56,630 nucleotides of DNA from Anaerolineae bacterium (GTDB lineage: Bacteria > Chloroflexota > Anaerolineae > Aggregatilineales > Phototrophicaceae): positions 1 through 56,630 of the forward strand of contig JAPKMO010000011.1 of assembly GCA_026645945.1 (NCBI GenBank). The letters run 5' to 3'. Below the pieces are notes generated by a model, which made no database searches, was not told the origin of the DNA, and worked only from the letters and a program-made list of their open reading frames with translations. The stretch's first letter is position 1. The number at the start of each line of letters is the position of its first letter. Shown piece by piece: positions 1 through 56,630 of the stretch. A program made the position numbers and the translations under genes.

Positions 1-60
1 TGATATGCAATTGCCCTGAGGCCGTTTTCGATTTCTGCATGGCGATCCCCCTTTTTCCGT

Positions 61-66
61 TATAAT
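61..66 (+). promoter_or_regulatory. Candidate -10 element for cydDC
   Basis: A perfect TATAAT lies 21 bases before the GTG start of cydD. No convincing -35 hexamer is visible 16-18 bases upstream, so the call rests on the -10 match alone. If it is used, the leader is very short. Confidence 0.35.
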
Positions 67-86
67 CCCATTATGGGCGAAATAGA

Positions 87-1838
87 GTGAATTATACCCC
101 CCAGGATTCCAGTGTTATGCATCTTGAAAAACGGCTGCGAATTGGGCGCGCGGCGCTGGCGGTTACGATTGGCCTGGGTATCATCGCCGGGCTACTGCTG
201 GTGGCGCAGGCTTTTTTAATCAGCCGGGCAATTAACCTCATTTTTTTGCGGGGCGCGGCGCTGGCGGAGGTTCTGCCCCTGCTGGCGGCGCTGCTGGGCG
301 TGGGCGCGGCGCGCGCCCTGGCGCTGTGGGGCGGCGAGATCGCCGCGCAGGGATTGGCCGAAAGCGTCAAAACCAATTTGCGCGAAAAACTGTTCGCGCA
401 CATCCTGGTGCTTGGCCCGGCCTACACGCGCGGCGAACGCAGTGGCGAGTTGGTGAATACGGCGACCGGCGGCATTGAAGCCCTGGACGCTTACCTACGC
501 GAGTATATCCCGCAGATGGCGCTGGCCGCCTTCGTGCCGCTCATCATGCTGGTGACTGTGTTCCCGATTGACCTGGTATCCGGCCTCGTGCTGCTGTTTA
601 CCGCGCCGCTCATCCCCTTTTTTATGATCTTAATCGGCAAGGCGGCGGGCGCGCTCAACCGCCGCCAGTGGACGGCGCTCAGCCGTATGAGCGCGCATTT
701 CCTGGACGTGCTGCAAGGGCTGACCACGCTCAAGCTGTTCCAGCGCAGCCGGGCGCAGATCGAAATCATTGCCGATGTCAGCGACCAGTTCCGTAAAACC
801 ACGCTCGATGTGCTGCGCGTGGCTTTTCTGTCGGCGCTGGTGCTGGAAATGGTGGCAACCATCAGCACGGCTGTCGTGGCGGTGGAAATCGGCCTGCGGC
901 TTTTACATGGCGTGCTGGACTTCGAACGGGCGTTTTTTGTGCTGGTACTTGCGCCGGAGTTTTATCTGCCGCTGCGAACGCTCGGCATTCGTTTTCATGC
1001 TGGCGTAGCCGGCGCAACCGCCGCGCGGCGCATCTTCGAGGTGCTGGAAACGCCGCCGGAGGCCGCGCCCGCCGAAAATATCCAGCCGCTGCCGCCATCG
1101 TTTCACATCCGGCTGGAGGATGTGGTTTACGCTTACGGCGACCGACCGGCGCTCAACGGCCTGTCGCTGGAAATCCGCCCCGGCGAACGGCTGGCGCTGG
1201 TTGGGCCAAGCGGCGGCGGCAAAACGACCATCAGCCAGCTTTTGTTACGTTTCATCGAACCCCGGGGCGGGCGGATCACCATAGACGGTTTTCCGCTTTA
1301 TGATTTACCCGCCGATGGCTGGCGCGAACAGATTGCCTGGGTTCCGCAGAACCCGTACCTGTTCAACGCCAGCGCCGCCGATAATATTCGCCTGGGCAAA
1401 CCCTCGGCCACAATGGCCGAAATCATCGAAGCGGCGCGGCTGGCGGGCGCACACGAGTTCATTTCAGCGCTGCCTTCCGGTTACGATACCCTCATCGGCG
1501 AACGCGGCGCGCGGCTGAGCGGGGGCCAGGCGCAGCGCATCGCCCTGGCACGCGCCTTCCTGCGCAACGCGCCGCTGCTCATCCTGGACGAAGCCACCGC
1601 CCACCTTGACCCGGAAACGGAACTGCTGATTCAGGCGTCCATAAACCGGCTGTTGCAGGGGCGGACGGCGCTTATCATCGCCCATCGTTTAAGCACGGTT
1701 TATAATGCCGACCGCATCGCCGTGATTGACGGCGGGCGCGTGGTCGAAACCGGCGCGCATGAGGAACTTTTGCGGCAGAACGGCGTGTATCGCCAACTAG
1801 TAACCGCTTATGCGGGAGAACAAGCTAAACCTTTCTAA
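87..1838 (+). CDS. cydD: Thiol reductant ABC exporter, CydD subunit
   Basis: Half of the heterodimeric ABC exporter that moves glutathione/cysteine (and heme, by recent work) across the membrane and is needed for cytochrome bd assembly. Residues 1-320 are a six-helix ABC type-1 membrane domain. The nucleotide-binding domain follows, with Walker [10 protein letters not shown], signature LSGGQAQR, Walker B LLILDEAT and the switch His in AHRLS. The length (583) fits the family. The start is ambiguous: GTG at 87 has a poor ribosome site, and ATG at 117 has AGGA about 10 bases upstream and may be the true start. cydC begins two bases after the stop, so the two are co-transcribed. No cydAB lies in the window. 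Confidence 0.9.
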
Positions 1839-1840
1839 AG

Positions 1841-3586
1841 ATGAACCAGCGAACGATCTTCTTACGACTGCTCCGGCTGGCCGCGCCGTTCTGGAAGTGG
1901 ATGGCGCTGGCGGCGCTGCTGGGCGCGCTGACCATCGCCAGCAGCATCGCTCTGCTGGCGGCTTCGGCCTATATCATCGCCCGCGCCGCCCTGCGCCCTT
2001 CGATTGCAGATCTGCAGGTCGCCATCGTCGGCGTGCGTTTTTTCGGCATCGCGCGCGGCGTATTCCGCTACCTGGAGCGCCTGGTCTCCCACGAGGCGAA
2101 CTTCCGCCTGCTGGCGCGGCTGCGGGTGTGGTTTTATACGGCGCTCGAACCGCTGGCCCCGGCGCGTCTGGCGCACCACCAGAGCGGCGATCTGCTGGCG
2201 CGTATCGTCGCCGACATTGATACGCTGGAACACTTTTATGTGCGTGTGCTGGCCCCCCCGGTGGTGGCGCTGCTTATCGCCCTGTTGATGGGCATTTTCC
2301 TGTCCGCCTATGACGTGCGGCTGGCATTGGCGGTGCTGGCCGTCCTGGCGCTGGCGGGTGTCGGCGTCCCGCTGCTGACGCGCTATCTCTCCCGCGAGGC
2401 AGGCCAGGCGATGGCGCAAACGCGCGGCGAACTGAATATCGCCCTGCTGGACGGCATCCAGGGCAGCGCGGATGTGATCGCTTTCGGCCAGCAGGAGGCA
2501 CAGTTGGCGCGCGTCCGGGGCATCAACCGGCAGCTTTCGCGCTGGCAGCGCCGCATGGCGCGTATTCGCGGCCTGGACGCAGCGCTCGGCGCGCTGCTGG
2601 TTAACCTGGCGGCGGTGCTGGTGCTGGCGCTGGCGACCCCATTGGTGCGCGCCGGACAGATCGAAGGCGTGGATGTGGCGGTGCTGGCGCTGGCGACGAT
2701 GGCAAGTTTTGAGTCCGTCCTGGGGCTGCCGATGGCTTTTCAATACCTGGGCAGCAGCCTGGCCGCCGGACGCCGCCTGTTTGAAATCGTGGACGAAAAG
2801 CCGGTTCTGGCGGCGCAGAACTATCCCCCGGCACAGTCCACGCCCTCCAATTTCGACCTGGTGTTTGAGAATGTCACCTTCCGTTACGCAGCAGATTCTC
2901 CGCCCGCGCTGGATGGTGTCAGTTTTACGCTGCGGCAGGGCCGGCGGCTGGCGGTCGTCGGGGCCAGCGGGGCGGGCAAATCCACGCTGGTTAATCTGCT
3001 GCTGCGCTTTTGGGACTATGAGCAGGGGTTTATTATGCTCGGCGGGCGCAATATCCGCGACTATGACCCCGAACACCTGCGCAGCTGGATTGCGGTCGTC
3101 GGCCAGAATACCTATCTGTTTAATACCACCGTTCGAGAAAACCTCCTGCTGGGACGCCGAAGCGCCACTGAAGCCGAGATGATCGAAGCGGCGCGGCAAG
3201 CGCAGATTCACGACTTCATCACCACCCTGCCGGATGGGTACGATACTTGGGTGGGCGAACAGGGTTTGCGCCTCAGCGGCGGCGAACGCCAGCGTGTCGC
3301 CATCGCCCGCGCTCTGCTCAAAGATGCGCCGGTGCTGGTGCTGGACGAAGCCACCACCGGCCTGGACTCTGTGACCGAACGCGACGTGATGGCCGCGCTC
3401 TACTGCTTGATGGAGGGGCGCACCGTATTGATGATTACCCACCGCCTGGTAGGACTTCAGACGATGGACGAAATCCTGGTGCTGCATAAGGGCAAATTGG
3501 CAGAACGCGGCACGCACGCCGGGTTAATTCAATCACAGGGGCTGTATTTTAAAATGTGGGCGCAGCAAAACGAAAGCCTCCGGTAG
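1841..3586 (+). CDS. cydC: Thiol reductant ABC exporter, CydC subunit
   Basis: Partner subunit of CydD. The N-terminal part has the CydC-type membrane domain with the family motif [19 protein letters not shown] near residues 64-82. The C-terminal ATPase has Walker [10 protein letters not shown], signature LSGGERQR, Walker B VLVLDEAT and ITHRL. Length 581 matches CydC. It follows cydD by two bases and ends four bases from the convergent murQ stop. No hairpin terminator separates the two transcripts. Confidence 0.9.
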
Positions 3587-3590
3587 CGGC

Positions 3591-4478
3591 TCAACCGTCT
3601 TTTTCACCGATCAGCGCGCTCAACCGCCCCTGCGCTGATGCCAGCCGCACCCGCGCTTCATCCGGCGTGATGTCCAGCAGACCGACCACGATGGCGGTTT
3701 TCACCTGGTTGTCGGCCAGTGCCAGCAGGCGGGCGGCCTGCTCCTCATCCACACCGACTACTTCCGACACGATGCGGCGCGCGCGGTCAGCCAGCTTTTG
3801 ATTGGTGACTTTGACATCCACCATCCGGTTGCCGTAAACCTTGCCGAGCAAAATCATGGTAGCCGTACTGAGCATGTTCAGAATCATCTTCTGCGCCGTG
3901 CCGGCCTTCAGCCGGGTCGAACCGGCGATAACCTCCGGCCCGACGGGCGCGGCAATGCTTATCTGTACAACATCCAGCACGGGCGACGGCGCGTTACAGG
4001 CGATGCCGACGGTGACAGCGCCGTGTTCGTTCGCCGCCCCCAGCGCGCCCAGCACGTAGGGCGTCCTGCCGCTGGCGGCGATGCCGACCACTATATCGCG
4101 CTCAGTTACCTTCAGCGCCAGCAGGTTTCGGCGTCCGGCGTCGGGGTCATCCTCCGCGCCTTCGACGGCCTGCGTCAGCGCGGCCATGCCCCCAGCGATG
4201 AGCGCCTGCACCATGTCCGGTTCGGTGCTAAAGGTCGGCACGCACTCCACAGCGTCCAGCATCCCCAACCGCCCACTTGTGCCGGCGCCGACATAAATCA
4301 GCCGCCCGCCCCTACGCAGCCGGTCGGCAGCGGCTTCGACCGCGCGCGCAATCTCCGGCAGCGCCGCCCGCACCACCGCCGCGACGGTGGCATCCTCGGC
4401 GTTCATGATCTGCACGATTTCCAGCGCCGATAGGCGGTCAATCTGGGTGGAATGCGGATTAGACTGTTCGGTCAGCAT
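3591..4478 (-). CDS. murQ: N-acetylmuramic acid 6-phosphate etherase
   Basis: Cleaves the D-lactyl ether of MurNAc-6-phosphate to give GlcNAc-6-phosphate and D-lactate in the cytoplasm. The 295-residue protein has a SIS fold with the sugar-phosphate motif VGAGTSGRLGMLDAVE (about residues 62-77), the acidic stretch EGAEDD, and the C-terminal MurQ block with VTNQKLADRA. Length and motifs are typical. It is the last gene of the minus-strand peptidoglycan-recycling operon, four bases after the carrier gene. MurNAc-6-P would have to come from the upstream BadF-type kinase, because no PTS MurP is encoded here. Confidence 0.93.
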   Translation of the reverse strand: MLTEQSNPHSTQIDRLSALEIVQIMNAEDATVAAVVRAALPEIARAVEAAADRLRRGGRLIYVGAGTSGRLGMLDAVECVPTFSTEPDMVQALIAGGMAALTQAVEGAEDDPDAGRRNLLALKVTERDIVVGIAASGRTPYVLGALGAANEHGAVTVGIACNAPSPVLDVVQISIAAPVGPEVIAGSTRLKAGTAQKMILNMLSTATMILLGKVYGNRMVDVKVTNQKLADRARRIVSEVVGVDEEQAARLLALADNQVKTAIVVGLLDITPDEARVRLASAQGRLSALIGEKDG

Positions 4479-4482
4479 GGTT

Positions 4483-5394
4483 TTATACCGTCAGTAAAGC
4501 AATCAGAATGCTCAAAGTGACGATGCTCGCCAGCGTGCTGACGAGCGTCACGGCAGACGTAAATTCGGTATCACTGTTGAATTGGGTCGCCAGCGCGTTC
4601 GCCAGCACCGCCGTCGGCATACTGGATTCAACAATCGCCACCTGAAAAGTGACGCCGGTCAGCCCCAGCAGCGCGGCCAGCGGGAACGCGATAAAAGGGG
4701 CCAGCACCAGCCGGATTCCGGTCGCCAGCAGCAGCGGTCGCCAGCGCACGCGCAGCGACGTTTCCGCCAGTTTCAACCCCAGCAGCGCCAGCATCCCCGG
4801 AACGGAGGCCTGCGACAGGATGCCGACAGCGCGTTCCAGCGGCAGCGGAAGCGTGATCTCGGCCAGATTGACAATTAACCCGGCCAGCGCCGCATAGGCA
4901 ATCGGCACTTTCAGCACATTCAGAACGGCTGCTTTCACCGACGCTTCGCCGCGCGAGGCGAAATAAACGCCCAGCACGTTTCCCATCATCACCGACATCA
5001 CATAATAAATAATCGCCTGCCGCTCCCCATCCGGGCCGAAAGCAAAACGGTTGAGCGGGATGCCATAGTTAGCCGCGTTCACCAGGATGATGCTTATCAG
5101 GAAGGCGCTTTCCAGCTTGCGATCAAACTTTGCCAGCCGGGACACGACCAGACCGATCAGCGCCATCAGCAGTGACATCGTTACCGCGACCGCCGCCAGC
5201 CCGATCACTTCCCCACCCTTCAAATCCGACTGCACGATACCGGTAAACGCCAGAGAAGGAATGAACAGGTATACCAGCAGCGTGGACAGACCGCGCGGAT
5301 CAGGGTTCAGGCGGCGGGCGATCACGATCATGATGCCGACGATGATAAAAATCGGGCTGATGACGTTGAGCATGATGCTCAGCAGTTCGACCAT
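4483..5394 (-). CDS. AEC (auxin efflux carrier) family transporter
   Basis: A polytopic membrane protein of about 303 residues with roughly ten hydrophobic segments. It has the AEC-type N-terminal repeat (YLFIPSLAFTGIV) and the C-terminal ESSMPTAV motif. A longer frame reaches 5499, but the ATG at 5394 (MVELLSIMLN) begins directly at the first membrane segment and sits five bases after the upstream kinase stop, so I prefer it. AEC members move organic acids and similar small anions. Placement between murQ and the amino-sugar kinase suggests MurNAc uptake, or export of the D-lactate released by MurQ. Both are inference; I know of no AEC protein shown to do either. Confidence 0.85.
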   Translation of the reverse strand: MVELLSIMLNVISPIFIIVGIMIVIARRLNPDPRGLSTLLVYLFIPSLAFTGIVQSDLKGGEVIGLAAVAVTMSLLMALIGLVVSRLAKFDRKLESAFLISIILVNAANYGIPLNRFAFGPDGERQAIIYYVMSVMMGNVLGVYFASRGEASVKAAVLNVLKVPIAYAALAGLIVNLAEITLPLPLERAVGILSQASVPGMLALLGLKLAETSLRVRWRPLLLATGIRLVLAPFIAFPLAALLGLTGVTFQVAIVESSMPTAVLANALATQFNSDTEFTSAVTLVSTLASIVTLSILIALLTV

Positions 5395-5399
5395 GACGA

Positions 5400-6314
5400 T
5401 TAGCCTCGATGTTTCAGGTGATGGAGCGCCAGAATCGCCGCGCCCACAACCGGCGGATGGCGCGGAACAGGGATGCCGGTCAGTCCCAACAACTCGCACA
5501 GCCGGCTGCTGAGGAGGTTTGGCGCGGTCAATAAACCACCGGCAAAAGCCAGCGGCAGCGGCCCCATATTCAGCCGGTGTTGAACTGCCCGCGCCGCCAG
5601 CGCCAGCTCGCGCGCGGCCTGCTCCACGATGGACTGAGCGGCGGTTTCACCCAGCGCGGCCTGTTCCAGCACCACCCCGGCCAGCGCGGCCACTTCGGTA
5701 TTACGTGAAACGCCGGTCTGGTACAGCCAGGCGGCCAGCGCGCCTGTGTCTGCCAGCCCCAACTGTTCTAGCAGCGCGGCGGTCAGGCCGGTTTTGCGGC
5801 TGCGCCCGTCGGCGGCACGCGCCACAGCCCGCAGCCCTTCCAGACCCAGCCAGAACCCGCTGCCTTCGTCACCCAACAGATAGCCCCAGCCGCCAACCCG
5901 CACGTAATCGCCCGCCGCGTTCGCGCCGCAGGCCAGGCTGCCGGTCCCGGCCAGCACCAGGATTCCGCGCCGCTCGCCAAACGCCCCGATCAGCGCGATT
6001 TCATGATCGGAACTGGCCGCCACCGCCGCACGCGGCAGCGCCTCCACCACCGTTTCGCGCAGCCAGTCCCCGGAATGCGCCGCATCCGCCCCGGCCACGC
6101 CAATGCCCACCGCGCCGACCTGTTCCGACGTTAAGGCCGCTGCCGCCAACGCAGACCGCACGACCGTTTGAATCGCCTCGGCAGCGGCAGCCCTGCCGAC
6201 CAGATTCGGGTTGACCGCTCCGCCGCTGCTCTGTCCCAGAATAGACAGATTCTCATCCATCACGACGGCGCGCACCGTGCTGCCGCCACCGTCAATACCC
6301 ACCACACAGGTCAT
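5400..6314 (-). CDS. BadF/BadG/BcrA/BcrD-family amino-sugar kinase
   Basis: ASKHA-fold kinase of 304 residues. The phosphate-1 loop is GIDGGGSTVRAV (residues 6-17) and the second phosphate motif is LAGTGSLACG. The family block GDEGSGFWLG and the adenosine region AFAGGLL follow. Relatives are GlcNAc kinases and the clostridial MurK, which phosphorylates both MurNAc and GlcNAc. Context with murQ makes a MurK-like role likely: MurNAc plus ATP to MurNAc-6-P, feeding MurQ, and possibly GlcNAc as well. The start overlaps the upstream hydrolase stop by four bases (ATGA), a sign of translational coupling. The substrate is not proven by sequence. Confidence 0.88.
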   Translation of the reverse strand: MTCVVGIDGGGSTVRAVVMDENLSILGQSSGGAVNPNLVGRAAAAEAIQTVVRSALAAAALTSEQVGAVGIGVAGADAAHSGDWLRETVVEALPRAAVAASSDHEIALIGAFGERRGILVLAGTGSLACGANAAGDYVRVGGWGYLLGDEGSGFWLGLEGLRAVARAADGRSRKTGLTAALLEQLGLADTGALAAWLYQTGVSRNTEVAALAGVVLEQAALGETAAQSIVEQAARELALAARAVQHRLNMGPLPLAFAGGLLTAPNLLSSRLCELLGLTGIPVPRHPPVVGAAILALHHLKHRG

Positions 6315-7555
6315 AAAGCAGCCGCCAGAAACGTATGCAGATCGCGCCGAAATTCAAATGTGCCGGGCTTCAGCCGCCCTGGATAAACGCTGTTCGTCAG
6401 CGCCGCCACTACCAGCGCGCGTGCCGGGTCAATCCATAATGATGTGCCGGTGAAGCCGGTATGCCCGTAAGAGTCCATGCTGAACAGCTCCCCCGCCGAC
6501 GACCCTTCCGCCGACTTCAGCACCCAGCCCAGGCCGCGCCGCTCGCCGTTGGTTTGTTCCTGTTTGGCCTCACGCATCCATTCCGGCGAAACGCCCAGGC
6601 GCGCATCCTCGACCAGCCAGCCCTGGCCGAGCGCGGCTACATCCCGCGCCGTCGCAAACAGTCCCGCGTGTCCGACCACGCCCCCCACCCCGCAGGCGTT
6701 TTCGTCGTGAACCTCGCCCCAGACGCGGCGTTTGCGCCACTGCGGGTCATCTTCGGTCGGGGCGATGTGTTCGCGGCTGATTCCGTTCTGCACCGGGTTA
6801 AACAGCGTGGTTTCCAGCTTCAAGGGTTCGATCACCCGCGCCGCGATGGCTTTGTCCAGTTGGCCGGATGCGCCGTACAGCCGGGCAGCGGCCTCACCCA
6901 GCAGCATCAGCCCCAGGTCGCTGTAACGCACGCCGCTGCCGGGTTCATCCACAAACGGGTAATTCCACAGCGCCGCCAGCGCCTGCGACCAGCGCTCCTG
7001 CCGGGGAAGCGGGTCGGGAACATCCGGGGGAGCAGGCGCAGGCCCGGCAGCGTTATAAACATCCCGCCAGGCCGCCAGACCGGACGTATGCGTAAGCAGG
7101 TGGCGGAACGTCACGCGGGCGGGGTCAACCAGCTTGCCGCGCATCGCATCTGGCACCGGCAGCGGCGTCTTGCTGTGCGGGTCTATTCCACCATCTACGG
7201 AACGCGGGCCGGAACGCCCAAACTCCGGCAGAACGGTCACAATCGGCGCATCCAGGCTCAACCCATGTTCGCCCGCCAGCGACAAAAATGCCGTCACCGT
7301 GAACAGTTTGGTGACAGAAGCCAGATCGAACAGCGTGTCGGTCGTAACCGGGACAAGTCGAGTATCCGGGTCAATCCAGCCCCAGGCTTCATTTAAGATT
7401 ACCTGCCCATCCTTGACAACCGTCACCGCCGCCGCCGGAAACACCGCGTCTAGGTTAGCCGTCACCAATTCCTGTAACTGCGCCTTGATGGCTGCGGGCA
7501 GATGGTTTACCTGCTGTGCAGAAGTTGTTTCCTCAATTGCTGTCATCATCATCAT
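6311..7555 (-). CDS. Serine beta-lactamase-like hydrolase, AmiE (YbbE)-like
   Basis: Class C beta-lactamase/PBP-fold hydrolase of about 414 residues. The SxxK nucleophile motif is SVTK (residues 80-83 from the first ATG), a YSD tyrosine motif follows, and HTG stands in the KTG position. In Bacillus subtilis the equivalent gene beside nagZ and namZ encodes AmiE, which removes the peptide from MurNAc-peptide. The neighbourhood here is the same, so I infer this role. Four ATG codons in a row (7555-7546) make the exact start uncertain, and all overlap the namZ stop. An upstream extension to 7738 is open but lies fully inside namZ. No signal peptide is visible. Confidence 0.82.
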   Translation of the reverse strand: MMMMTAIEETTSAQQVNHLPAAIKAQLQELVTANLDAVFPAAAVTVVKDGQVILNEAWGWIDPDTRLVPVTTDTLFDLASVTKLFTVTAFLSLAGEHGLSLDAPIVTVLPEFGRSGPRSVDGGIDPHSKTPLPVPDAMRGKLVDPARVTFRHLLTHTSGLAAWRDVYNAAGPAPAPPDVPDPLPRQERWSQALAALWNYPFVDEPGSGVRYSDLGLMLLGEAAARLYGASGQLDKAIAARVIEPLKLETTLFNPVQNGISREHIAPTEDDPQWRKRRVWGEVHDENACGVGGVVGHAGLFATARDVAALGQGWLVEDARLGVSPEWMREAKQEQTNGERRGLGWVLKSAEGSSAGELFSMDSYGHTGFTGTSLWIDPARALVVAALTNSVYPGRLKPGTFEFRRDLHTFLAAAL

Positions 7556-8723
7556 AAAGCAAAAACGGCTTTCGTCGTGTTTTAAATCCGCGCCAGAAAT
7601 CCGGCCACGCGCCGGCAACAGCAGATACTTCGGCTCCGGCTTCAATCTGCGCTCGAATCTGCTCCGAACCGGCCAGTCGGTCAAAATGATACACGCCGCC
7701 AGGTTCGACACCTGCCGCCGCCGGGGGCAGCCAGGCAAAATGCGCCGGGTACAAACGGCGAATGGTGATGATAACGTTCAGCCAGGTTTCGACAGGCCGC
7801 CAGACTGCGTTATCCAGCACATGAACCTGTACGCCGCCGCAGTCCAAACCGGCCCACTTGCTGGCCGAAGGCCGAAAGCTGCACGAACGAAACCGCACGC
7901 CCGGCCAACCCTGCTCGTTCAGCTCAGCGGCCAGTTCATCGCCGTCTACCCAGGGCGCGCCGACAATTTCAAACGGTAGCGCCGTACCGCGTCCTTCCGA
8001 AAGGTTCGTGCCTTCCACCAGACACGCGCCGGGATACTGGCGCACGGTGCTGGTATGCGGCATGTTGGGGGACGGCGGAATCCACACCAGGCCGGTATCT
8101 TCCCAGGCCATCCCGCGCCGGTAGTTTTCGCAGCGCACGACCGTCAAATCGGCGGGGGAGGCGTTCCAGAGCGCGTTCATCATCCCCGCCAGTTCGCCCA
8201 GCGTCAGACCATGACAGACCGGAACGGGAAAACGCCCGACAAACGACGACAGGTGCGGCTCCAGCGGCGGGCCGTCTAAACGCCCGCCCAGCGGGTTCGG
8301 GCGATCCAGGACGATCACTCCAAGGCCGTTTTCGCCCGCCGCTTCCAGCACGTAGGAAAGCGTCCAGGTGAAGGTATAATACCGCGTGCCTACATCCTGA
8401 ACATCAAACACCAGCGCGTCAAGGCTTTCCAGCATCTCCGGAGTCGGATAGTAGGTTTCCCCGTACAGGCTGTAAACCGGCAGGCCGGTGCGCGGATCGG
8501 TCATCGAGCCGATGCGTTCGGCGTCCGGGGCTGCGCCCGCCAGACCATGCTCCGGCGCGAACAGAGCGGCCAGTTTCACCCCCGGCGCGTTTCGCAGCAG
8601 ATGATAGGCACTGCGCAGATGCCGGTCAACGGCGCTGGGATTCGTCACCAGTCCGATGCGGCGTCCCTTCAGCCGGTCGAAGCCCTGCGCGGCCAGCACG
8701 TCCAGGCCGGTGCGAACGGTCAC
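7533..8723 (-). CDS. namZ: Exo-beta-N-acetylmuramidase (DUF1343)
   Basis: DUF1343 protein, the family of B. subtilis NamZ (YbbC), which removes MurNAc from the non-reducing end of glycan chains. Recognisable blocks are GRRIGLVTNPSAV near the N-terminus, LFAPEHGLAG, DVQDVGTRYYT, VLDRPNPLGG, LTLGELAGM and EGTNLSEGRGT. The start chosen is the GTG at 8723, which overlaps the nagZ stop as GTGA and gives 396 residues beginning VTVRTGLDVL, as in the family. The open frame up to 8828 is inside nagZ and unlikely to be coding. No signal peptide is apparent, unlike secreted homologues, so it may act inside the cell on imported fragments. Confidence 0.9.
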   Translation of the reverse strand: MTVRTGLDVLAAQGFDRLKGRRIGLVTNPSAVDRHLRSAYHLLRNAPGVKLAALFAPEHGLAGAAPDAERIGSMTDPRTGLPVYSLYGETYYPTPEMLESLDALVFDVQDVGTRYYTFTWTLSYVLEAAGENGLGVIVLDRPNPLGGRLDGPPLEPHLSSFVGRFPVPVCHGLTLGELAGMMNALWNASPADLTVVRCENYRRGMAWEDTGLVWIPPSPNMPHTSTVRQYPGACLVEGTNLSEGRGTALPFEIVGAPWVDGDELAAELNEQGWPGVRFRSCSFRPSASKWAGLDCGGVQVHVLDNAVWRPVETWLNVIITIRRLYPAHFAWLPPAAAGVEPGGVYHFDRLAGSEQIRAQIEAGAEVSAVAGAWPDFWRGFKTRRKPFLLYDDDDSN

Positions 8724-10273
8724 GCCGTCGGCTCCCAGGCCACAGGCAGCCGGCCCTTCGGGGCGTAGCGCCCGGTCAGCGCATCCACCGCCGCTTGCAG
8801 CGAAGGCGCGCCATCGCCGCAGGTGCATAACACCGCTGCCGCGCCGGTCAGCACGCCGGCGTCATAAGGGTTGCGGAGGCACACCAGCACAACGCGGCGC
8901 GCCAGCCCCATCAATTCGCGCGCCATCGCCAGTTGTTCGGGGATAATGTGCGCGCTGCGGGTCGCCAGCACCAGCGTCCCGGCATCAGCCGCCGCCCGGC
9001 GCGCGCGCGCCAGAGCGTCCGGGTCGGTATCCACCGACCGCAGGGAAATATACTCGGCTTCCGGCAGGTCGCGCCGCAGCAGCGTTAAAAATCCGGTCAG
9101 TTCCCCGCGTTCCACCACGCCGCTTTCAAGGTAGGACGCAAATTCGACCACCGCCAGCCTCCCGCCGGTTTTGAGGAGCAGCAGATCGGGGTCGCCCTGC
9201 AGCAGCACCGTCCCGGCGCGCGCCGCCCAATCCATCAATAACAGATGGTCGCGCCGCCGGACGTTCTGCACTTCGGGCTGTTTTGCCGGGAAACGCGCGT
9301 TCATCGCCGTCAGCCGCGAACCCGCTTCATCCACCCGTTCGAGCGGCAGCCGCCCGCTGCGCGCCGCCGCCAACAGCGCCTCATACGCTTCTTCCTGATA
9401 AGCCGGCGTATGTGAGAAAAAGATCACGTCCTGCCCGGCCAACGCCGCCAGCACTGCCGACTCGCCCGCGCCGTAATGCTCCGTGATGGCTTTCATCTCC
9501 ATACAGTCGGTGCAGCTCACGCCGTCAAACCCGATCTCGTGCCGTAAAATCCCCTCGATGACACTCGGCGACAGAGTGGCGGGATATTGAGAATCTACCG
9601 TTTGAAAACGGGTATGAGTCGTCATCACAGCGGCAGCGCCGGCCTGCACCGCCGCCTTAAACGGCAGCAAATCGCGCCGCAGCAGCGTTTCCAGCGGTTC
9701 GTTAATGACCGCCAGCGCCTCGTGCGTATCCACCGGCGTATTACCCAGACCGGGGAAATGTTTGGCCGCTGCCGCCACGCCTGCCGACTGAAAACCACGC
9801 ACCTGCGCGGCGGCCAGCTTGCTCACCCGGTCAACCCGGCTGCCCAGCGCGCGCGTACTGACGCTCGGATTGTCTGTATTCAGCGACAGGTCTACCACCG
9901 GCGCGAGATTCCAGTTGATGCCCAACGCGGCCAGTTCGTCACCCATCGCCGCCGATACGCGCTCCGCCAAATCTTCCGAGTCGGCAGCGCCCAGCGCCAT
10001 CGCGCCGGGGCTTTCCATGAAACCTTCCGCCGACCGCAGCCGGGCAACCATGCCTCCTTCCTGGTCAATGGCAATCAAAATTGGGCGCGGCGCAGCCTCG
10101 CGGCAGGCCAGCGTGAGTTCGCTCACCTGCGCCGGGCTGGCGACGTTCCGCGCAAACAGAATCACCCCGCCGACTCGACCGGCGGCCAGCCAGTCGAGCA
10201 GATAATCTGGCGGTGTCAGCCCGTCAAAACCGACAACCAGCATCCGCCCGATTTTTTCTTCCAATGACAGCAT
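8720..10273 (-). CDS. nagZ: GH3 beta-N-acetylglucosaminidase
   Basis: Glycoside hydrolase family 3 enzyme (517 residues) that releases GlcNAc from peptidoglycan fragments. The TIM barrel contains IAIDQEGG (residues 68-75), the catalytic His/Asp motif KHFPGLGNTPVDTH (171-184, His184 in DTH) and the nucleophile Asp256 in CTDCMEM. A second alpha/beta domain follows (about 340-517), as in the longer Firmicutes NagZ and unlike the short proteobacterial enzyme. One oddity is that the usual PGHG is PGLG (Leu176). No secretion signal is seen. It lies 22 bases downstream of the GH20 gene and overlaps namZ by four bases. Confidence 0.92.
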   Translation of the reverse strand: MLSLEEKIGRMLVVGFDGLTPPDYLLDWLAAGRVGGVILFARNVASPAQVSELTLACREAAPRPILIAIDQEGGMVARLRSAEGFMESPGAMALGAADSEDLAERVSAAMGDELAALGINWNLAPVVDLSLNTDNPSVSTRALGSRVDRVSKLAAAQVRGFQSAGVAAAAKHFPGLGNTPVDTHEALAVINEPLETLLRRDLLPFKAAVQAGAAAVMTTHTRFQTVDSQYPATLSPSVIEGILRHEIGFDGVSCTDCMEMKAITEHYGAGESAVLAALAGQDVIFFSHTPAYQEEAYEALLAAARSGRLPLERVDEAGSRLTAMNARFPAKQPEVQNVRRRDHLLLMDWAARAGTVLLQGDPDLLLLKTGGRLAVVEFASYLESGVVERGELTGFLTLLRRDLPEAEYISLRSVDTDPDALARARRAAADAGTLVLATRSAHIIPEQLAMARELMGLARRVVLVCLRNPYDAGVLTGAAAVLCTCGDGAPSLQAAVDALTGRYAPKGRLPVAWEPTA

Positions 10274-10295
10274 TCACCCATCCTTGCCGCTGTGT

Positions 10296-12182
10296 TTACT
10301 GATACCCCGCACGCACTTTTTCCAGCCGCGCTAGGCTGTCATCCAGGCCGCCGGGGCGGTTGCGCGCCAGCCACACATCCCGGTAGCGGGCTTCTATTGC
10401 CAGCAGTTCATCGTTTAGTTCATTTTTGCCCGCCAATGGCTCGCCCAGAATGAACAGCAGCCGCTTTGCGCCGTGCCGCAGCATATCCGCCGCCAGCCGG
10501 AATTCGTCGGTTATCAGCGCTGCGTCGGAACAGGCCATCCGCGCGACCGCCAGCGGCGACATCACGCGGTCAACATAAGCCAGCGTGTCGCGCAGTTTAT
10601 CCGGCAGGCCCTCCACACTCCGCAGTTGAACGCGATGCCAATCCAGCCATTGGCCGAGATCGGCGGACAGCATATCCAGAGGATAAAAATACGCCCAGAA
10701 CAGGACACTTCCGTTTGGAATCAACACACCGGGCTGCTGATAAACATTACCCAAGTTATAAGCCAGGCGTCCCATCACGCCAGCGCTGTCCTCAAAAACA
10801 AAAGCATCCAGCGCGGCGGGCAGGTCTACATCCACGTTCGGGCGGTAAGCCCAGCTTAACGCCGCGCCGTAGGCGAACCCCGGCAGGCTGACCGGATATG
10901 TCTGCCAGTGACCATGATCGCCCCAATCGGTGTTCAGAACGCCGCTCGCGCCGTGTTTCAAGCCGTTTTCCACCGCGCTGCGAATGTTACCGAGGGCATT
11001 GTCGGTGCGCCCGGCGATAGCCGTCCAGGACGACGTACCGGGACACACATAAAACGGGATGCCCGCAGCGGCAAAAGCGGCGCACTTGCCGTCAAAATCA
11101 TGAACCGCCTCGTAACCCCATTCCAGCGCCACCGCATCACGCGGCAGTTCCGGCACCAGTTCCGGGTAGTGACCGATAATATCCCCCCAAAATTGCATTG
11201 TGAAACCGCGTTTTTTCACCAGCCGGTAAATTTCCAGCACGAAATCCAGGTAAACCCGCCCGCGCCCTTTTTCGTCGCACAGCGTTTTACTGCGCCCCAA
11301 CCCCAGGTCGAAGGTTTCATCACAGCCGACGTTAAAATAACGGCTGGTGAAGTTCGGCAGCAGTTCGTCATACAAACTGTTCAGAAAATCGAGCGTATCG
11401 GGGTTGGTTGGAGTCAGGCTGTAGGGCAGTTCGTGCCACTGTCCCCAGGGTGTCGTAAAACCGCCTTCGGTTTCCGCCAGCGGCAGGTATTGGCTGTGTT
11501 CAAACCAGCGGTGCATATGGCCGAAACTGTTCTGGTTCGGCACCAGATCAATGAATCGTTCCCGGCAGTAAGCATCCAGCGCCAGTATTTCCTGGGCAGT
11601 CATTGGGGAGGCGTTCGCCCACACGTCGGGATGGTGACGGTAGGCGAAAGTGTGTTCGGTATAGAGTTGGAACTGGTTTACTTTCCACCCGGCAAGCTGG
11701 TCTATCAGCCGGTACAGCGTCGGCATGGTCGGCACTTTATCGCGGCTGATGTCCAGCATCACGCCCCGGTTGGGAAAATCCGGCCAGTCATTGATGACCA
11801 GCGCCGGCAAATCTGCCCCATGCCGTTGTAAAAGCTGGATGAACGTCGCCACGCCGTAAAACGCTCCGGCCTCGTCAAACCCGGTAATCGTCACCCCCTC
11901 AGCGGACACCACCAGACGATAGCCTTCTGCCCTGCCGATGGATTCGTCCAGGGCGACTCGCAGGCCGATCAAATCTGCTGGGACGGCCTGGCCGCCGACG
12001 ATCTCCCAACTTTTACCGGCATAATGTTCCAGCGCCGTGCGCGCGCGTTCCGCCGTGAAGTAGAGCGCCGCTGGCCGAGGCGTCGCCAGCGCGATGAGTT
12101 TGCCGTCCAGTAAACTGACTGTGCCGCCGGCAAGCTGTATTTCCTGTGGGCGCGGAAGCAAAAAAACCGAGTTGGGTTTCAT
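10296..12182 (-). CDS. GH20 beta-N-acetylhexosaminidase
   Basis: Family 20 glycosidase of 628 residues. An N-terminal GH20b-like domain (about 1-135, ending LPALVINDWPDFPNRG) precedes the TIM barrel. The catalytic Asp-Glu pair is D288-E289 in NVGCDETFDLG. Other barrel landmarks are VPNQNSFGHM and GVLNTDWGDHG. The C-terminal third (about 430-628) is helical. It is the first gene of the minus-strand recycling operon. A separate GlcNAc-releasing enzyme next to nagZ suggests a wider range of GlcNAc-containing substrates, such as chitin-type oligomers or glycoprotein glycans. No signal peptide is evident. Confidence 0.9.
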   Translation of the reverse strand: MKPNSVFLLPRPQEIQLAGGTVSLLDGKLIALATPRPAALYFTAERARTALEHYAGKSWEIVGGQAVPADLIGLRVALDESIGRAEGYRLVVSAEGVTITGFDEAGAFYGVATFIQLLQRHGADLPALVINDWPDFPNRGVMLDISRDKVPTMPTLYRLIDQLAGWKVNQFQLYTEHTFAYRHHPDVWANASPMTAQEILALDAYCRERFIDLVPNQNSFGHMHRWFEHSQYLPLAETEGGFTTPWGQWHELPYSLTPTNPDTLDFLNSLYDELLPNFTSRYFNVGCDETFDLGLGRSKTLCDEKGRGRVYLDFVLEIYRLVKKRGFTMQFWGDIIGHYPELVPELPRDAVALEWGYEAVHDFDGKCAAFAAAGIPFYVCPGTSSWTAIAGRTDNALGNIRSAVENGLKHGASGVLNTDWGDHGHWQTYPVSLPGFAYGAALSWAYRPNVDVDLPAALDAFVFEDSAGVMGRLAYNLGNVYQQPGVLIPNGSVLFWAYFYPLDMLSADLGQWLDWHRVQLRSVEGLPDKLRDTLAYVDRVMSPLAVARMACSDAALITDEFRLAADMLRHGAKRLLFILGEPLAGKNELNDELLAIEARYRDVWLARNRPGGLDDSLARLEKVRAGYQ

Positions 12183-12230
12183 ATATTTTTCTATTTTTCC
12201 CTTAAAAAGTTACTCCCATGAGTGGGTGGT

Positions 12231-12236
12231 ATTGTA
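12231..12236 (-). promoter_or_regulatory. Candidate -10 of the peptidoglycan-recycling operon
   Basis: On the minus strand a TACAAT lies about 49 bases before the GH20 start codon, in the 206-base gap after nifJ. A clear -35 at proper spacing was not found, so this is a weak call. Confidence 0.25.
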
Positions 12237-12280
12237 CCCGGTCGAATCCATCAACGCCACGCGCCGGGCGAACCAATGCA

Positions 12281-12308
12281 TAAGGGCAGGTTTTTACGCC
12301 TGCCCTTA
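12281..12308. repeat. GC-rich hairpin repeat between nifJ and the GH20 gene
   Basis: Perfect 10-base inverted repeat TAAGGGCAGG / CCTGCCCTTA around an 8-base loop, 81 bases past the nifJ stop on the minus strand. It resembles the other GGGGCG-type hairpins in this window and may act as the nifJ terminator or an RNA-stability element. No long T tract follows on the minus strand. Confidence 0.5.
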
Positions 12309-12388
12309 CGTCCCTTACCCTCTTGGGGAAAAATCGAATTGTCATCGGAGCGGGTTTGTAACCTCGCCCCGAACGGCCAGGCCGCGTA

Positions 12389-15300
12389 TCAGCCCTTCGC
12401 CAGCATTTGATACTGATTCCAACGCTGCAAAACGTCGTTGTGAATAAGTTCGGCCAGCATTTGCGCGCGGTCCGGGTCGGCTTTACGCAGGACATTGAAG
12501 CGCGTTTGTTTGTACAGGAACGACTCCAGTTCCTCAATGGCGATGCCCTTCGAGTCCAGGGTGAACGGGTTTTTGCCCTCAACCGCAGCCGGGTTATACC
12601 GGTACAGCGGCCAGAAGCCTGTTTCAACCGCCTGTGTTTGAAGCGCATTGCCCTGAAGCGTATCAATGCCCTGCATAATGCAGTGGCTGTAGGTGATAAT
12701 TAACGACGGGCCGTCATAAGCTTCGGCTTCGCGGATAGCGGTGATAGCCTGCGTCATGTTCGCGCCCATCGCAATCTGCGCCACATACACGTTACCGTAG
12801 GAAATGGCGATCAAACCTAGGTCTTTCTTTGGCAGGGGTTTGCCGGCAGCCGCGAATTTAGCAACCGCGCCGCGCGGTGTCGCCTTCGACATCTGGCCGC
12901 CGGTGTTGGAGTACACAGCGGTATCCAGCACCATGATATTCACGTTCTGGCCGCTTGCCAGCACGTGGTCGAGGCCGCCGTAACCGATGTCATACGCCCA
13001 GCCATCACCGCCGAAAATCCATACCGACTTCTTGATAAGATTGTCGGCCACCGCCAGCATTTGTTTGCTCAAGGCGTCATCGTTCTGCGCCAGGACCGCT
13101 TTAAGCTGTTCGACGCGCGCGCGCTGTTCTTCCACGCCTTCCGGTGTGCTTTGATCGGCGTCGCGCAGAGCGGCCAGCAGCGCATTTTGCCCCGGCATCA
13201 CTTCGATCAGCCGGTCGAGCAGTTCAAAAGCATACTCGGTCAGCTTGTTGATCGTCAGCCGCATACCGAGGCCAAATTCGGCGTTGTCCTCGAACAGCGA
13301 GTTCGACCAGGCCGGGCCGCGTCCATCGGCGCGCGTGGTATACGGCGTCGTCGGCAGGTTGCCGCCGTAGATGGAAGAGCAGCCGGTGGCATTGGCAATC
13401 ACGGCATGATCGCCATAAAGCTGCGAAATCAGCTTGATGTAGGGTGTTTCGCCACAGCCGGAACACGCGCCGGAGAACTCGAACATGGGCGGAAGAAGCT
13501 GCGACCCCTTCACCGTGAAACGGTTAACCTTGTATTTGCTCAAATCAAGGTCGGGGATAGACAGGAAGTAGTCCCAGTTTTGAGCTTCCTGTTCGCGCAG
13601 CGGCGCCTGCGGGGCCATATTGATCGCCCGTTTGTTGGTCTTCTGACCGTTGACCTTCTCAAAAGCCGGGCAGATTTCCACACACACACCGCAGCCGGTG
13701 CAGTCTTCCGGCGCGACCTGGACGGTGTAACGCATCCCGGCAAACTCGCGGCCCCGGGCTTCGGTGGATTTAAACGTCTCTGGCGCGCTGCCGTTGGCGT
13801 ATCCGGCGTCGAATATTTTGACGCGGATGGTCGCGTGTGGACAAACGTAGGAACACTGGTTGCACTGGATACAGATGTCCGGGTCCCAGACCGGAATTTC
13901 CGGGGCGATGTTTCGTTTTTCGTATTTTGAAGTGCCGGTCGGGAATGTGCCGTCCAGCGGCATGGCCGACACCGGCAGTTCATCGCCGCGTTTGGCGACC
14001 ATCGTCATCGTCACATTTTTGACAAACTCCGGCGCATCGGCGGGGACAGGCACGCCTACCGCGCGCTGGTTGGTGACCTGCGCCGGCACCTTCACTTCCT
14101 GCACGCGCTCCACAGCCAGCATCGCAGCGCGAACGTTCATATCCACGATGGTCTGGCCCTTGTCGCCGTAGGTGTCTTCAATCGCCAGCTTAATCATGTC
14201 CAGCGCCTGTTCCTGCGGCAGCACGCCGGAAATACTGAAGAAAGCCGCCTGCATGGTCGTATTGATGCGCCCGCCCAGACCCAGCGATTTCGCCAATTTA
14301 AGCGCGTCAATCACGTAGAAGCGAGCCTTTTTATCAATCAACTGCTGCTGCACTTCGCCCGGCAGATGCTGCCACACTTCGTTGGCGTCATACGGCGCGT
14401 TCAACAGGAACGTGCCGCCCGGTTTCAGCTTACTCAGCATATCAAAACGTTCGAGGAAGCTGAAGTTGTGGCAGGCCAGGAAATCCGCTTGTTTAACCAG
14501 GTAAATACTGCGAATCGGCTGCCTGCTAAACCGCAGATGCGAGGAGGTCATAGAGCCGGACTTTTTCGAGTCGTATACGAAATAACCCTGGGTATAAAAG
14601 TCGGTGGCTTTGGCGATGATCTTGATCGTGTTTTTGTTCGCCCCAACTGTACCGTCCGCGCCCAGGCCGTAGAACATGGCCGTATGAACCCCCGCCGGCT
14701 CGCTGGAAAAAGCCGGGTCATACGGCAGGCTGGTATTGGAAACGTCGTCGTTGATGCCCACCGTGAAATGGTTCTTCGGGCGATCTGCCGCCAGGTTATC
14801 AAAAACGGCTTTCGCCATACCGGCATCGAACTCCTTCGACCCCAGGCCATAACGCCCGCCCACCACAACCGGCAGCCGCTCCAGGCGGTTGTCCTCCAGC
14901 GCCTCGTACAAAGCCGTCCGCACGTCCTGGTACAGCGGTTCGCCCGCCGCGCCGGGTTCTTTGGTGCGGTCTAATACCGCGATTTTGCGAACTGTGCTGG
15001 GCAGCGCGGCAACAAACGCTTCGGAAACAAATGGGCGATACAGACGCACTTTAAGGACACCCACTTTTTCACCTTGCGCGTTCAGGTAGTCCGCCACTTC
15101 GCACAGTGTTTCGCCGCCCGAACCCATCACCACCACCACGCGGTCAGCATCCGGCGCGCCAAAATAATCAAACAGATGGTACTGCCGGCCAACCAGGGCC
15201 GCCAGCCGATCCATATATTCCTGCACGTCTGCGCCGACCTGCTGGTAGAACGGATTCGCCCGTTCCCGCGACTGGAAAAACACGTCCGGGTCCTGCGCCG

Positions 15301-15961
15301 AGCCGCGCATAACCGGGTGTTCGGGGTTCAGGCCGCGCTGCCGGTGGGCGAACACATACTCATCATCAATCATCGCCCGCATGTCATCGAAGGTCAGTTC
15401 TTCGATCTTCTGAATTTCGTGCGAGGTGCGGAAGCCGTCAAAAAAATGCACGAACGGGATGCGGGACTTCAATGAAGCTGCGTGCGAAACCAGCGCCAGG
15501 TCCATCGCTTCCTGCACTGTGCTGGAAGCCATCAGCGCCCAACCCGTCTGCCGCGCCGCCATCACGTCGGAGTGATCGCCAAAAATAGACAGCGCGTGGG
15601 TCGCCAGCGAACGCGCCGCAACATGAAAAACCGCCGGCGTCAGCTCACCTGCGATTTTGTACATATTCGGAATCATCAACAGCAGCCCTTGTGAGGCGGT
15701 GAAGGTCGTCGCCAGCGCGCCGGTGGTCAGCGCGCCGTGTACCGCGCCTGCCGCGCCGCCTTCGGACTGCATTTCAACCACCTGAGGAACTGTCCCCCAG
15801 ATGTTCCGTTCGTTCGCCGCCGATTTTTCGTCGGCCAGTTCACCCATCGCCGATGACGGGGTGATCGGGTAAATGGCGATAACCTCGCTCACGGCGTGGG
15901 CAACATGGGCTGCTGCCGTGTTTGCGTCCACTGTTATAAAGTGTCTTTCTTGATTCGACAT
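12389..15961 (-). CDS. nifJ: Pyruvate:ferredoxin (flavodoxin) oxidoreductase
   Basis: Single-chain homodimeric PFOR of 1190 residues that converts pyruvate plus CoA to acetyl-CoA and CO2 and reduces ferredoxin. Domain order is as expected: N-terminal pyrimidine-binding domain (IYPITPSSAMGE at about 31-42), CoA/transketolase-like middle region, gamma domain, and an 8Fe ferredoxin domain with CIQCNQCSYVCP near residue 697 and CTGCGVCVEICP near 754. The C-terminal TPP domain has SGACSGCGETPY and the GDGWAYDIGYGG motif. The start is the ATG at 15961 (MSNQERHFITVD). Divergent to it is a PyrD-like gene often found beside nifJ. It links glycolysis to ferredoxin and, indirectly, to hydrogen metabolism through the hox operon. 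Confidence 0.96.
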   Translation of the reverse strand: MSNQERHFITVDANTAAAHVAHAVSEVIAIYPITPSSAMGELADEKSAANERNIWGTVPQVVEMQSEGGAAGAVHGALTTGALATTFTASQGLLLMIPNMYKIAGELTPAVFHVAARSLATHALSIFGDHSDVMAARQTGWALMASSTVQEAMDLALVSHAASLKSRIPFVHFFDGFRTSHEIQKIEELTFDDMRAMIDDEYVFAHRQRGLNPEHPVMRGSAQDPDVFFQSRERANPFYQQVGADVQEYMDRLAALVGRQYHLFDYFGAPDADRVVVVMGSGGETLCEVADYLNAQGEKVGVLKVRLYRPFVSEAFVAALPSTVRKIAVLDRTKEPGAAGEPLYQDVRTALYEALEDNRLERLPVVVGGRYGLGSKEFDAGMAKAVFDNLAADRPKNHFTVGINDDVSNTSLPYDPAFSSEPAGVHTAMFYGLGADGTVGANKNTIKIIAKATDFYTQGYFVYDSKKSGSMTSSHLRFSRQPIRSIYLVKQADFLACHNFSFLERFDMLSKLKPGGTFLLNAPYDANEVWQHLPGEVQQQLIDKKARFYVIDALKLAKSLGLGGRINTTMQAAFFSISGVLPQEQALDMIKLAIEDTYGDKGQTIVDMNVRAAMLAVERVQEVKVPAQVTNQRAVGVPVPADAPEFVKNVTMTMVAKRGDELPVSAMPLDGTFPTGTSKYEKRNIAPEIPVWDPDICIQCNQCSYVCPHATIRVKIFDAGYANGSAPETFKSTEARGREFAGMRYTVQVAPEDCTGCGVCVEICPAFEKVNGQKTNKRAINMAPQAPLREQEAQNWDYFLSIPDLDLSKYKVNRFTVKGSQLLPPMFEFSGACSGCGETPYIKLISQLYGDHAVIANATGCSSIYGGNLPTTPYTTRADGRGPAWSNSLFEDNAEFGLGMRLTINKLTEYAFELLDRLIEVMPGQNALLAALRDADQSTPEGVEEQRARVEQLKAVLAQNDDALSKQMLAVADNLIKKSVWIFGGDGWAYDIGYGGLDHVLASGQNVNIMVLDTAVYSNTGGQMSKATPRGAVAKFAAAGKPLPKKDLGLIAISYGNVYVAQIAMGANMTQAITAIREAEAYDGPSLIITYSHCIMQGIDTLQGNALQTQAVETGFWPLYRYNPAAVEGKNPFTLDSKGIAIEELESFLYKQTRFNVLRKADPDRAQMLAELIHNDVLQRWNQYQMLAKG

Positions 15962-16024
15962 CGCTTTAACCTTCCCGAAATGGACTGTCCTACCTCCCTA
16001 GCCTAACAGCGTAACCCCTTGTCA

Positions 16025-16106
16025 TAAAGTGAAGAACGACATTATTTTCGTGCCAATCGTCACTTCTGGCATTAAGACTATCAGGGTAAAGTGAAGGGGA
16101 TAGTCT
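16025..16106. promoter_or_regulatory. Repeats in the nifJ / PyrD-like divergent promoter region
   Basis: The 167-base divergent gap holds two copies of TAAAGTGAAG (16025-16034 and 16087-16096) and an 8-base inverted repeat AGACTATC / GATAGTCT (16075-16082 and 16099-16106) just before the plus-strand ribosome site. This layout is operator-like. The binding protein and even the promoters are unknown. Confidence 0.3.
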
Positions 16107-16128
16107 GATAACGGAGGAATTGAGATTC

Positions 16129-17115
16129 ATGGTTGATTTTGCTACAACATACCTGGGTATACCCCTGAAAAACCCCCTGGTCGTCGCCGCCAGTTCCATT
16201 TCAAATCACGTGGATACTGTCAAACAGGCTGAAGAAGCCGGGGCCGGCGCGCTGGTCATTCGTTCGGTATTTGAGGAACAGATACAGTTTGACCAGCTGC
16301 GTATGGAAGAAAGCCTGAATATCGGGGCGGAAAGTTTCGCCGAAGCCCTCACGTATTTTCCCAAAGTCGAACACGGCGGCCTGAAAGAACACCTGATGTG
16401 GGTGGAAAAAACCCGCGCGGCGGTAAAGATGCCCCTGTTCGCCAGCCTGAATGCCGTCTCGCCCGGCGCGTGGGCAAGCTACGCCAAACAGCTCGCCGAA
16501 ACCGGCGTGAACGGCCTGGAAGTGAACTTCTACGCCGTCGCTACCGACCTCAAGCGGCCCGGAAATGACATCGAACGCGCCCTGTACGAAGTTGTCGAGA
16601 GCGTCCGCGCTGAAGTCGCCCTGCCTATTGCGGTTAAGCTCAGTCCGTTTTACACCTCCGTTGTCAACGTCGTGAGCGAACTGGAAAAACGCGGCGCCAA
16701 CGGCGTGGTGCTGTTCAACCGCTTTTTGCAGCCGGATATTGACCCCGATACGGAAACGCTGGTCAGCCAGATGGTGTTAAGCACGCCCGACGAAATGCGG
16801 ATACCGCTGCGCTGGATTGCCCTGCTCTACGGGCGCACCGGCCTTGACCTGGCATTAAGCACCGGCGCGCACACCGGCAAAGACGCGGTTAAAGCCCTGC
16901 TGGCCGGGGCGACGGTCGTGCAGATGGCGGCGGCGCTGCTCAAAAACGGCGTGCATTACCTGTCTACCATGCTCATCCAGATGCAGGGCTGGATGGAAGA
17001 ACACGGCTATCAGAGCATCGCCGACTTCCGGGGTAATGTCAGCCAGAAAAACTGCGACGACCCGTTCGCATTCGAGCGCGCGCAGTACGTCCGGCTGCTG
17101 CTCAGCCAGAAATAG
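16129..17115 (+). CDS. Dihydroorotate dehydrogenase-like flavoprotein
   Basis: TIM-barrel protein of 328 residues of the PyrD-like group commonly found next to nifJ. The N-terminus (ATTYLGIPLKNPLVVAAS) and barrel strands fit the class. The glycine-rich FMN phosphate site is GAHTGKDAVKALLAGATVVQ near residue 250. The classical NxSCPN active-site loop of PyrD is missing; NFYAVATD stands there instead, so true dihydroorotate oxidation is doubtful. ATG at 16129 is chosen over TTG at 16120 because GGAGG (16113-16117) is 11 bases from the ATG but only 2 from the TTG. Confidence 0.85.
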   Translation: MVDFATTYLGIPLKNPLVVAASSISNHVDTVKQAEEAGAGALVIRSVFEEQIQFDQLRMEESLNIGAESFAEALTYFPKVEHGGLKEHLMWVEKTRAAVKMPLFASLNAVSPGAWASYAKQLAETGVNGLEVNFYAVATDLKRPGNDIERALYEVVESVRAEVALPIAVKLSPFYTSVVNVVSELEKRGANGVVLFNRFLQPDIDPDTETLVSQMVLSTPDEMRIPLRWIALLYGRTGLDLALSTGAHTGKDAVKALLAGATVVQMAAALLKNGVHYLSTMLIQMQGWMEEHGYQSIADFRGNVSQKNCDDPFAFERAQYVRLLLSQK

Positions 17116-17209
17116 CCGCTTGAGTGAGAGTTTTCCGCCTGTGGCATGATTAACGTCACTAAGGCTATTCATTGAATACCGGTAACATTAGCAACAGTGC
17201 TGTTTCATG

Positions 17210-17229
17210 TATTGGGTATTTTCCCAATA
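17210..17229. promoter_or_regulatory. Inverted repeat before the ppdK ribosome site
   Basis: TATTGGG / CCCAATA with a 6-base AT-rich loop lies just upstream of the GAGGGAG ribosome site of ppdK. It could be an operator or a leader hairpin. Confidence 0.25.
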
Positions 17230-17250
17230 TGTTGGTGAGAGGGAGTACCA

Positions 17251-19902
<2,652 letters not shown>

Positions 19903-19956
19903 AATCCGGGGTGACGCCAACCGGGGCAGGATCAGACCTGCCTCATGCTCCGGCAA

Positions 19957-19991
19957 GCGGGGTGAACCAGGGGGTTCGCCCCGTTTTATTT
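19957..19991 (+). terminator. Rho-independent terminator of ppdK
   Basis: An 11-pair stem (GCGGGGTGAACC against GGTTCGCCCCG, with one G-T pair) and short loop, followed by TTTTATTTATT. It starts 54 bases after the ppdK stop and is a strong call. Confidence 0.8.
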
Positions 19992-20006
19992 ATTGTGTGG
20001 GGCGGC

Positions 20007-20098
20007 ATCTCAGTCTTTTGTCCAAGATAACTTCCATCAGCCGCCGGATGCGAAACGGCGCGCCGAGCTTTATCATAAGCGTATATTCTGTGAGCTAC
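20007..20098. repeat. 92-bp imperfect direct repeat, copy 1
   Basis: Aligns without gaps to 20840-20931 with 66 of 92 bases identical by my count. It lies about 105 bases past the ppdK stop. On the minus strand both copies can be read as MI(K/R)xGxPxxIRRxM, with copy 2 interrupted by a stop. The gap-free match hints at former coding sequence or a structured element. I do not recognise it. Confidence 0.55.
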
Positions 20099-20186
20099 TC
20101 ATCTTTTTATTGGTATCGTAATAGAGTGATGGCCGCAGCCTGAGGTCGTAATAAAACCGGGGCGGCCATGCCGAGGGAGGAACAGT

Positions 20187-20387
20187 ATGGTTCAGGTAAG
20201 TTTGATGAGGTCATTCGCCCTGTTGGCGATCATCATCGTAATGCTGATGGGGTTGATGGCAATCAGCGCGGACTCACCCGACCGGATGAGCCGCCAGGCG
20301 TCCGGCCTGCCCCTCATCGAACAGGATGACTCCATGTACGGTTTGTTCGATGCGGACGGTTACGATTGTCTCCACCTTCCGCGATAG
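20187..20387 (+). CDS. Hypothetical small membrane-anchored or secreted peptide
   Basis: A 66-residue ORF. GGGAGG lies 7 bases before the ATG. Residues 7-26 form one hydrophobic segment (SFALLAIIIVMLMGLMAIS) followed by a polar tail rich in Asp and Ser, as in a signal peptide or a single-pass anchor. No family is recognised. Its good ribosome site supports expression, but it lies in a disturbed region between two repeat copies. Confidence 0.5.
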   Translation: MVQVSLMRSFALLAIIIVMLMGLMAISADSPDRMSRQASGLPLIEQDDSMYGLFDADGYDCLHLPR

Positions 20388-20431
20388 TTCAGTTCGTCAG
20401 ATACGAAAGTCTAATAAAAGGAGCGAGTGAC

Positions 20432-20692
20432 ATGAACGAGAACATCAAGATCGAAGTTGTGGTGGACGACGCCGGCGACGCCGACCGGATACTGCGGTGG
20501 GCGCAGATCGCCGAGATAGTTGACAGCCTGACGATCCGAGTCGAATCGCGGGCAAGCGGCAGCCACACCGAGCAAAACGGGGCATTAAACGACGCGGCAG
20601 AATGGTTGAGCCGGACTTTTTCATACTCGGACTCCCTTTCGCCTGAAGAGGATGCCGGAGCGCGGCGCTACACCGTTATCAAAGGGCTGTAG
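20432..20692 (+). CDS. Hypothetical acidic protein
   Basis: An 86-residue ORF from ATG 20432 with AAGGAG 8 bases upstream (MNENIKIEVVVDDAGDADR). It is acidic, with no membrane segment and no cysteine. The N-terminal beta-alpha-beta pattern (IKIEVVVDD, ADRILRWAQIAEIV, LTIRVES) suggests a small ferredoxin-like fold, but I recognise no family. A longer frame from 20366 lacks a ribosome site. It is likely co-transcribed with the 66-residue ORF 44 bases upstream. Confidence 0.55.
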   Translation: MNENIKIEVVVDDAGDADRILRWAQIAEIVDSLTIRVESRASGSHTEQNGALNDAAEWLSRTFSYSDSLSPEEDAGARRYTVIKGL

Positions 20693-20756
20693 CGGCCGGA
20701 AAAATGAAAACCACAGTCACAGTTGAGGGCGGGGGCATAAACTGTCCCCACCTTTG

Positions 20757-20838
20757 CTATCCCCAATAGGCATGGTCTACCCCGAAATCGTCGAAATGAA
20801 GGCGCGCGATCATCAAACACGCTGCCATCACGGTAAAA
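20757..20838 (+). pseudogene. Decayed fragment of a second ppdK
   Basis: Translation gives IGMVYPEIVEMKAR, matching LGIIYPEITEMQAR of the intact PPDK (nucleotides 19261-19302). After a two-base deletion the next frame gives IIKHAAITVK, matching IFKAAVAVK. The bases are also clearly similar to 19261-19332. Only about 25 codons remain, so it is a relic. It is directly followed by repeat copy 2, just as copy 1 follows the intact gene, which suggests a past duplication of the ppdK 3' region. Confidence 0.6.
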
Positions 20839-20839
20839 T

Positions 20840-20931
20840 ATCTCAGCCTTTAGTCGGAGACAACATCCATCACCCGACGGATGTGCGGCGGCACTCCAGG
20901 TCTTATCATGAGCGCAGGTTTTGCGATTTAC
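20840..20931. repeat. 92-bp imperfect direct repeat, copy 2
   Basis: Partner of 20007-20098 (72% identical, no gaps). It directly follows the ppdK relic and ends 21 bases before the start of the FAD-linked oxidase. The oxidase frame is open through part of this repeat, but the ribosome site lies after it. Confidence 0.55.
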
Positions 20932-20952
20932 CTCTTGATAAGGAGAAATTCA

Positions 20953-22380
20953 ATGGTGGCGCCGTTTATTGAAAATACCGAGTTCACCTCGGAAGTATTA
21001 GACGCTTTGCGGGCGCAGGTTCAGGGTGAAGTGATCGTCCCTGGCGACGCCCGCTACGACGAAGCGCGAAAAGCCTGGAATCTGGCGGTTGAACAGCACC
21101 CGGCGTTAATCGTCATCGTTGAAAACGCCTCGGACGTGGCCGCGTCGGTGCGCTTCGCCCGCGCCCAGGGCCTCGGCATTTCCATCCAGTCCACCGGGCA
21201 TGGTGTGGTACAGCCTGCTAATGATAACCTGCTCATCATCACCTCGCGTTTAACCGAAGTGCGCGTGGATGCTGAAACCCAGACCGCCTGGGTTGAAGCC
21301 GGCGCACTATGGGGCATGGTGCTGGAAAAAGCGCAGGCGGTCGGCCTGACGCCGCTGCTGGGTTCCTCGCCCGGCGTGGGCGTGGTCGGCTATACGCTCG
21401 GCGGCGGCCTGGGCTGGCTGGCGCGCAAGTACGGCCTGGCAGCCGACAGCGTGCGCGCGTTTGAATTGGTTACGGCCGATGGAAACCTGCGGCGCGCCAG
21501 CGCAGAGCAAAACAGCGACCTGTTCTGGGCGCTGCGCGGCGGCGGCGGCAGCTTCGGCATCGTCACCGGCATGGAGATTCAGCTTTACCCGGTCTCGACG
21601 GTATTCGCCGGCAATCTGATCTACCCGGTTTCATTAGCGAAAACCATATTCGCCCGCTACCGCGACTGGATCGCCAGCGCGCCGGAAGAACTGACTTCTT
21701 CCATCGTCATCATGAATTTCCCGCCCATCCCGGCAGTACCCGAATTTTTGCGCGGCCAGACCGCCGTCATCATTCGCGGCTGTTACGCCGGCCCGGTCGA
21801 GGAAGGTCAGGCGCTGCTGCAAAGCTGGCTGGACTGGCAGGCGCCCATTGCCAACCTGTGGCACGCCATGCCCTTCAGCGAGGCTGGCACGATCAGCAAC
21901 GACCCCAAAGACCCATCGCCCGGCGTCAGCAGCGGGGCATGGCTGCGCGACCTGAACGACGAAACCATTGACGCGCTTATCCAATATGGCGTCTCGGTCA
22001 ACGGCTCGTCGCCGCTGGTCGTCACGGAGGTACGCCATGTTGGCGGCGCGATGGCGCGGGTGGACAAACACGCCAGCGCCTTCGGCAATCGTGACGCATC
22101 CCTGCTTTTGAGCCTCATCGGCATGGCGCCTACGCCGGAAGCCGCGCAGGCGGTACGACAGCATATCGGCCAGCTCAAAACCGCGCTCCAGCCGCATCTG
22201 ACGGGCGGCGTTTACATGAACTTCCTGGAAGGCCAGGAAGCGCGGGAGCGCACGCCGGATGCTTATCTACCGGAGAACTACCGGCGCTTGATGGCGATCA
22301 AAGCCCAGTACGACCCTGACAATTTCTTCCGCTTCAGCTTTAACATCCAGCCAGCCAAAAACGCGCCCGACGGCGAGTAA
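20953..22380 (+). CDS. FAD-linked oxidase, berberine-bridge-enzyme-like
   Basis: A 475-residue oxidoreductase of the vanillyl-alcohol-oxidase fold. The N-terminal FAD-binding domain carries the family His (His83 in STGHGV) that usually forms the 8-alpha-histidyl-FAD bond, the pyrophosphate loop GVGVVGYTLGGGLGWLARKY, and LFWALRGGGGSFG. The C-terminal BBE segment is NYRRLMAIKAQYDPDNFF. The usual second, cysteinyl FAD link is not evident. Substrate is unknown: relatives oxidise sugars, nicotine derivatives or alkaloids. ATG 20953 is preferred because AAGGAG lies 8 bases before it; the 24-codon upstream extension is in the repeat. Confidence 0.85.
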   Translation: MVAPFIENTEFTSEVLDALRAQVQGEVIVPGDARYDEARKAWNLAVEQHPALIVIVENASDVAASVRFARAQGLGISIQSTGHGVVQPANDNLLIITSRLTEVRVDAETQTAWVEAGALWGMVLEKAQAVGLTPLLGSSPGVGVVGYTLGGGLGWLARKYGLAADSVRAFELVTADGNLRRASAEQNSDLFWALRGGGGSFGIVTGMEIQLYPVSTVFAGNLIYPVSLAKTIFARYRDWIASAPEELTSSIVIMNFPPIPAVPEFLRGQTAVIIRGCYAGPVEEGQALLQSWLDWQAPIANLWHAMPFSEAGTISNDPKDPSPGVSSGAWLRDLNDETIDALIQYGVSVNGSSPLVVTEVRHVGGAMARVDKHASAFGNRDASLLLSLIGMAPTPEAAQAVRQHIGQLKTALQPHLTGGVYMNFLEGQEARERTPDAYLPENYRRLMAIKAQYDPDNFFRFSFNIQPAKNAPDGE

Positions 22381-22464
22381 ACACGATAAACATCCCGGCT
22401 CGCGCACGGCAATAAACTGTCAGTGTGTGAGCCGGGATATATATGCAATTATGAGGAGCGATCT

Positions 22465-22926
22465 ATGGGTTTAATGCGTGTTCAGTCTTCGGCGGTCATT
22501 CCCGCCCGACCGGAGGCGATTTACGCGGTGCTGGCGGATTACCGCGAAGCGCATCCCGCCATCCTGCCCAAACCCTACTTCACCGAATTAAAAGTTGAAG
22601 AAGGCGGGCAGGGCGCCGGCACGGTCATCCATGTGCGAATGAAGGTTTTCGGCGTCGAAAGCGAGTTTCATCAAATCGTAAGCGAACCTGAACCGGGGCG
22701 GGTGCTGGCCGAAACCGACCTGAACACCGGCCTGACCTCAACCTTCACCGTCGAACCGCTCAACGGCGGCGGGCAGTCGCGCGTAACCATCGCCACCGAG
22801 TTCAACCCTCGTCCCGGTTTTATGGGCTTTATGGAGCGGCTGTTTAATCCCCCGATCATGCGCCGCATCTTCAACCAGGAGCTGCAGAACCTGGCCGATT
22901 ATGTCGGCGATCAGGCCGCGAACTAG
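22465..22926 (+). CDS. SRPBCC-fold (polyketide cyclase/START-like) protein
   Basis: A 153-residue protein beginning with the typical SRPBCC strand-helix SSAVIPARPEAIYAVLADY and ending in a long C-terminal helix (MERLFNPPIMRRIFNQELQN). Such proteins bind hydrophobic ligands, and this one has no visible catalytic motif. ATG 22465 follows GAGGAG by 6 bases. It lies 84 bases after the oxidase gene and probably shares its transcript, so it may handle the same ligand. That link is inference. Confidence 0.8.
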   Translation: MGLMRVQSSAVIPARPEAIYAVLADYREAHPAILPKPYFTELKVEEGGQGAGTVIHVRMKVFGVESEFHQIVSEPEPGRVLAETDLNTGLTSTFTVEPLNGGGQSRVTIATEFNPRPGFMGFMERLFNPPIMRRIFNQELQNLADYVGDQAAN

Positions 22927-22969
22927 AGGCTATCAAACGAGACGCCTCTAGCGAGGGGCATCCCTCGCT
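22923..22969. terminator. Double hairpin between convergent genes
   Basis: Two stems in a row: CTAGAGGC / GCCTCTAG (22923-22930, 22944-22951) and AGCGAGGG / CCCTCGCT around GCAT (22950-22969). They sit between the plus-strand SRPBCC gene and minus-strand hypC. T tracts are absent, so efficiency is uncertain. Confidence 0.5.
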
Positions 22970-22996
22970 GGTGTCTTGGCATGGAACGTGCCGTTT

Positions 22997-23251
22997 TTAC
23001 GGCGCGTCATCCTCCAGCTCGGCCAGTTCGTCCATTTCCCGCAAATATTCAAAAACGCGGTTGGCCTCTTCCTCGTCCACAATGCTGATCGCAAACCCAA
23101 CGTGGACGATCACGTAGTTATCTACCTGTGCATCCGGCACATAGGCCAGATTCACGTCTTTCACCACGCCGCCGAAGCTGACCTTGCCCATTCGCATGAA
23201 CGGGTCGTCCCCTTCGATGCTGAGGATTTTTCCCGGTATGGCTAAACACAT
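22997..23251 (-). CDS. hypC: Hydrogenase assembly chaperone HypC/HupF
   Basis: An 84-residue chaperone that carries the Fe(CN)2CO unit to the large-subunit precursor. It has the essential N-terminal MCLAIPGKI with Cys2, the block MGKVSFGGVVKDV, and the acidic C-terminal helix. It is the last gene of the minus-strand hox operon, 18 bases after the protease gene. No other hyp genes are in the window. Confidence 0.95.
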   Translation of the reverse strand: MCLAIPGKILSIEGDDPFMRMGKVSFGGVVKDVNLAYVPDAQVDNYVIVHVGFAISIVDEEEANRVFEYLREMDELAELEDDAP

Positions 23252-23269
23252 AATCTCAACTCCCGCGCA

Positions 23270-23709
23270 TTATTCTAATAAACGATAGACTTGTTCGAGC
23301 AGTTCTGGGACAGCGGCCTCAACCGCCGGCGACAGGCTTTCCATCAGTTCAAACGACTCGGCTGCAACGGAGCATAACACGGCCTGTGGACAGACACCAT
23401 AGAGAATCTGCGTACAGGCCAACAAAGCCGGAATATCGAAGTGGTGGGTGAAATCCACCGCTGCCGAAACGGCGGGCGAAACGCTCTGCTGCGACACTTC
23501 GCCGGGGAGGCCCACACAGGCGGCGTCAATAAAAACCACCCGATCAACCTGGCTCAACCGCTCGGCCAGTTCGGGCGTCAGTTGGTGGCAGGTCAGGATT
23601 TCAACATCCTCCCGCCGGATATTTTCAGAAAGCCGCCGCGCGGCGTGCCACCCCAGGCCATCGTCGCCGCGCAGCGGGTTGCCATAACCGACAATTAACA
23701 CACGCGCCA

Positions 23710-23710
<1 letters not shown>
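23270..23710 (-). CDS. hoxW: NiFe hydrogenase maturation endopeptidase (HoxW/HycI type)
   Basis: A 146-residue protease that removes the C-terminal tail of the large subunit after nickel insertion. It has the family motif GYGNPLRGDDGLG (residues 8-20, with the nickel-sensing Asp), DRVVFIDAA in the middle, and HHFD. ATG 23710 overlaps the hoxH stop by one base. The frame upstream to 23806 lies inside hoxH. The symbol is given by position and partner; the subfamily was not tested. Confidence 0.9.
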
Positions 23711-25131
<1,421 letters not shown>

Positions 25132-25139
25132 AACGTCTC

Positions 25140-25673
25140 CTATGCCCCAAACCGGGAGCGGTCGCTCAAATCAGGCGTGCGGCCCTCAAGCAGTTCGGTA
25201 ATCGCGTAATGGATGGTATCGGCAGATGGCGGGCAGCCCGGCACGAATACGTCAACCGGCACGACCGAATGAACCGGCAAGACCTGTCGCAGCAGCGTCG
25301 GCACGCTCACGTTTGGAATCTGCTGTTGGGTGCTGGCATTTTCGATGTATGCGCGGTCAAGCACTTCGCCGACCCTGAACGAGTTACGCATAGAAGGCAC
25401 GTTGGCCGTCACCGCGCAGTCGCCCAGCGATACCAGGATTTTAGTGTGTTTCCGTATGTGGCGAATTTTTTCCAGGTCTTCATTGCTGCTGACCGCGCCT
25501 TCGACCAGCGTCACATCCACCGAGTCTGGAAATTCTTTCGGGTCTACCAGCGGGCTGTAAACCAGTTCGATCCGGTCGGCCAGTTCGATCAGCCGTTCGT
25601 CCATATCGAGAAAGGACATATGGCAGCCGGAGCAGCCATCAAGCCAGACTGTTGCCAGACGTACTTTACTCAT
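25140..25673 (-). CDS. hoxY: NAD-linked NiFe hydrogenase small subunit
   Basis: A 177-residue small subunit with the proximal [4Fe-4S] ligands in [14 protein letters not shown] (residues 9-22), the third in [10 protein letters not shown] and the fourth in VPGCPPS. Its small size, with no extra cluster domain, is typical of HoxY. ATG 25673 overlaps the hoxU stop as ATGA. The frame upstream to 25790 is inside hoxU. Confidence 0.94.
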
Positions 25674-26395
25674 CTTGTTCGCTTCTCCCGCATCAGCGTC
25701 AGATAAGGCAGGAAGCCTCGTTTCTTTGCCATTTCGGCCACTGCCTTGCCTTTCTCGAACAGCGCGCCGGTGGGGCAAACATTGACACATTTGCCGCAGC
25801 TCGTGCAGGTTTCCGACTCGCCCCAGGGCTGGTTCAGGTCGGTGACGATATGCGCTTCAATACCGCGCCCGCTGACATCCCAGGTATGCGCGCCTTCGAT
25901 TTCGTCGCACACGCGCACACAGCGCGTGCAGAGGATACAGCGGTTGCGGTCGAGCGCAAACCGTTCGTGCGAGGCATCCACCGAACGGCGTGGGTGGCGG
26001 TACGGCACACTCACATGGTACATACCCAGTTTTTGCGCCAGGGACTGCAAATCGCAGTGGCCGTTTGCCACGCACACCGAGCAGATGTGGTTGCCTTCGG
26101 AAAAAATCAGTTCCAGAATGGTGCGCCGGTATTCCTGCAAACGGGTCGAATTGGTGGTTACTTCCATGCCTTCCTCGACATACGTCACGCAGGCGGGCAG
26201 CAGTTTATTGATGCCTTTAACTTCCACCAGGCACAGACGGCAGCCGCCGTGCGGCGATAACCCCTCCAACTCGCACAGAGTCGGGATGAAGATGCCGTTC
26301 TCGCGCGCCACTTCCAGAACGGTTTCGTCTTCGTGCGCGCCTACATCCTGGCCGTCAATCTTGAGTGTTTTAATCCGTGAGGAAGGCTGCTTCAT
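25670..26395 (-). CDS. hoxU: Hydrogenase diaphorase subunit HoxU
   Basis: Iron-sulfur subunit (241 residues from ATG 26395) homologous to the N-terminal part of complex I NuoG. It contains a plant-type [2Fe-2S] domain ([15 protein letters not shown]), a His-Cys3 cluster motif ([12 protein letters not shown]) and two [4Fe-4S] motifs ([11 protein letters not shown] and [11 protein letters not shown]). It passes electrons between HoxF and HoxY. The ATG at 26395 overlaps hoxF by 26 bases; an alternative start at 26428 is possible. Confidence 0.93.
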
Positions 26396-27989
26396 GATTG
26401 GCCTCCTGAATGCGAGCCAGGTATTCATGACGGAAATAACGTAACGTGCTTAACACGGGGTTCGGCGCGCCCTGCCCCAGGCCGCACAGGCTGGTATATT
26501 TGACCACATCGCACAGCCGCTCCAACAGTTGCAGGTCGGCCATCGTGGCTTCGTTTTTCGTCAGCTTGTCGAGCAGGTCGTACATTTGCGCCGTTCCCAC
26601 ACGGCAGGGTACGCATTTGCCGCAGGACTCGGTCATACAAAATTCCATAAAGTATTTGGCGACATCCACCATGTTGGAGGTTTCGTCCATGACGATCATA
26701 CCGCCCGACCCCATGAAAGAGCCGATTTGCAGCAGCGATTCAAAGTCCACCGGCATATCAAGATGCTCTTCCGGGATGCACCCGCCGGAAGGCCCGCCGG
26801 TCTGCACCGCTTTGAACTTTTTGCCGTCCGGTATGCCGCCGCCGATGTCAAATACGATCTCGCGCAAACTGATGCCCATCGGCACTTCGATTAGGCCGGT
26901 GTTTTCAATACAGCCGGTGAGCGCGAATACTTTGGTGCCTTTACTCTTTTCCGTACCAATAGCGGAAAACCAATCCGCACCTTTCCGCATGATCGGCACG
27001 ATGTTGGCATAGGATTCAACATTGTTAATCAGCGTGGGATACCCCCACAGCCCATGCTCCGCCGGATACGGCGGGCGCGGTCGAGGCTGCCCCATACGCC
27101 CTTCGATGGATGCGATCAAGGCGGTTTCCTCGCCGCAGACGAACGCGCCCGCGCCGAGCCGAATATCCACGTTAAAGCTGAAGGTCGTGCCGCAAATGTT
27201 TTCCCCCAGCACGCCGAGCCGTTTCGCCTGACGGATGGCGATTTTTAAACGTTCAACCGCCAGCGGGTATTCCGCCCGAACGTAGATATACCCCTGGCTG
27301 GCGCCAACAGCATACCCCGCTATGGTCATACCTTCCAGGATGGCGTGGGGGTCGCCTTCCAGGACGCTCCGATCCATAAATGCGCCGGGGTCGCCTTCGT
27401 CGGCATTGCAGATCACAAACTTACGCTCCCCAGGGCTTTTGGCGACCGTCGTCCACTTCAGGCCGGTCGAAAACCCCGCGCCGCCGCGCCCGCGCAGCCC
27501 GCTTTTGGCGACCTGGGCGATCACTTCCGAGGGCGTCATGGTCGTCAGTGCCGTATACAGCGCCAGATAACCATCCCGCGCAACATAATCTTCGATGCGT
27601 TCCGGGTCAATCTCGCCGGAGTTCTCCAGCACAATTTTGACCTGGCGCTGGAAGAAGGGGACATTAGTATCGCACTCCAGACGACTGACCGGGCTGTCGC
27701 CCAACTTCTGGACGATTTCGTCCGCATCTTCAGGCGTTACCCCTTTATACATCGTGCCGTCCGGCTCGACTTTGACCAGAGGCCCAGCAGAGCATAAACC
27801 CATACACCCCACACCCTTCACGCGGCAGGGTTTGCCCGCCCGCTCGGCTGCTTCAGTCAGGGCCTGTTTCACCTGGTCGCTTCGAGAAGCGATACAGGCG
27901 GTTTCCATGCAGACATGAACATGATGCTCGTATTTTTGCGCTTCGGCGCGTTCGGCATCGCTGATCTTTTGCAGGTCCTCAATCATCAT
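26370..27989 (-). CDS. hoxF: Hydrogenase diaphorase subunit HoxF (NADH/FMN binding)
   Basis: A 539-residue NuoF homologue with an extra N-terminal thioredoxin-like [2Fe-2S] domain (Cys in CMETACIAS and GCMGLCSAG). The NADH/FMN site is [16 protein letters not shown] with [14 protein letters not shown]. The C-terminal [4Fe-4S] motif is [12 protein letters not shown] with a later Cys. ATG 27989 overlaps the hoxE stop as ATGA and is preferred to the GTG at 27998. Confidence 0.95.
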
Positions 27990-28483
27990 TTCGTCCACTC
28001 CCGGATTCGCTCAACAACCTGTTGCGGCTCCAGCTTTCCGGCCACGCTGTTGTCCAGAACCGCTGCCGGAGCCAGGCCGCATGAACCCAGACAGCGCGCC
28101 GAGAGCAGCGAGAATTTGTTATCCGGCGTGGTTTCCCCAGGCTTGACACCAAATTCCTGCTCGATAGCCTCGACGATAGCGCCGCTGCCTTTGATATAAC
28201 AGGCTGTTCCCATACAAACGACACAGCTGTGTTCGCCCTGTGGTTTGAGGTTGAAGAAGTGGTAAAACGTCGCCACGCCGTAAACCCGGCTGAGCGGGAC
28301 GCTCAGGGAAGCGGCAACAAATTGCAGAGCTTCTTCTTCCAGATAACCAAACGACTCTTGCACGGTATGCAAGACCTCGATGAGCGCGTTTGGGTCGTGG
28401 CCGTGACGGCGCATTGTCGCCTCGACCAGACGCCACCGCTTGTCGTCTGAGGGGGGAGCCGGCTTTTTGTAATTTCTTAACAT
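27986..28483 (-). CDS. hoxE: Hydrogenase diaphorase subunit HoxE
   Basis: A 165-residue NuoE-like protein with a helical N-terminus ([12 protein letters not shown]) and a thioredoxin-like [2Fe-2S] domain with ligands in [10 protein letters not shown] and [11 protein letters not shown]. It is first in the operon. ATG 28483 has GAGG 11 bases upstream. Its presence makes the full five-subunit hoxEFUYH set, as in cyanobacteria and Chloroflexota. Confidence 0.93.
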
Positions 28484-28526
28484 ATTGGAGTTTTCCTCAA
28501 TGTTTCCCCCAATGAACACTTCAGAG

Positions 28527-28536
28527 ATTGTACAAT
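28527..28536. promoter_or_regulatory. Palindrome in the hoxE / M20 peptidase divergent gap
   Basis: The 181-base divergent gap contains the perfect palindrome ATTGTACAAT, which offers a TACAAT -10 on either strand. It lies 44 bases from the hoxE start. A second TACAAT at 28651-28656 is 9 bases from the M20 start. No good -35 is seen for either. Confidence 0.3.
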
Positions 28537-28664
28537 ATTTCACAAACCGGAACACCCGACGTTTCTCAGGTCAATTCCTGACAAACATCATACCCATATC
28601 ATACTCTATTAGTCCACCATTTAGACTATCGAGCCTGTGGGTAAATCGGATACAATCACCGGCC

Positions 28665-29873
28665 ATGAATCGCCAACTCGAAATGACCATTCATCGCTTT
28701 CACCCCGAAATGACGGTCTTTTGCCGCCGCCTGCTGCAAACCCCGTCTGTGAACGGCGTTCATAACGAACGCGCCCTGGCCGAGCTAATCGCCGCACAGG
28801 CGCAAACGCTGGGGCTGCACGCGCAGATTGTTGGCGTGGACGCCGACCGCCCTAATGTGATCGTCAGCACCGCCGAAAAAGGCCCCACCGGACTGCTGCT
28901 GCTGGGGCATCTGGACACCGTATCCCCCGGTGACGAAAGCCGCTGGACGTTCCCGCCCTTCTCCGGCGCGGTCGCCAACGGCAGGATTTACGGGCGCGGC
29001 GCGGTGGATACCAAAGGCGGCATGGCGGCGGCGCTGTATGCTCTGGCGGCGCTGGCGCAAAATCCGGGTTCGCTGGCGGCAGGGCGCGCGCAGCTCATCT
29101 GCGTGCCGGACGAGGAATCCGGCGCGACCGGCACGCTCGGCATCAAATGGCTGGCGGCTAACGGCCTGCTGAATGCTCTGGGCGCGATTTACGCCTACTC
29201 CGGCGACCAGATCATCCTGGGGCATCGCGGCCTGATTCGCTACCGGCTGGTGTGCGAAGGGCAGGCGATTCATACCGGCTCGTCCGAATGGCAGGATGGG
29301 ATAGCCGGGGCAAACGCCGTGACTGCGATGGCGGCGCTGCTGCTTGAACTCGAACAGATTCAGTCCCCCTCCTCTACGCATAAATATTTCGACCGCTACC
29401 GGACGGTTTTTACACCCGGCACGGTCATCAGCGGCGGCAGCAGTATCAACGTCGTGCCAGACCGCTGCGAGGCGCTGCTCGATATTCGCATCACGCCGGA
29501 ATATGACATCACCCAGATCGAACGCCTGCTGCGGGACAGTATTGGCAAAATCAACCGCCACCGGGTAAAGTTTCATTACGAATTATTAAACCATGCCCCG
29601 GCAGCGATTTCCGATGAAAACGCACCGCTGTTTAGCATCGTCGAAACAGCCGTCCGGCAGGTTAAAGGCATCGAACCGGAACGGGCGGCAGCCGGACCGG
29701 CCAATGAAGGCTATCTGCTGATCGAACGGGGCATACCAACCGTGTGCGGCCTGGGACCTTCGGGCGCAAACGCACACTCGGTTGACGAATACGTAGAAAT
29801 ACAGGGTTTGGCCGACGCAGCATTGATTTTTTGTTTAACCGCGCGACAGCTTTCAACACTCGTGAAAGGTTGA
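28665..29873 (+). CDS. M20 family metallopeptidase/deacylase (ArgE/DapE/CPG2-like)
   Basis: A 402-residue zinc hydrolase. Metal ligands and base are visible: His82 in GHLDTV, the bridging Asp115 in GAVDTKGG and Glu150-Glu151 in DEESG. A lid dimerisation domain (about 205-320) is present. The family covers ArgE, DapE, carboxypeptidase G2 and LysK-type enzymes; the substrate cannot be told here. ATG 28665 (MNRQLEMTIH) is preferred to the open frame from 28485, which would overlap the hox promoter. A nucleoside hydrolase follows after four bases, an odd pairing. Confidence 0.82.
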   Translation: MNRQLEMTIHRFHPEMTVFCRRLLQTPSVNGVHNERALAELIAAQAQTLGLHAQIVGVDADRPNVIVSTAEKGPTGLLLLGHLDTVSPGDESRWTFPPFSGAVANGRIYGRGAVDTKGGMAAALYALAALAQNPGSLAAGRAQLICVPDEESGATGTLGIKWLAANGLLNALGAIYAYSGDQIILGHRGLIRYRLVCEGQAIHTGSSEWQDGIAGANAVTAMAALLLELEQIQSPSSTHKYFDRYRTVFTPGTVISGGSSINVVPDRCEALLDIRITPEYDITQIERLLRDSIGKINRHRVKFHYELLNHAPAAISDENAPLFSIVETAVRQVKGIEPERAAAGPANEGYLLIERGIPTVCGLGPSGANAHSVDEYVEIQGLADAALIFCLTARQLSTLVKG

Positions 29874-29877
29874 CACC

Positions 29878-30801
29878 ATGCGAATGATTATTGATACCGA
29901 CGCCGGCGTGGATGATGCCCAGGCCATCATGATGGCGCTGGCATCTCCCGGCGTAGCCGTCGAAGCCATCACCACCGTCACCGGCAACATCCATGTAGAT
30001 AAAGTCGTGCCAAATGTCCTGACGGTGCTGGACATCATGAAAAAAGACGCGCCGGTGTACCGGGGAGCGGATCGCCCGTTGATCGCCAACTGGTCCCCCG
30101 AGGAGCAGGTACATGGGCAGGATGGCCTGGGCAACTGGAAAGACCGCCCCCCTACGCAGCGCCGCGCTGAGAGCGAACACGCCGTTAACGCGCTTTTACG
30201 GCTGGCGAACCAGGCGCCCGGCCAGTATACACTGGTGGCGCTCGGCCCGCTGACCAACATCGCCCTGGCCGCCCAGCTTGACCCTTCGTTCCCGGCCAAA
30301 ATCAAGCAGTTCGTCTTTATGGGCGGCACCATTCAGGCGATGGGCAACACCGCCAACCTGACCTCCGAATTTAATATCTACTGCGACCCGGAAGCCGCGT
30401 ATATGGCGCTGCGCGCTTTCCCCATGTCCACCATGCTGTCATGGGAAACCACAATGGCGCATCCGATGACCTGGCCGCAGTTCGAGGCGCTTACCGGGCT
30501 GGATACGGATGCCGCCCGCTTCATGAAAGCCACCAGCAGTGTTACCGTTGAACTCATCAAATCTTACCAATATGACGGCTACCTGCTGCCCGACCCGCTA
30601 GCGATGGCAATCGCCGTGCAGCCTGATCTGGTTCGTAAAAGCGCCGAATACGCCGTCACCGTCGAACTGCACGGTACGCACACACGCGGGCAGACGATCA
30701 TTGACTACCGGGGGCGCTCCGGTCATAAGCCGAACGTCCGCGTTGTGCAGGAACTCGATATGGACGGCGTGGCCGCGCTGTACCGGCGAATGCTGGCCTG
30801 A
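29878..30801 (+). CDS. Inosine-uridine preferring nucleoside hydrolase
   Basis: Hydrolyses the N-glycosidic bond of ribonucleosides to ribose and base. The 307-residue protein has the calcium-binding DTDAGVDDA (residues 6-14), the central ALGPLTNIALA and FVFMGGT, and SEFNIYCDPEAA. The C-terminal DPLAMAIA with its Asp completes the metal site. It shares a transcript with the M20 peptidase. A second nucleoside hydrolase lies in the salvage island at 38914. Confidence 0.92.
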   Translation: MRMIIDTDAGVDDAQAIMMALASPGVAVEAITTVTGNIHVDKVVPNVLTVLDIMKKDAPVYRGADRPLIANWSPEEQVHGQDGLGNWKDRPPTQRRAESEHAVNALLRLANQAPGQYTLVALGPLTNIALAAQLDPSFPAKIKQFVFMGGTIQAMGNTANLTSEFNIYCDPEAAYMALRAFPMSTMLSWETTMAHPMTWPQFEALTGLDTDAARFMKATSSVTVELIKSYQYDGYLLPDPLAMAIAVQPDLVRKSAEYAVTVELHGTHTRGQTIIDYRGRSGHKPNVRVVQELDMDGVAALYRRMLA

Positions 30802-30815
30802 AGCATTTCACCTGT

Positions 30816-31394
30816 CTACATCTTCCCGGCGCGGAAAGCGGCCAGCAGACGGTCCCGGTAGGTTAAATCCCGCCCTGGCATTTCAGGGTCAACCCTTGAT
30901 GCTTCGGTGAGGAAATGTTCATAATCGCGGCCCATTTCCTGGCCGCGCCGGGTATGCATATCCACCGCATAATCGGGAATTTCCGGCAGCCGACCCTGTT
31001 TTTCGACGGCCAGTTTCGCCCAGTTCAGCAGGTCGTCGCTGCCGCGTTCCTTCTGGCACTGGCACAGGTAGCGCACAGCATGAATGGCGAACAAATAGCG
31101 GTCGCCGCGCGGGCGGGGCAAACGCTGGTGCATCTGGTACAGCGTCTCCACCAGCACCGGCGCGTTAACCTGCCCGAAGCCAATATCCTCTACCGAAATG
31201 ACCTGAAGCCGCCCCCATAGATAAGCCTCCAGCTCCGGGCTGGTCGTCAGCATTTCATAGGCCAGCAGGACGGCATTTTCGGTATTGCCCCGGCGGATTT
31301 CCTTCTGCACCGCCGAGATCACTTCATCGGCGGGCAGATCATGGATGGTGCGGACGCGCGTCCAGGGGTCTTGTTGGTGAGGCGGAACGGACAC
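30816..31394 (-). CDS. Stand-alone RarA/MgsA C-terminal-like protein
   Basis: A 192-residue protein without an ATPase module. The stretch AVQKEIRRGNTENAVLLAYE ... VISVEDIGFG resembles the helical domain after the AAA+ core of RarA/MgsA/WRNIP1 (where SEDIGLA is typical). The C-terminal part with DMHTRRGQEMGRDYEHF is not part of RarA as I know it. It may be a member of a separate small family sharing the helical fold. Convergent with the nucleoside hydrolase gene (14-base gap). Confidence 0.6.
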   Translation of the reverse strand: MSVPPHQQDPWTRVRTIHDLPADEVISAVQKEIRRGNTENAVLLAYEMLTTSPELEAYLWGRLQVISVEDIGFGQVNAPVLVETLYQMHQRLPRPRGDRYLFAIHAVRYLCQCQKERGSDDLLNWAKLAVEKQGRLPEIPDYAVDMHTRRGQEMGRDYEHFLTEASRVDPEMPGRDLTYRDRLLAAFRAGKM

Positions 31395-31502
31395 GTTGGA
31401 TACTCCTGCGTTTGTGGATTTTTACATTTGGCAGCCGTCTTTAAGGGTTGGCGGTCGCCGCCGAAGATTATAATGGGTATATATTCAAGAGGAAAATGTC
31501 TC

Positions 31503-33545
31503 ATGCCCTTTTATCAACGCCGTCTTGCATTCATTTCATTTTTAACTGTGTGTCTTCTGCTGACCGGCATGATGAGCGCCGCCGCGCAGAACACCATCAC
31601 GCTGACCGGTTACATCGCGGCGCTGAACGGCGACCCGCCGCGCGACTCCAACCTTCCACCGCAGCAGATTTTTTTGCTCCAGGATAGGAACGGGCAGGTA
31701 ACCGCCCGACTGGAGGGGCTGGATTCATATACAGCCTTCAGCCTACGCGACCAGGAAGTGCGCGTAACGGGGCGTTCCGGCGGCACACAGGGACAGGGCG
31801 GTTTCTTCCCGGCCACGCCGCTGCCATCCCTGGAAGTGACCGCCATCGAAACCGGCGGCGGGCAGCCATTCGCTCAGGGCGCACCCTCCGGCGCTCCGGC
31901 AGTATCCGGTTCGCAGCCCTGGATCAATATTTTATGCCAGTTCCAGGGCGACCCCGACGTGCCTCATGCACCCGGTGAATACAACGCCCTGTTCGGAAAT
32001 ACCTATCCGGGCATTGACCACTACTGGCGGCAGATTTCCTACGATACAGTTAACATCGCCGGGACGGCTACCCACTTGGCCTGGCTGCCGCTGCCGCACC
32101 CCCGTTATTATTATGCCGGCAGCACCTCGACAGCCAACGCCAACCTGGACGCCCTGTTTGCGGACTGCGTGAACGCGGCCAACCCGTATGTCAATTTTAC
32201 CCTCTACGATGGCATTAACATGATGTTCAGCGATGTGCTGGACTGCTGTGCCTGGGGCGGTTGGTATTATACCAGCCTGGATGGGCAGTACCGTTCCTGG
32301 AGCGTTACCTGGCTGCCCCCCTGGGCGCAGGAGTACGATTATATCACCCACGAGATGGGACACGGTTTCGGCCTCAGCCACTCGTCCGGGCCGCAGATTA
32401 ATCCGCCCAGTGGGCTGGATATTTACATCTCGCAGTGGGACGTAATGAGCCGCAGCGGCGGCACGTGCCTCGCCTGGGATGTGGGCTTCGGCTGCATACC
32501 GCCCGGCACGATCAGCTACAGTCTATATATTTCTGGCTGGATACCGCCCAATCGCATCGCTACCATTTCCCCCGGTACAGGGACGACCATCACGCTGGAG
32601 CGGCTGCGGCAGCCGCAGTCTGGCCTCAACTATCTGATGGCAAAAATCCCGATTAACGGGTCATCCAGCCACTATTACACGGTCGAGGCGCGTTTTAAAG
32701 CCCCTACCGGGCAGCAAAACTACGATCAGAACATCCCGGACAACGCCGTCATCATCCATGACGTGCAGGTAGGGCGTGGCGGCTGGCCCGGCACGAACAC
32801 CGGCCCGGCGCTGGTGGTGGTGGATAACCCCACCGCTGGTTCAGCTTCGTTTGTCGTCAACGGCGAAAACGGGCGCTGGAAACCGGGCGAAATGTTCTAT
32901 GACGCCGCCAACGACATACAGATCAGCATCCTCGCCCAGGGTGCCAGTTCATTCACGGTTTTTATCAGCAACCAGCTTCCCAGCGCACCCACTCTGACCG
33001 CGCCGGTGAGCGGCAGCGCCATCACCAGCCCCGCGCCGATATTCACCTGGGGAACGGTAAAACATGCCGCCGGGTACGAAATCCAGGTTGATACCACCAG
33101 CGATTTCACATCCGGGGCGGTGATCGCGGCGCAAACGAACAGCACCCGTTATACCGCGCCAGTGCTGGCTGCTGGGCGTCCTTACTACTGGCGAGTCCGC
33201 ACCCAATCCAGCGGCGGCACATTCTCCGACTGGAGCGCCACCGCCAGCTTCCAACTGGATTCGGCGGCCAACGCCGCCCCGCTGCCCCGGCAGTTCGCCA
33301 CCACCATGCCAACCCTGTCCTGGAATCGCATCCCCTGGGCCAGCGGCTATAAAATCGAAGTCAGCCGGACGACTTCTTTTGGGGCGATTAGTTCCGGCAA
33401 AATCGTAGCCGGCGTCAGCACCCTGGCCTCGCAAACCGACCCGCTGGCAAACGGCCTGTATTATTGGCGCGTCTGCCCGCGCCGGAACGATGGCACATTC
33501 GGCGCGTGCAGCAAACCGGACAGTTTTGTCGTCAATGTTCCGTGA
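31503..33545 (+). CDS. Secreted metzincin-type metalloprotease with C-terminal beta-sandwich repeats
   Basis: A 680-residue exported protein. Residues 1-29 are a signal peptide (hydrophobic LAFISFLTVCLLLTGMM, cut near AAA-QN). Zinc site HEMGHGFGLSH (283-293) with a Met-turn candidate WDVMSRSG defines a metzincin; the M6/gametolysin type is the nearest match I can name. Before it is a beta domain with LTGYIAALNG. After the protease come two fibronectin-III-like modules (about 500-600 and 600-680) with GYEIQVDTT and GYKIEVSRT strands. ATG 31503 follows AGAGG by 9 bases. It is likely used for protein degradation outside the cell. Confidence 0.82.
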   Translation: MPFYQRRLAFISFLTVCLLLTGMMSAAAQNTITLTGYIAALNGDPPRDSNLPPQQIFLLQDRNGQVTARLEGLDSYTAFSLRDQEVRVTGRSGGTQGQGGFFPATPLPSLEVTAIETGGGQPFAQGAPSGAPAVSGSQPWINILCQFQGDPDVPHAPGEYNALFGNTYPGIDHYWRQISYDTVNIAGTATHLAWLPLPHPRYYYAGSTSTANANLDALFADCVNAANPYVNFTLYDGINMMFSDVLDCCAWGGWYYTSLDGQYRSWSVTWLPPWAQEYDYITHEMGHGFGLSHSSGPQINPPSGLDIYISQWDVMSRSGGTCLAWDVGFGCIPPGTISYSLYISGWIPPNRIATISPGTGTTITLERLRQPQSGLNYLMAKIPINGSSSHYYTVEARFKAPTGQQNYDQNIPDNAVIIHDVQVGRGGWPGTNTGPALVVVDNPTAGSASFVVNGENGRWKPGEMFYDAANDIQISILAQGASSFTVFISNQLPSAPTLTAPVSGSAITSPAPIFTWGTVKHAAGYEIQVDTTSDFTSGAVIAAQTNSTRYTAPVLAAGRPYYWRVRTQSSGGTFSDWSATASFQLDSAANAAPLPRQFATTMPTLSWNRIPWASGYKIEVSRTTSFGAISSGKIVAGVSTLASQTDPLANGLYYWRVCPRRNDGTFGACSKPDSFVVNVP

Positions 33546-33552
33546 CAAAAAC

Positions 33553-33583
33553 AACCGGGGCATGATCGTTTTCTGCCCCGGTT
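33553..33583. terminator. Bidirectional terminator between metalloprotease and ABC permease genes
   Basis: Perfect 10-pair stem AACCGGGGCA / TGCCCCGGTT with an 11-base loop. It is preceded by ACAAAAAC and followed by ATTTCC, so it can work for both convergent transcripts. Confidence 0.7.
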
Positions 33584-33625
33584 ATTTCCTAATCTCCGAG
33601 CTGAATACACGGTCGGAAAGCGGCT

Positions 33626-34714
33626 TTAATCCTGCCCGCTGGTCAGAACACCCCGCCGTAGTTTGTCCAGCTCGTGGCCGAACTGCTGCGCGAAGGTGCG
33701 CCGTTTCATCAGTTCAGCCGCGCGAATACGCAGCGCCACCAGCACCAGCGCGGTGATCGTGGCGATCTGCGGCAGCGCCAGCAGCAGGTCGGGCGGCAGA
33801 TTCACCTCAGGCCGGCTTTGCAGATAAAACGACAGCGCCTCGGCCAGACCGAAAAACAGCGCCGTAAAAAACGCGCCTACCGGCTGCTCGAAAGCGAACA
33901 GCGAAATGGTAATGGAAGTCCAGCCGCGCCCGCTGACCATATTCTCGACGAACTGGCTGAGGACACCCAGCGACAAAAACGCCCCGGCCATGCCGGCCAG
34001 CATCCCGCTTAACGTCAGCGCGAAAATCTGCACGCGGGTCACATTGATGCCCACGCTTTCTGCTGCCTCGCGGTTTTCGCCCACCGCGCGAATGTGCCGC
34101 CCAAACTGCGTGCGGAACAGCAGCACCCACACCACCAACACCATCACCCAGGCCAGATAGACAACGATTTGATAGCCGCTGAGCAGCGGCCCCATGAAAG
34201 GCATATTGTGAATGATCGGCAGCTGCAGCGTAGACAGGCTTCGAATACTGGGGTCGGCCAGCGTGCCAAACGCGCCGAACAGCACCCGCATAAAAAATAC
34301 GGTCGCATTCGCCACAAACAGGTTGACGGCCAGCGCCAAGATGACCAGGTTAATCCGAATCCGCAGATATAAAACGGCAAAAATGAGGCCCAGCCCGCCG
34401 CCGAACAAGGCCGCCACCAGAACGCCCAAGATCGGGTCGCGCCCTTGACCTGGTAAAACACCCGGCTGGTACACCGTCACCACCGCGACAAACGCACCCA
34501 GCAGCATTTTGCCTTCAATCGCCAGGTTCAATACACCCGCGCGGCTGGCAAGCAGCGCCGCCAGCGACCCCAATACGTAAGGCGTCGCCAGACGTATACT
34601 GCTCTGAAGCAAAGTCATCGGCAGGCTGACGAGCAGCAGCAAAACCACGAGTATGCCCGCGATCATCAGGCCGATGCGAACCTGGCGGCTGTATGTATTC
34701 AGGAATTCAATCAT
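33626..34714 (-). CDS. Nucleoside-type ABC transporter permease (BMP system), second subunit
   Basis: A 362-residue membrane protein of the branched-chain-amino-acid/simple-sugar permease family. The diagnostic ASRAGVLNLAIEGKMLLGAF segment lies near residues 57-76 and GGRGW-type SGRGWTSITISL near 270. It is homologous to NupQ/YufQ of B. subtilis. The start overlaps the first permease stop as ATGA. It is the last gene of the four-gene importer operon. Confidence 0.9.
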   Translation of the reverse strand: MIEFLNTYSRQVRIGLMIAGILVVLLLLVSLPMTLLQSSIRLATPYVLGSLAALLASRAGVLNLAIEGKMLLGAFVAVVTVYQPGVLPGQGRDPILGVLVAALFGGGLGLIFAVLYLRIRINLVILALAVNLFVANATVFFMRVLFGAFGTLADPSIRSLSTLQLPIIHNMPFMGPLLSGYQIVVYLAWVMVLVVWVLLFRTQFGRHIRAVGENREAAESVGINVTRVQIFALTLSGMLAGMAGAFLSLGVLSQFVENMVSGRGWTSITISLFAFEQPVGAFFTALFFGLAEALSFYLQSRPEVNLPPDLLLALPQIATITALVLVALRIRAAELMKRRTFAQQFGHELDKLRRGVLTSGQD

Positions 34715-35985
34715 GGAGCGCCTGCCTCGTTAGGATACGGTGTTTTCCTGGGACGCAGCCGTGTCTGGATGCGGGTAATCAGATCGCGGAAGAAATTTTC
34801 CATCGAACTGAACAGGATGATAAAGGCGATGATGATGCCGCCCAATTGCCGGGGCAGGTCGCCAAATTGCAGGTTCGTCGCCCCCTGCTGCAAACCGGCA
34901 AAAAACATCGCCACCAGGATGATCCCAGGAACCGACTCGCGCGCCAGAATGGCAACCAGAACGCCGTCAAAGCCAAAACCGCTGGTGGCATACCCATCTA
35001 TTACGCGCCGTTCAATACCCAGGATCGCCAGCGCCCCAGCCAGCCCGCTGAGCGCCCCGCTGAGCAGCATCGCCCGCAGCGCCGCGCGTTCGCTGGGGAT
35101 GCCGCCGAAGCGCGCGAACCGCCGCGAACCGCCCGCCATACGCTGCTCGTAGCCGGCAGTAGAACGCCACAGGAAAAACCAGATCAAAACGGCCACCAGG
35201 ATGGCAATGATGATACCTATCCCCAGGCGCGCGCCGGAGAACCACTCCACATCCTGGAACAATCCTCGGTTGAAGGGGATTAACCAGGCCGTGTCGTCAA
35301 TACGCTGCGTGCGCGCGGTGGAATTAAAATCGGAGCGCAGCGGGTAGCGCACCAGATAGTTCACAATCTGGACGGCAATCGCGTTCAGGATGATGGTGCT
35401 GATGAGTTCGTTAACGTTCAGCTTGACTTTGAGATAGCCGGCAATCCAAGAATACACCGCTCCAACCGCCATCGCCAGCCCGATGCACACCAGCGGAATC
35501 AGCACGTGCATCACGCTCAAGAGCGCCTGCGGCGCAGCGCCGGGGTCGCTCACCCCGGCCAGCATATAAACCTGTGTGGGCAGCCAGTAACCAAAAAACG
35601 CGACCGTAATCGCCCCCAGGACGAACTGACCGTCCATGCCGATGCTGAACAGCCCCGCTTTAAAGGCTACTGTCGCCGAAAGGGCCGTCAGAATAAGCAG
35701 CGTGGCGCGTTCCAGCACGACCGCCATACGATGCCCGCCGACCCCATAAAACGGCGCAAAAACGCTCGAAACGCCCCCATCTTCCGTTTCGACTTGAACT
35801 ACCAACAGGTCGCTAAAGGTCTGGCAGCCTTTCGAGCCAAACCCCTCGCAGAACATCCGCTGATAGGTCTGAGCCGGGTCGGTGCCGGCCATCAGCACGA
35901 AAAAACTGCTGACAATCAGGCCGAGTATTACCGCCAGCACCGGAATGGACAGGCTTTTAAAGGTCTGACGCAGCCGGTTGACCAT
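34711..35985 (-). CDS. Nucleoside-type ABC transporter permease (BMP system), first subunit
   Basis: A 424-residue permease with about ten membrane segments, homologous to NupP/YufP. Motifs include KAGLFSIGMDGQFVLGAI and NELISTIILNAIAVQI. A long extracytoplasmic loop with two Cys (CEGFGSKGC, about 43-51 and after) lies after the first helix. It starts six bases after the ATPase stop. Confidence 0.9.
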   Translation of the reverse strand: MVNRLRQTFKSLSIPVLAVILGLIVSSFFVLMAGTDPAQTYQRMFCEGFGSKGCQTFSDLLVVQVETEDGGVSSVFAPFYGVGGHRMAVVLERATLLILTALSATVAFKAGLFSIGMDGQFVLGAITVAFFGYWLPTQVYMLAGVSDPGAAPQALLSVMHVLIPLVCIGLAMAVGAVYSWIAGYLKVKLNVNELISTIILNAIAVQIVNYLVRYPLRSDFNSTARTQRIDDTAWLIPFNRGLFQDVEWFSGARLGIGIIIAILVAVLIWFFLWRSTAGYEQRMAGGSRRFARFGGIPSERAALRAMLLSGALSGLAGALAILGIERRVIDGYATSGFGFDGVLVAILARESVPGIILVAMFFAGLQQGATNLQFGDLPRQLGGIIIAFIILFSSMENFFRDLITRIQTRLRPRKTPYPNEAGAP

Positions 35986-35991
35986 AACGTG

Positions 35992-37536
<1,545 letters not shown>

Positions 37537-37566
37537 AATACGCTCCGTAAAACAAGATAATTCATT

Positions 37567-37593
37567 GCAGGGGGCGTGTGATGCGCCCCCTGC
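37567..37593. repeat. Hairpin between binding-protein and ATPase genes
   Basis: Perfect 10-pair stem GCAGGGGGCG / CGCCCCCTGC with a 7-base loop in the 70-base gap. Such hairpins after binding-protein genes often raise binding-protein mRNA relative to the transporter genes. It also belongs to the GGGGCG hairpin family of this window. Confidence 0.55.
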
Positions 37594-37606
37594 ACCTTCT
37601 CACAAT

Positions 37607-38737
37607 TTACTGCGATGCCTGCTCCAGCGCATTAGTTACGATCAGTTCGCCGCTCAGAATTTTTTCGCGGGCTTCATCAATCGCCTTCCGCACAGCCGGC
37701 AGCTTGGCGACCATATCCTCCGGGCCATACTGGTCAAAGGTGCGCGAGCAAACGCCCACGTCCCAGCTCAGTCCGGCGAAACCTTCGCGCAGGCCGACGG
37801 TCGTCACGCCAGGAGCATAGGTGCCATCCACCACGCTCTTCACGAAGCTGAACACAGCGTTGTCCACGCGCTTCATAGCGGAAACGAGAATCGTACCCGG
37901 ATATAGGTCATCCTGGTTGCTGTCCACACCGATAGCGAAGTTGCCGGTTTCGGAAGCCGCCAGCAGCACGCCTTCACCGCTGCGCCCCGCCACCTGATAC
38001 AGGATGTCCGCGCCTTCGTTGTAAAGCGTGAGCGCCTGCTCTTTAGCCGTCACCGGGTCCGAGAAATCGCCAACATAGCTGCGGACGAGTTCGCAGTCCG
38101 GGCAAACCGACAGCACGCCCTCTTCGTAGCCGACAATGAACAGGTTGATGCCGGGGGTATCCATGCCACCCACCGCGCCGACTTTTTTGGTGCGGGTCAG
38201 CATACCGGCGGCGATGCCTGCCAGATAGCTGTTTTCGTGGGTAAGGATGTTGTACAGCGCCAGGTTATCCAGGTCCGGTACGCCGGCGAAGAAGAAGGTT
38301 TCCTGCGCGCCGAACTTCTGATCCGGGAATTCTTCTGCGATTTCTTGGATGATCGGGGCGTCAACGGCGATTGTAATCACGATGTCCGGGCGGTCCTGGA
38401 CGGCACGGCGCACGGCGGCGTCATGTTCCTGCGCCCCGGAGGTTTCCACAATCGTCCCCACAACGCCCAGCTCAGCAATCGCCCGCTCAGCCCCGGCGGC
38501 CGCCGAGTCAATAAACGAACGGTCGCCACGCGGGTTGGGCAGAATAATGGCGAAGCTGATGTCACTGTTGTCCTGCGGCACGACCGCCTCAACGGTGGCT
38601 TCGCTGGTGGGGGCCGTGCAGGGGTCAACCCACTCCGCTTGCGATTCCCCTTCCTGGGCGCTGGTCAAACCCAGGGAGAAAAGCCCAACCATAATCAGAG
38701 TCAAAACAATTAAAAGAGACAGGAAACGACGAGACAT
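37607..38737 (-). CDS. BMP-family nucleoside-binding protein
   Basis: A 376-residue periplasmic-type binding protein of the Bmp/Med/PnrA family. It has a signal peptide (about 1-27, ending GLTSAQ), then ISFAIILPNPRGDRSFIDSA and the domain-hinge VGAVGGMDTPGINLFIVGYE. Bmp proteins are usually lipoproteins, but no lipobox Cys is present here, so it may be released or tethered another way. ATG 38737 has a perfect AAGGAGG 9 bases upstream; the frame to 38827 lies in the promoter region. Confidence 0.9.
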   Translation of the reverse strand: MSRRFLSLLIVLTLIMVGLFSLGLTSAQEGESQAEWVDPCTAPTSEATVEAVVPQDNSDISFAIILPNPRGDRSFIDSAAAGAERAIAELGVVGTIVETSGAQEHDAAVRRAVQDRPDIVITIAVDAPIIQEIAEEFPDQKFGAQETFFFAGVPDLDNLALYNILTHENSYLAGIAAGMLTRTKKVGAVGGMDTPGINLFIVGYEEGVLSVCPDCELVRSYVGDFSDPVTAKEQALTLYNEGADILYQVAGRSGEGVLLAASETGNFAIGVDSNQDDLYPGTILVSAMKRVDNAVFSFVKSVVDGTYAPGVTTVGLREGFAGLSWDVGVCSRTFDQYGPEDMVAKLPAVRKAIDEAREKILSGELIVTNALEQASQ

Positions 38738-38844
38738 ATTTTTATTCCTCCTTGAAAAGGATCGCCGATACCAATCGGGGCAAACATGCCTGTGACAGAC
38801 CTTCGCAATTCGATTGTTACAGAACATAACTCATTCACATAGGC

Positions 38845-38872
38845 TTGTCAACTTGCCGATTAGCGGTATCCT
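38845..38872 (+). promoter_or_regulatory. Candidate promoter of the nucleoside hydrolase/MtaD operon
   Basis: TTGTCA (38845-38850), a 16-base spacer, and TATCCT (38867-38872) lie in the divergent gap opposite the importer operon. The ATG is 41 bases downstream. The match is fair (5/6 and 4/6). Confidence 0.4.
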
Positions 38873-38913
38873 TGACGAAGAATCTGGACACTTCTCACAA
38901 AGGACTCGCCGCG

Positions 38914-39822
38914 ATGACAACGCGCATTATCCTCGATACCGACATCGGCACCGACGTAGACGACTGCCTGGCGCTGGCGCTCATCCTCGGTTCACCGGAA
39001 CTGCGGCTGGAAGGCGTGACCTGCGTTTACGGCGACACGCTGCTGCGCGCCCGCATGGTCTTGAAGCTGCTGCATCTGCGCGGTATCTCTCATGTGCCGG
39101 TGATGGTCGGCGCCCGCAAGCCGCTGCTGGGGCTGCGTCCGGTCTACTGGGAGGGACATGAAGGCGAAGGGCTGCTGACCGAAGCGGACGAATCGCTGCT
39201 GCCCTCGCCGGAGTTCGCGCCGGATTACATCGCCCGAACGGTGATGGAAAACCCCGGCCAGATTCATCTGGTTTGTATCGGCCCGCTGACCAACGCGGCG
39301 CTGGCGTTTTTACGCCAGCCGGAAATGGCGCGCGCGTTAGCCGGGCTGACGCTGATGGGAGGCGTCATTCGCGGCCTGCACGATCTTGATTTACCTTTTG
39401 CGGAGCATAACATCCTGTGCGACCCGGACGCGGCGCATATCGTTTTTTCATCCGGCGCGCCGATCACCTTCATTCCGCTGGATGTCACTGTCCAGACGCG
39501 CATCACGCCGGAAGGCGTCCGGCGCATCCACAGCCGCGCTACAGCCTATCACTCGGCGGTCGCCCGCCAGATCGAACTTTACCCGGCCTTCCAACGACGC
39601 GGCTGGACGTATACCCACGACCCGCTGGCGGTCGCCAGCCTCATCCAACCGGAGTTTCTCACCTACCGGCATGTTCACGTGGACGTGGAATTAAAAGGCC
39701 ATAAGGCGCTGGGCATGACGCTGGTACATGGCGCTGCCGGAAACGACTCAAACATTCGCGCCGCCGTCGGCGTGGACGCGCCCCGCTTCGAGGAATGGCT
39801 CGTCAGCCGACTGGCAGGCTAA
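38914..39822 (+). CDS. Nucleoside hydrolase
   Basis: A 302-residue nucleoside hydrolase with the metal-binding DTDIGTDVDD (residues 8-17), GPLTNAALAF, LTLMGGV, EHNILCDPDAA and DPLAVAS. It differs clearly from the 29878 enzyme, so the two probably have different base preferences. Divergent from the BMP importer and followed after two bases by the deaminase. This arrangement fits cleavage of imported nucleosides. Confidence 0.9.
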   Translation: MTTRIILDTDIGTDVDDCLALALILGSPELRLEGVTCVYGDTLLRARMVLKLLHLRGISHVPVMVGARKPLLGLRPVYWEGHEGEGLLTEADESLLPSPEFAPDYIARTVMENPGQIHLVCIGPLTNAALAFLRQPEMARALAGLTLMGGVIRGLHDLDLPFAEHNILCDPDAAHIVFSSGAPITFIPLDVTVQTRITPEGVRRIHSRATAYHSAVARQIELYPAFQRRGWTYTHDPLAVASLIQPEFLTYRHVHVDVELKGHKALGMTLVHGAAGNDSNIRAAVGVDAPRFEEWLVSRLAG

Positions 39823-39824
39823 CC

Positions 39825-41159
39825 ATGACCACGACGCTGCTGTACAATGGCATGGTCGTGTGCCTGGGACAGACGGACAAACTGTTCGACCGGGGTTATG
39901 TGCTGGTTGAAAATGATCGCATCGCCGCTGTCGGCGATATGGCCGATTTGCCGGCCAACCGGCATTATGACGCGCGCGTGGACTGCGCCGGAAAACTGGT
40001 GATGCCGGGGCTGGTGAATGCCCACACCCACACGCCAATGACGCTGTTCCGAGGGCTGGCGGAAGGGGTTTCGCTGTTTACGCTGGACGGCTGGTATAAC
40101 AGCATCCGCACCTTGGAACTGGTGATGACGCCGGACATGGTTCCCGCAGCCGTCGAAGTAGCCTGCGCGGAGATGATCCGCACCGGCACGACCACCTTTG
40201 CCGATCAGTACTTTTTCATGGACGAGATTGTGCCGGTGGTTGCCCACAGCGGGATGCGCGCCGCCCTGGCCTACGGCGTGGTCGAACTGGGCGACCCGGC
40301 GGCCCGCGCCCGCGAACTGGCGCGAGTGGACGCCTTCCTGGAAGACATGGGCCAGCAGCCTGACCGGCTTCAGGGGTGGGTCGGCCCTCATGCCTTTTTT
40401 GTAGACAATACGCCGGAGTCCATGCAGGCGGAACGCCTGCTGGCGAGCAAATATAACACCGGCCTGCATATTCACCTTTCGACTGAGGGCGAAGAAGATG
40501 CGTTCTGCCGGGAACATTTCGGCATAAGCGCCGTTTCCAAGATGCGTGACATGGGCATGTTCGAGCACCCCATCCTGGCCGCCCACAGCATCACCATTCC
40601 CACTGAAGACTGGCCGATTCTGGCTGCTGCTTCATTTTCCGCCGTGACCTGCCCAAGCGCCTGTATGCGCGCCGGGGCGGACGCCGCGCCGGTGGTCGGG
40701 ATGCGCGCCGCTGGGATTAACGTCGCGCTGGGGACGGATAACGTCTGCAACAATAACGACTACGATCTGTTCATCCAGATGCGGCTGATGGCGCTGCTGG
40801 CGAGCTTCCGCGAAAAACGCCCCGGCGCGCTGCGAGCGCGGGAGGCGCTGGACATCGCCACCGCCGGCGGCGCGAAGGCGCTGGGGCTGGCGGACGAAAT
40901 CGGGGATTTGTCACCGGGTAAAAAAGCCGACCTGATCGTGATGGATCGCGGCGGCATCGGCTGGACGCCCCTACCCTCCAACGACCCATTCACGGCGCTG
41001 GTCTACAGCATCAACGGCTTGCAGGTGACCGATACGATGGTGGACGGCCAATGGCTGCTGCGCGACCGCGAGTGGACGACGCTCGACTACGCCGGTGCGG
41101 TTAGGCAGCAGGGCGAGAACGTAAAACAGCTGCTGGTGCGGCGAGATGCGCCGGTGTAG
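39825..41159 (+). CDS. mtaD: Amidohydrolase, MTA/SAH (nucleoside) deaminase-like
   Basis: A 444-residue metal-dependent hydrolase of the TrzN/MtaD/guanine-deaminase group. The first metal motif is HTHTP (His67, His69). HIHLST, AHSI and LGTDN supply the rest of the zinc site. MtaD-type enzymes deaminate 5'-methylthioadenosine, S-adenosylhomocysteine and adenosine. With the nucleoside hydrolase and importer, adenosine-type substrates are likely. ATG 39825 is two bases past the previous stop. The symbol is by similarity and not certain. Confidence 0.82.
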   Translation: MTTTLLYNGMVVCLGQTDKLFDRGYVLVENDRIAAVGDMADLPANRHYDARVDCAGKLVMPGLVNAHTHTPMTLFRGLAEGVSLFTLDGWYNSIRTLELVMTPDMVPAAVEVACAEMIRTGTTTFADQYFFMDEIVPVVAHSGMRAALAYGVVELGDPAARARELARVDAFLEDMGQQPDRLQGWVGPHAFFVDNTPESMQAERLLASKYNTGLHIHLSTEGEEDAFCREHFGISAVSKMRDMGMFEHPILAAHSITIPTEDWPILAAASFSAVTCPSACMRAGADAAPVVGMRAAGINVALGTDNVCNNNDYDLFIQMRLMALLASFREKRPGALRAREALDIATAGGAKALGLADEIGDLSPGKKADLIVMDRGGIGWTPLPSNDPFTALVYSINGLQVTDTMVDGQWLLRDREWTTLDYAGAVRQQGENVKQLLVRRDAPV

Positions 41160-41182
41160 GGGCGGCTTTAGAAACCCGCCCT
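41156..41182. repeat. GGGGCG hairpin repeat at the mtaD stop codon
   Basis: Starts within the TAG stop: GTAGGGGCGG, then CTTTAGAAAC, then CCGCCC. The stem is six GC pairs, one mismatch and three AT pairs. Nearly the same sequence follows the HMG-CoA reductase stop at 52187. Lies between convergent genes, so it may terminate transcription. Confidence 0.6.
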
Positions 41183-41197
41183 GTTCTGTTTAACCTG

Positions 41198-41656
41198 TCA
41201 GGGCTGCATAACCTGCTGCGCGCCCAGCACGCCCAGCGAAACCAGCAGCGTGAGGGCGACGCTCCACAGCAGGCCGCCGAAGGCCATCCACAGGAACAAC
41301 CGGCGCGGCGGGGCATTCAGCGACAGGCCGACTGCCACGCCGATCTGCGCACCCAACGTCATCGGCGCGGCCAGCCCCAGACCAATCAAACCGAACCGCA
41401 GCCAGATTCGATGCAGGCGGCTGTCTGGCTTGACGACTGCGCGGCTGCCGACACGTCTCATAATGCGCGCCCGCAGAGGGCCGCCGACCAGCGTCACGGC
41501 TGCCGCGCCAGAGGCAAAACTGAGCGAAGTCGTCAGGACAATCACGACCGGCGGCAGCCCCAAAGCCAGCCCCGCTGGGATGGACGGCCAGAAATAAAAC
41601 CACGCCAGGCCGAAAATGCTGATGATTTTAGGAAGATCGGCTATTAAATGTTCCAT
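41198..41656 (-). CDS. Small multi-drug export family membrane protein
   Basis: A 152-residue protein with four to five hydrophobic segments, charged linker RARIMRRVGSRAVVKPDSR near 62-80, and the glycine-rich FGLIGLGLAAPM. It matches the putative small multi-drug export family (PF06695) by general pattern. Function is untested. Its ATG overlaps the stop of the Gfo/Idh/MocA gene by one base (TGATG), so translation is coupled. Confidence 0.7.
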   Translation of the reverse strand: MEHLIADLPKIISIFGLAWFYFWPSIPAGLALGLPPVVIVLTTSLSFASGAAAVTLVGGPLRARIMRRVGSRAVVKPDSRLHRIWLRFGLIGLGLAAPMTLGAQIGVAVGLSLNAPPRRLFLWMAFGGLLWSVALTLLVSLGVLGAQQVMQP

Positions 41657-42738
41657 CAGGCTTCGAGCGCCACTTCGTGCCCGGTGGCCGCTGATTCGTA
41701 GAGCGCCTCCAATATCTGAATGGCAGCCAATCCCTGCTTCCCGTCGGTCGGTACAGGCAAATTGTGCCTGAGGCAGGCAGCCAGATCATGAATCAGCGCC
41801 TCGTGGCCCTGCGGCCCGCCAAAACGCGGTGATGGCACGACCGTCACCGGCTCGCCGTGCATTTCGGTATAAAAACGCAGCGTATCGTCGGTGCGATAGT
41901 TGCGAATATGCAGCACCGCCGTCCCTTCTGTACCCTGAAGTTCCACACGAATCGCATCTTCCTGCGGCTGGTTATGCTCCGCCCAGGTGGCCTGCACGAT
42001 CATATGCGCGCCGTTCGCCAGCCGGATAAAACCCACGCCGCCGTCCTCTACATCAAAATCCGGCCTCGGCTGGCCGGCATGGCGCGAACCCCAAGTCTTC
42101 AGGCTGCGCGGGCCGAATAACCGGCGCGTATCGCCGCTGACGGTTTTCGCCGCCGGGAAGCCCATCATCCATAAAGACAGATCAATCACATGCACGCCCA
42201 GGTCAATCAGTGCGCCGCCCCCGGCTAACGTTTTTGCGCCGAACCAGCCCGAACCGGGGATGCCGGTTTCGCGCCGCCACGAAATATTGGCCTGGTAAAT
42301 CGTGCCGAGCGCGCCGCCCTGTACCATCTGTTTCATCCAGCGGGTATCAGGACGATACCGAAAGTTATAAGCGATCATCAGGTGGCGATTATGCAGACGC
42401 GCTGCATCCAGCATCCGGCGCGCTTCGGCTGCTGTCGGGGCCATCGGCTTTTCGCAAACGACATGCATCCCTGCTTCCAGCGCGGCAATCGTTGCCTCGG
42501 CGTGCAGGGCGTTCGGCAGGCAGATGCTCACCATATCCAGGGCTGTTTCTCGCAGCATCCGGCGGTAGTCGGTGTAATGCACCGGCGCCCCCCATTCTGC
42601 GGCCAGGGTTTGCAGGCGTTCTTCGTTGCTATCGCATACGGCGATCAGTTCTACGTCCGGGCTGGTGCGGTAGCCTTTGGCGTGCGCTTTGCCCACACCC
42701 AGGCCGATCACCCCACCGCGCAGTTTTTGTTCAGACAT
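41656..42738 (-). CDS. Gfo/Idh/MocA family oxidoreductase
   Basis: A 360-residue NAD(P)-dependent sugar/inositol-type dehydrogenase. The Rossmann motif is GVIGLGVGKAHAKGY (residues 8-22). The catalytic-site EKPMAPTAAEA (about 95) holds the conserved Lys. The C-terminal domain has WFGAKTLAGGGALIDLGVH with the His proton donor region. The substrate is unknown. ATG 42738 is chosen; the frame upstream to 42972 has no family sequence. Confidence 0.88.
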   Translation of the reverse strand: MSEQKLRGGVIGLGVGKAHAKGYRTSPDVELIAVCDSNEERLQTLAAEWGAPVHYTDYRRMLRETALDMVSICLPNALHAEATIAALEAGMHVVCEKPMAPTAAEARRMLDAARLHNRHLMIAYNFRYRPDTRWMKQMVQGGALGTIYQANISWRRETGIPGSGWFGAKTLAGGGALIDLGVHVIDLSLWMMGFPAAKTVSGDTRRLFGPRSLKTWGSRHAGQPRPDFDVEDGGVGFIRLANGAHMIVQATWAEHNQPQEDAIRVELQGTEGTAVLHIRNYRTDDTLRFYTEMHGEPVTVVPSPRFGGPQGHEALIHDLAACLRHNLPVPTDGKQGLAAIQILEALYESAATGHEVALEA

Positions 42739-42871
42739 TATCCAGGACTCCAATGTGGTTAAAGCTGCCTTGAGCAAACGCGCTCTATTATACGAAGCGC
42801 CTTGTTTTCCGAGTAGTGGGGACGCAAAACGGAAGCGGCGCAGTTTTAGCATTTTTACTCTGGCCTGCTGC

Positions 42872-42900
42872 TTGTCGGGTGTTTCGGTCTGATATACAAT
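42872..42900 (+). promoter_or_regulatory. Candidate promoter of the RND transporter gene
   Basis: TTGTCG (42872-42877), a 17-base spacer and TACAAT (42895-42900) lie 121 bases before the RND start. The leader is moderately long. The rest of the 283-base divergent gap shows no other clear site. Confidence 0.4.
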
Positions 42901-43021
42901 AGTTCGGTTGGTGAAAATTAGAACTTTTTCGCACCCAACAATTATTTCTTGCTGCGTGTTCGTCCGCAGCAATTTTATTGAGGCTGTTCACGACCGATCT
43001 CAGTAAGGGGTAGTATACCGG

Positions 43022-46000
43022 ATGAAATCACTCTTCAGCCTGTTTACACGGCTTTCGTTACGTTTTTACGTTGTAACGCTGGTGCTGGTCGCTGTTTTTG
43101 TGGCCCTGGGCGTAATCGCCGTCACGCAGCTTCAACAGGAACTTCTGCCTCCCATCGAGTTCCCTCAAACCGTCATTCTGACCCAGGCTTCGGGCATGTC
43201 CAGCGAAGAAGTCCTGAGCCTGCTCACCCAGCGGTTGGAAGATGTTCTGAGAAACATCGAAGGCATCGTAAACCTGGAGTCCACAACCACCGGGGCTTTC
43301 GGCAGCGTCATCATCGCCCGCAACGATTTCGGCCCGAACCAGGAGCGCCTGCGGCAGAGCATCCGCGATGCGCTGGACAGCGTATGGCTGCCGCAGCGCC
43401 GCATTCAGCCCCCGGCAGGCCGTAATGCTCAGGAGTTCGCGGCGTCGCTGTTGAGCGATCTCGAACCCGGCGTCCTCATTTACCTGCACGAAAAAGACCC
43501 CAATTTCCTGTTCCAGCTTTCGCCGGATGTCTGGAGCGTTTTGTCGGATGATACAGCCCGCGCCCTGCTCAATTATCTTGCCGCGCAGGTCGAGAAAAAT
43601 GAGTCCACCCAGAACGCCCTGCAAAATCTGGTCGAGCAGGCGATTGTACCGCAGCTTGAAACGCTCGATGTCGTAGCTCGCGTGTCCGTCAGCGGCGGCC
43701 AGGTCCTGCCCGGCGAAGCAAACGGACAGGTGATGGTTTCACAGGCCAGCACCGCGCCGCAAAGCCTGCTGCTGCAACTGTCGCCAGAAGTATGGGCAGT
43801 TGCTTCGGCCAAAGTGGGTTTCAGCGGCGCATTAGACGGCAGCGCGGTCGAAGCCTTCCGGCAAACGACGGTCGAAATACCGACAGCACCCCCGGCGCTT
43901 CCGACAAGCTGGCAGATGGATCATTTCAGCGATGCCAGCGATCTGCTGGAGATGCGTTCGCTCACCCGAACAGTGGCGGCTGCGCTTAACGCCTTTTATA
44001 CGGAAGGTCGGCTTGTCGGCGCGCTCGGCCAGACGAATGATTTGACGCCGGAAATTATCAACCAGATGCTGGCAATTCAGCCCTCCCTGGTGAATTATTT
44101 CGAGGCCGAACACCTGGCCGCCATGTCCCCGGATGTATTTGACGCGCTGCCGGACGAGTTCATCGCCAACCTTGATGGTTTTACCCGTGACGAACTGGCC
44201 GCAAAAGCCCTGGCGGAAAACATCACCGGCGAAATCCTGGAGGCCAAACCGGTAGATTTGCCCGCCCCCTGGCGCATTTCGCCGCCGCAGTTGGTGACCT
44301 TCAGCTTCGACGACATCCCGCTTGCCAGCTTCAGCATCTTTAACACCGGCGAACTGCTGCTCGAAACCGCTGCCGCCAATTCACCGGGCGCGGCTGCCAC
44401 CTCGAATACCGACCCGGAAGCCACCCCCGCACCGGAAGCTGCTTCGGTCACAAACACAAATATTCCCGAAGGCCCGGCGCTGCCCCCGGTTTTCGGCCTG
44501 ATGGGGACATTCCTCGGTTTTGAGCTGAACACCGCCGATGATCTGATCGGCATTAAACTGCCGGAGTCGGCGGCGGCGCAGTTTGGGGGCAGCACATCCC
44601 TGCGCGCGGCGGATCTGTTCAATTTTCTGATGCTGCTGCGCGATCCGAGCGCCCTGCCTCCCGGCGTCGAACTGCCGCCGGTGGTGAGCAGCATCAACCC
44701 CAATGCCCTGATCGGCAGTATCAGTGCCGATGCAATAACCTTCGTTGCCGAATATGACCCGACTTTCCTGCCCAGCCTGTCGGCAGATGTATACGAAGCC
44801 TTCTCCGATGCGGTCTTAAAACAACCACAGATCGCCCCCCCCCTGGCCGATGTGTGGGACACCCTAGCCGGACGTCCACAGTTTGCGGCGCGCCCCCTGC
44901 GCAACGCCGCCGACATCCTGGCGATTGGAAACGGCAAAGCCTCGGCGGTGCTGAACACCATCAACGCGACCACCCCGCAGGAATTTGCTGGTTACGAGGT
45001 GCGCCTGTTCGACAGCCTCACACCGGCAACTGTGCGCTACTTCGCACTTCAGGAACCTGGCTTTTATACCAATCTGGATGCTGCCGTCCTTAAAAAGTTC
45101 GCGCCTCAGGCGCTGGCGCTGCTGCCGGAGGATGTTCTCGAAACCCTGGATGCGGCTGTAGCCGACGACCTGCGCGCTATCGCCGACGGCAGGCAGGAAT
45201 CAGCCGCGCAGCAGTTAGCGTCCCTATATACCACCGACCTTCCCCCCGCCGACCCCGCCGCGCCGCCTATCAATCCGCAGTGGGCGTTCGTCGGCGATTT
45301 TTACGGTATTGAGCTGGATACTGCCGACGACTTTTACCGCTTCCCGGAGAGTTTCCCCTTCCCCACGCCTAGCGCATTTATGAACAGCATCTTCTCCAGC
45401 CCGCAGGGCATATCCTTCGCGCCTAATCTGTTCGGCAACCTGAGCGTGGAAGCCGCCGAGTACATCCTCTCCCGCGACCCCAAAGCGCTGGACGACCTGG
45501 TTCCAGACGCGCTTCAACTCATGCCGGAAGACGTTCTGGCCGTTCTACCCTCGGAACTGCGGGAACGCGCCGAAAACGGTAACGACACCTTCAAACCCAC
45601 CAGCAGCGTGACGCGCACCAACGGCAGTAACAGCCTGCTGGTGACGGTTTACAAAGCCGCCGGGTCGAACACGGTAGCGGCCTTCCATAACGTTAAAGAC
45701 CTGCTGACGGAAATAGATGAACGCAACGACAGCATCAGCACCTCAGTGGTTTTCGAGCAAAGCAGCTTCATCGAAGAATCGATCAGCGGCGTGGCGCGCG
45801 AAGGCGGCCTGGGCGGTATTTTTGCCGTCATCGTCATCCTGGTTTTCCTCAGCGCGGGGGTCTGGGCGGCAGGCGCGCGCCGCATCACCGGCCTTGTGCT
45901 GATCGGTATTTTTCTGGCGGCGCTGCTGGTCGTCGTGCTGTCCGGCCTTGAAGCCGCCGGCGGCGATTTCGGGCTGGCTTTCCAGCAGGCGGACCCGGTC

Positions 46001-47941
46001 GTGCGCGTGATGTTGATGCTTGGCGCGCTGGTCGGCCTGCTGATTTTTCTGTGGCCGGGACGCCTGCCCTACCCGGCCTGGCGCAGCACGCTGGTAGTTG
46101 CCATCAGCATCCCGCTGTCGCTGGCGATGGCGCTGGCCGTCATGCACTGGGTGCCGCCTTTTGTCCACGAAATACTCGCCCCGGCGGCGGAAACTTCGGC
46201 GCTGATGGCCTTCCTCATCCGCCTGTTTCCATCCAGCGTAACGCTGAACATCATGACGCTTTCGGGGCTTACGGTAGCGATTGGCCGCGTGGTGGACGAC
46301 TCCATCGTCGTGCTGGAAAACATCTTCCGGGAGATGCAGACCGGCGCGGATAAACGCCAGGCCATCATCACCGGCACGCGCGATGTATCCGTCGCCATCT
46401 TCTCGGCAACGGTCATCACCGTCGTGGTATTCCTGCCCCTAGGTTTAACCGGCGGCATCATCAGCGAGTTTTTCCTGCCGTTTGGCCTTGCCGTAACCTA
46501 CGCGCTGATGTCATCGTTTATCGTCGCCATCACGGTCGTGCCGGTGCTGGCCTACCTGTTTGTCAATCAGAAGGAAATTGAGGCCGAAGGACACGAAGGC
46601 TGGCTGGAGCGCCTGTATCTGCCGGTGCTGCGCTGGTCACTGGCGCGCGGCGCTAACCGCCTGATCGTGTTGGGCGCGGCTGCTGTCAGTTTTGCCATCG
46701 GTATGCTGCTGTTCGCCACCCGCCCCACCACTTTCCTGCCGGAGCTGGGCGAACCGCAGATCGGCGTCAGCATCAACCTGCCGTCTGGAACAAAAATACT
46801 CGAAACGAACGACAAGGTAAGACAACTTGAAGCTTTCATCGAAACGTCCATCCCCGATGAAGAACGCAAAAACATCCAGACGACAATCGGCAGCGGCAGC
46901 GCCAGCCTGGAAACGATGGTGTTGGGCGGCGGCGGCATCAGCGAAAACGTCGCCAGCATCACCATCGGCATCGAATCGCGCGATCAACTGGATAGCTGGG
47001 CGCAGCGCATTCGTGCGGAAGCCGAAACGATCTTCGGCAAGGAGAATGTAACCGTCTCGGCGGCTTCGATCAGCGAACAGGGTTTCGGCGGCTTCGCCAT
47101 CGTGCTGGCCGGCCCGCAGGAAGAACTGGCGGCCATCAACCAGCAGGTCATTGATACCCTCAACGGCATTCCAGGGCTGACGAATGTCACCAGCAATCTT
47201 CAGCAGGTCGGCGGGGGCGGCGACAGTGACGGCCCAACAACCTTTATCCGTATTGACGGCGAATCGGCAGTGCGCTTCACCGGCGAGCTAGAAACCGAAA
47301 ACACGCTTGGCGTCACCCGCGAAGCGATTGAAGCTATTCAGGCCATGCCCAACCTGCCGGCCAGTATCAAGGTCAGCCAGGGGTTTGAAAGTGAACTGCA
47401 AACCGAAGGTTTCCAAAGCCTATTTGTGGCAATGGGCATCGCTATCGTGATCGTCGTTATTGTCCTGGTTTTCACGTTCGGCTCGGTCGTCCACTGGCTG
47501 GACATTATCCTCAGCATTGCGGTCGCCCCGGTCGGTGCGGCGGTGCTGCTGGCGATCACCAACCGCGTTTTGGGCATCTCGGCTATGATCGGTCTGCTGA
47601 TGCTGATCGGCATCGTCGTGACCAACGCCGTCGTGCTAATAGACCGGGTGCAGGCCAACCGCCGCGAACGTAAGATGGGCGTCCGCGATGCCTTAATCGA
47701 GGCTGGTGGCCGCCGCCTGCGTCCCATCCTGATGACCGCGCTGGCGACCATTTTCGCGCTCGTTCCGCTGGCGATTGGCCTGTCCAAAGGCGCGATTATC
47801 GCCGCCGAACTCGGCACAGTGGTCATCGGCGGCCTGTTCAGCAGCACACTGCTGACGTTAATCGTCGTGCCGGTGGCCTACAGCCTGCTCGCGCCGGCTC
47901 ATAAACGCATGATGGGGTTGTTGGGACGTAAGGAGGATTGA
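43022..47941 (+). CDS. Giant RND-superfamily (AcrB/MMPL-like) transporter with repeat-containing loop
   Basis: A 1639-residue proton-driven exporter, about 600 residues longer than AcrB. Helix 1 is at about 14-37. The first extracytoplasmic loop runs to about 928 and holds degenerate repeats of about 100 residues (approximately 290-390, 488-600, 612-715 and 752-850). Each repeat ends in a block like LSPDVxxxLPxxVL, and two carry GxELxTADD. The RND core follows: VVFEQSSFIEESISGV, helix 4 with GRVVDDSIVVLENI (the proton-relay Asp pair at about 1092-1093), a second loop (about 1240-1410) and helices to the end with LIGIVVTNAVVLIDR. Two extra helices (about 957-975 and 993-1011) interrupt the usual helix 2-3 link. 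No membrane-fusion or TolC partner is nearby. Confidence 0.85.
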   Translation: MKSLFSLFTRLSLRFYVVTLVLVAVFVALGVIAVTQLQQELLPPIEFPQTVILTQASGMSSEEVLSLLTQRLEDVLRNIEGIVNLESTTTGAFGSVIIARNDFGPNQERLRQSIRDALDSVWLPQRRIQPPAGRNAQEFAASLLSDLEPGVLIYLHEKDPNFLFQLSPDVWSVLSDDTARALLNYLAAQVEKNESTQNALQNLVEQAIVPQLETLDVVARVSVSGGQVLPGEANGQVMVSQASTAPQSLLLQLSPEVWAVASAKVGFSGALDGSAVEAFRQTTVEIPTAPPALPTSWQMDHFSDASDLLEMRSLTRTVAAALNAFYTEGRLVGALGQTNDLTPEIINQMLAIQPSLVNYFEAEHLAAMSPDVFDALPDEFIANLDGFTRDELAAKALAENITGEILEAKPVDLPAPWRISPPQLVTFSFDDIPLASFSIFNTGELLLETAAANSPGAAATSNTDPEATPAPEAASVTNTNIPEGPALPPVFGLMGTFLGFELNTADDLIGIKLPESAAAQFGGSTSLRAADLFNFLMLLRDPSALPPGVELPPVVSSINPNALIGSISADAITFVAEYDPTFLPSLSADVYEAFSDAVLKQPQIAPPLADVWDTLAGRPQFAARPLRNAADILAIGNGKASAVLNTINATTPQEFAGYEVRLFDSLTPATVRYFALQEPGFYTNLDAAVLKKFAPQALALLPEDVLETLDAAVADDLRAIADGRQESAAQQLASLYTTDLPPADPAAPPINPQWAFVGDFYGIELDTADDFYRFPESFPFPTPSAFMNSIFSSPQGISFAPNLFGNLSVEAAEYILSRDPKALDDLVPDALQLMPEDVLAVLPSELRERAENGNDTFKPTSSVTRTNGSNSLLVTVYKAAGSNTVAAFHNVKDLLTEIDERNDSISTSVVFEQSSFIEESISGVAREGGLGGIFAVIVILVFLSAGVWAAGARRITGLVLIGIFLAALLVVVLSGLEAAGGDFGLAFQQADPVVRVMLMLGALVGLLIFLWPGRLPYPAWRSTLVVAISIPLSLAMALAVMHWVPPFVHEILAPAAETSALMAFLIRLFPSSVTLNIMTLSGLTVAIGRVVDDSIVVLENIFREMQTGADKRQAIITGTRDVSVAIFSATVITVVVFLPLGLTGGIISEFFLPFGLAVTYALMSSFIVAITVVPVLAYLFVNQKEIEAEGHEGWLERLYLPVLRWSLARGANRLIVLGAAAVSFAIGMLLFATRPTTFLPELGEPQIGVSINLPSGTKILETNDKVRQLEAFIETSIPDEERKNIQTTIGSGSASLETMVLGGGGISENVASITIGIESRDQLDSWAQRIRAEAETIFGKENVTVSAASISEQGFGGFAIVLAGPQEELAAINQQVIDTLNGIPGLTNVTSNLQQVGGGGDSDGPTTFIRIDGESAVRFTGELETENTLGVTREAIEAIQAMPNLPASIKVSQGFESELQTEGFQSLFVAMGIAIVIVVIVLVFTFGSVVHWLDIILSIAVAPVGAAVLLAITNRVLGISAMIGLLMLIGIVVTNAVVLIDRVQANRRERKMGVRDALIEAGGRRLRPILMTALATIFALVPLAIGLSKGAIIAAELGTVVIGGLFSSTLLTLIVVPVAYSLLAPAHKRMMGLLGRKED

Positions 47942-47973
47942 GCCAAGGCGGGCTTTTGCCGGTATAAAAATAA

Positions 47974-48000
47974 AGGGGCGAACCGCTGTGGTTCGCCCCT
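47974..48000. terminator. Terminator/hairpin repeat between convergent RND and SPT-like genes
   Basis: Perfect 11-pair stem AGGGGCGAACC / GGTTCGCCCCT with loop GCTGT. On the minus strand it is followed by TTTATTTTTATA, so it is a good terminator for the SPT-like gene. It shares the GGGGCG core of the hairpin family. Confidence 0.7.
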
Positions 48001-48012
48001 GCCTCGTTCTGA

Positions 48013-49233
48013 TTACCCCGTTGGTGTCGCTGTCGATTTTGTGGGGATTAAATCCAGCCGTTCGCCTACAACTTTGAAGGCTTGCAGCGCCCGGTCCAGA
48101 TGTTCCTTGCGGTGCGTGGCCGTGTAACTCGTGCGTAACAGCCCGGCGTTGGGCGGCGTCCCCGGTGGGACAACCGGATTGGTGTATACGCCTTCCTCGA
48201 TCAGCGCATTCCACGCCAGCGCGACGGTAAAATCTGCCCCCAGGATGACCGGGATAATAGGCGTGTTGCTGTTGCCGGTGTTATACCCCAGTTCATTAAA
48301 GCCTTTCCGCATGTACTCAGCATTATCCCATAGGTGTTCAACATGCTGAGGTTCGTTCTCCATAATGTCCAGCGCCGCCAGCACCGCTGCCGCCTGGGGG
48401 GCGGGCAGCGCCGCCGAAAAGATGAGCGCACGCGCTTTGTGTTGGATGTAATAGCAAATATCGGCATCCCCGGCGATAAAACCGCCGATGGAAGCGAAGC
48501 TTTTGCTGAATGTCCCCATCACCAGATCAACCTCATCTATCAGGTTGAAATGCGCCGAAGTACCCCGCCCGTTACCGGTTACGCCGATGCCGTGCGCGTC
48601 ATCCACCATGATGCGCGCGCCGTACTTTTTGCAGATTTCAACGATTTCCGGCAGCGGCGCGATGTCGCCGCCCATGCTGTAAACGCCATCCACGATAACC
48701 AGTTTGCCGGCAGAATCAGGCAGTTTGCTCAAAACGTTTTCCAGGCTGCCAACATCGTTATGCCGGAAGCGTTTCATCTCGCCCTGGCTCATGGTACAGC
48801 CATCCACGATGCTGGCATGGTCATCTTTGTCTATAATGACAAAATCATCCTTGCCGACCACTGATGAAATCGTGCCTACATTAGTCTGATAACCGGTGGA
48901 GAACACAACCGCCGCTTCTTTACCGACGAACTTCGCCAGCCGCCGCTCCAGCTCAAGGTGCAGTTCCAGCGTGCCGTTGAGGAAACGCGACCCGGTGACG
49001 CTCGTGCCAAAACGTTCAATCGCTTCAATCGCCGCACGCCGGACGCGCGGATCAGTCGTCAAACCCAGGTAGTTGTTCGACCCCAACATGACGACATCCT
49101 TACCCTCAAAGGTGGCGGTCACACCCTCCGAGTCGCTGAGGGCGCGGAAGTAAGGATACATACCGACCTCGGTGGCTTCTTTGGCGCGCCGAATCGTGTC
49201 GTCAGTTTTTACCTTATTAAACAGATCAGCCAT
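48013..49233 (-). CDS. Alpha-oxoamine synthase, serine palmitoyltransferase-like
   Basis: A 406-residue PLP enzyme that condenses an amino acid with an acyl-CoA. PLP Lys244 is in GTFSKSFASIGGF, the ring-stacking His139 in DKDDHAS, and the Asp that binds the pyridine nitrogen in MVDDAHGIGV. The blocks GSRFLNGTLELHLELERRLA and NPVVPPGTPP recall the bacterial serine palmitoyltransferase branch (Bacteroidetes type) more than KBL or BioF. Glycine C-acetyltransferase remains possible. No acyl-carrier, ceramide or biotin gene is adjacent. It is transcribed alone. Confidence 0.8.
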   Translation of the reverse strand: MADLFNKVKTDDTIRRAKEATEVGMYPYFRALSDSEGVTATFEGKDVVMLGSNNYLGLTTDPRVRRAAIEAIERFGTSVTGSRFLNGTLELHLELERRLAKFVGKEAAVVFSTGYQTNVGTISSVVGKDDFVIIDKDDHASIVDGCTMSQGEMKRFRHNDVGSLENVLSKLPDSAGKLVIVDGVYSMGGDIAPLPEIVEICKKYGARIMVDDAHGIGVTGNGRGTSAHFNLIDEVDLVMGTFSKSFASIGGFIAGDADICYYIQHKARALIFSAALPAPQAAAVLAALDIMENEPQHVEHLWDNAEYMRKGFNELGYNTGNSNTPIIPVILGADFTVALAWNALIEEGVYTNPVVPPGTPPNAGLLRTSYTATHRKEHLDRALQAFKVVGERLDLIPTKSTATPTG

Positions 49234-49271
49234 AAAACGGCCCCCTTATCACTTCACTTACCATGCTCGAA

Positions 49272-49302
49272 CCTCCGCCAGCGCAGTTTCGCCGGTCGGA
49301 GG
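49272..49302 (-). promoter_or_regulatory. Leader hairpin upstream of the SPT-like gene
   Basis: CCTCCG / CGGAGG arms with a partly paired interior lie 39 bases before the start codon on the minus strand. It may be a 5' leader structure. The plus-strand side is followed by CGTTTTTAAA, so it could also stop plus-strand read-through. A weak call. Confidence 0.25.
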
Positions 49303-49519
49303 CGTTTTTAAATGACCGGACATGTTATGCTATAACACGGGTCGGGGTCTCAAGATTTGGGAGACAGACTACGAATAAGATTCTGGAAGTGTAACAGAAT
49401 TGTGGCCGTGTGCCAACTATTCGTTTTGCGCCAAAAGCCGGATAAAACTTGCAAGGCGCACCCACCTATGGTTAAAATGAACGCATGGTTTGTATTCCTG
49501 CGAGCGGAGATTGTTAAGA

Positions 49520-49753
49520 ATGTCTTCACTGACCGTGCGTCGTCTGGCTGTCTGGGCTGTTTCATTGGTATTGGGCTTCGTCATCTCCTGGTTGATTATC
49601 ACCGTAGGTTTTCCGATCCTCCTGCCAAGCGCCCGCAGCATCACCATTCAGGATTACGGTTATATTTATTTCCTGGTCACCATGATCCCGATTTCACTGG
49701 TGTTCGTCATCTGGCTGGATGCGCTGATGAACACCAAGATTCTGCCGGATTAA
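49520..49753 (+). CDS. Hypothetical small two-helix membrane protein
   Basis: A 77-residue protein from ATG 49520. It has two membrane segments (about 11-32, AVWAVSLVLGFVISWLIITV, and 46-66) joined by a short loop and ending in DALMNTKILPD. A weak GCGGAG site precedes it. I do not recognise the family. The 286 bases before it show only the hairpin described above and a weak TTGCAA-17-TTAAAA promoter-like pair (49449-49477). Confidence 0.6.
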   Translation: MSSLTVRRLAVWAVSLVLGFVISWLIITVGFPILLPSARSITIQDYGYIYFLVTMIPISLVFVIWLDALMNTKILPD

Positions 49754-49818
49754 CATCCGCAAAAACATTTTCACCGAATGGCGTAAAATCTGGGGGCGGG
49801 TTTTCAACCTTCCCCCAT

Positions 49819-50618
49819 TTAATTTGCGTTCAAGAGGGACGCCAGTCCCCCCGGCCCGGTTCCGCCATGTACGCGGATGCGCGGCATCTCCAGGCGGTTG
49901 TCGGTCGTATGCAGCGCCCCCCGCTGGGTCGTCACCGCCCGCCAGATCGGAAGCTGCCCCACCACTTGCAGCGTCATCGCATCATAATGACCGACCGGAT
50001 ACGAAAGAATATGGCTTGTCTGGCCGGTGTAGGCGGCCAAGCTTTCCAGGCTGCCGAGCAGTTCGTAGACCAGGAAATCGTAATCGCGCCCGCGTAAATC
50101 AACATGATTTTTCGTATGGGACTCCATGCTCATCCCGGCATCGGCCATCTCGCGGATTTGCGCCCAGTTGACATAATCGGCGCGGTTTGCGTCCGCCAGC
50201 GCCGTGATGATAAAAAACGTCCCGGTAAAACTATAATCCCGCAGCGCCGGCAAAACGTTGAGATAATGGTCAATATAGCCATCATCGAAGGTCAGAATGA
50301 CCGGCCTGGACGGCAGTAGGGAGCCGGTCAGCAGCGCCGCGTCCAGATCATAAAATGAAATGGTGCTGTAGCCCTGTTCTTTTAGATAAGCCAGATGCGC
50401 CCGAAACAAATCCGGCGTGACGGTCAGTTCGCGGCGAATGTCGGCGGCAGACTGCTGACATAGTGATACATCAGCACCGGCACACGAACACGCCGCAGCG
50501 TGCCATCCCAGATAGGCGCTGTTCGCTGAACGTCGGCCAAAACCGGCAAAACGGGGCTGCCACCGCCTATACTTGCCAGAACCACTACCATCGCTGCAAC
50601 TATCCATTTGTGTATCAT
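49819..50618 (-). pseudogene. Polysaccharide deacetylase, frameshifted
   Basis: A NodB-type carbohydrate esterase 4 in two frames. The N-terminal piece (ATG 50618) has a signal peptide and VRVPVLMYHYVSSLPP. The reading frame must then change near 50440 to continue as DIRRELTVTPDLF, with LTFDDGY (metal-binding Asp pair), GTFFI, MESHTKNH (metal His) and LSYPVGHYD. One missing base in the CTGCCGCCGACATTCGCC stretch would restore a single protein of about 265 residues. Either a real mutation or an assembly/sequencing error. The intact form would be exported and act on N-acetyl groups of cell-wall or extracellular glycan. Confidence 0.8.
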
Positions 50619-50641
50619 AAGAAGCCAACCAGCTTAGAGTT

Positions 50642-50711
50642 TATCCGTAAACCTACCAGACAGTGGGCTTAAGCCCACTGTTCTGCTAGCAGATCAATCG
50701 ATTTACGGATA
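50642..50711. repeat. Nested 70-bp palindromic element
   Basis: Outer arms TATCCGTAAA (50642-50651) and TTTACGGATA (50702-50711) enclose a perfect 20-base palindrome centred on CTTAAG (50661-50680), with an imperfect middle arm (CTACCAGA against TCTGCTAG). It lies between the deacetylase start and the mevalonate operon. A small non-coding mobile element (MITE) or a large operator are possible. No obvious target duplication is seen. Confidence 0.6.
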
Positions 50712-50859
50712 GATACTTAATGTTCACAGGCAAACGCCTTGTTTTCCAGCATACAAGTCTCGCCAGCAAACGTCAACCGGGGGCTTTCGGCAGAGGATGC
50801 GGCAGCAAACCCGATCTGGCTCATGAAACTCTCAGCGTTTGTGCCGTTTTTCACCAATC

Positions 50860-50893
50860 CTGATAGCTTTTGAAAGATTCGTCATGCTAAATT
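50860..50893 (+). promoter_or_regulatory. Shared motif and likely promoter of the mevalonate operon
   Basis: CTGATAGCTTTTGAAAG (50860-50876) matches 54616-54632 at 15 of 17 bases. In both places GCTA-type -10-like sequence (TAAATT at 50888-50893) follows 12 bases after the TTGAAA/TTGATA core. The HMG-CoA reductase ATG is 7 bases further, with no ribosome site, so the transcript may be leaderless. Spacing is too short for a standard sigma-70 promoter. Confidence 0.45.
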
Positions 50894-50900
50894 GTGTCGC

Positions 50901-52186
<1,286 letters not shown>

Positions 52187-52190
<4 letters not shown>

Positions 52191-52213
52191 GGGCGAGTTT
52201 AGAAACCCGCCCC
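52187..52213. repeat. GGGGCG hairpin repeat at the HMG-CoA reductase stop codon
   Basis: GTAGGGGCGAGTTTAGAAAC then CCGCCCC: GGGGCG/CGCCCC and GTTT/AAAC stems with one mismatch. Same spacing and nearly the same bases as 41156-41182. Being inside an operon, it may tune mRNA stability more than end transcription. Confidence 0.6.
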
Positions 52214-52241
52214 CGGCAAAACAAATCTGAGGACAAAGCGT

Positions 52242-53327
52242 ATGTCTGTAAACCGAATGAACCCCCTCAACCAGAATTTTCTGATGCACCCTGACCGGCA
52301 GGTGGGCATCATTGGTTACGGCGCGTATGTGCCGCGCTACCGGCTGCCGGGCGTGGAAATCGCCCGCGTGTGGACGAACGGCCTGGGCGGCAGTCCGGTC
52401 AAAGAAAAAGCCGTCGCCGGGCTGGACGAGGACGTAACCACCATGTCCATCGAAGCGGCGCGCAACGCTCTGGCGCGCGCCCGCATTGACCCACTCGACA
52501 TCCGCGCCGTATGGGTGGGCAGCGAAAGCCACCCCTACGCCGTCAAACCGACCAGCACCATTGTTGCCGAAAGCATCGGCACATCGCCGAACATCACCGC
52601 CGCCGACTGGGAGTTCGCCTGCAAAGCCGGGACAGAAGCGGTGCAGGCTTCAATCGGTTTGATCGGCAGCGGCATGGTGGGTTACACACTGGCAATCGGT
52701 ATGGATACCGCGCAGGGCCGTCCTGGCGATGCGCTCGAATATACGGCGGCCTCCGGCGGCGCGGCCTATATCCTCGGCCCGGCGAACGAAGCCTGCGCAG
52801 TTTACCAGGGCAGCTACAGTTTTGTGACCGATACGCCCGATTTCTGGCGGCGTCCCGGCGAGGAATACCCCAGTCACGGCGACCGCTTCACCGGTGAGCC
52901 GGCTTATTTCCACCACACCCTTTCGGCGGGGCAAACGCTGCTGGAACAGATGGGGACGACTGCCGCCGATTACACCTTCGCCGTTTTTCACCAGCCGAAC
53001 GTAAAGTTCCCTTCGCGCGCGGCGGAGATGTTGGGCTTTAAACCGGAACAATATAAGACCGGCCTATTATGCGGCGAAGTCGGTAATGTTTATTCCGGCT
53101 CGTCCATGCTCGGTCTGACGGCCATCCTGGACATCGCCCAACCCGGCGACCGGATTCTGATGGTCAGCTACGGCAGCGGCGCGGGTTCGGACGCTTTTGA
53201 CATCCGCGTGACCGACCGTATTACCGAGGTGCAGAAACTCGCGCCGACTACCCGCGATTATATCAACCGCCGCACGCCGATTGATTACGCGACCTACGCC
53301 CGCTACCGGGGCAAGCTCAAGGATTAA
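52242..53327 (+). CDS. Hydroxymethylglutaryl-CoA synthase, archaeal type
   Basis: A 361-residue thiolase-fold enzyme that condenses acetyl-CoA and acetoacetyl-CoA. The nucleophile Cys127 is in [11 protein letters not shown], the general-base Glu in [12 protein letters not shown], the His250 in FHQPNVKFP, and the CoA-side GSGAGSDAF is present, so it looks active. Size and motifs match the archaeal HMG-CoA synthase that forms a complex with thiolase and DUF35 protein. ATG 52242 follows GAGGAC by about 9 bases. Confidence 0.92.
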
Positions 53328-53338
53328 ATACAATCCGT

Positions 53339-53362
53339 AGGGGCGCAAGGCCCTGCGCCCCT
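53339..53362. repeat. GGGGCG hairpin repeat after the HMG-CoA synthase gene
   Basis: Perfect 9-pair stem AGGGGCGCA / TGCGCCCCT with a 6-base loop, starting 12 bases after the stop and preceded by GT as in the other copies. Intercistronic position. Confidence 0.6.
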
Positions 53363-53404
53363 GCACCACAAAATAAACCTACCCATCTTCAAGGACATGA
53401 CACC

Positions 53405-54556
53405 ATGCGAGATGTAGCGATTATCGGGATTGGACAGATTCCCGTCGGCGAGCATTGGGCTTCCGGCCTACGGCAGTTGGCCACCATTGCCATTCATGAT
53501 GCCCTCAACGACGCGGGTCTTAAACAGGTAGACGCTTTATACGTCGGCAATGCCTTCGGCGCAGCCTTCAGCAGCCAGACGCACCTGGGCGCGCTGGTGG
53601 CCGACTACGCCGGGTTAGGCGGGCCAGAAGCCTACACCATCGAAGCGGCGGACGCCTCCGGCGCGGCGGCGCTGCGAACCGGCTACCTGGCGGTTGCGTC
53701 CGGCGCGGTGGAAACGGCGCTGGTCGTCGGCGTCGAAAAATCAACCGACACAGTAGGCGATGCCCGCACGCTGGCGCGTAATACCAGCCTGGACGCCGAT
53801 TATGAAGCCATGCACGGCGCGACCCAAACCGCCCTGGCCGCCATGCTGATGCGCCGCTACATGCACGAATACGGCCTGGAGCTAAACGCCTTTGAAGGTT
53901 TTAGCATCAATGCCCATGCTAACGGCGCGCGCAACCCCCGCGCTATGTTCCGTAATACGCTTAAACCCGGCGGCTTTGCTAAAGCGCCCATGATTGCCGA
54001 CCCGGTTAACCTGTTCGACAGCGCCCCGGACGCCGACGGCGCGGCGGCAGTGATTTTAACCACTCTTGAACGCGCGGTTGATCTGGTTCCGCAGCCGGTT
54101 CGTATCACCGGCAGCGCCGCTGCCACCGACTCGATGGCGCTGCAAGACCGCGCCAATTTGTTATACCTCAGCGCAGCCAGCCGTTCGGCTTATAAGGCTT
54201 ATGCACAGGCCGGCATCACACCCGACGCGGTTAACCTGTTCGAGCTGCACGACGAATACACCGTCATCGCGGCACTTTCGCTGGAAGCCGCCGGCTTCGC
54301 CCCACGCGGCGAAGGCTGGAAACTGGCACAGGAAGGCGCGCTGAGTCTGACCGGGCGGCTGCCCATCAGCACTTTCGGCGGGCTGAAGGCGCGCGGCAAC
54401 CCTGCCGGGGCGACCGGAGTCTACCAGGCGGTCGAGGCCTGTTTACAACTGCGTGACCAGGCCGGAGATAATCAGGTTGCCGGCGCAAAAGTCGCGCTTA
54501 TCCAGAACCTCGGCGGACTAGGCGGTACGGCCATAACGCACGTGCTGCAAGTATGA
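53405..54556 (+). CDS. Archaeal-type thiolase homologue without catalytic Cys and His
   Basis: A 383-residue protein of the SCP2/archaeal acetoacetyl-CoA thiolase family, in the usual place beside HMG-CoA synthase. The fold motifs are intact: VGNAFGAAFSSQTHLGALVADY, NAHANGARNP, ELHDEYT (His282) and GGLKARGNPAGATG. The nucleophilic Cys of the ACASG motif is Asp83 (ADASG), and the His of the GHPxGATG motif is Asn332. Only one Cys exists in the protein (Cys346), far from the active-site position. Ordinary thiolase chemistry is therefore unlikely. It could be a structural partner of the synthase. Confidence 0.85.
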   Translation: MRDVAIIGIGQIPVGEHWASGLRQLATIAIHDALNDAGLKQVDALYVGNAFGAAFSSQTHLGALVADYAGLGGPEAYTIEAADASGAAALRTGYLAVASGAVETALVVGVEKSTDTVGDARTLARNTSLDADYEAMHGATQTALAAMLMRRYMHEYGLELNAFEGFSINAHANGARNPRAMFRNTLKPGGFAKAPMIADPVNLFDSAPDADGAAAVILTTLERAVDLVPQPVRITGSAAATDSMALQDRANLLYLSAASRSAYKAYAQAGITPDAVNLFELHDEYTVIAALSLEAAGFAPRGEGWKLAQEGALSLTGRLPISTFGGLKARGNPAGATGVYQAVEACLQLRDQAGDNQVAGAKVALIQNLGGLGGTAITHVLQV

Positions 54557-54594
54557 GCGGCGAAGCGGCCCTAAAAAGCCGGATTTGAGAGTCC

Positions 54595-54649
54595 GTGATA
54601 GCTATCAGGCCGCCTCTGATAGGTTTTGATAGCTCACATCCGCTATTAT
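54595..54649 (+). promoter_or_regulatory. TGATAG repeats and second copy of the mevalonate-operon motif
   Basis: The 150-base gap after the thiolase gene contains a perfect 12-base palindrome TGATAGCTATCA (54596-54607) and further TGATAG copies at 54617 and 54627. CTGATAGGTTTTGATAG (54616-54632) matches the motif before HMG-CoA reductase. TATTAT at 54644-54649 takes the place of the -10. It could be an internal promoter with an operator for the DUF35 pair. Confidence 0.45.
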
Positions 54650-54706
54650 GTCAGCATCTTTCGTGCAGAAATGCACAATCTTAAGAAATGATGAGGAGCA
54701 GTAACA

Positions 54707-54889
54707 ATGCAAATCTCCCGACACTGGCGACTCAACCCCCTGCGCTACCGCCTCCAGGGTGTGCGCTACGAAAATGGCTCGGTCAGCCTCCAGGCTCGCC
54801 CGGCGCCTGCCGCCGAGGAAATTGACATGCGCGATGCCCGCGCCACCCGTCCAACGGTAGAAAAAGCGGCCCTGATGGCGGGGCGTTAA
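54707..54889 (+). CDS. Cysteine-free N-terminal DUF35-like (zinc-ribbon remnant) small protein
   Basis: A 60-residue ORF with a clear GAGGAG ribosome site 9 bases before ATG. Its start, ISRHWRLNPLRYRLQGVRY, matches the helix that begins DUF35 proteins (RHWR...RYRL), which normally continues into a CxxC...CxxC rubredoxin-like zinc ribbon. Here that stretch reads YENGSVSLQARP and has no cysteine at all. The OB-fold half is a separate gene four bases downstream. It seems to be a split gene whose first half still anchors to thiolase/synthase but no longer binds zinc. Confidence 0.65.
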   Translation: MQISRHWRLNPLRYRLQGVRYENGSVSLQARPAPAAEEIDMRDARATRPTVEKAALMAGR

Positions 54890-54893
54890 GCCG

Positions 54894-55199
54894 ATGGAAA
54901 CGACGCGCAAGCAGGTCGAGTTCCAGCGTGAGCAGTTCACCTTTTCGGGTACGGGCGAGGTGTACAGCTTCACCACCTTGCAGCAGGCCCCAGAAGGTTT
55001 CGAGGAACAGGCTCCTTACGTCCTGGCGCTGGTCAAACTGGACGAGGGGCCGATGGTCACTGCACAGCTAACCGATCTGGATGGCCCGATCGCTATTGGT
55101 GACCGGGTGGAGATGGTGACTCGTAAACTGACCACTGAAGGCAGCCGGGGCGTTATCGTTTACGGCTACAAATTCCGCAAGATTCTGCCACGCGCATGA
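54894..55199 (+). CDS. DUF35 OB-fold protein (thiolase/HMG-CoA synthase partner)
   Basis: A 101-residue OB-fold domain of the DUF35 family (strands FTFSGTGEVYSFTTLQQAP, YVLALVKLDEGPMVTAQL, IAIGDRVEMVTRKL and GYKFRKIL). In the archaeal complex the DUF35 protein lies between thiolase and HMG-CoA synthase and forms the shared CoA channel. The gene has no zinc ribbon of its own; that half is encoded just upstream. ATG 54894 is four bases after the previous stop. Confidence 0.82.
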   Translation: METTRKQVEFQREQFTFSGTGEVYSFTTLQQAPEGFEEQAPYVLALVKLDEGPMVTAQLTDLDGPIAIGDRVEMVTRKLTTEGSRGVIVYGYKFRKILPRA

Positions 55200-55221
55200 G
55201 CCGCCGCCTGGGGCGGCTCAT
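55196..55221 (+). terminator. Hairpin at the end of the mevalonate operon
   Basis: Perfect 10-pair stem ATGAGCCGCC / GGCGGCTCAT with a 6-base loop overlapping the stop codon. Only a pyrimidine-rich, not T-rich, stretch follows. Confidence 0.45.
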
Positions 55222-55314
55222 GCTCCCCTCTCCATCATTATAAGTTCCGAGTGCCGAGTTCTGAGTAAAAACAAGAGGTCATCTGCGTCTGCCTGATGAT
55301 CGTTAAAGGCAATA

Positions 55315-55346
55315 AAAACAGCGGCCTGTGTGAGTGCCGCCGTTTT
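55315..55346. terminator. Bidirectional terminator before hppA
   Basis: AAAACAGCGGC and GCCGCCGTTTT form a GC stem with one wobble pair, with A tract on one side and T tract on the other. It suits the minus-strand hppA transcript, 26 bases past its stop, and plus-strand read-through from the mevalonate operon. Confidence 0.65.
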
Positions 55347-55371
55347 AAACTGTTGCAGTTAAGCGCCGGAT

Positions 55372-56630
55372 TTACACCAGCGGTGTGGTCGCCAGCAGCG
55401 GCGCGATCACCAGCGCCACAATCGCCAGCAGCTTCAGCAGGATGTTTAACGACGGTCCGGCAGTGTCCTTAAAGGGGTCGCCCACCGTATCACCCACGAC
55501 GGCGGCTTTATGCGCTTCCGACCCCTTGCCGCCATGATTGCCCGCTTCGATGTATTTTTTCGCGTTGTCCCACGCGCCGCCGGCGTTCGCCATCATCACC
55601 GCCAGCATGAAAGCGGATACCAGCGCGCCGATCAACATGCCCACCAGGGTATTGGTGCCGACGAACTGGCCGATAAAATTCCCGCGTCCAACAACGGCCA
55701 GGAATGCCAGCACAACCGGCGTTAAAACCGCGATAACACCCGGCAGAATCATCTGCCGGATGGCGCTGTCGGTGCTGATGCCCACACAGCGTTCGTAATC
55801 CGGTTCGGTTAGCCCTTCCATAATGCCGGTGATTTCGGAAAACTGGCGGCGCACCTCCCTCACGATCTCCTGCGCCGCTCGACCGACGGCCAGCATCGCC
55901 AGGGCGCTGAACAGGTACGGCAGCACCGCCCCCAGGAACAGGCCGGTGATAAACCGCGCATCCAGCACATCAATCATCAGAATGTTCAGGCCGTTGCCGC
56001 TGGCGTCTTGCAGCGCAGTGATAAAAGCAGCATTCAGCGCCAGTGCCGTCATCGCCGCGCTGCCGATGGCAAACCCCTTGCCGGTTGCCGCCGTCGTATT
56101 ACCCAGGCTGTCCAGCGCATCGGTGCGCTGGCGCACCGTTTTATCCATGCGCGCCATCTCGGCAATGCCCCCGGCATTATCGGCCACCGGGCCGTAGGCA
56201 TCCGTCGCCAGTGTGATTCCCAGCGTTGCCAACATGCCAACCGCCGCCACCGCCACGCCGTACAGGCCGCTGGCTGCCGTCGCCAGCAGGGTGACGATCA
56301 CGACGATTAAAACCGGCGCAACCGTACTGAACATACCCAGCGCCATACCGCGAATGACGACGATGCCTGCTCCGCCCTGCGCGCTGATTGAAAGCGCCTT
56401 CGTCGGGCTGTAGCTGTCGGCGGTAAAATATTCCGTGAAATAACCGATCAGCACGCCGCCAACCAAGCCGCTCAGGGTCGCCAGGATGACGCCCCATCCC
56501 AGGCCGAAAACCAGCCCCAGCGCGACGACCGCCAGCGCCACCAGCAGGCTCGCCCCATAAACACCGCGCCGCAGGCTGCCAAGCAGCATCTCCTGGGTAG
56601 CGCCTTCCCTCGTTGTCACCAGGAAGGTGC
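55372..56630 (-). CDS. hppA: Membrane-bound proton/sodium-pumping pyrophosphatase, partial
   Basis: C-terminal 419 residues; the gene runs off the window edge. The frame is open to the last base, and the family sequence [11 protein letters not shown] continues across the edge, so the GTG at 56619 is not the start. Motifs are [53 protein letters not shown] and [18 protein letters not shown]. Ala and Gly in [10 protein letters not shown] (not GNTTKAxTKG) mark the potassium-dependent class. Whether it pumps H+ or Na+ depends on residues outside the window. It converts PPi energy, which PPDK can supply, into an ion gradient. Confidence 0.92.

Follow-up and report, generated by a model that had tools for sequence, protein, structure and literature searches.

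In the well-known archaeal complex of thiolase, DUF35 protein and HMG-CoA synthase (HMGS), a single CoA pocket serves to pass acetoacetyl-CoA from one active site to the other. The 56,630-nt stretch of Anaerolineae DNA analyzed here (the window) encodes these partners with a thiolase that has neither the catalytic Cys nor the catalytic His. The question is what such a subunit does beside an intact synthase and where the synthase obtains its substrate.

All of the genes concerned lie on the forward strand in the order HMGR-HMGS-thiolase-DUF35. The HMG-CoA reductase gene (PF00368) spans 50901..52190, counted from the first ATG of an ORF listed from a TTG at 50892, and is followed by an archaeal-type HMGS of 361 aa with Cys127 intact (52242..53327), for which the window's genome holds one strong match, the second-best reaching only E 5e-13. 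The 383-aa thiolase-fold protein adjoins it at 53405..54556. DUF35 is present as two separate ORFs, a 60-aa N-terminal piece without zinc Cys (54707..54889) and the OB-fold piece (PF01796; 54894..55199). The gene order HMGS-thiolase-DUF35 given in the preliminary description therefore stands, with the correction that DUF35 is not one ordinary gene, being split and lacking its zinc ribbon.

The thiolase ORF matches PF22691 (E 6e-42) and PF00108 (E 3e-13). Its AF2 model (46 sequences in the alignment) has a mean pLDDT of 87.7, with a weak stretch at residues 111-140 (pLDDT ~55-72). The protein shares with the Methanothermococcus thermolithotrophicus thiolase (6esq, 6et9) its fold (Foldseek TM 0.96, query-normalised), its gene partners and the HD motif, and differs in having Asp and Asn for the Cys and the GHP-type His and a split, zinc-less DUF35. 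The best PDB sequence match is Pyrococcus furiosus PFC_04095 (7yvy; phmmer E 9e-110, Foldseek TM 0.91), which likewise has an HDxF motif but keeps Cys83 and the GHP His. In fold and family sequence the window protein agrees with archaeal-type acetoacetyl-CoA thiolases. In the alignment, the nucleophilic Cys is replaced by Asp83 (GAC, 53651..53653), within ADASG at nucleotides 53648-53662, and the His of GHPxGATG by Asn332 (AAC, 54398..54400). The HDx[FY] motif is retained as HDEY at residues 282-285 (54248..54259, computed from residue number), and the single Cys is Cys346. These positions and codons are as first described, and the Pfam matches, the fold comparison and the selection reported below agree with the earlier view of an intact fold and frame with no obvious frameshift.

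Among the 98 genomes searched in the window's family, 94 had some match to the window thiolase, and in all 29 best family matches (window excluded) site 83 is Asp or Glu and site 332 is Asn. A close set of 104 distinct sequences, counting the window's own and reaching down to 60% identity, has D in 78, E in 21, N in 2, G in 2 and Q in 1 at site 83, N in 102 and H in 2 at site 332, and HD at 282-283 in 100. The preliminary description had proposed an alignment with relatives and had named Cys83 in close ones as the mark of a sequence error; the alignment found the Asp/Asn pair conserved, with no Cys83 among the 29. Sequencing error is ruled out by these identical residue classes, and error or a decaying pseudogene is an extremely improbable explanation, since separate genomes show the same state and dN/dS is low (0.079, 0.083, 0.085 and 0.108 against four relatives). 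The window thiolase gene evolves under purifying selection; against the two closest genomes its dN/dS is ~0.08 versus 0.02-0.04 for HMGS. The protein has the attributes of a pseudoenzyme, namely, homology to an enzyme, absence of the catalytic residues and a constrained gene. A complete fold and gene context would also suit a working thiolase with Asp83 or Cys346 as substitute nucleophile, but this is very unlikely given that both catalytic residues are replaced in 29/29 relatives, and Cys346 cannot be essential because the ORFs of 5 of the 29 hold no Cys.

From the collected loci, 186 distinct thiolases were obtained, a sample skewed to the window's relatives in that it includes the best-scoring 80 loci. 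An HMGS ORF lies within 3.5 kb of 164 of them, and Cys83 is absent from 134 of these and present in 30 (one being the L251 paralogue described below). Asp or Glu at site 83 with Asn332 (D/E+N) is found in the window's family, in relatives belonging to its order and in the greater part of family f40. Gly83 with Phe332 (G+F) characterizes most of family f32, and Gly83 with Asp332 (G+D) occurs in L242-L245, where the HD motif is lost too. Intermediate combinations were seen as well: beside HMGS, L222 and L250 retain Cys83 with His332 changed to Asn, and L098 shows the opposite half-step, Asp with His. The distant thiolase homologues L313 and L314 (38-39%) have Pro at the nucleophile position and an intact GHP. 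The synthase keeps its Cys in 156/156 rows where a complete HMGS lies no more than 4 kb away; in 127 of these the neighboring thiolase is a non-Cys one.

In a tree of 102 rows built with the active-site columns removed, 55 rows form a non-Cys clade (support, 94/92) across many Chloroflexota families. Parsimony for Cys versus non-Cys requires 4 changes on both trees, corresponding to this clade and three single rows. An AU test of one origin for all 58 non-Cys rows gave p 0.076, and adding two of the three single rows one at a time gave p 0.47 for L216 and 0.22 for L237. Several independent losses are not claimed, as the AU tests fail to reject a single origin despite the 4 parsimony changes. 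On the basis of these sequence comparisons we claim one old Cys loss, possibly followed by later ones, and the loss is confirmed to that extent as an old, phylum-level change that goes beyond one gene. The initial observation on the single gene was correct; the phylum-wide extent of the loss and the split, zinc-less state of DUF35 had been missed.

The median ratios of thiolase to HMGS divergence are 1.07 for Cys/His copies and 1.55, 2.00 and 1.43 for D/E+N, G+F and G+D copies, respectively, and in the HMGS identity bin of 0.65-0.70 thiolase identity is 0.642 for Cys/His pairs versus 0.554 for D/E+N pairs; these figures are descriptive only, because the rows are related to each other. Among 107 columns conserved in Cys/His copies, the D/E+N group retains 88 (at ≥80%) and has lost six (<20%), namely, the group-defining columns 83 and 332 together with 128, 141, 145 and 369. 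Columns 83, 141, 145, 284, 332, 365 and 369 fall below 50% in all three non-Cys groups. A fold and most conserved noncatalytic columns that persist under purifying selection could also belong to a CoA-ester sensor, a dead thiolase that binds acetoacetyl-CoA or acetyl-CoA and tunes HMGS allosterically. We regard this role as quite unlikely, and sequence data hardly tell it from a scaffold.

The second partner of the archaeal complex has changed as well. The window's DUF35 has the OB fold, lacks the zinc ribbon and is divided between two genes; by alignment the 60-aa ORF is the N-terminal hairpin, with no Cys and no Pfam match, and it looks like a real gene because its dN/dS is 0 to 0.17 against four genomes. 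Where a Cys thiolase has HMGS close by, a four-Cys ribbon is present in 25/25 DUF35 proteins found. Of the 104 found next to non-Cys thiolases, 66 have no ribbon, and for 46 of these the N-terminal part is an ORF of its own, the arrangement seen in the window. DUF35 was not found within 1.5 kb downstream (less at locus ends) in 30/134 non-Cys rows and 5/30 Cys rows. Ribbon state requires 3 changes on the tree, with loss in 0/26 Cys rows read. As the bridging DUF35 is divided in the window, has no zinc ribbon there and was not found in the downstream stretch searched in some rows, the complex may differ from the archaeal one or may have been lost.

A synthase beside a dead thiolase would need acetoacetyl-CoA from elsewhere, and the earlier suggestion that another thiolase supplies it is well supported. 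In the window's genome, Cys and GHP motifs occur together in three thiolases, and there is an additional Cys/His paralogue on another contig. A Cys/His paralogue was also seen at L251 (10361-11542), ~1.4 kb from an HMGR-HMGS-pseudo-thiolase cluster on the same strand, with DUF35 not found just downstream there. DXS is above cut-off in 0/98 family genomes (with weaker, mostly partial matches in 98/98), so the mevalonate route is probably, not certainly, the sole route in the family. A TIGR01930 thiolase is above cut-off in 96/98. The two exceptions that have the pseudo-thiolase are G096 (97% complete), with a partial TIGR01930 thiolase gene near a contig edge, and G020 (71%).

Among 56 genomes of known state, TIGR01930 was above cut-off in 29/29 with a non-Cys thiolase and in 22/27 with a Cys thiolase; having such an enzyme therefore need not lead to Cys loss. 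Across the class, 53 of 396 genomes had no TIGR01930 match above cut-off when ~4 candidates were scored per genome, and rescoring these with all candidates (28 of 59 for G290) again gave 0/53. The sampled genomes without TIGR01930 keep the Cys wherever it could be read: 43/43 close homologues with a legible site, at 51-58% identity, have it, and position 332 is His in the 42 that could be read there too, the homologues having been chosen by similarity to the window protein, with HMGS linkage read for a minority. Outside the 43 are six genomes without a match, G180 with only a 38-residue fragment, G278 and G441 with only a distant homologue (38-39%) that has Pro at the site, and G266, whose gene comes as two pieces that leave the site unread. 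Tests corrected for kinship, which set Cys loss against either ribbon loss or another thiolase, had 2-4 usable pairs and gave no signal either way. The correlations with ribbon loss and with another thiolase rest on few independent events, and raw counts are given because independent pairs are too few.

Taken together, we consider it likely that the protein is a pseudo-thiolase kept as a structural part of the synthase complex, with acetoacetyl-CoA coming from a separate thiolase. Its ancestor would have been the acetoacetyl-CoA thiolase of an archaeal-type thiolase/DUF35/HMG-CoA synthase complex. The catalytically dead descendant would stay on as a structural subunit, completing or shaping the HMGS face that binds CoA, and a separate Cys/His thiolase would make acetoacetyl-CoA that reaches the synthase from solution. 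We infer three things: the protein lacks activity, the complex persists, and the subunit contributes to the CoA site. The part ascribed to it, keeping HMGS and the CoA site in shape, is suggested by the archaeal enzymes, which share one CoA site according to PMC12329534. The preliminary description had likewise suggested a scaffold with an outside thiolase, and the conserved Asp/Asn pair, the constraint on the gene and its faster divergence than Cys/His copies all support it. Linkage to HMGS is not strict, because family f2 keeps its Asp/Asn protein away from HMGS, which counts against a scaffold. No HMGS was seen in the stretch examined at L089, L155, L156, L161 and L173 (f2 and kin), all with an Asp/Asn pseudo-thiolase; in four f2 genomes HMGS is on another contig, and in three of these four short loci HMGR adjoins it.

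The conservation of site 83 as Asp or Glu, of Asn332 and of HD at 282-283 in 99, 102 and 100 of the 104 window-clade sequences, respectively, also weighs against a free scaffold, as it seems to exceed what one needs. It would suit a Cys-free enzyme in which an Asp/Glu83-Asn332-His282 pocket performs new acid/base chemistry on CoA esters, such as decarboxylation, hydrolysis or an aldol-type reaction. The retained HDx[FY] motif is consistent with this, and there is a precedent in Sal, a steroid aldolase with Gly at the nucleophile position (PMC12329534). Like the window protein, the Ltp2/Sal aldolases (6ok1, 9myr) combine a thiolase fold with a DUF35 partner; they differ in their YDHF/YDCY motif, steroid substrates and hydratase partner, the window having HDEY. 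Sulfolobus tokodaii ST0096 (4yzo) also has the thiolase fold, with Ser at the nucleophile position in an alignment read by eye, but is 27% identical to the window protein and keeps GHP.

A Cys-free enzyme is nonetheless an unlikely explanation, as the YDHF/YDCY aldolase motifs are absent, divergence is faster than in Cys/His copies, and sister lineages beside HMGS have Gly83/Phe332 or Gly83/Asp332 with no HD motif. Because these sisters changed the sites differently, a scaffold is favored over one shared new reaction, and Cys-free chemistry, raised at the outset as an alternative, may hold for the Asp/Glu-Asn lineage but is disfavored as a common explanation. It stays alive in the window's clade because the sites vary less there than a free scaffold predicts. 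A new Cys-free CoA-ester site coupled to HMGS in this clade, with the sister lineages as pure scaffolds, is conceivable, if at slightly longer odds; one complex subunit would then have met two evolutionary fates after thiolase chemistry was lost.

Title and abstract searches of the literature, with most subscription journals outside their reach, returned no report of a dead thiolase beside HMG-CoA synthase, and PMC3857490 does not use the word thiolase in its main text. If the scaffold reading is true, naming such genes acetyl-CoA acetyltransferase from homology would be misleading. In many Chloroflexota what was once an enzyme has probably become a structural component, with another thiolase supplying the substrate of the mevalonate pathway. 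Were this so, isoprenoid carbon would enter through a different thiolase in these bacteria, and a subunit kept with its first site switched off would have a second job, for which the natural Cys/His and Cys-less versions allow comparison.
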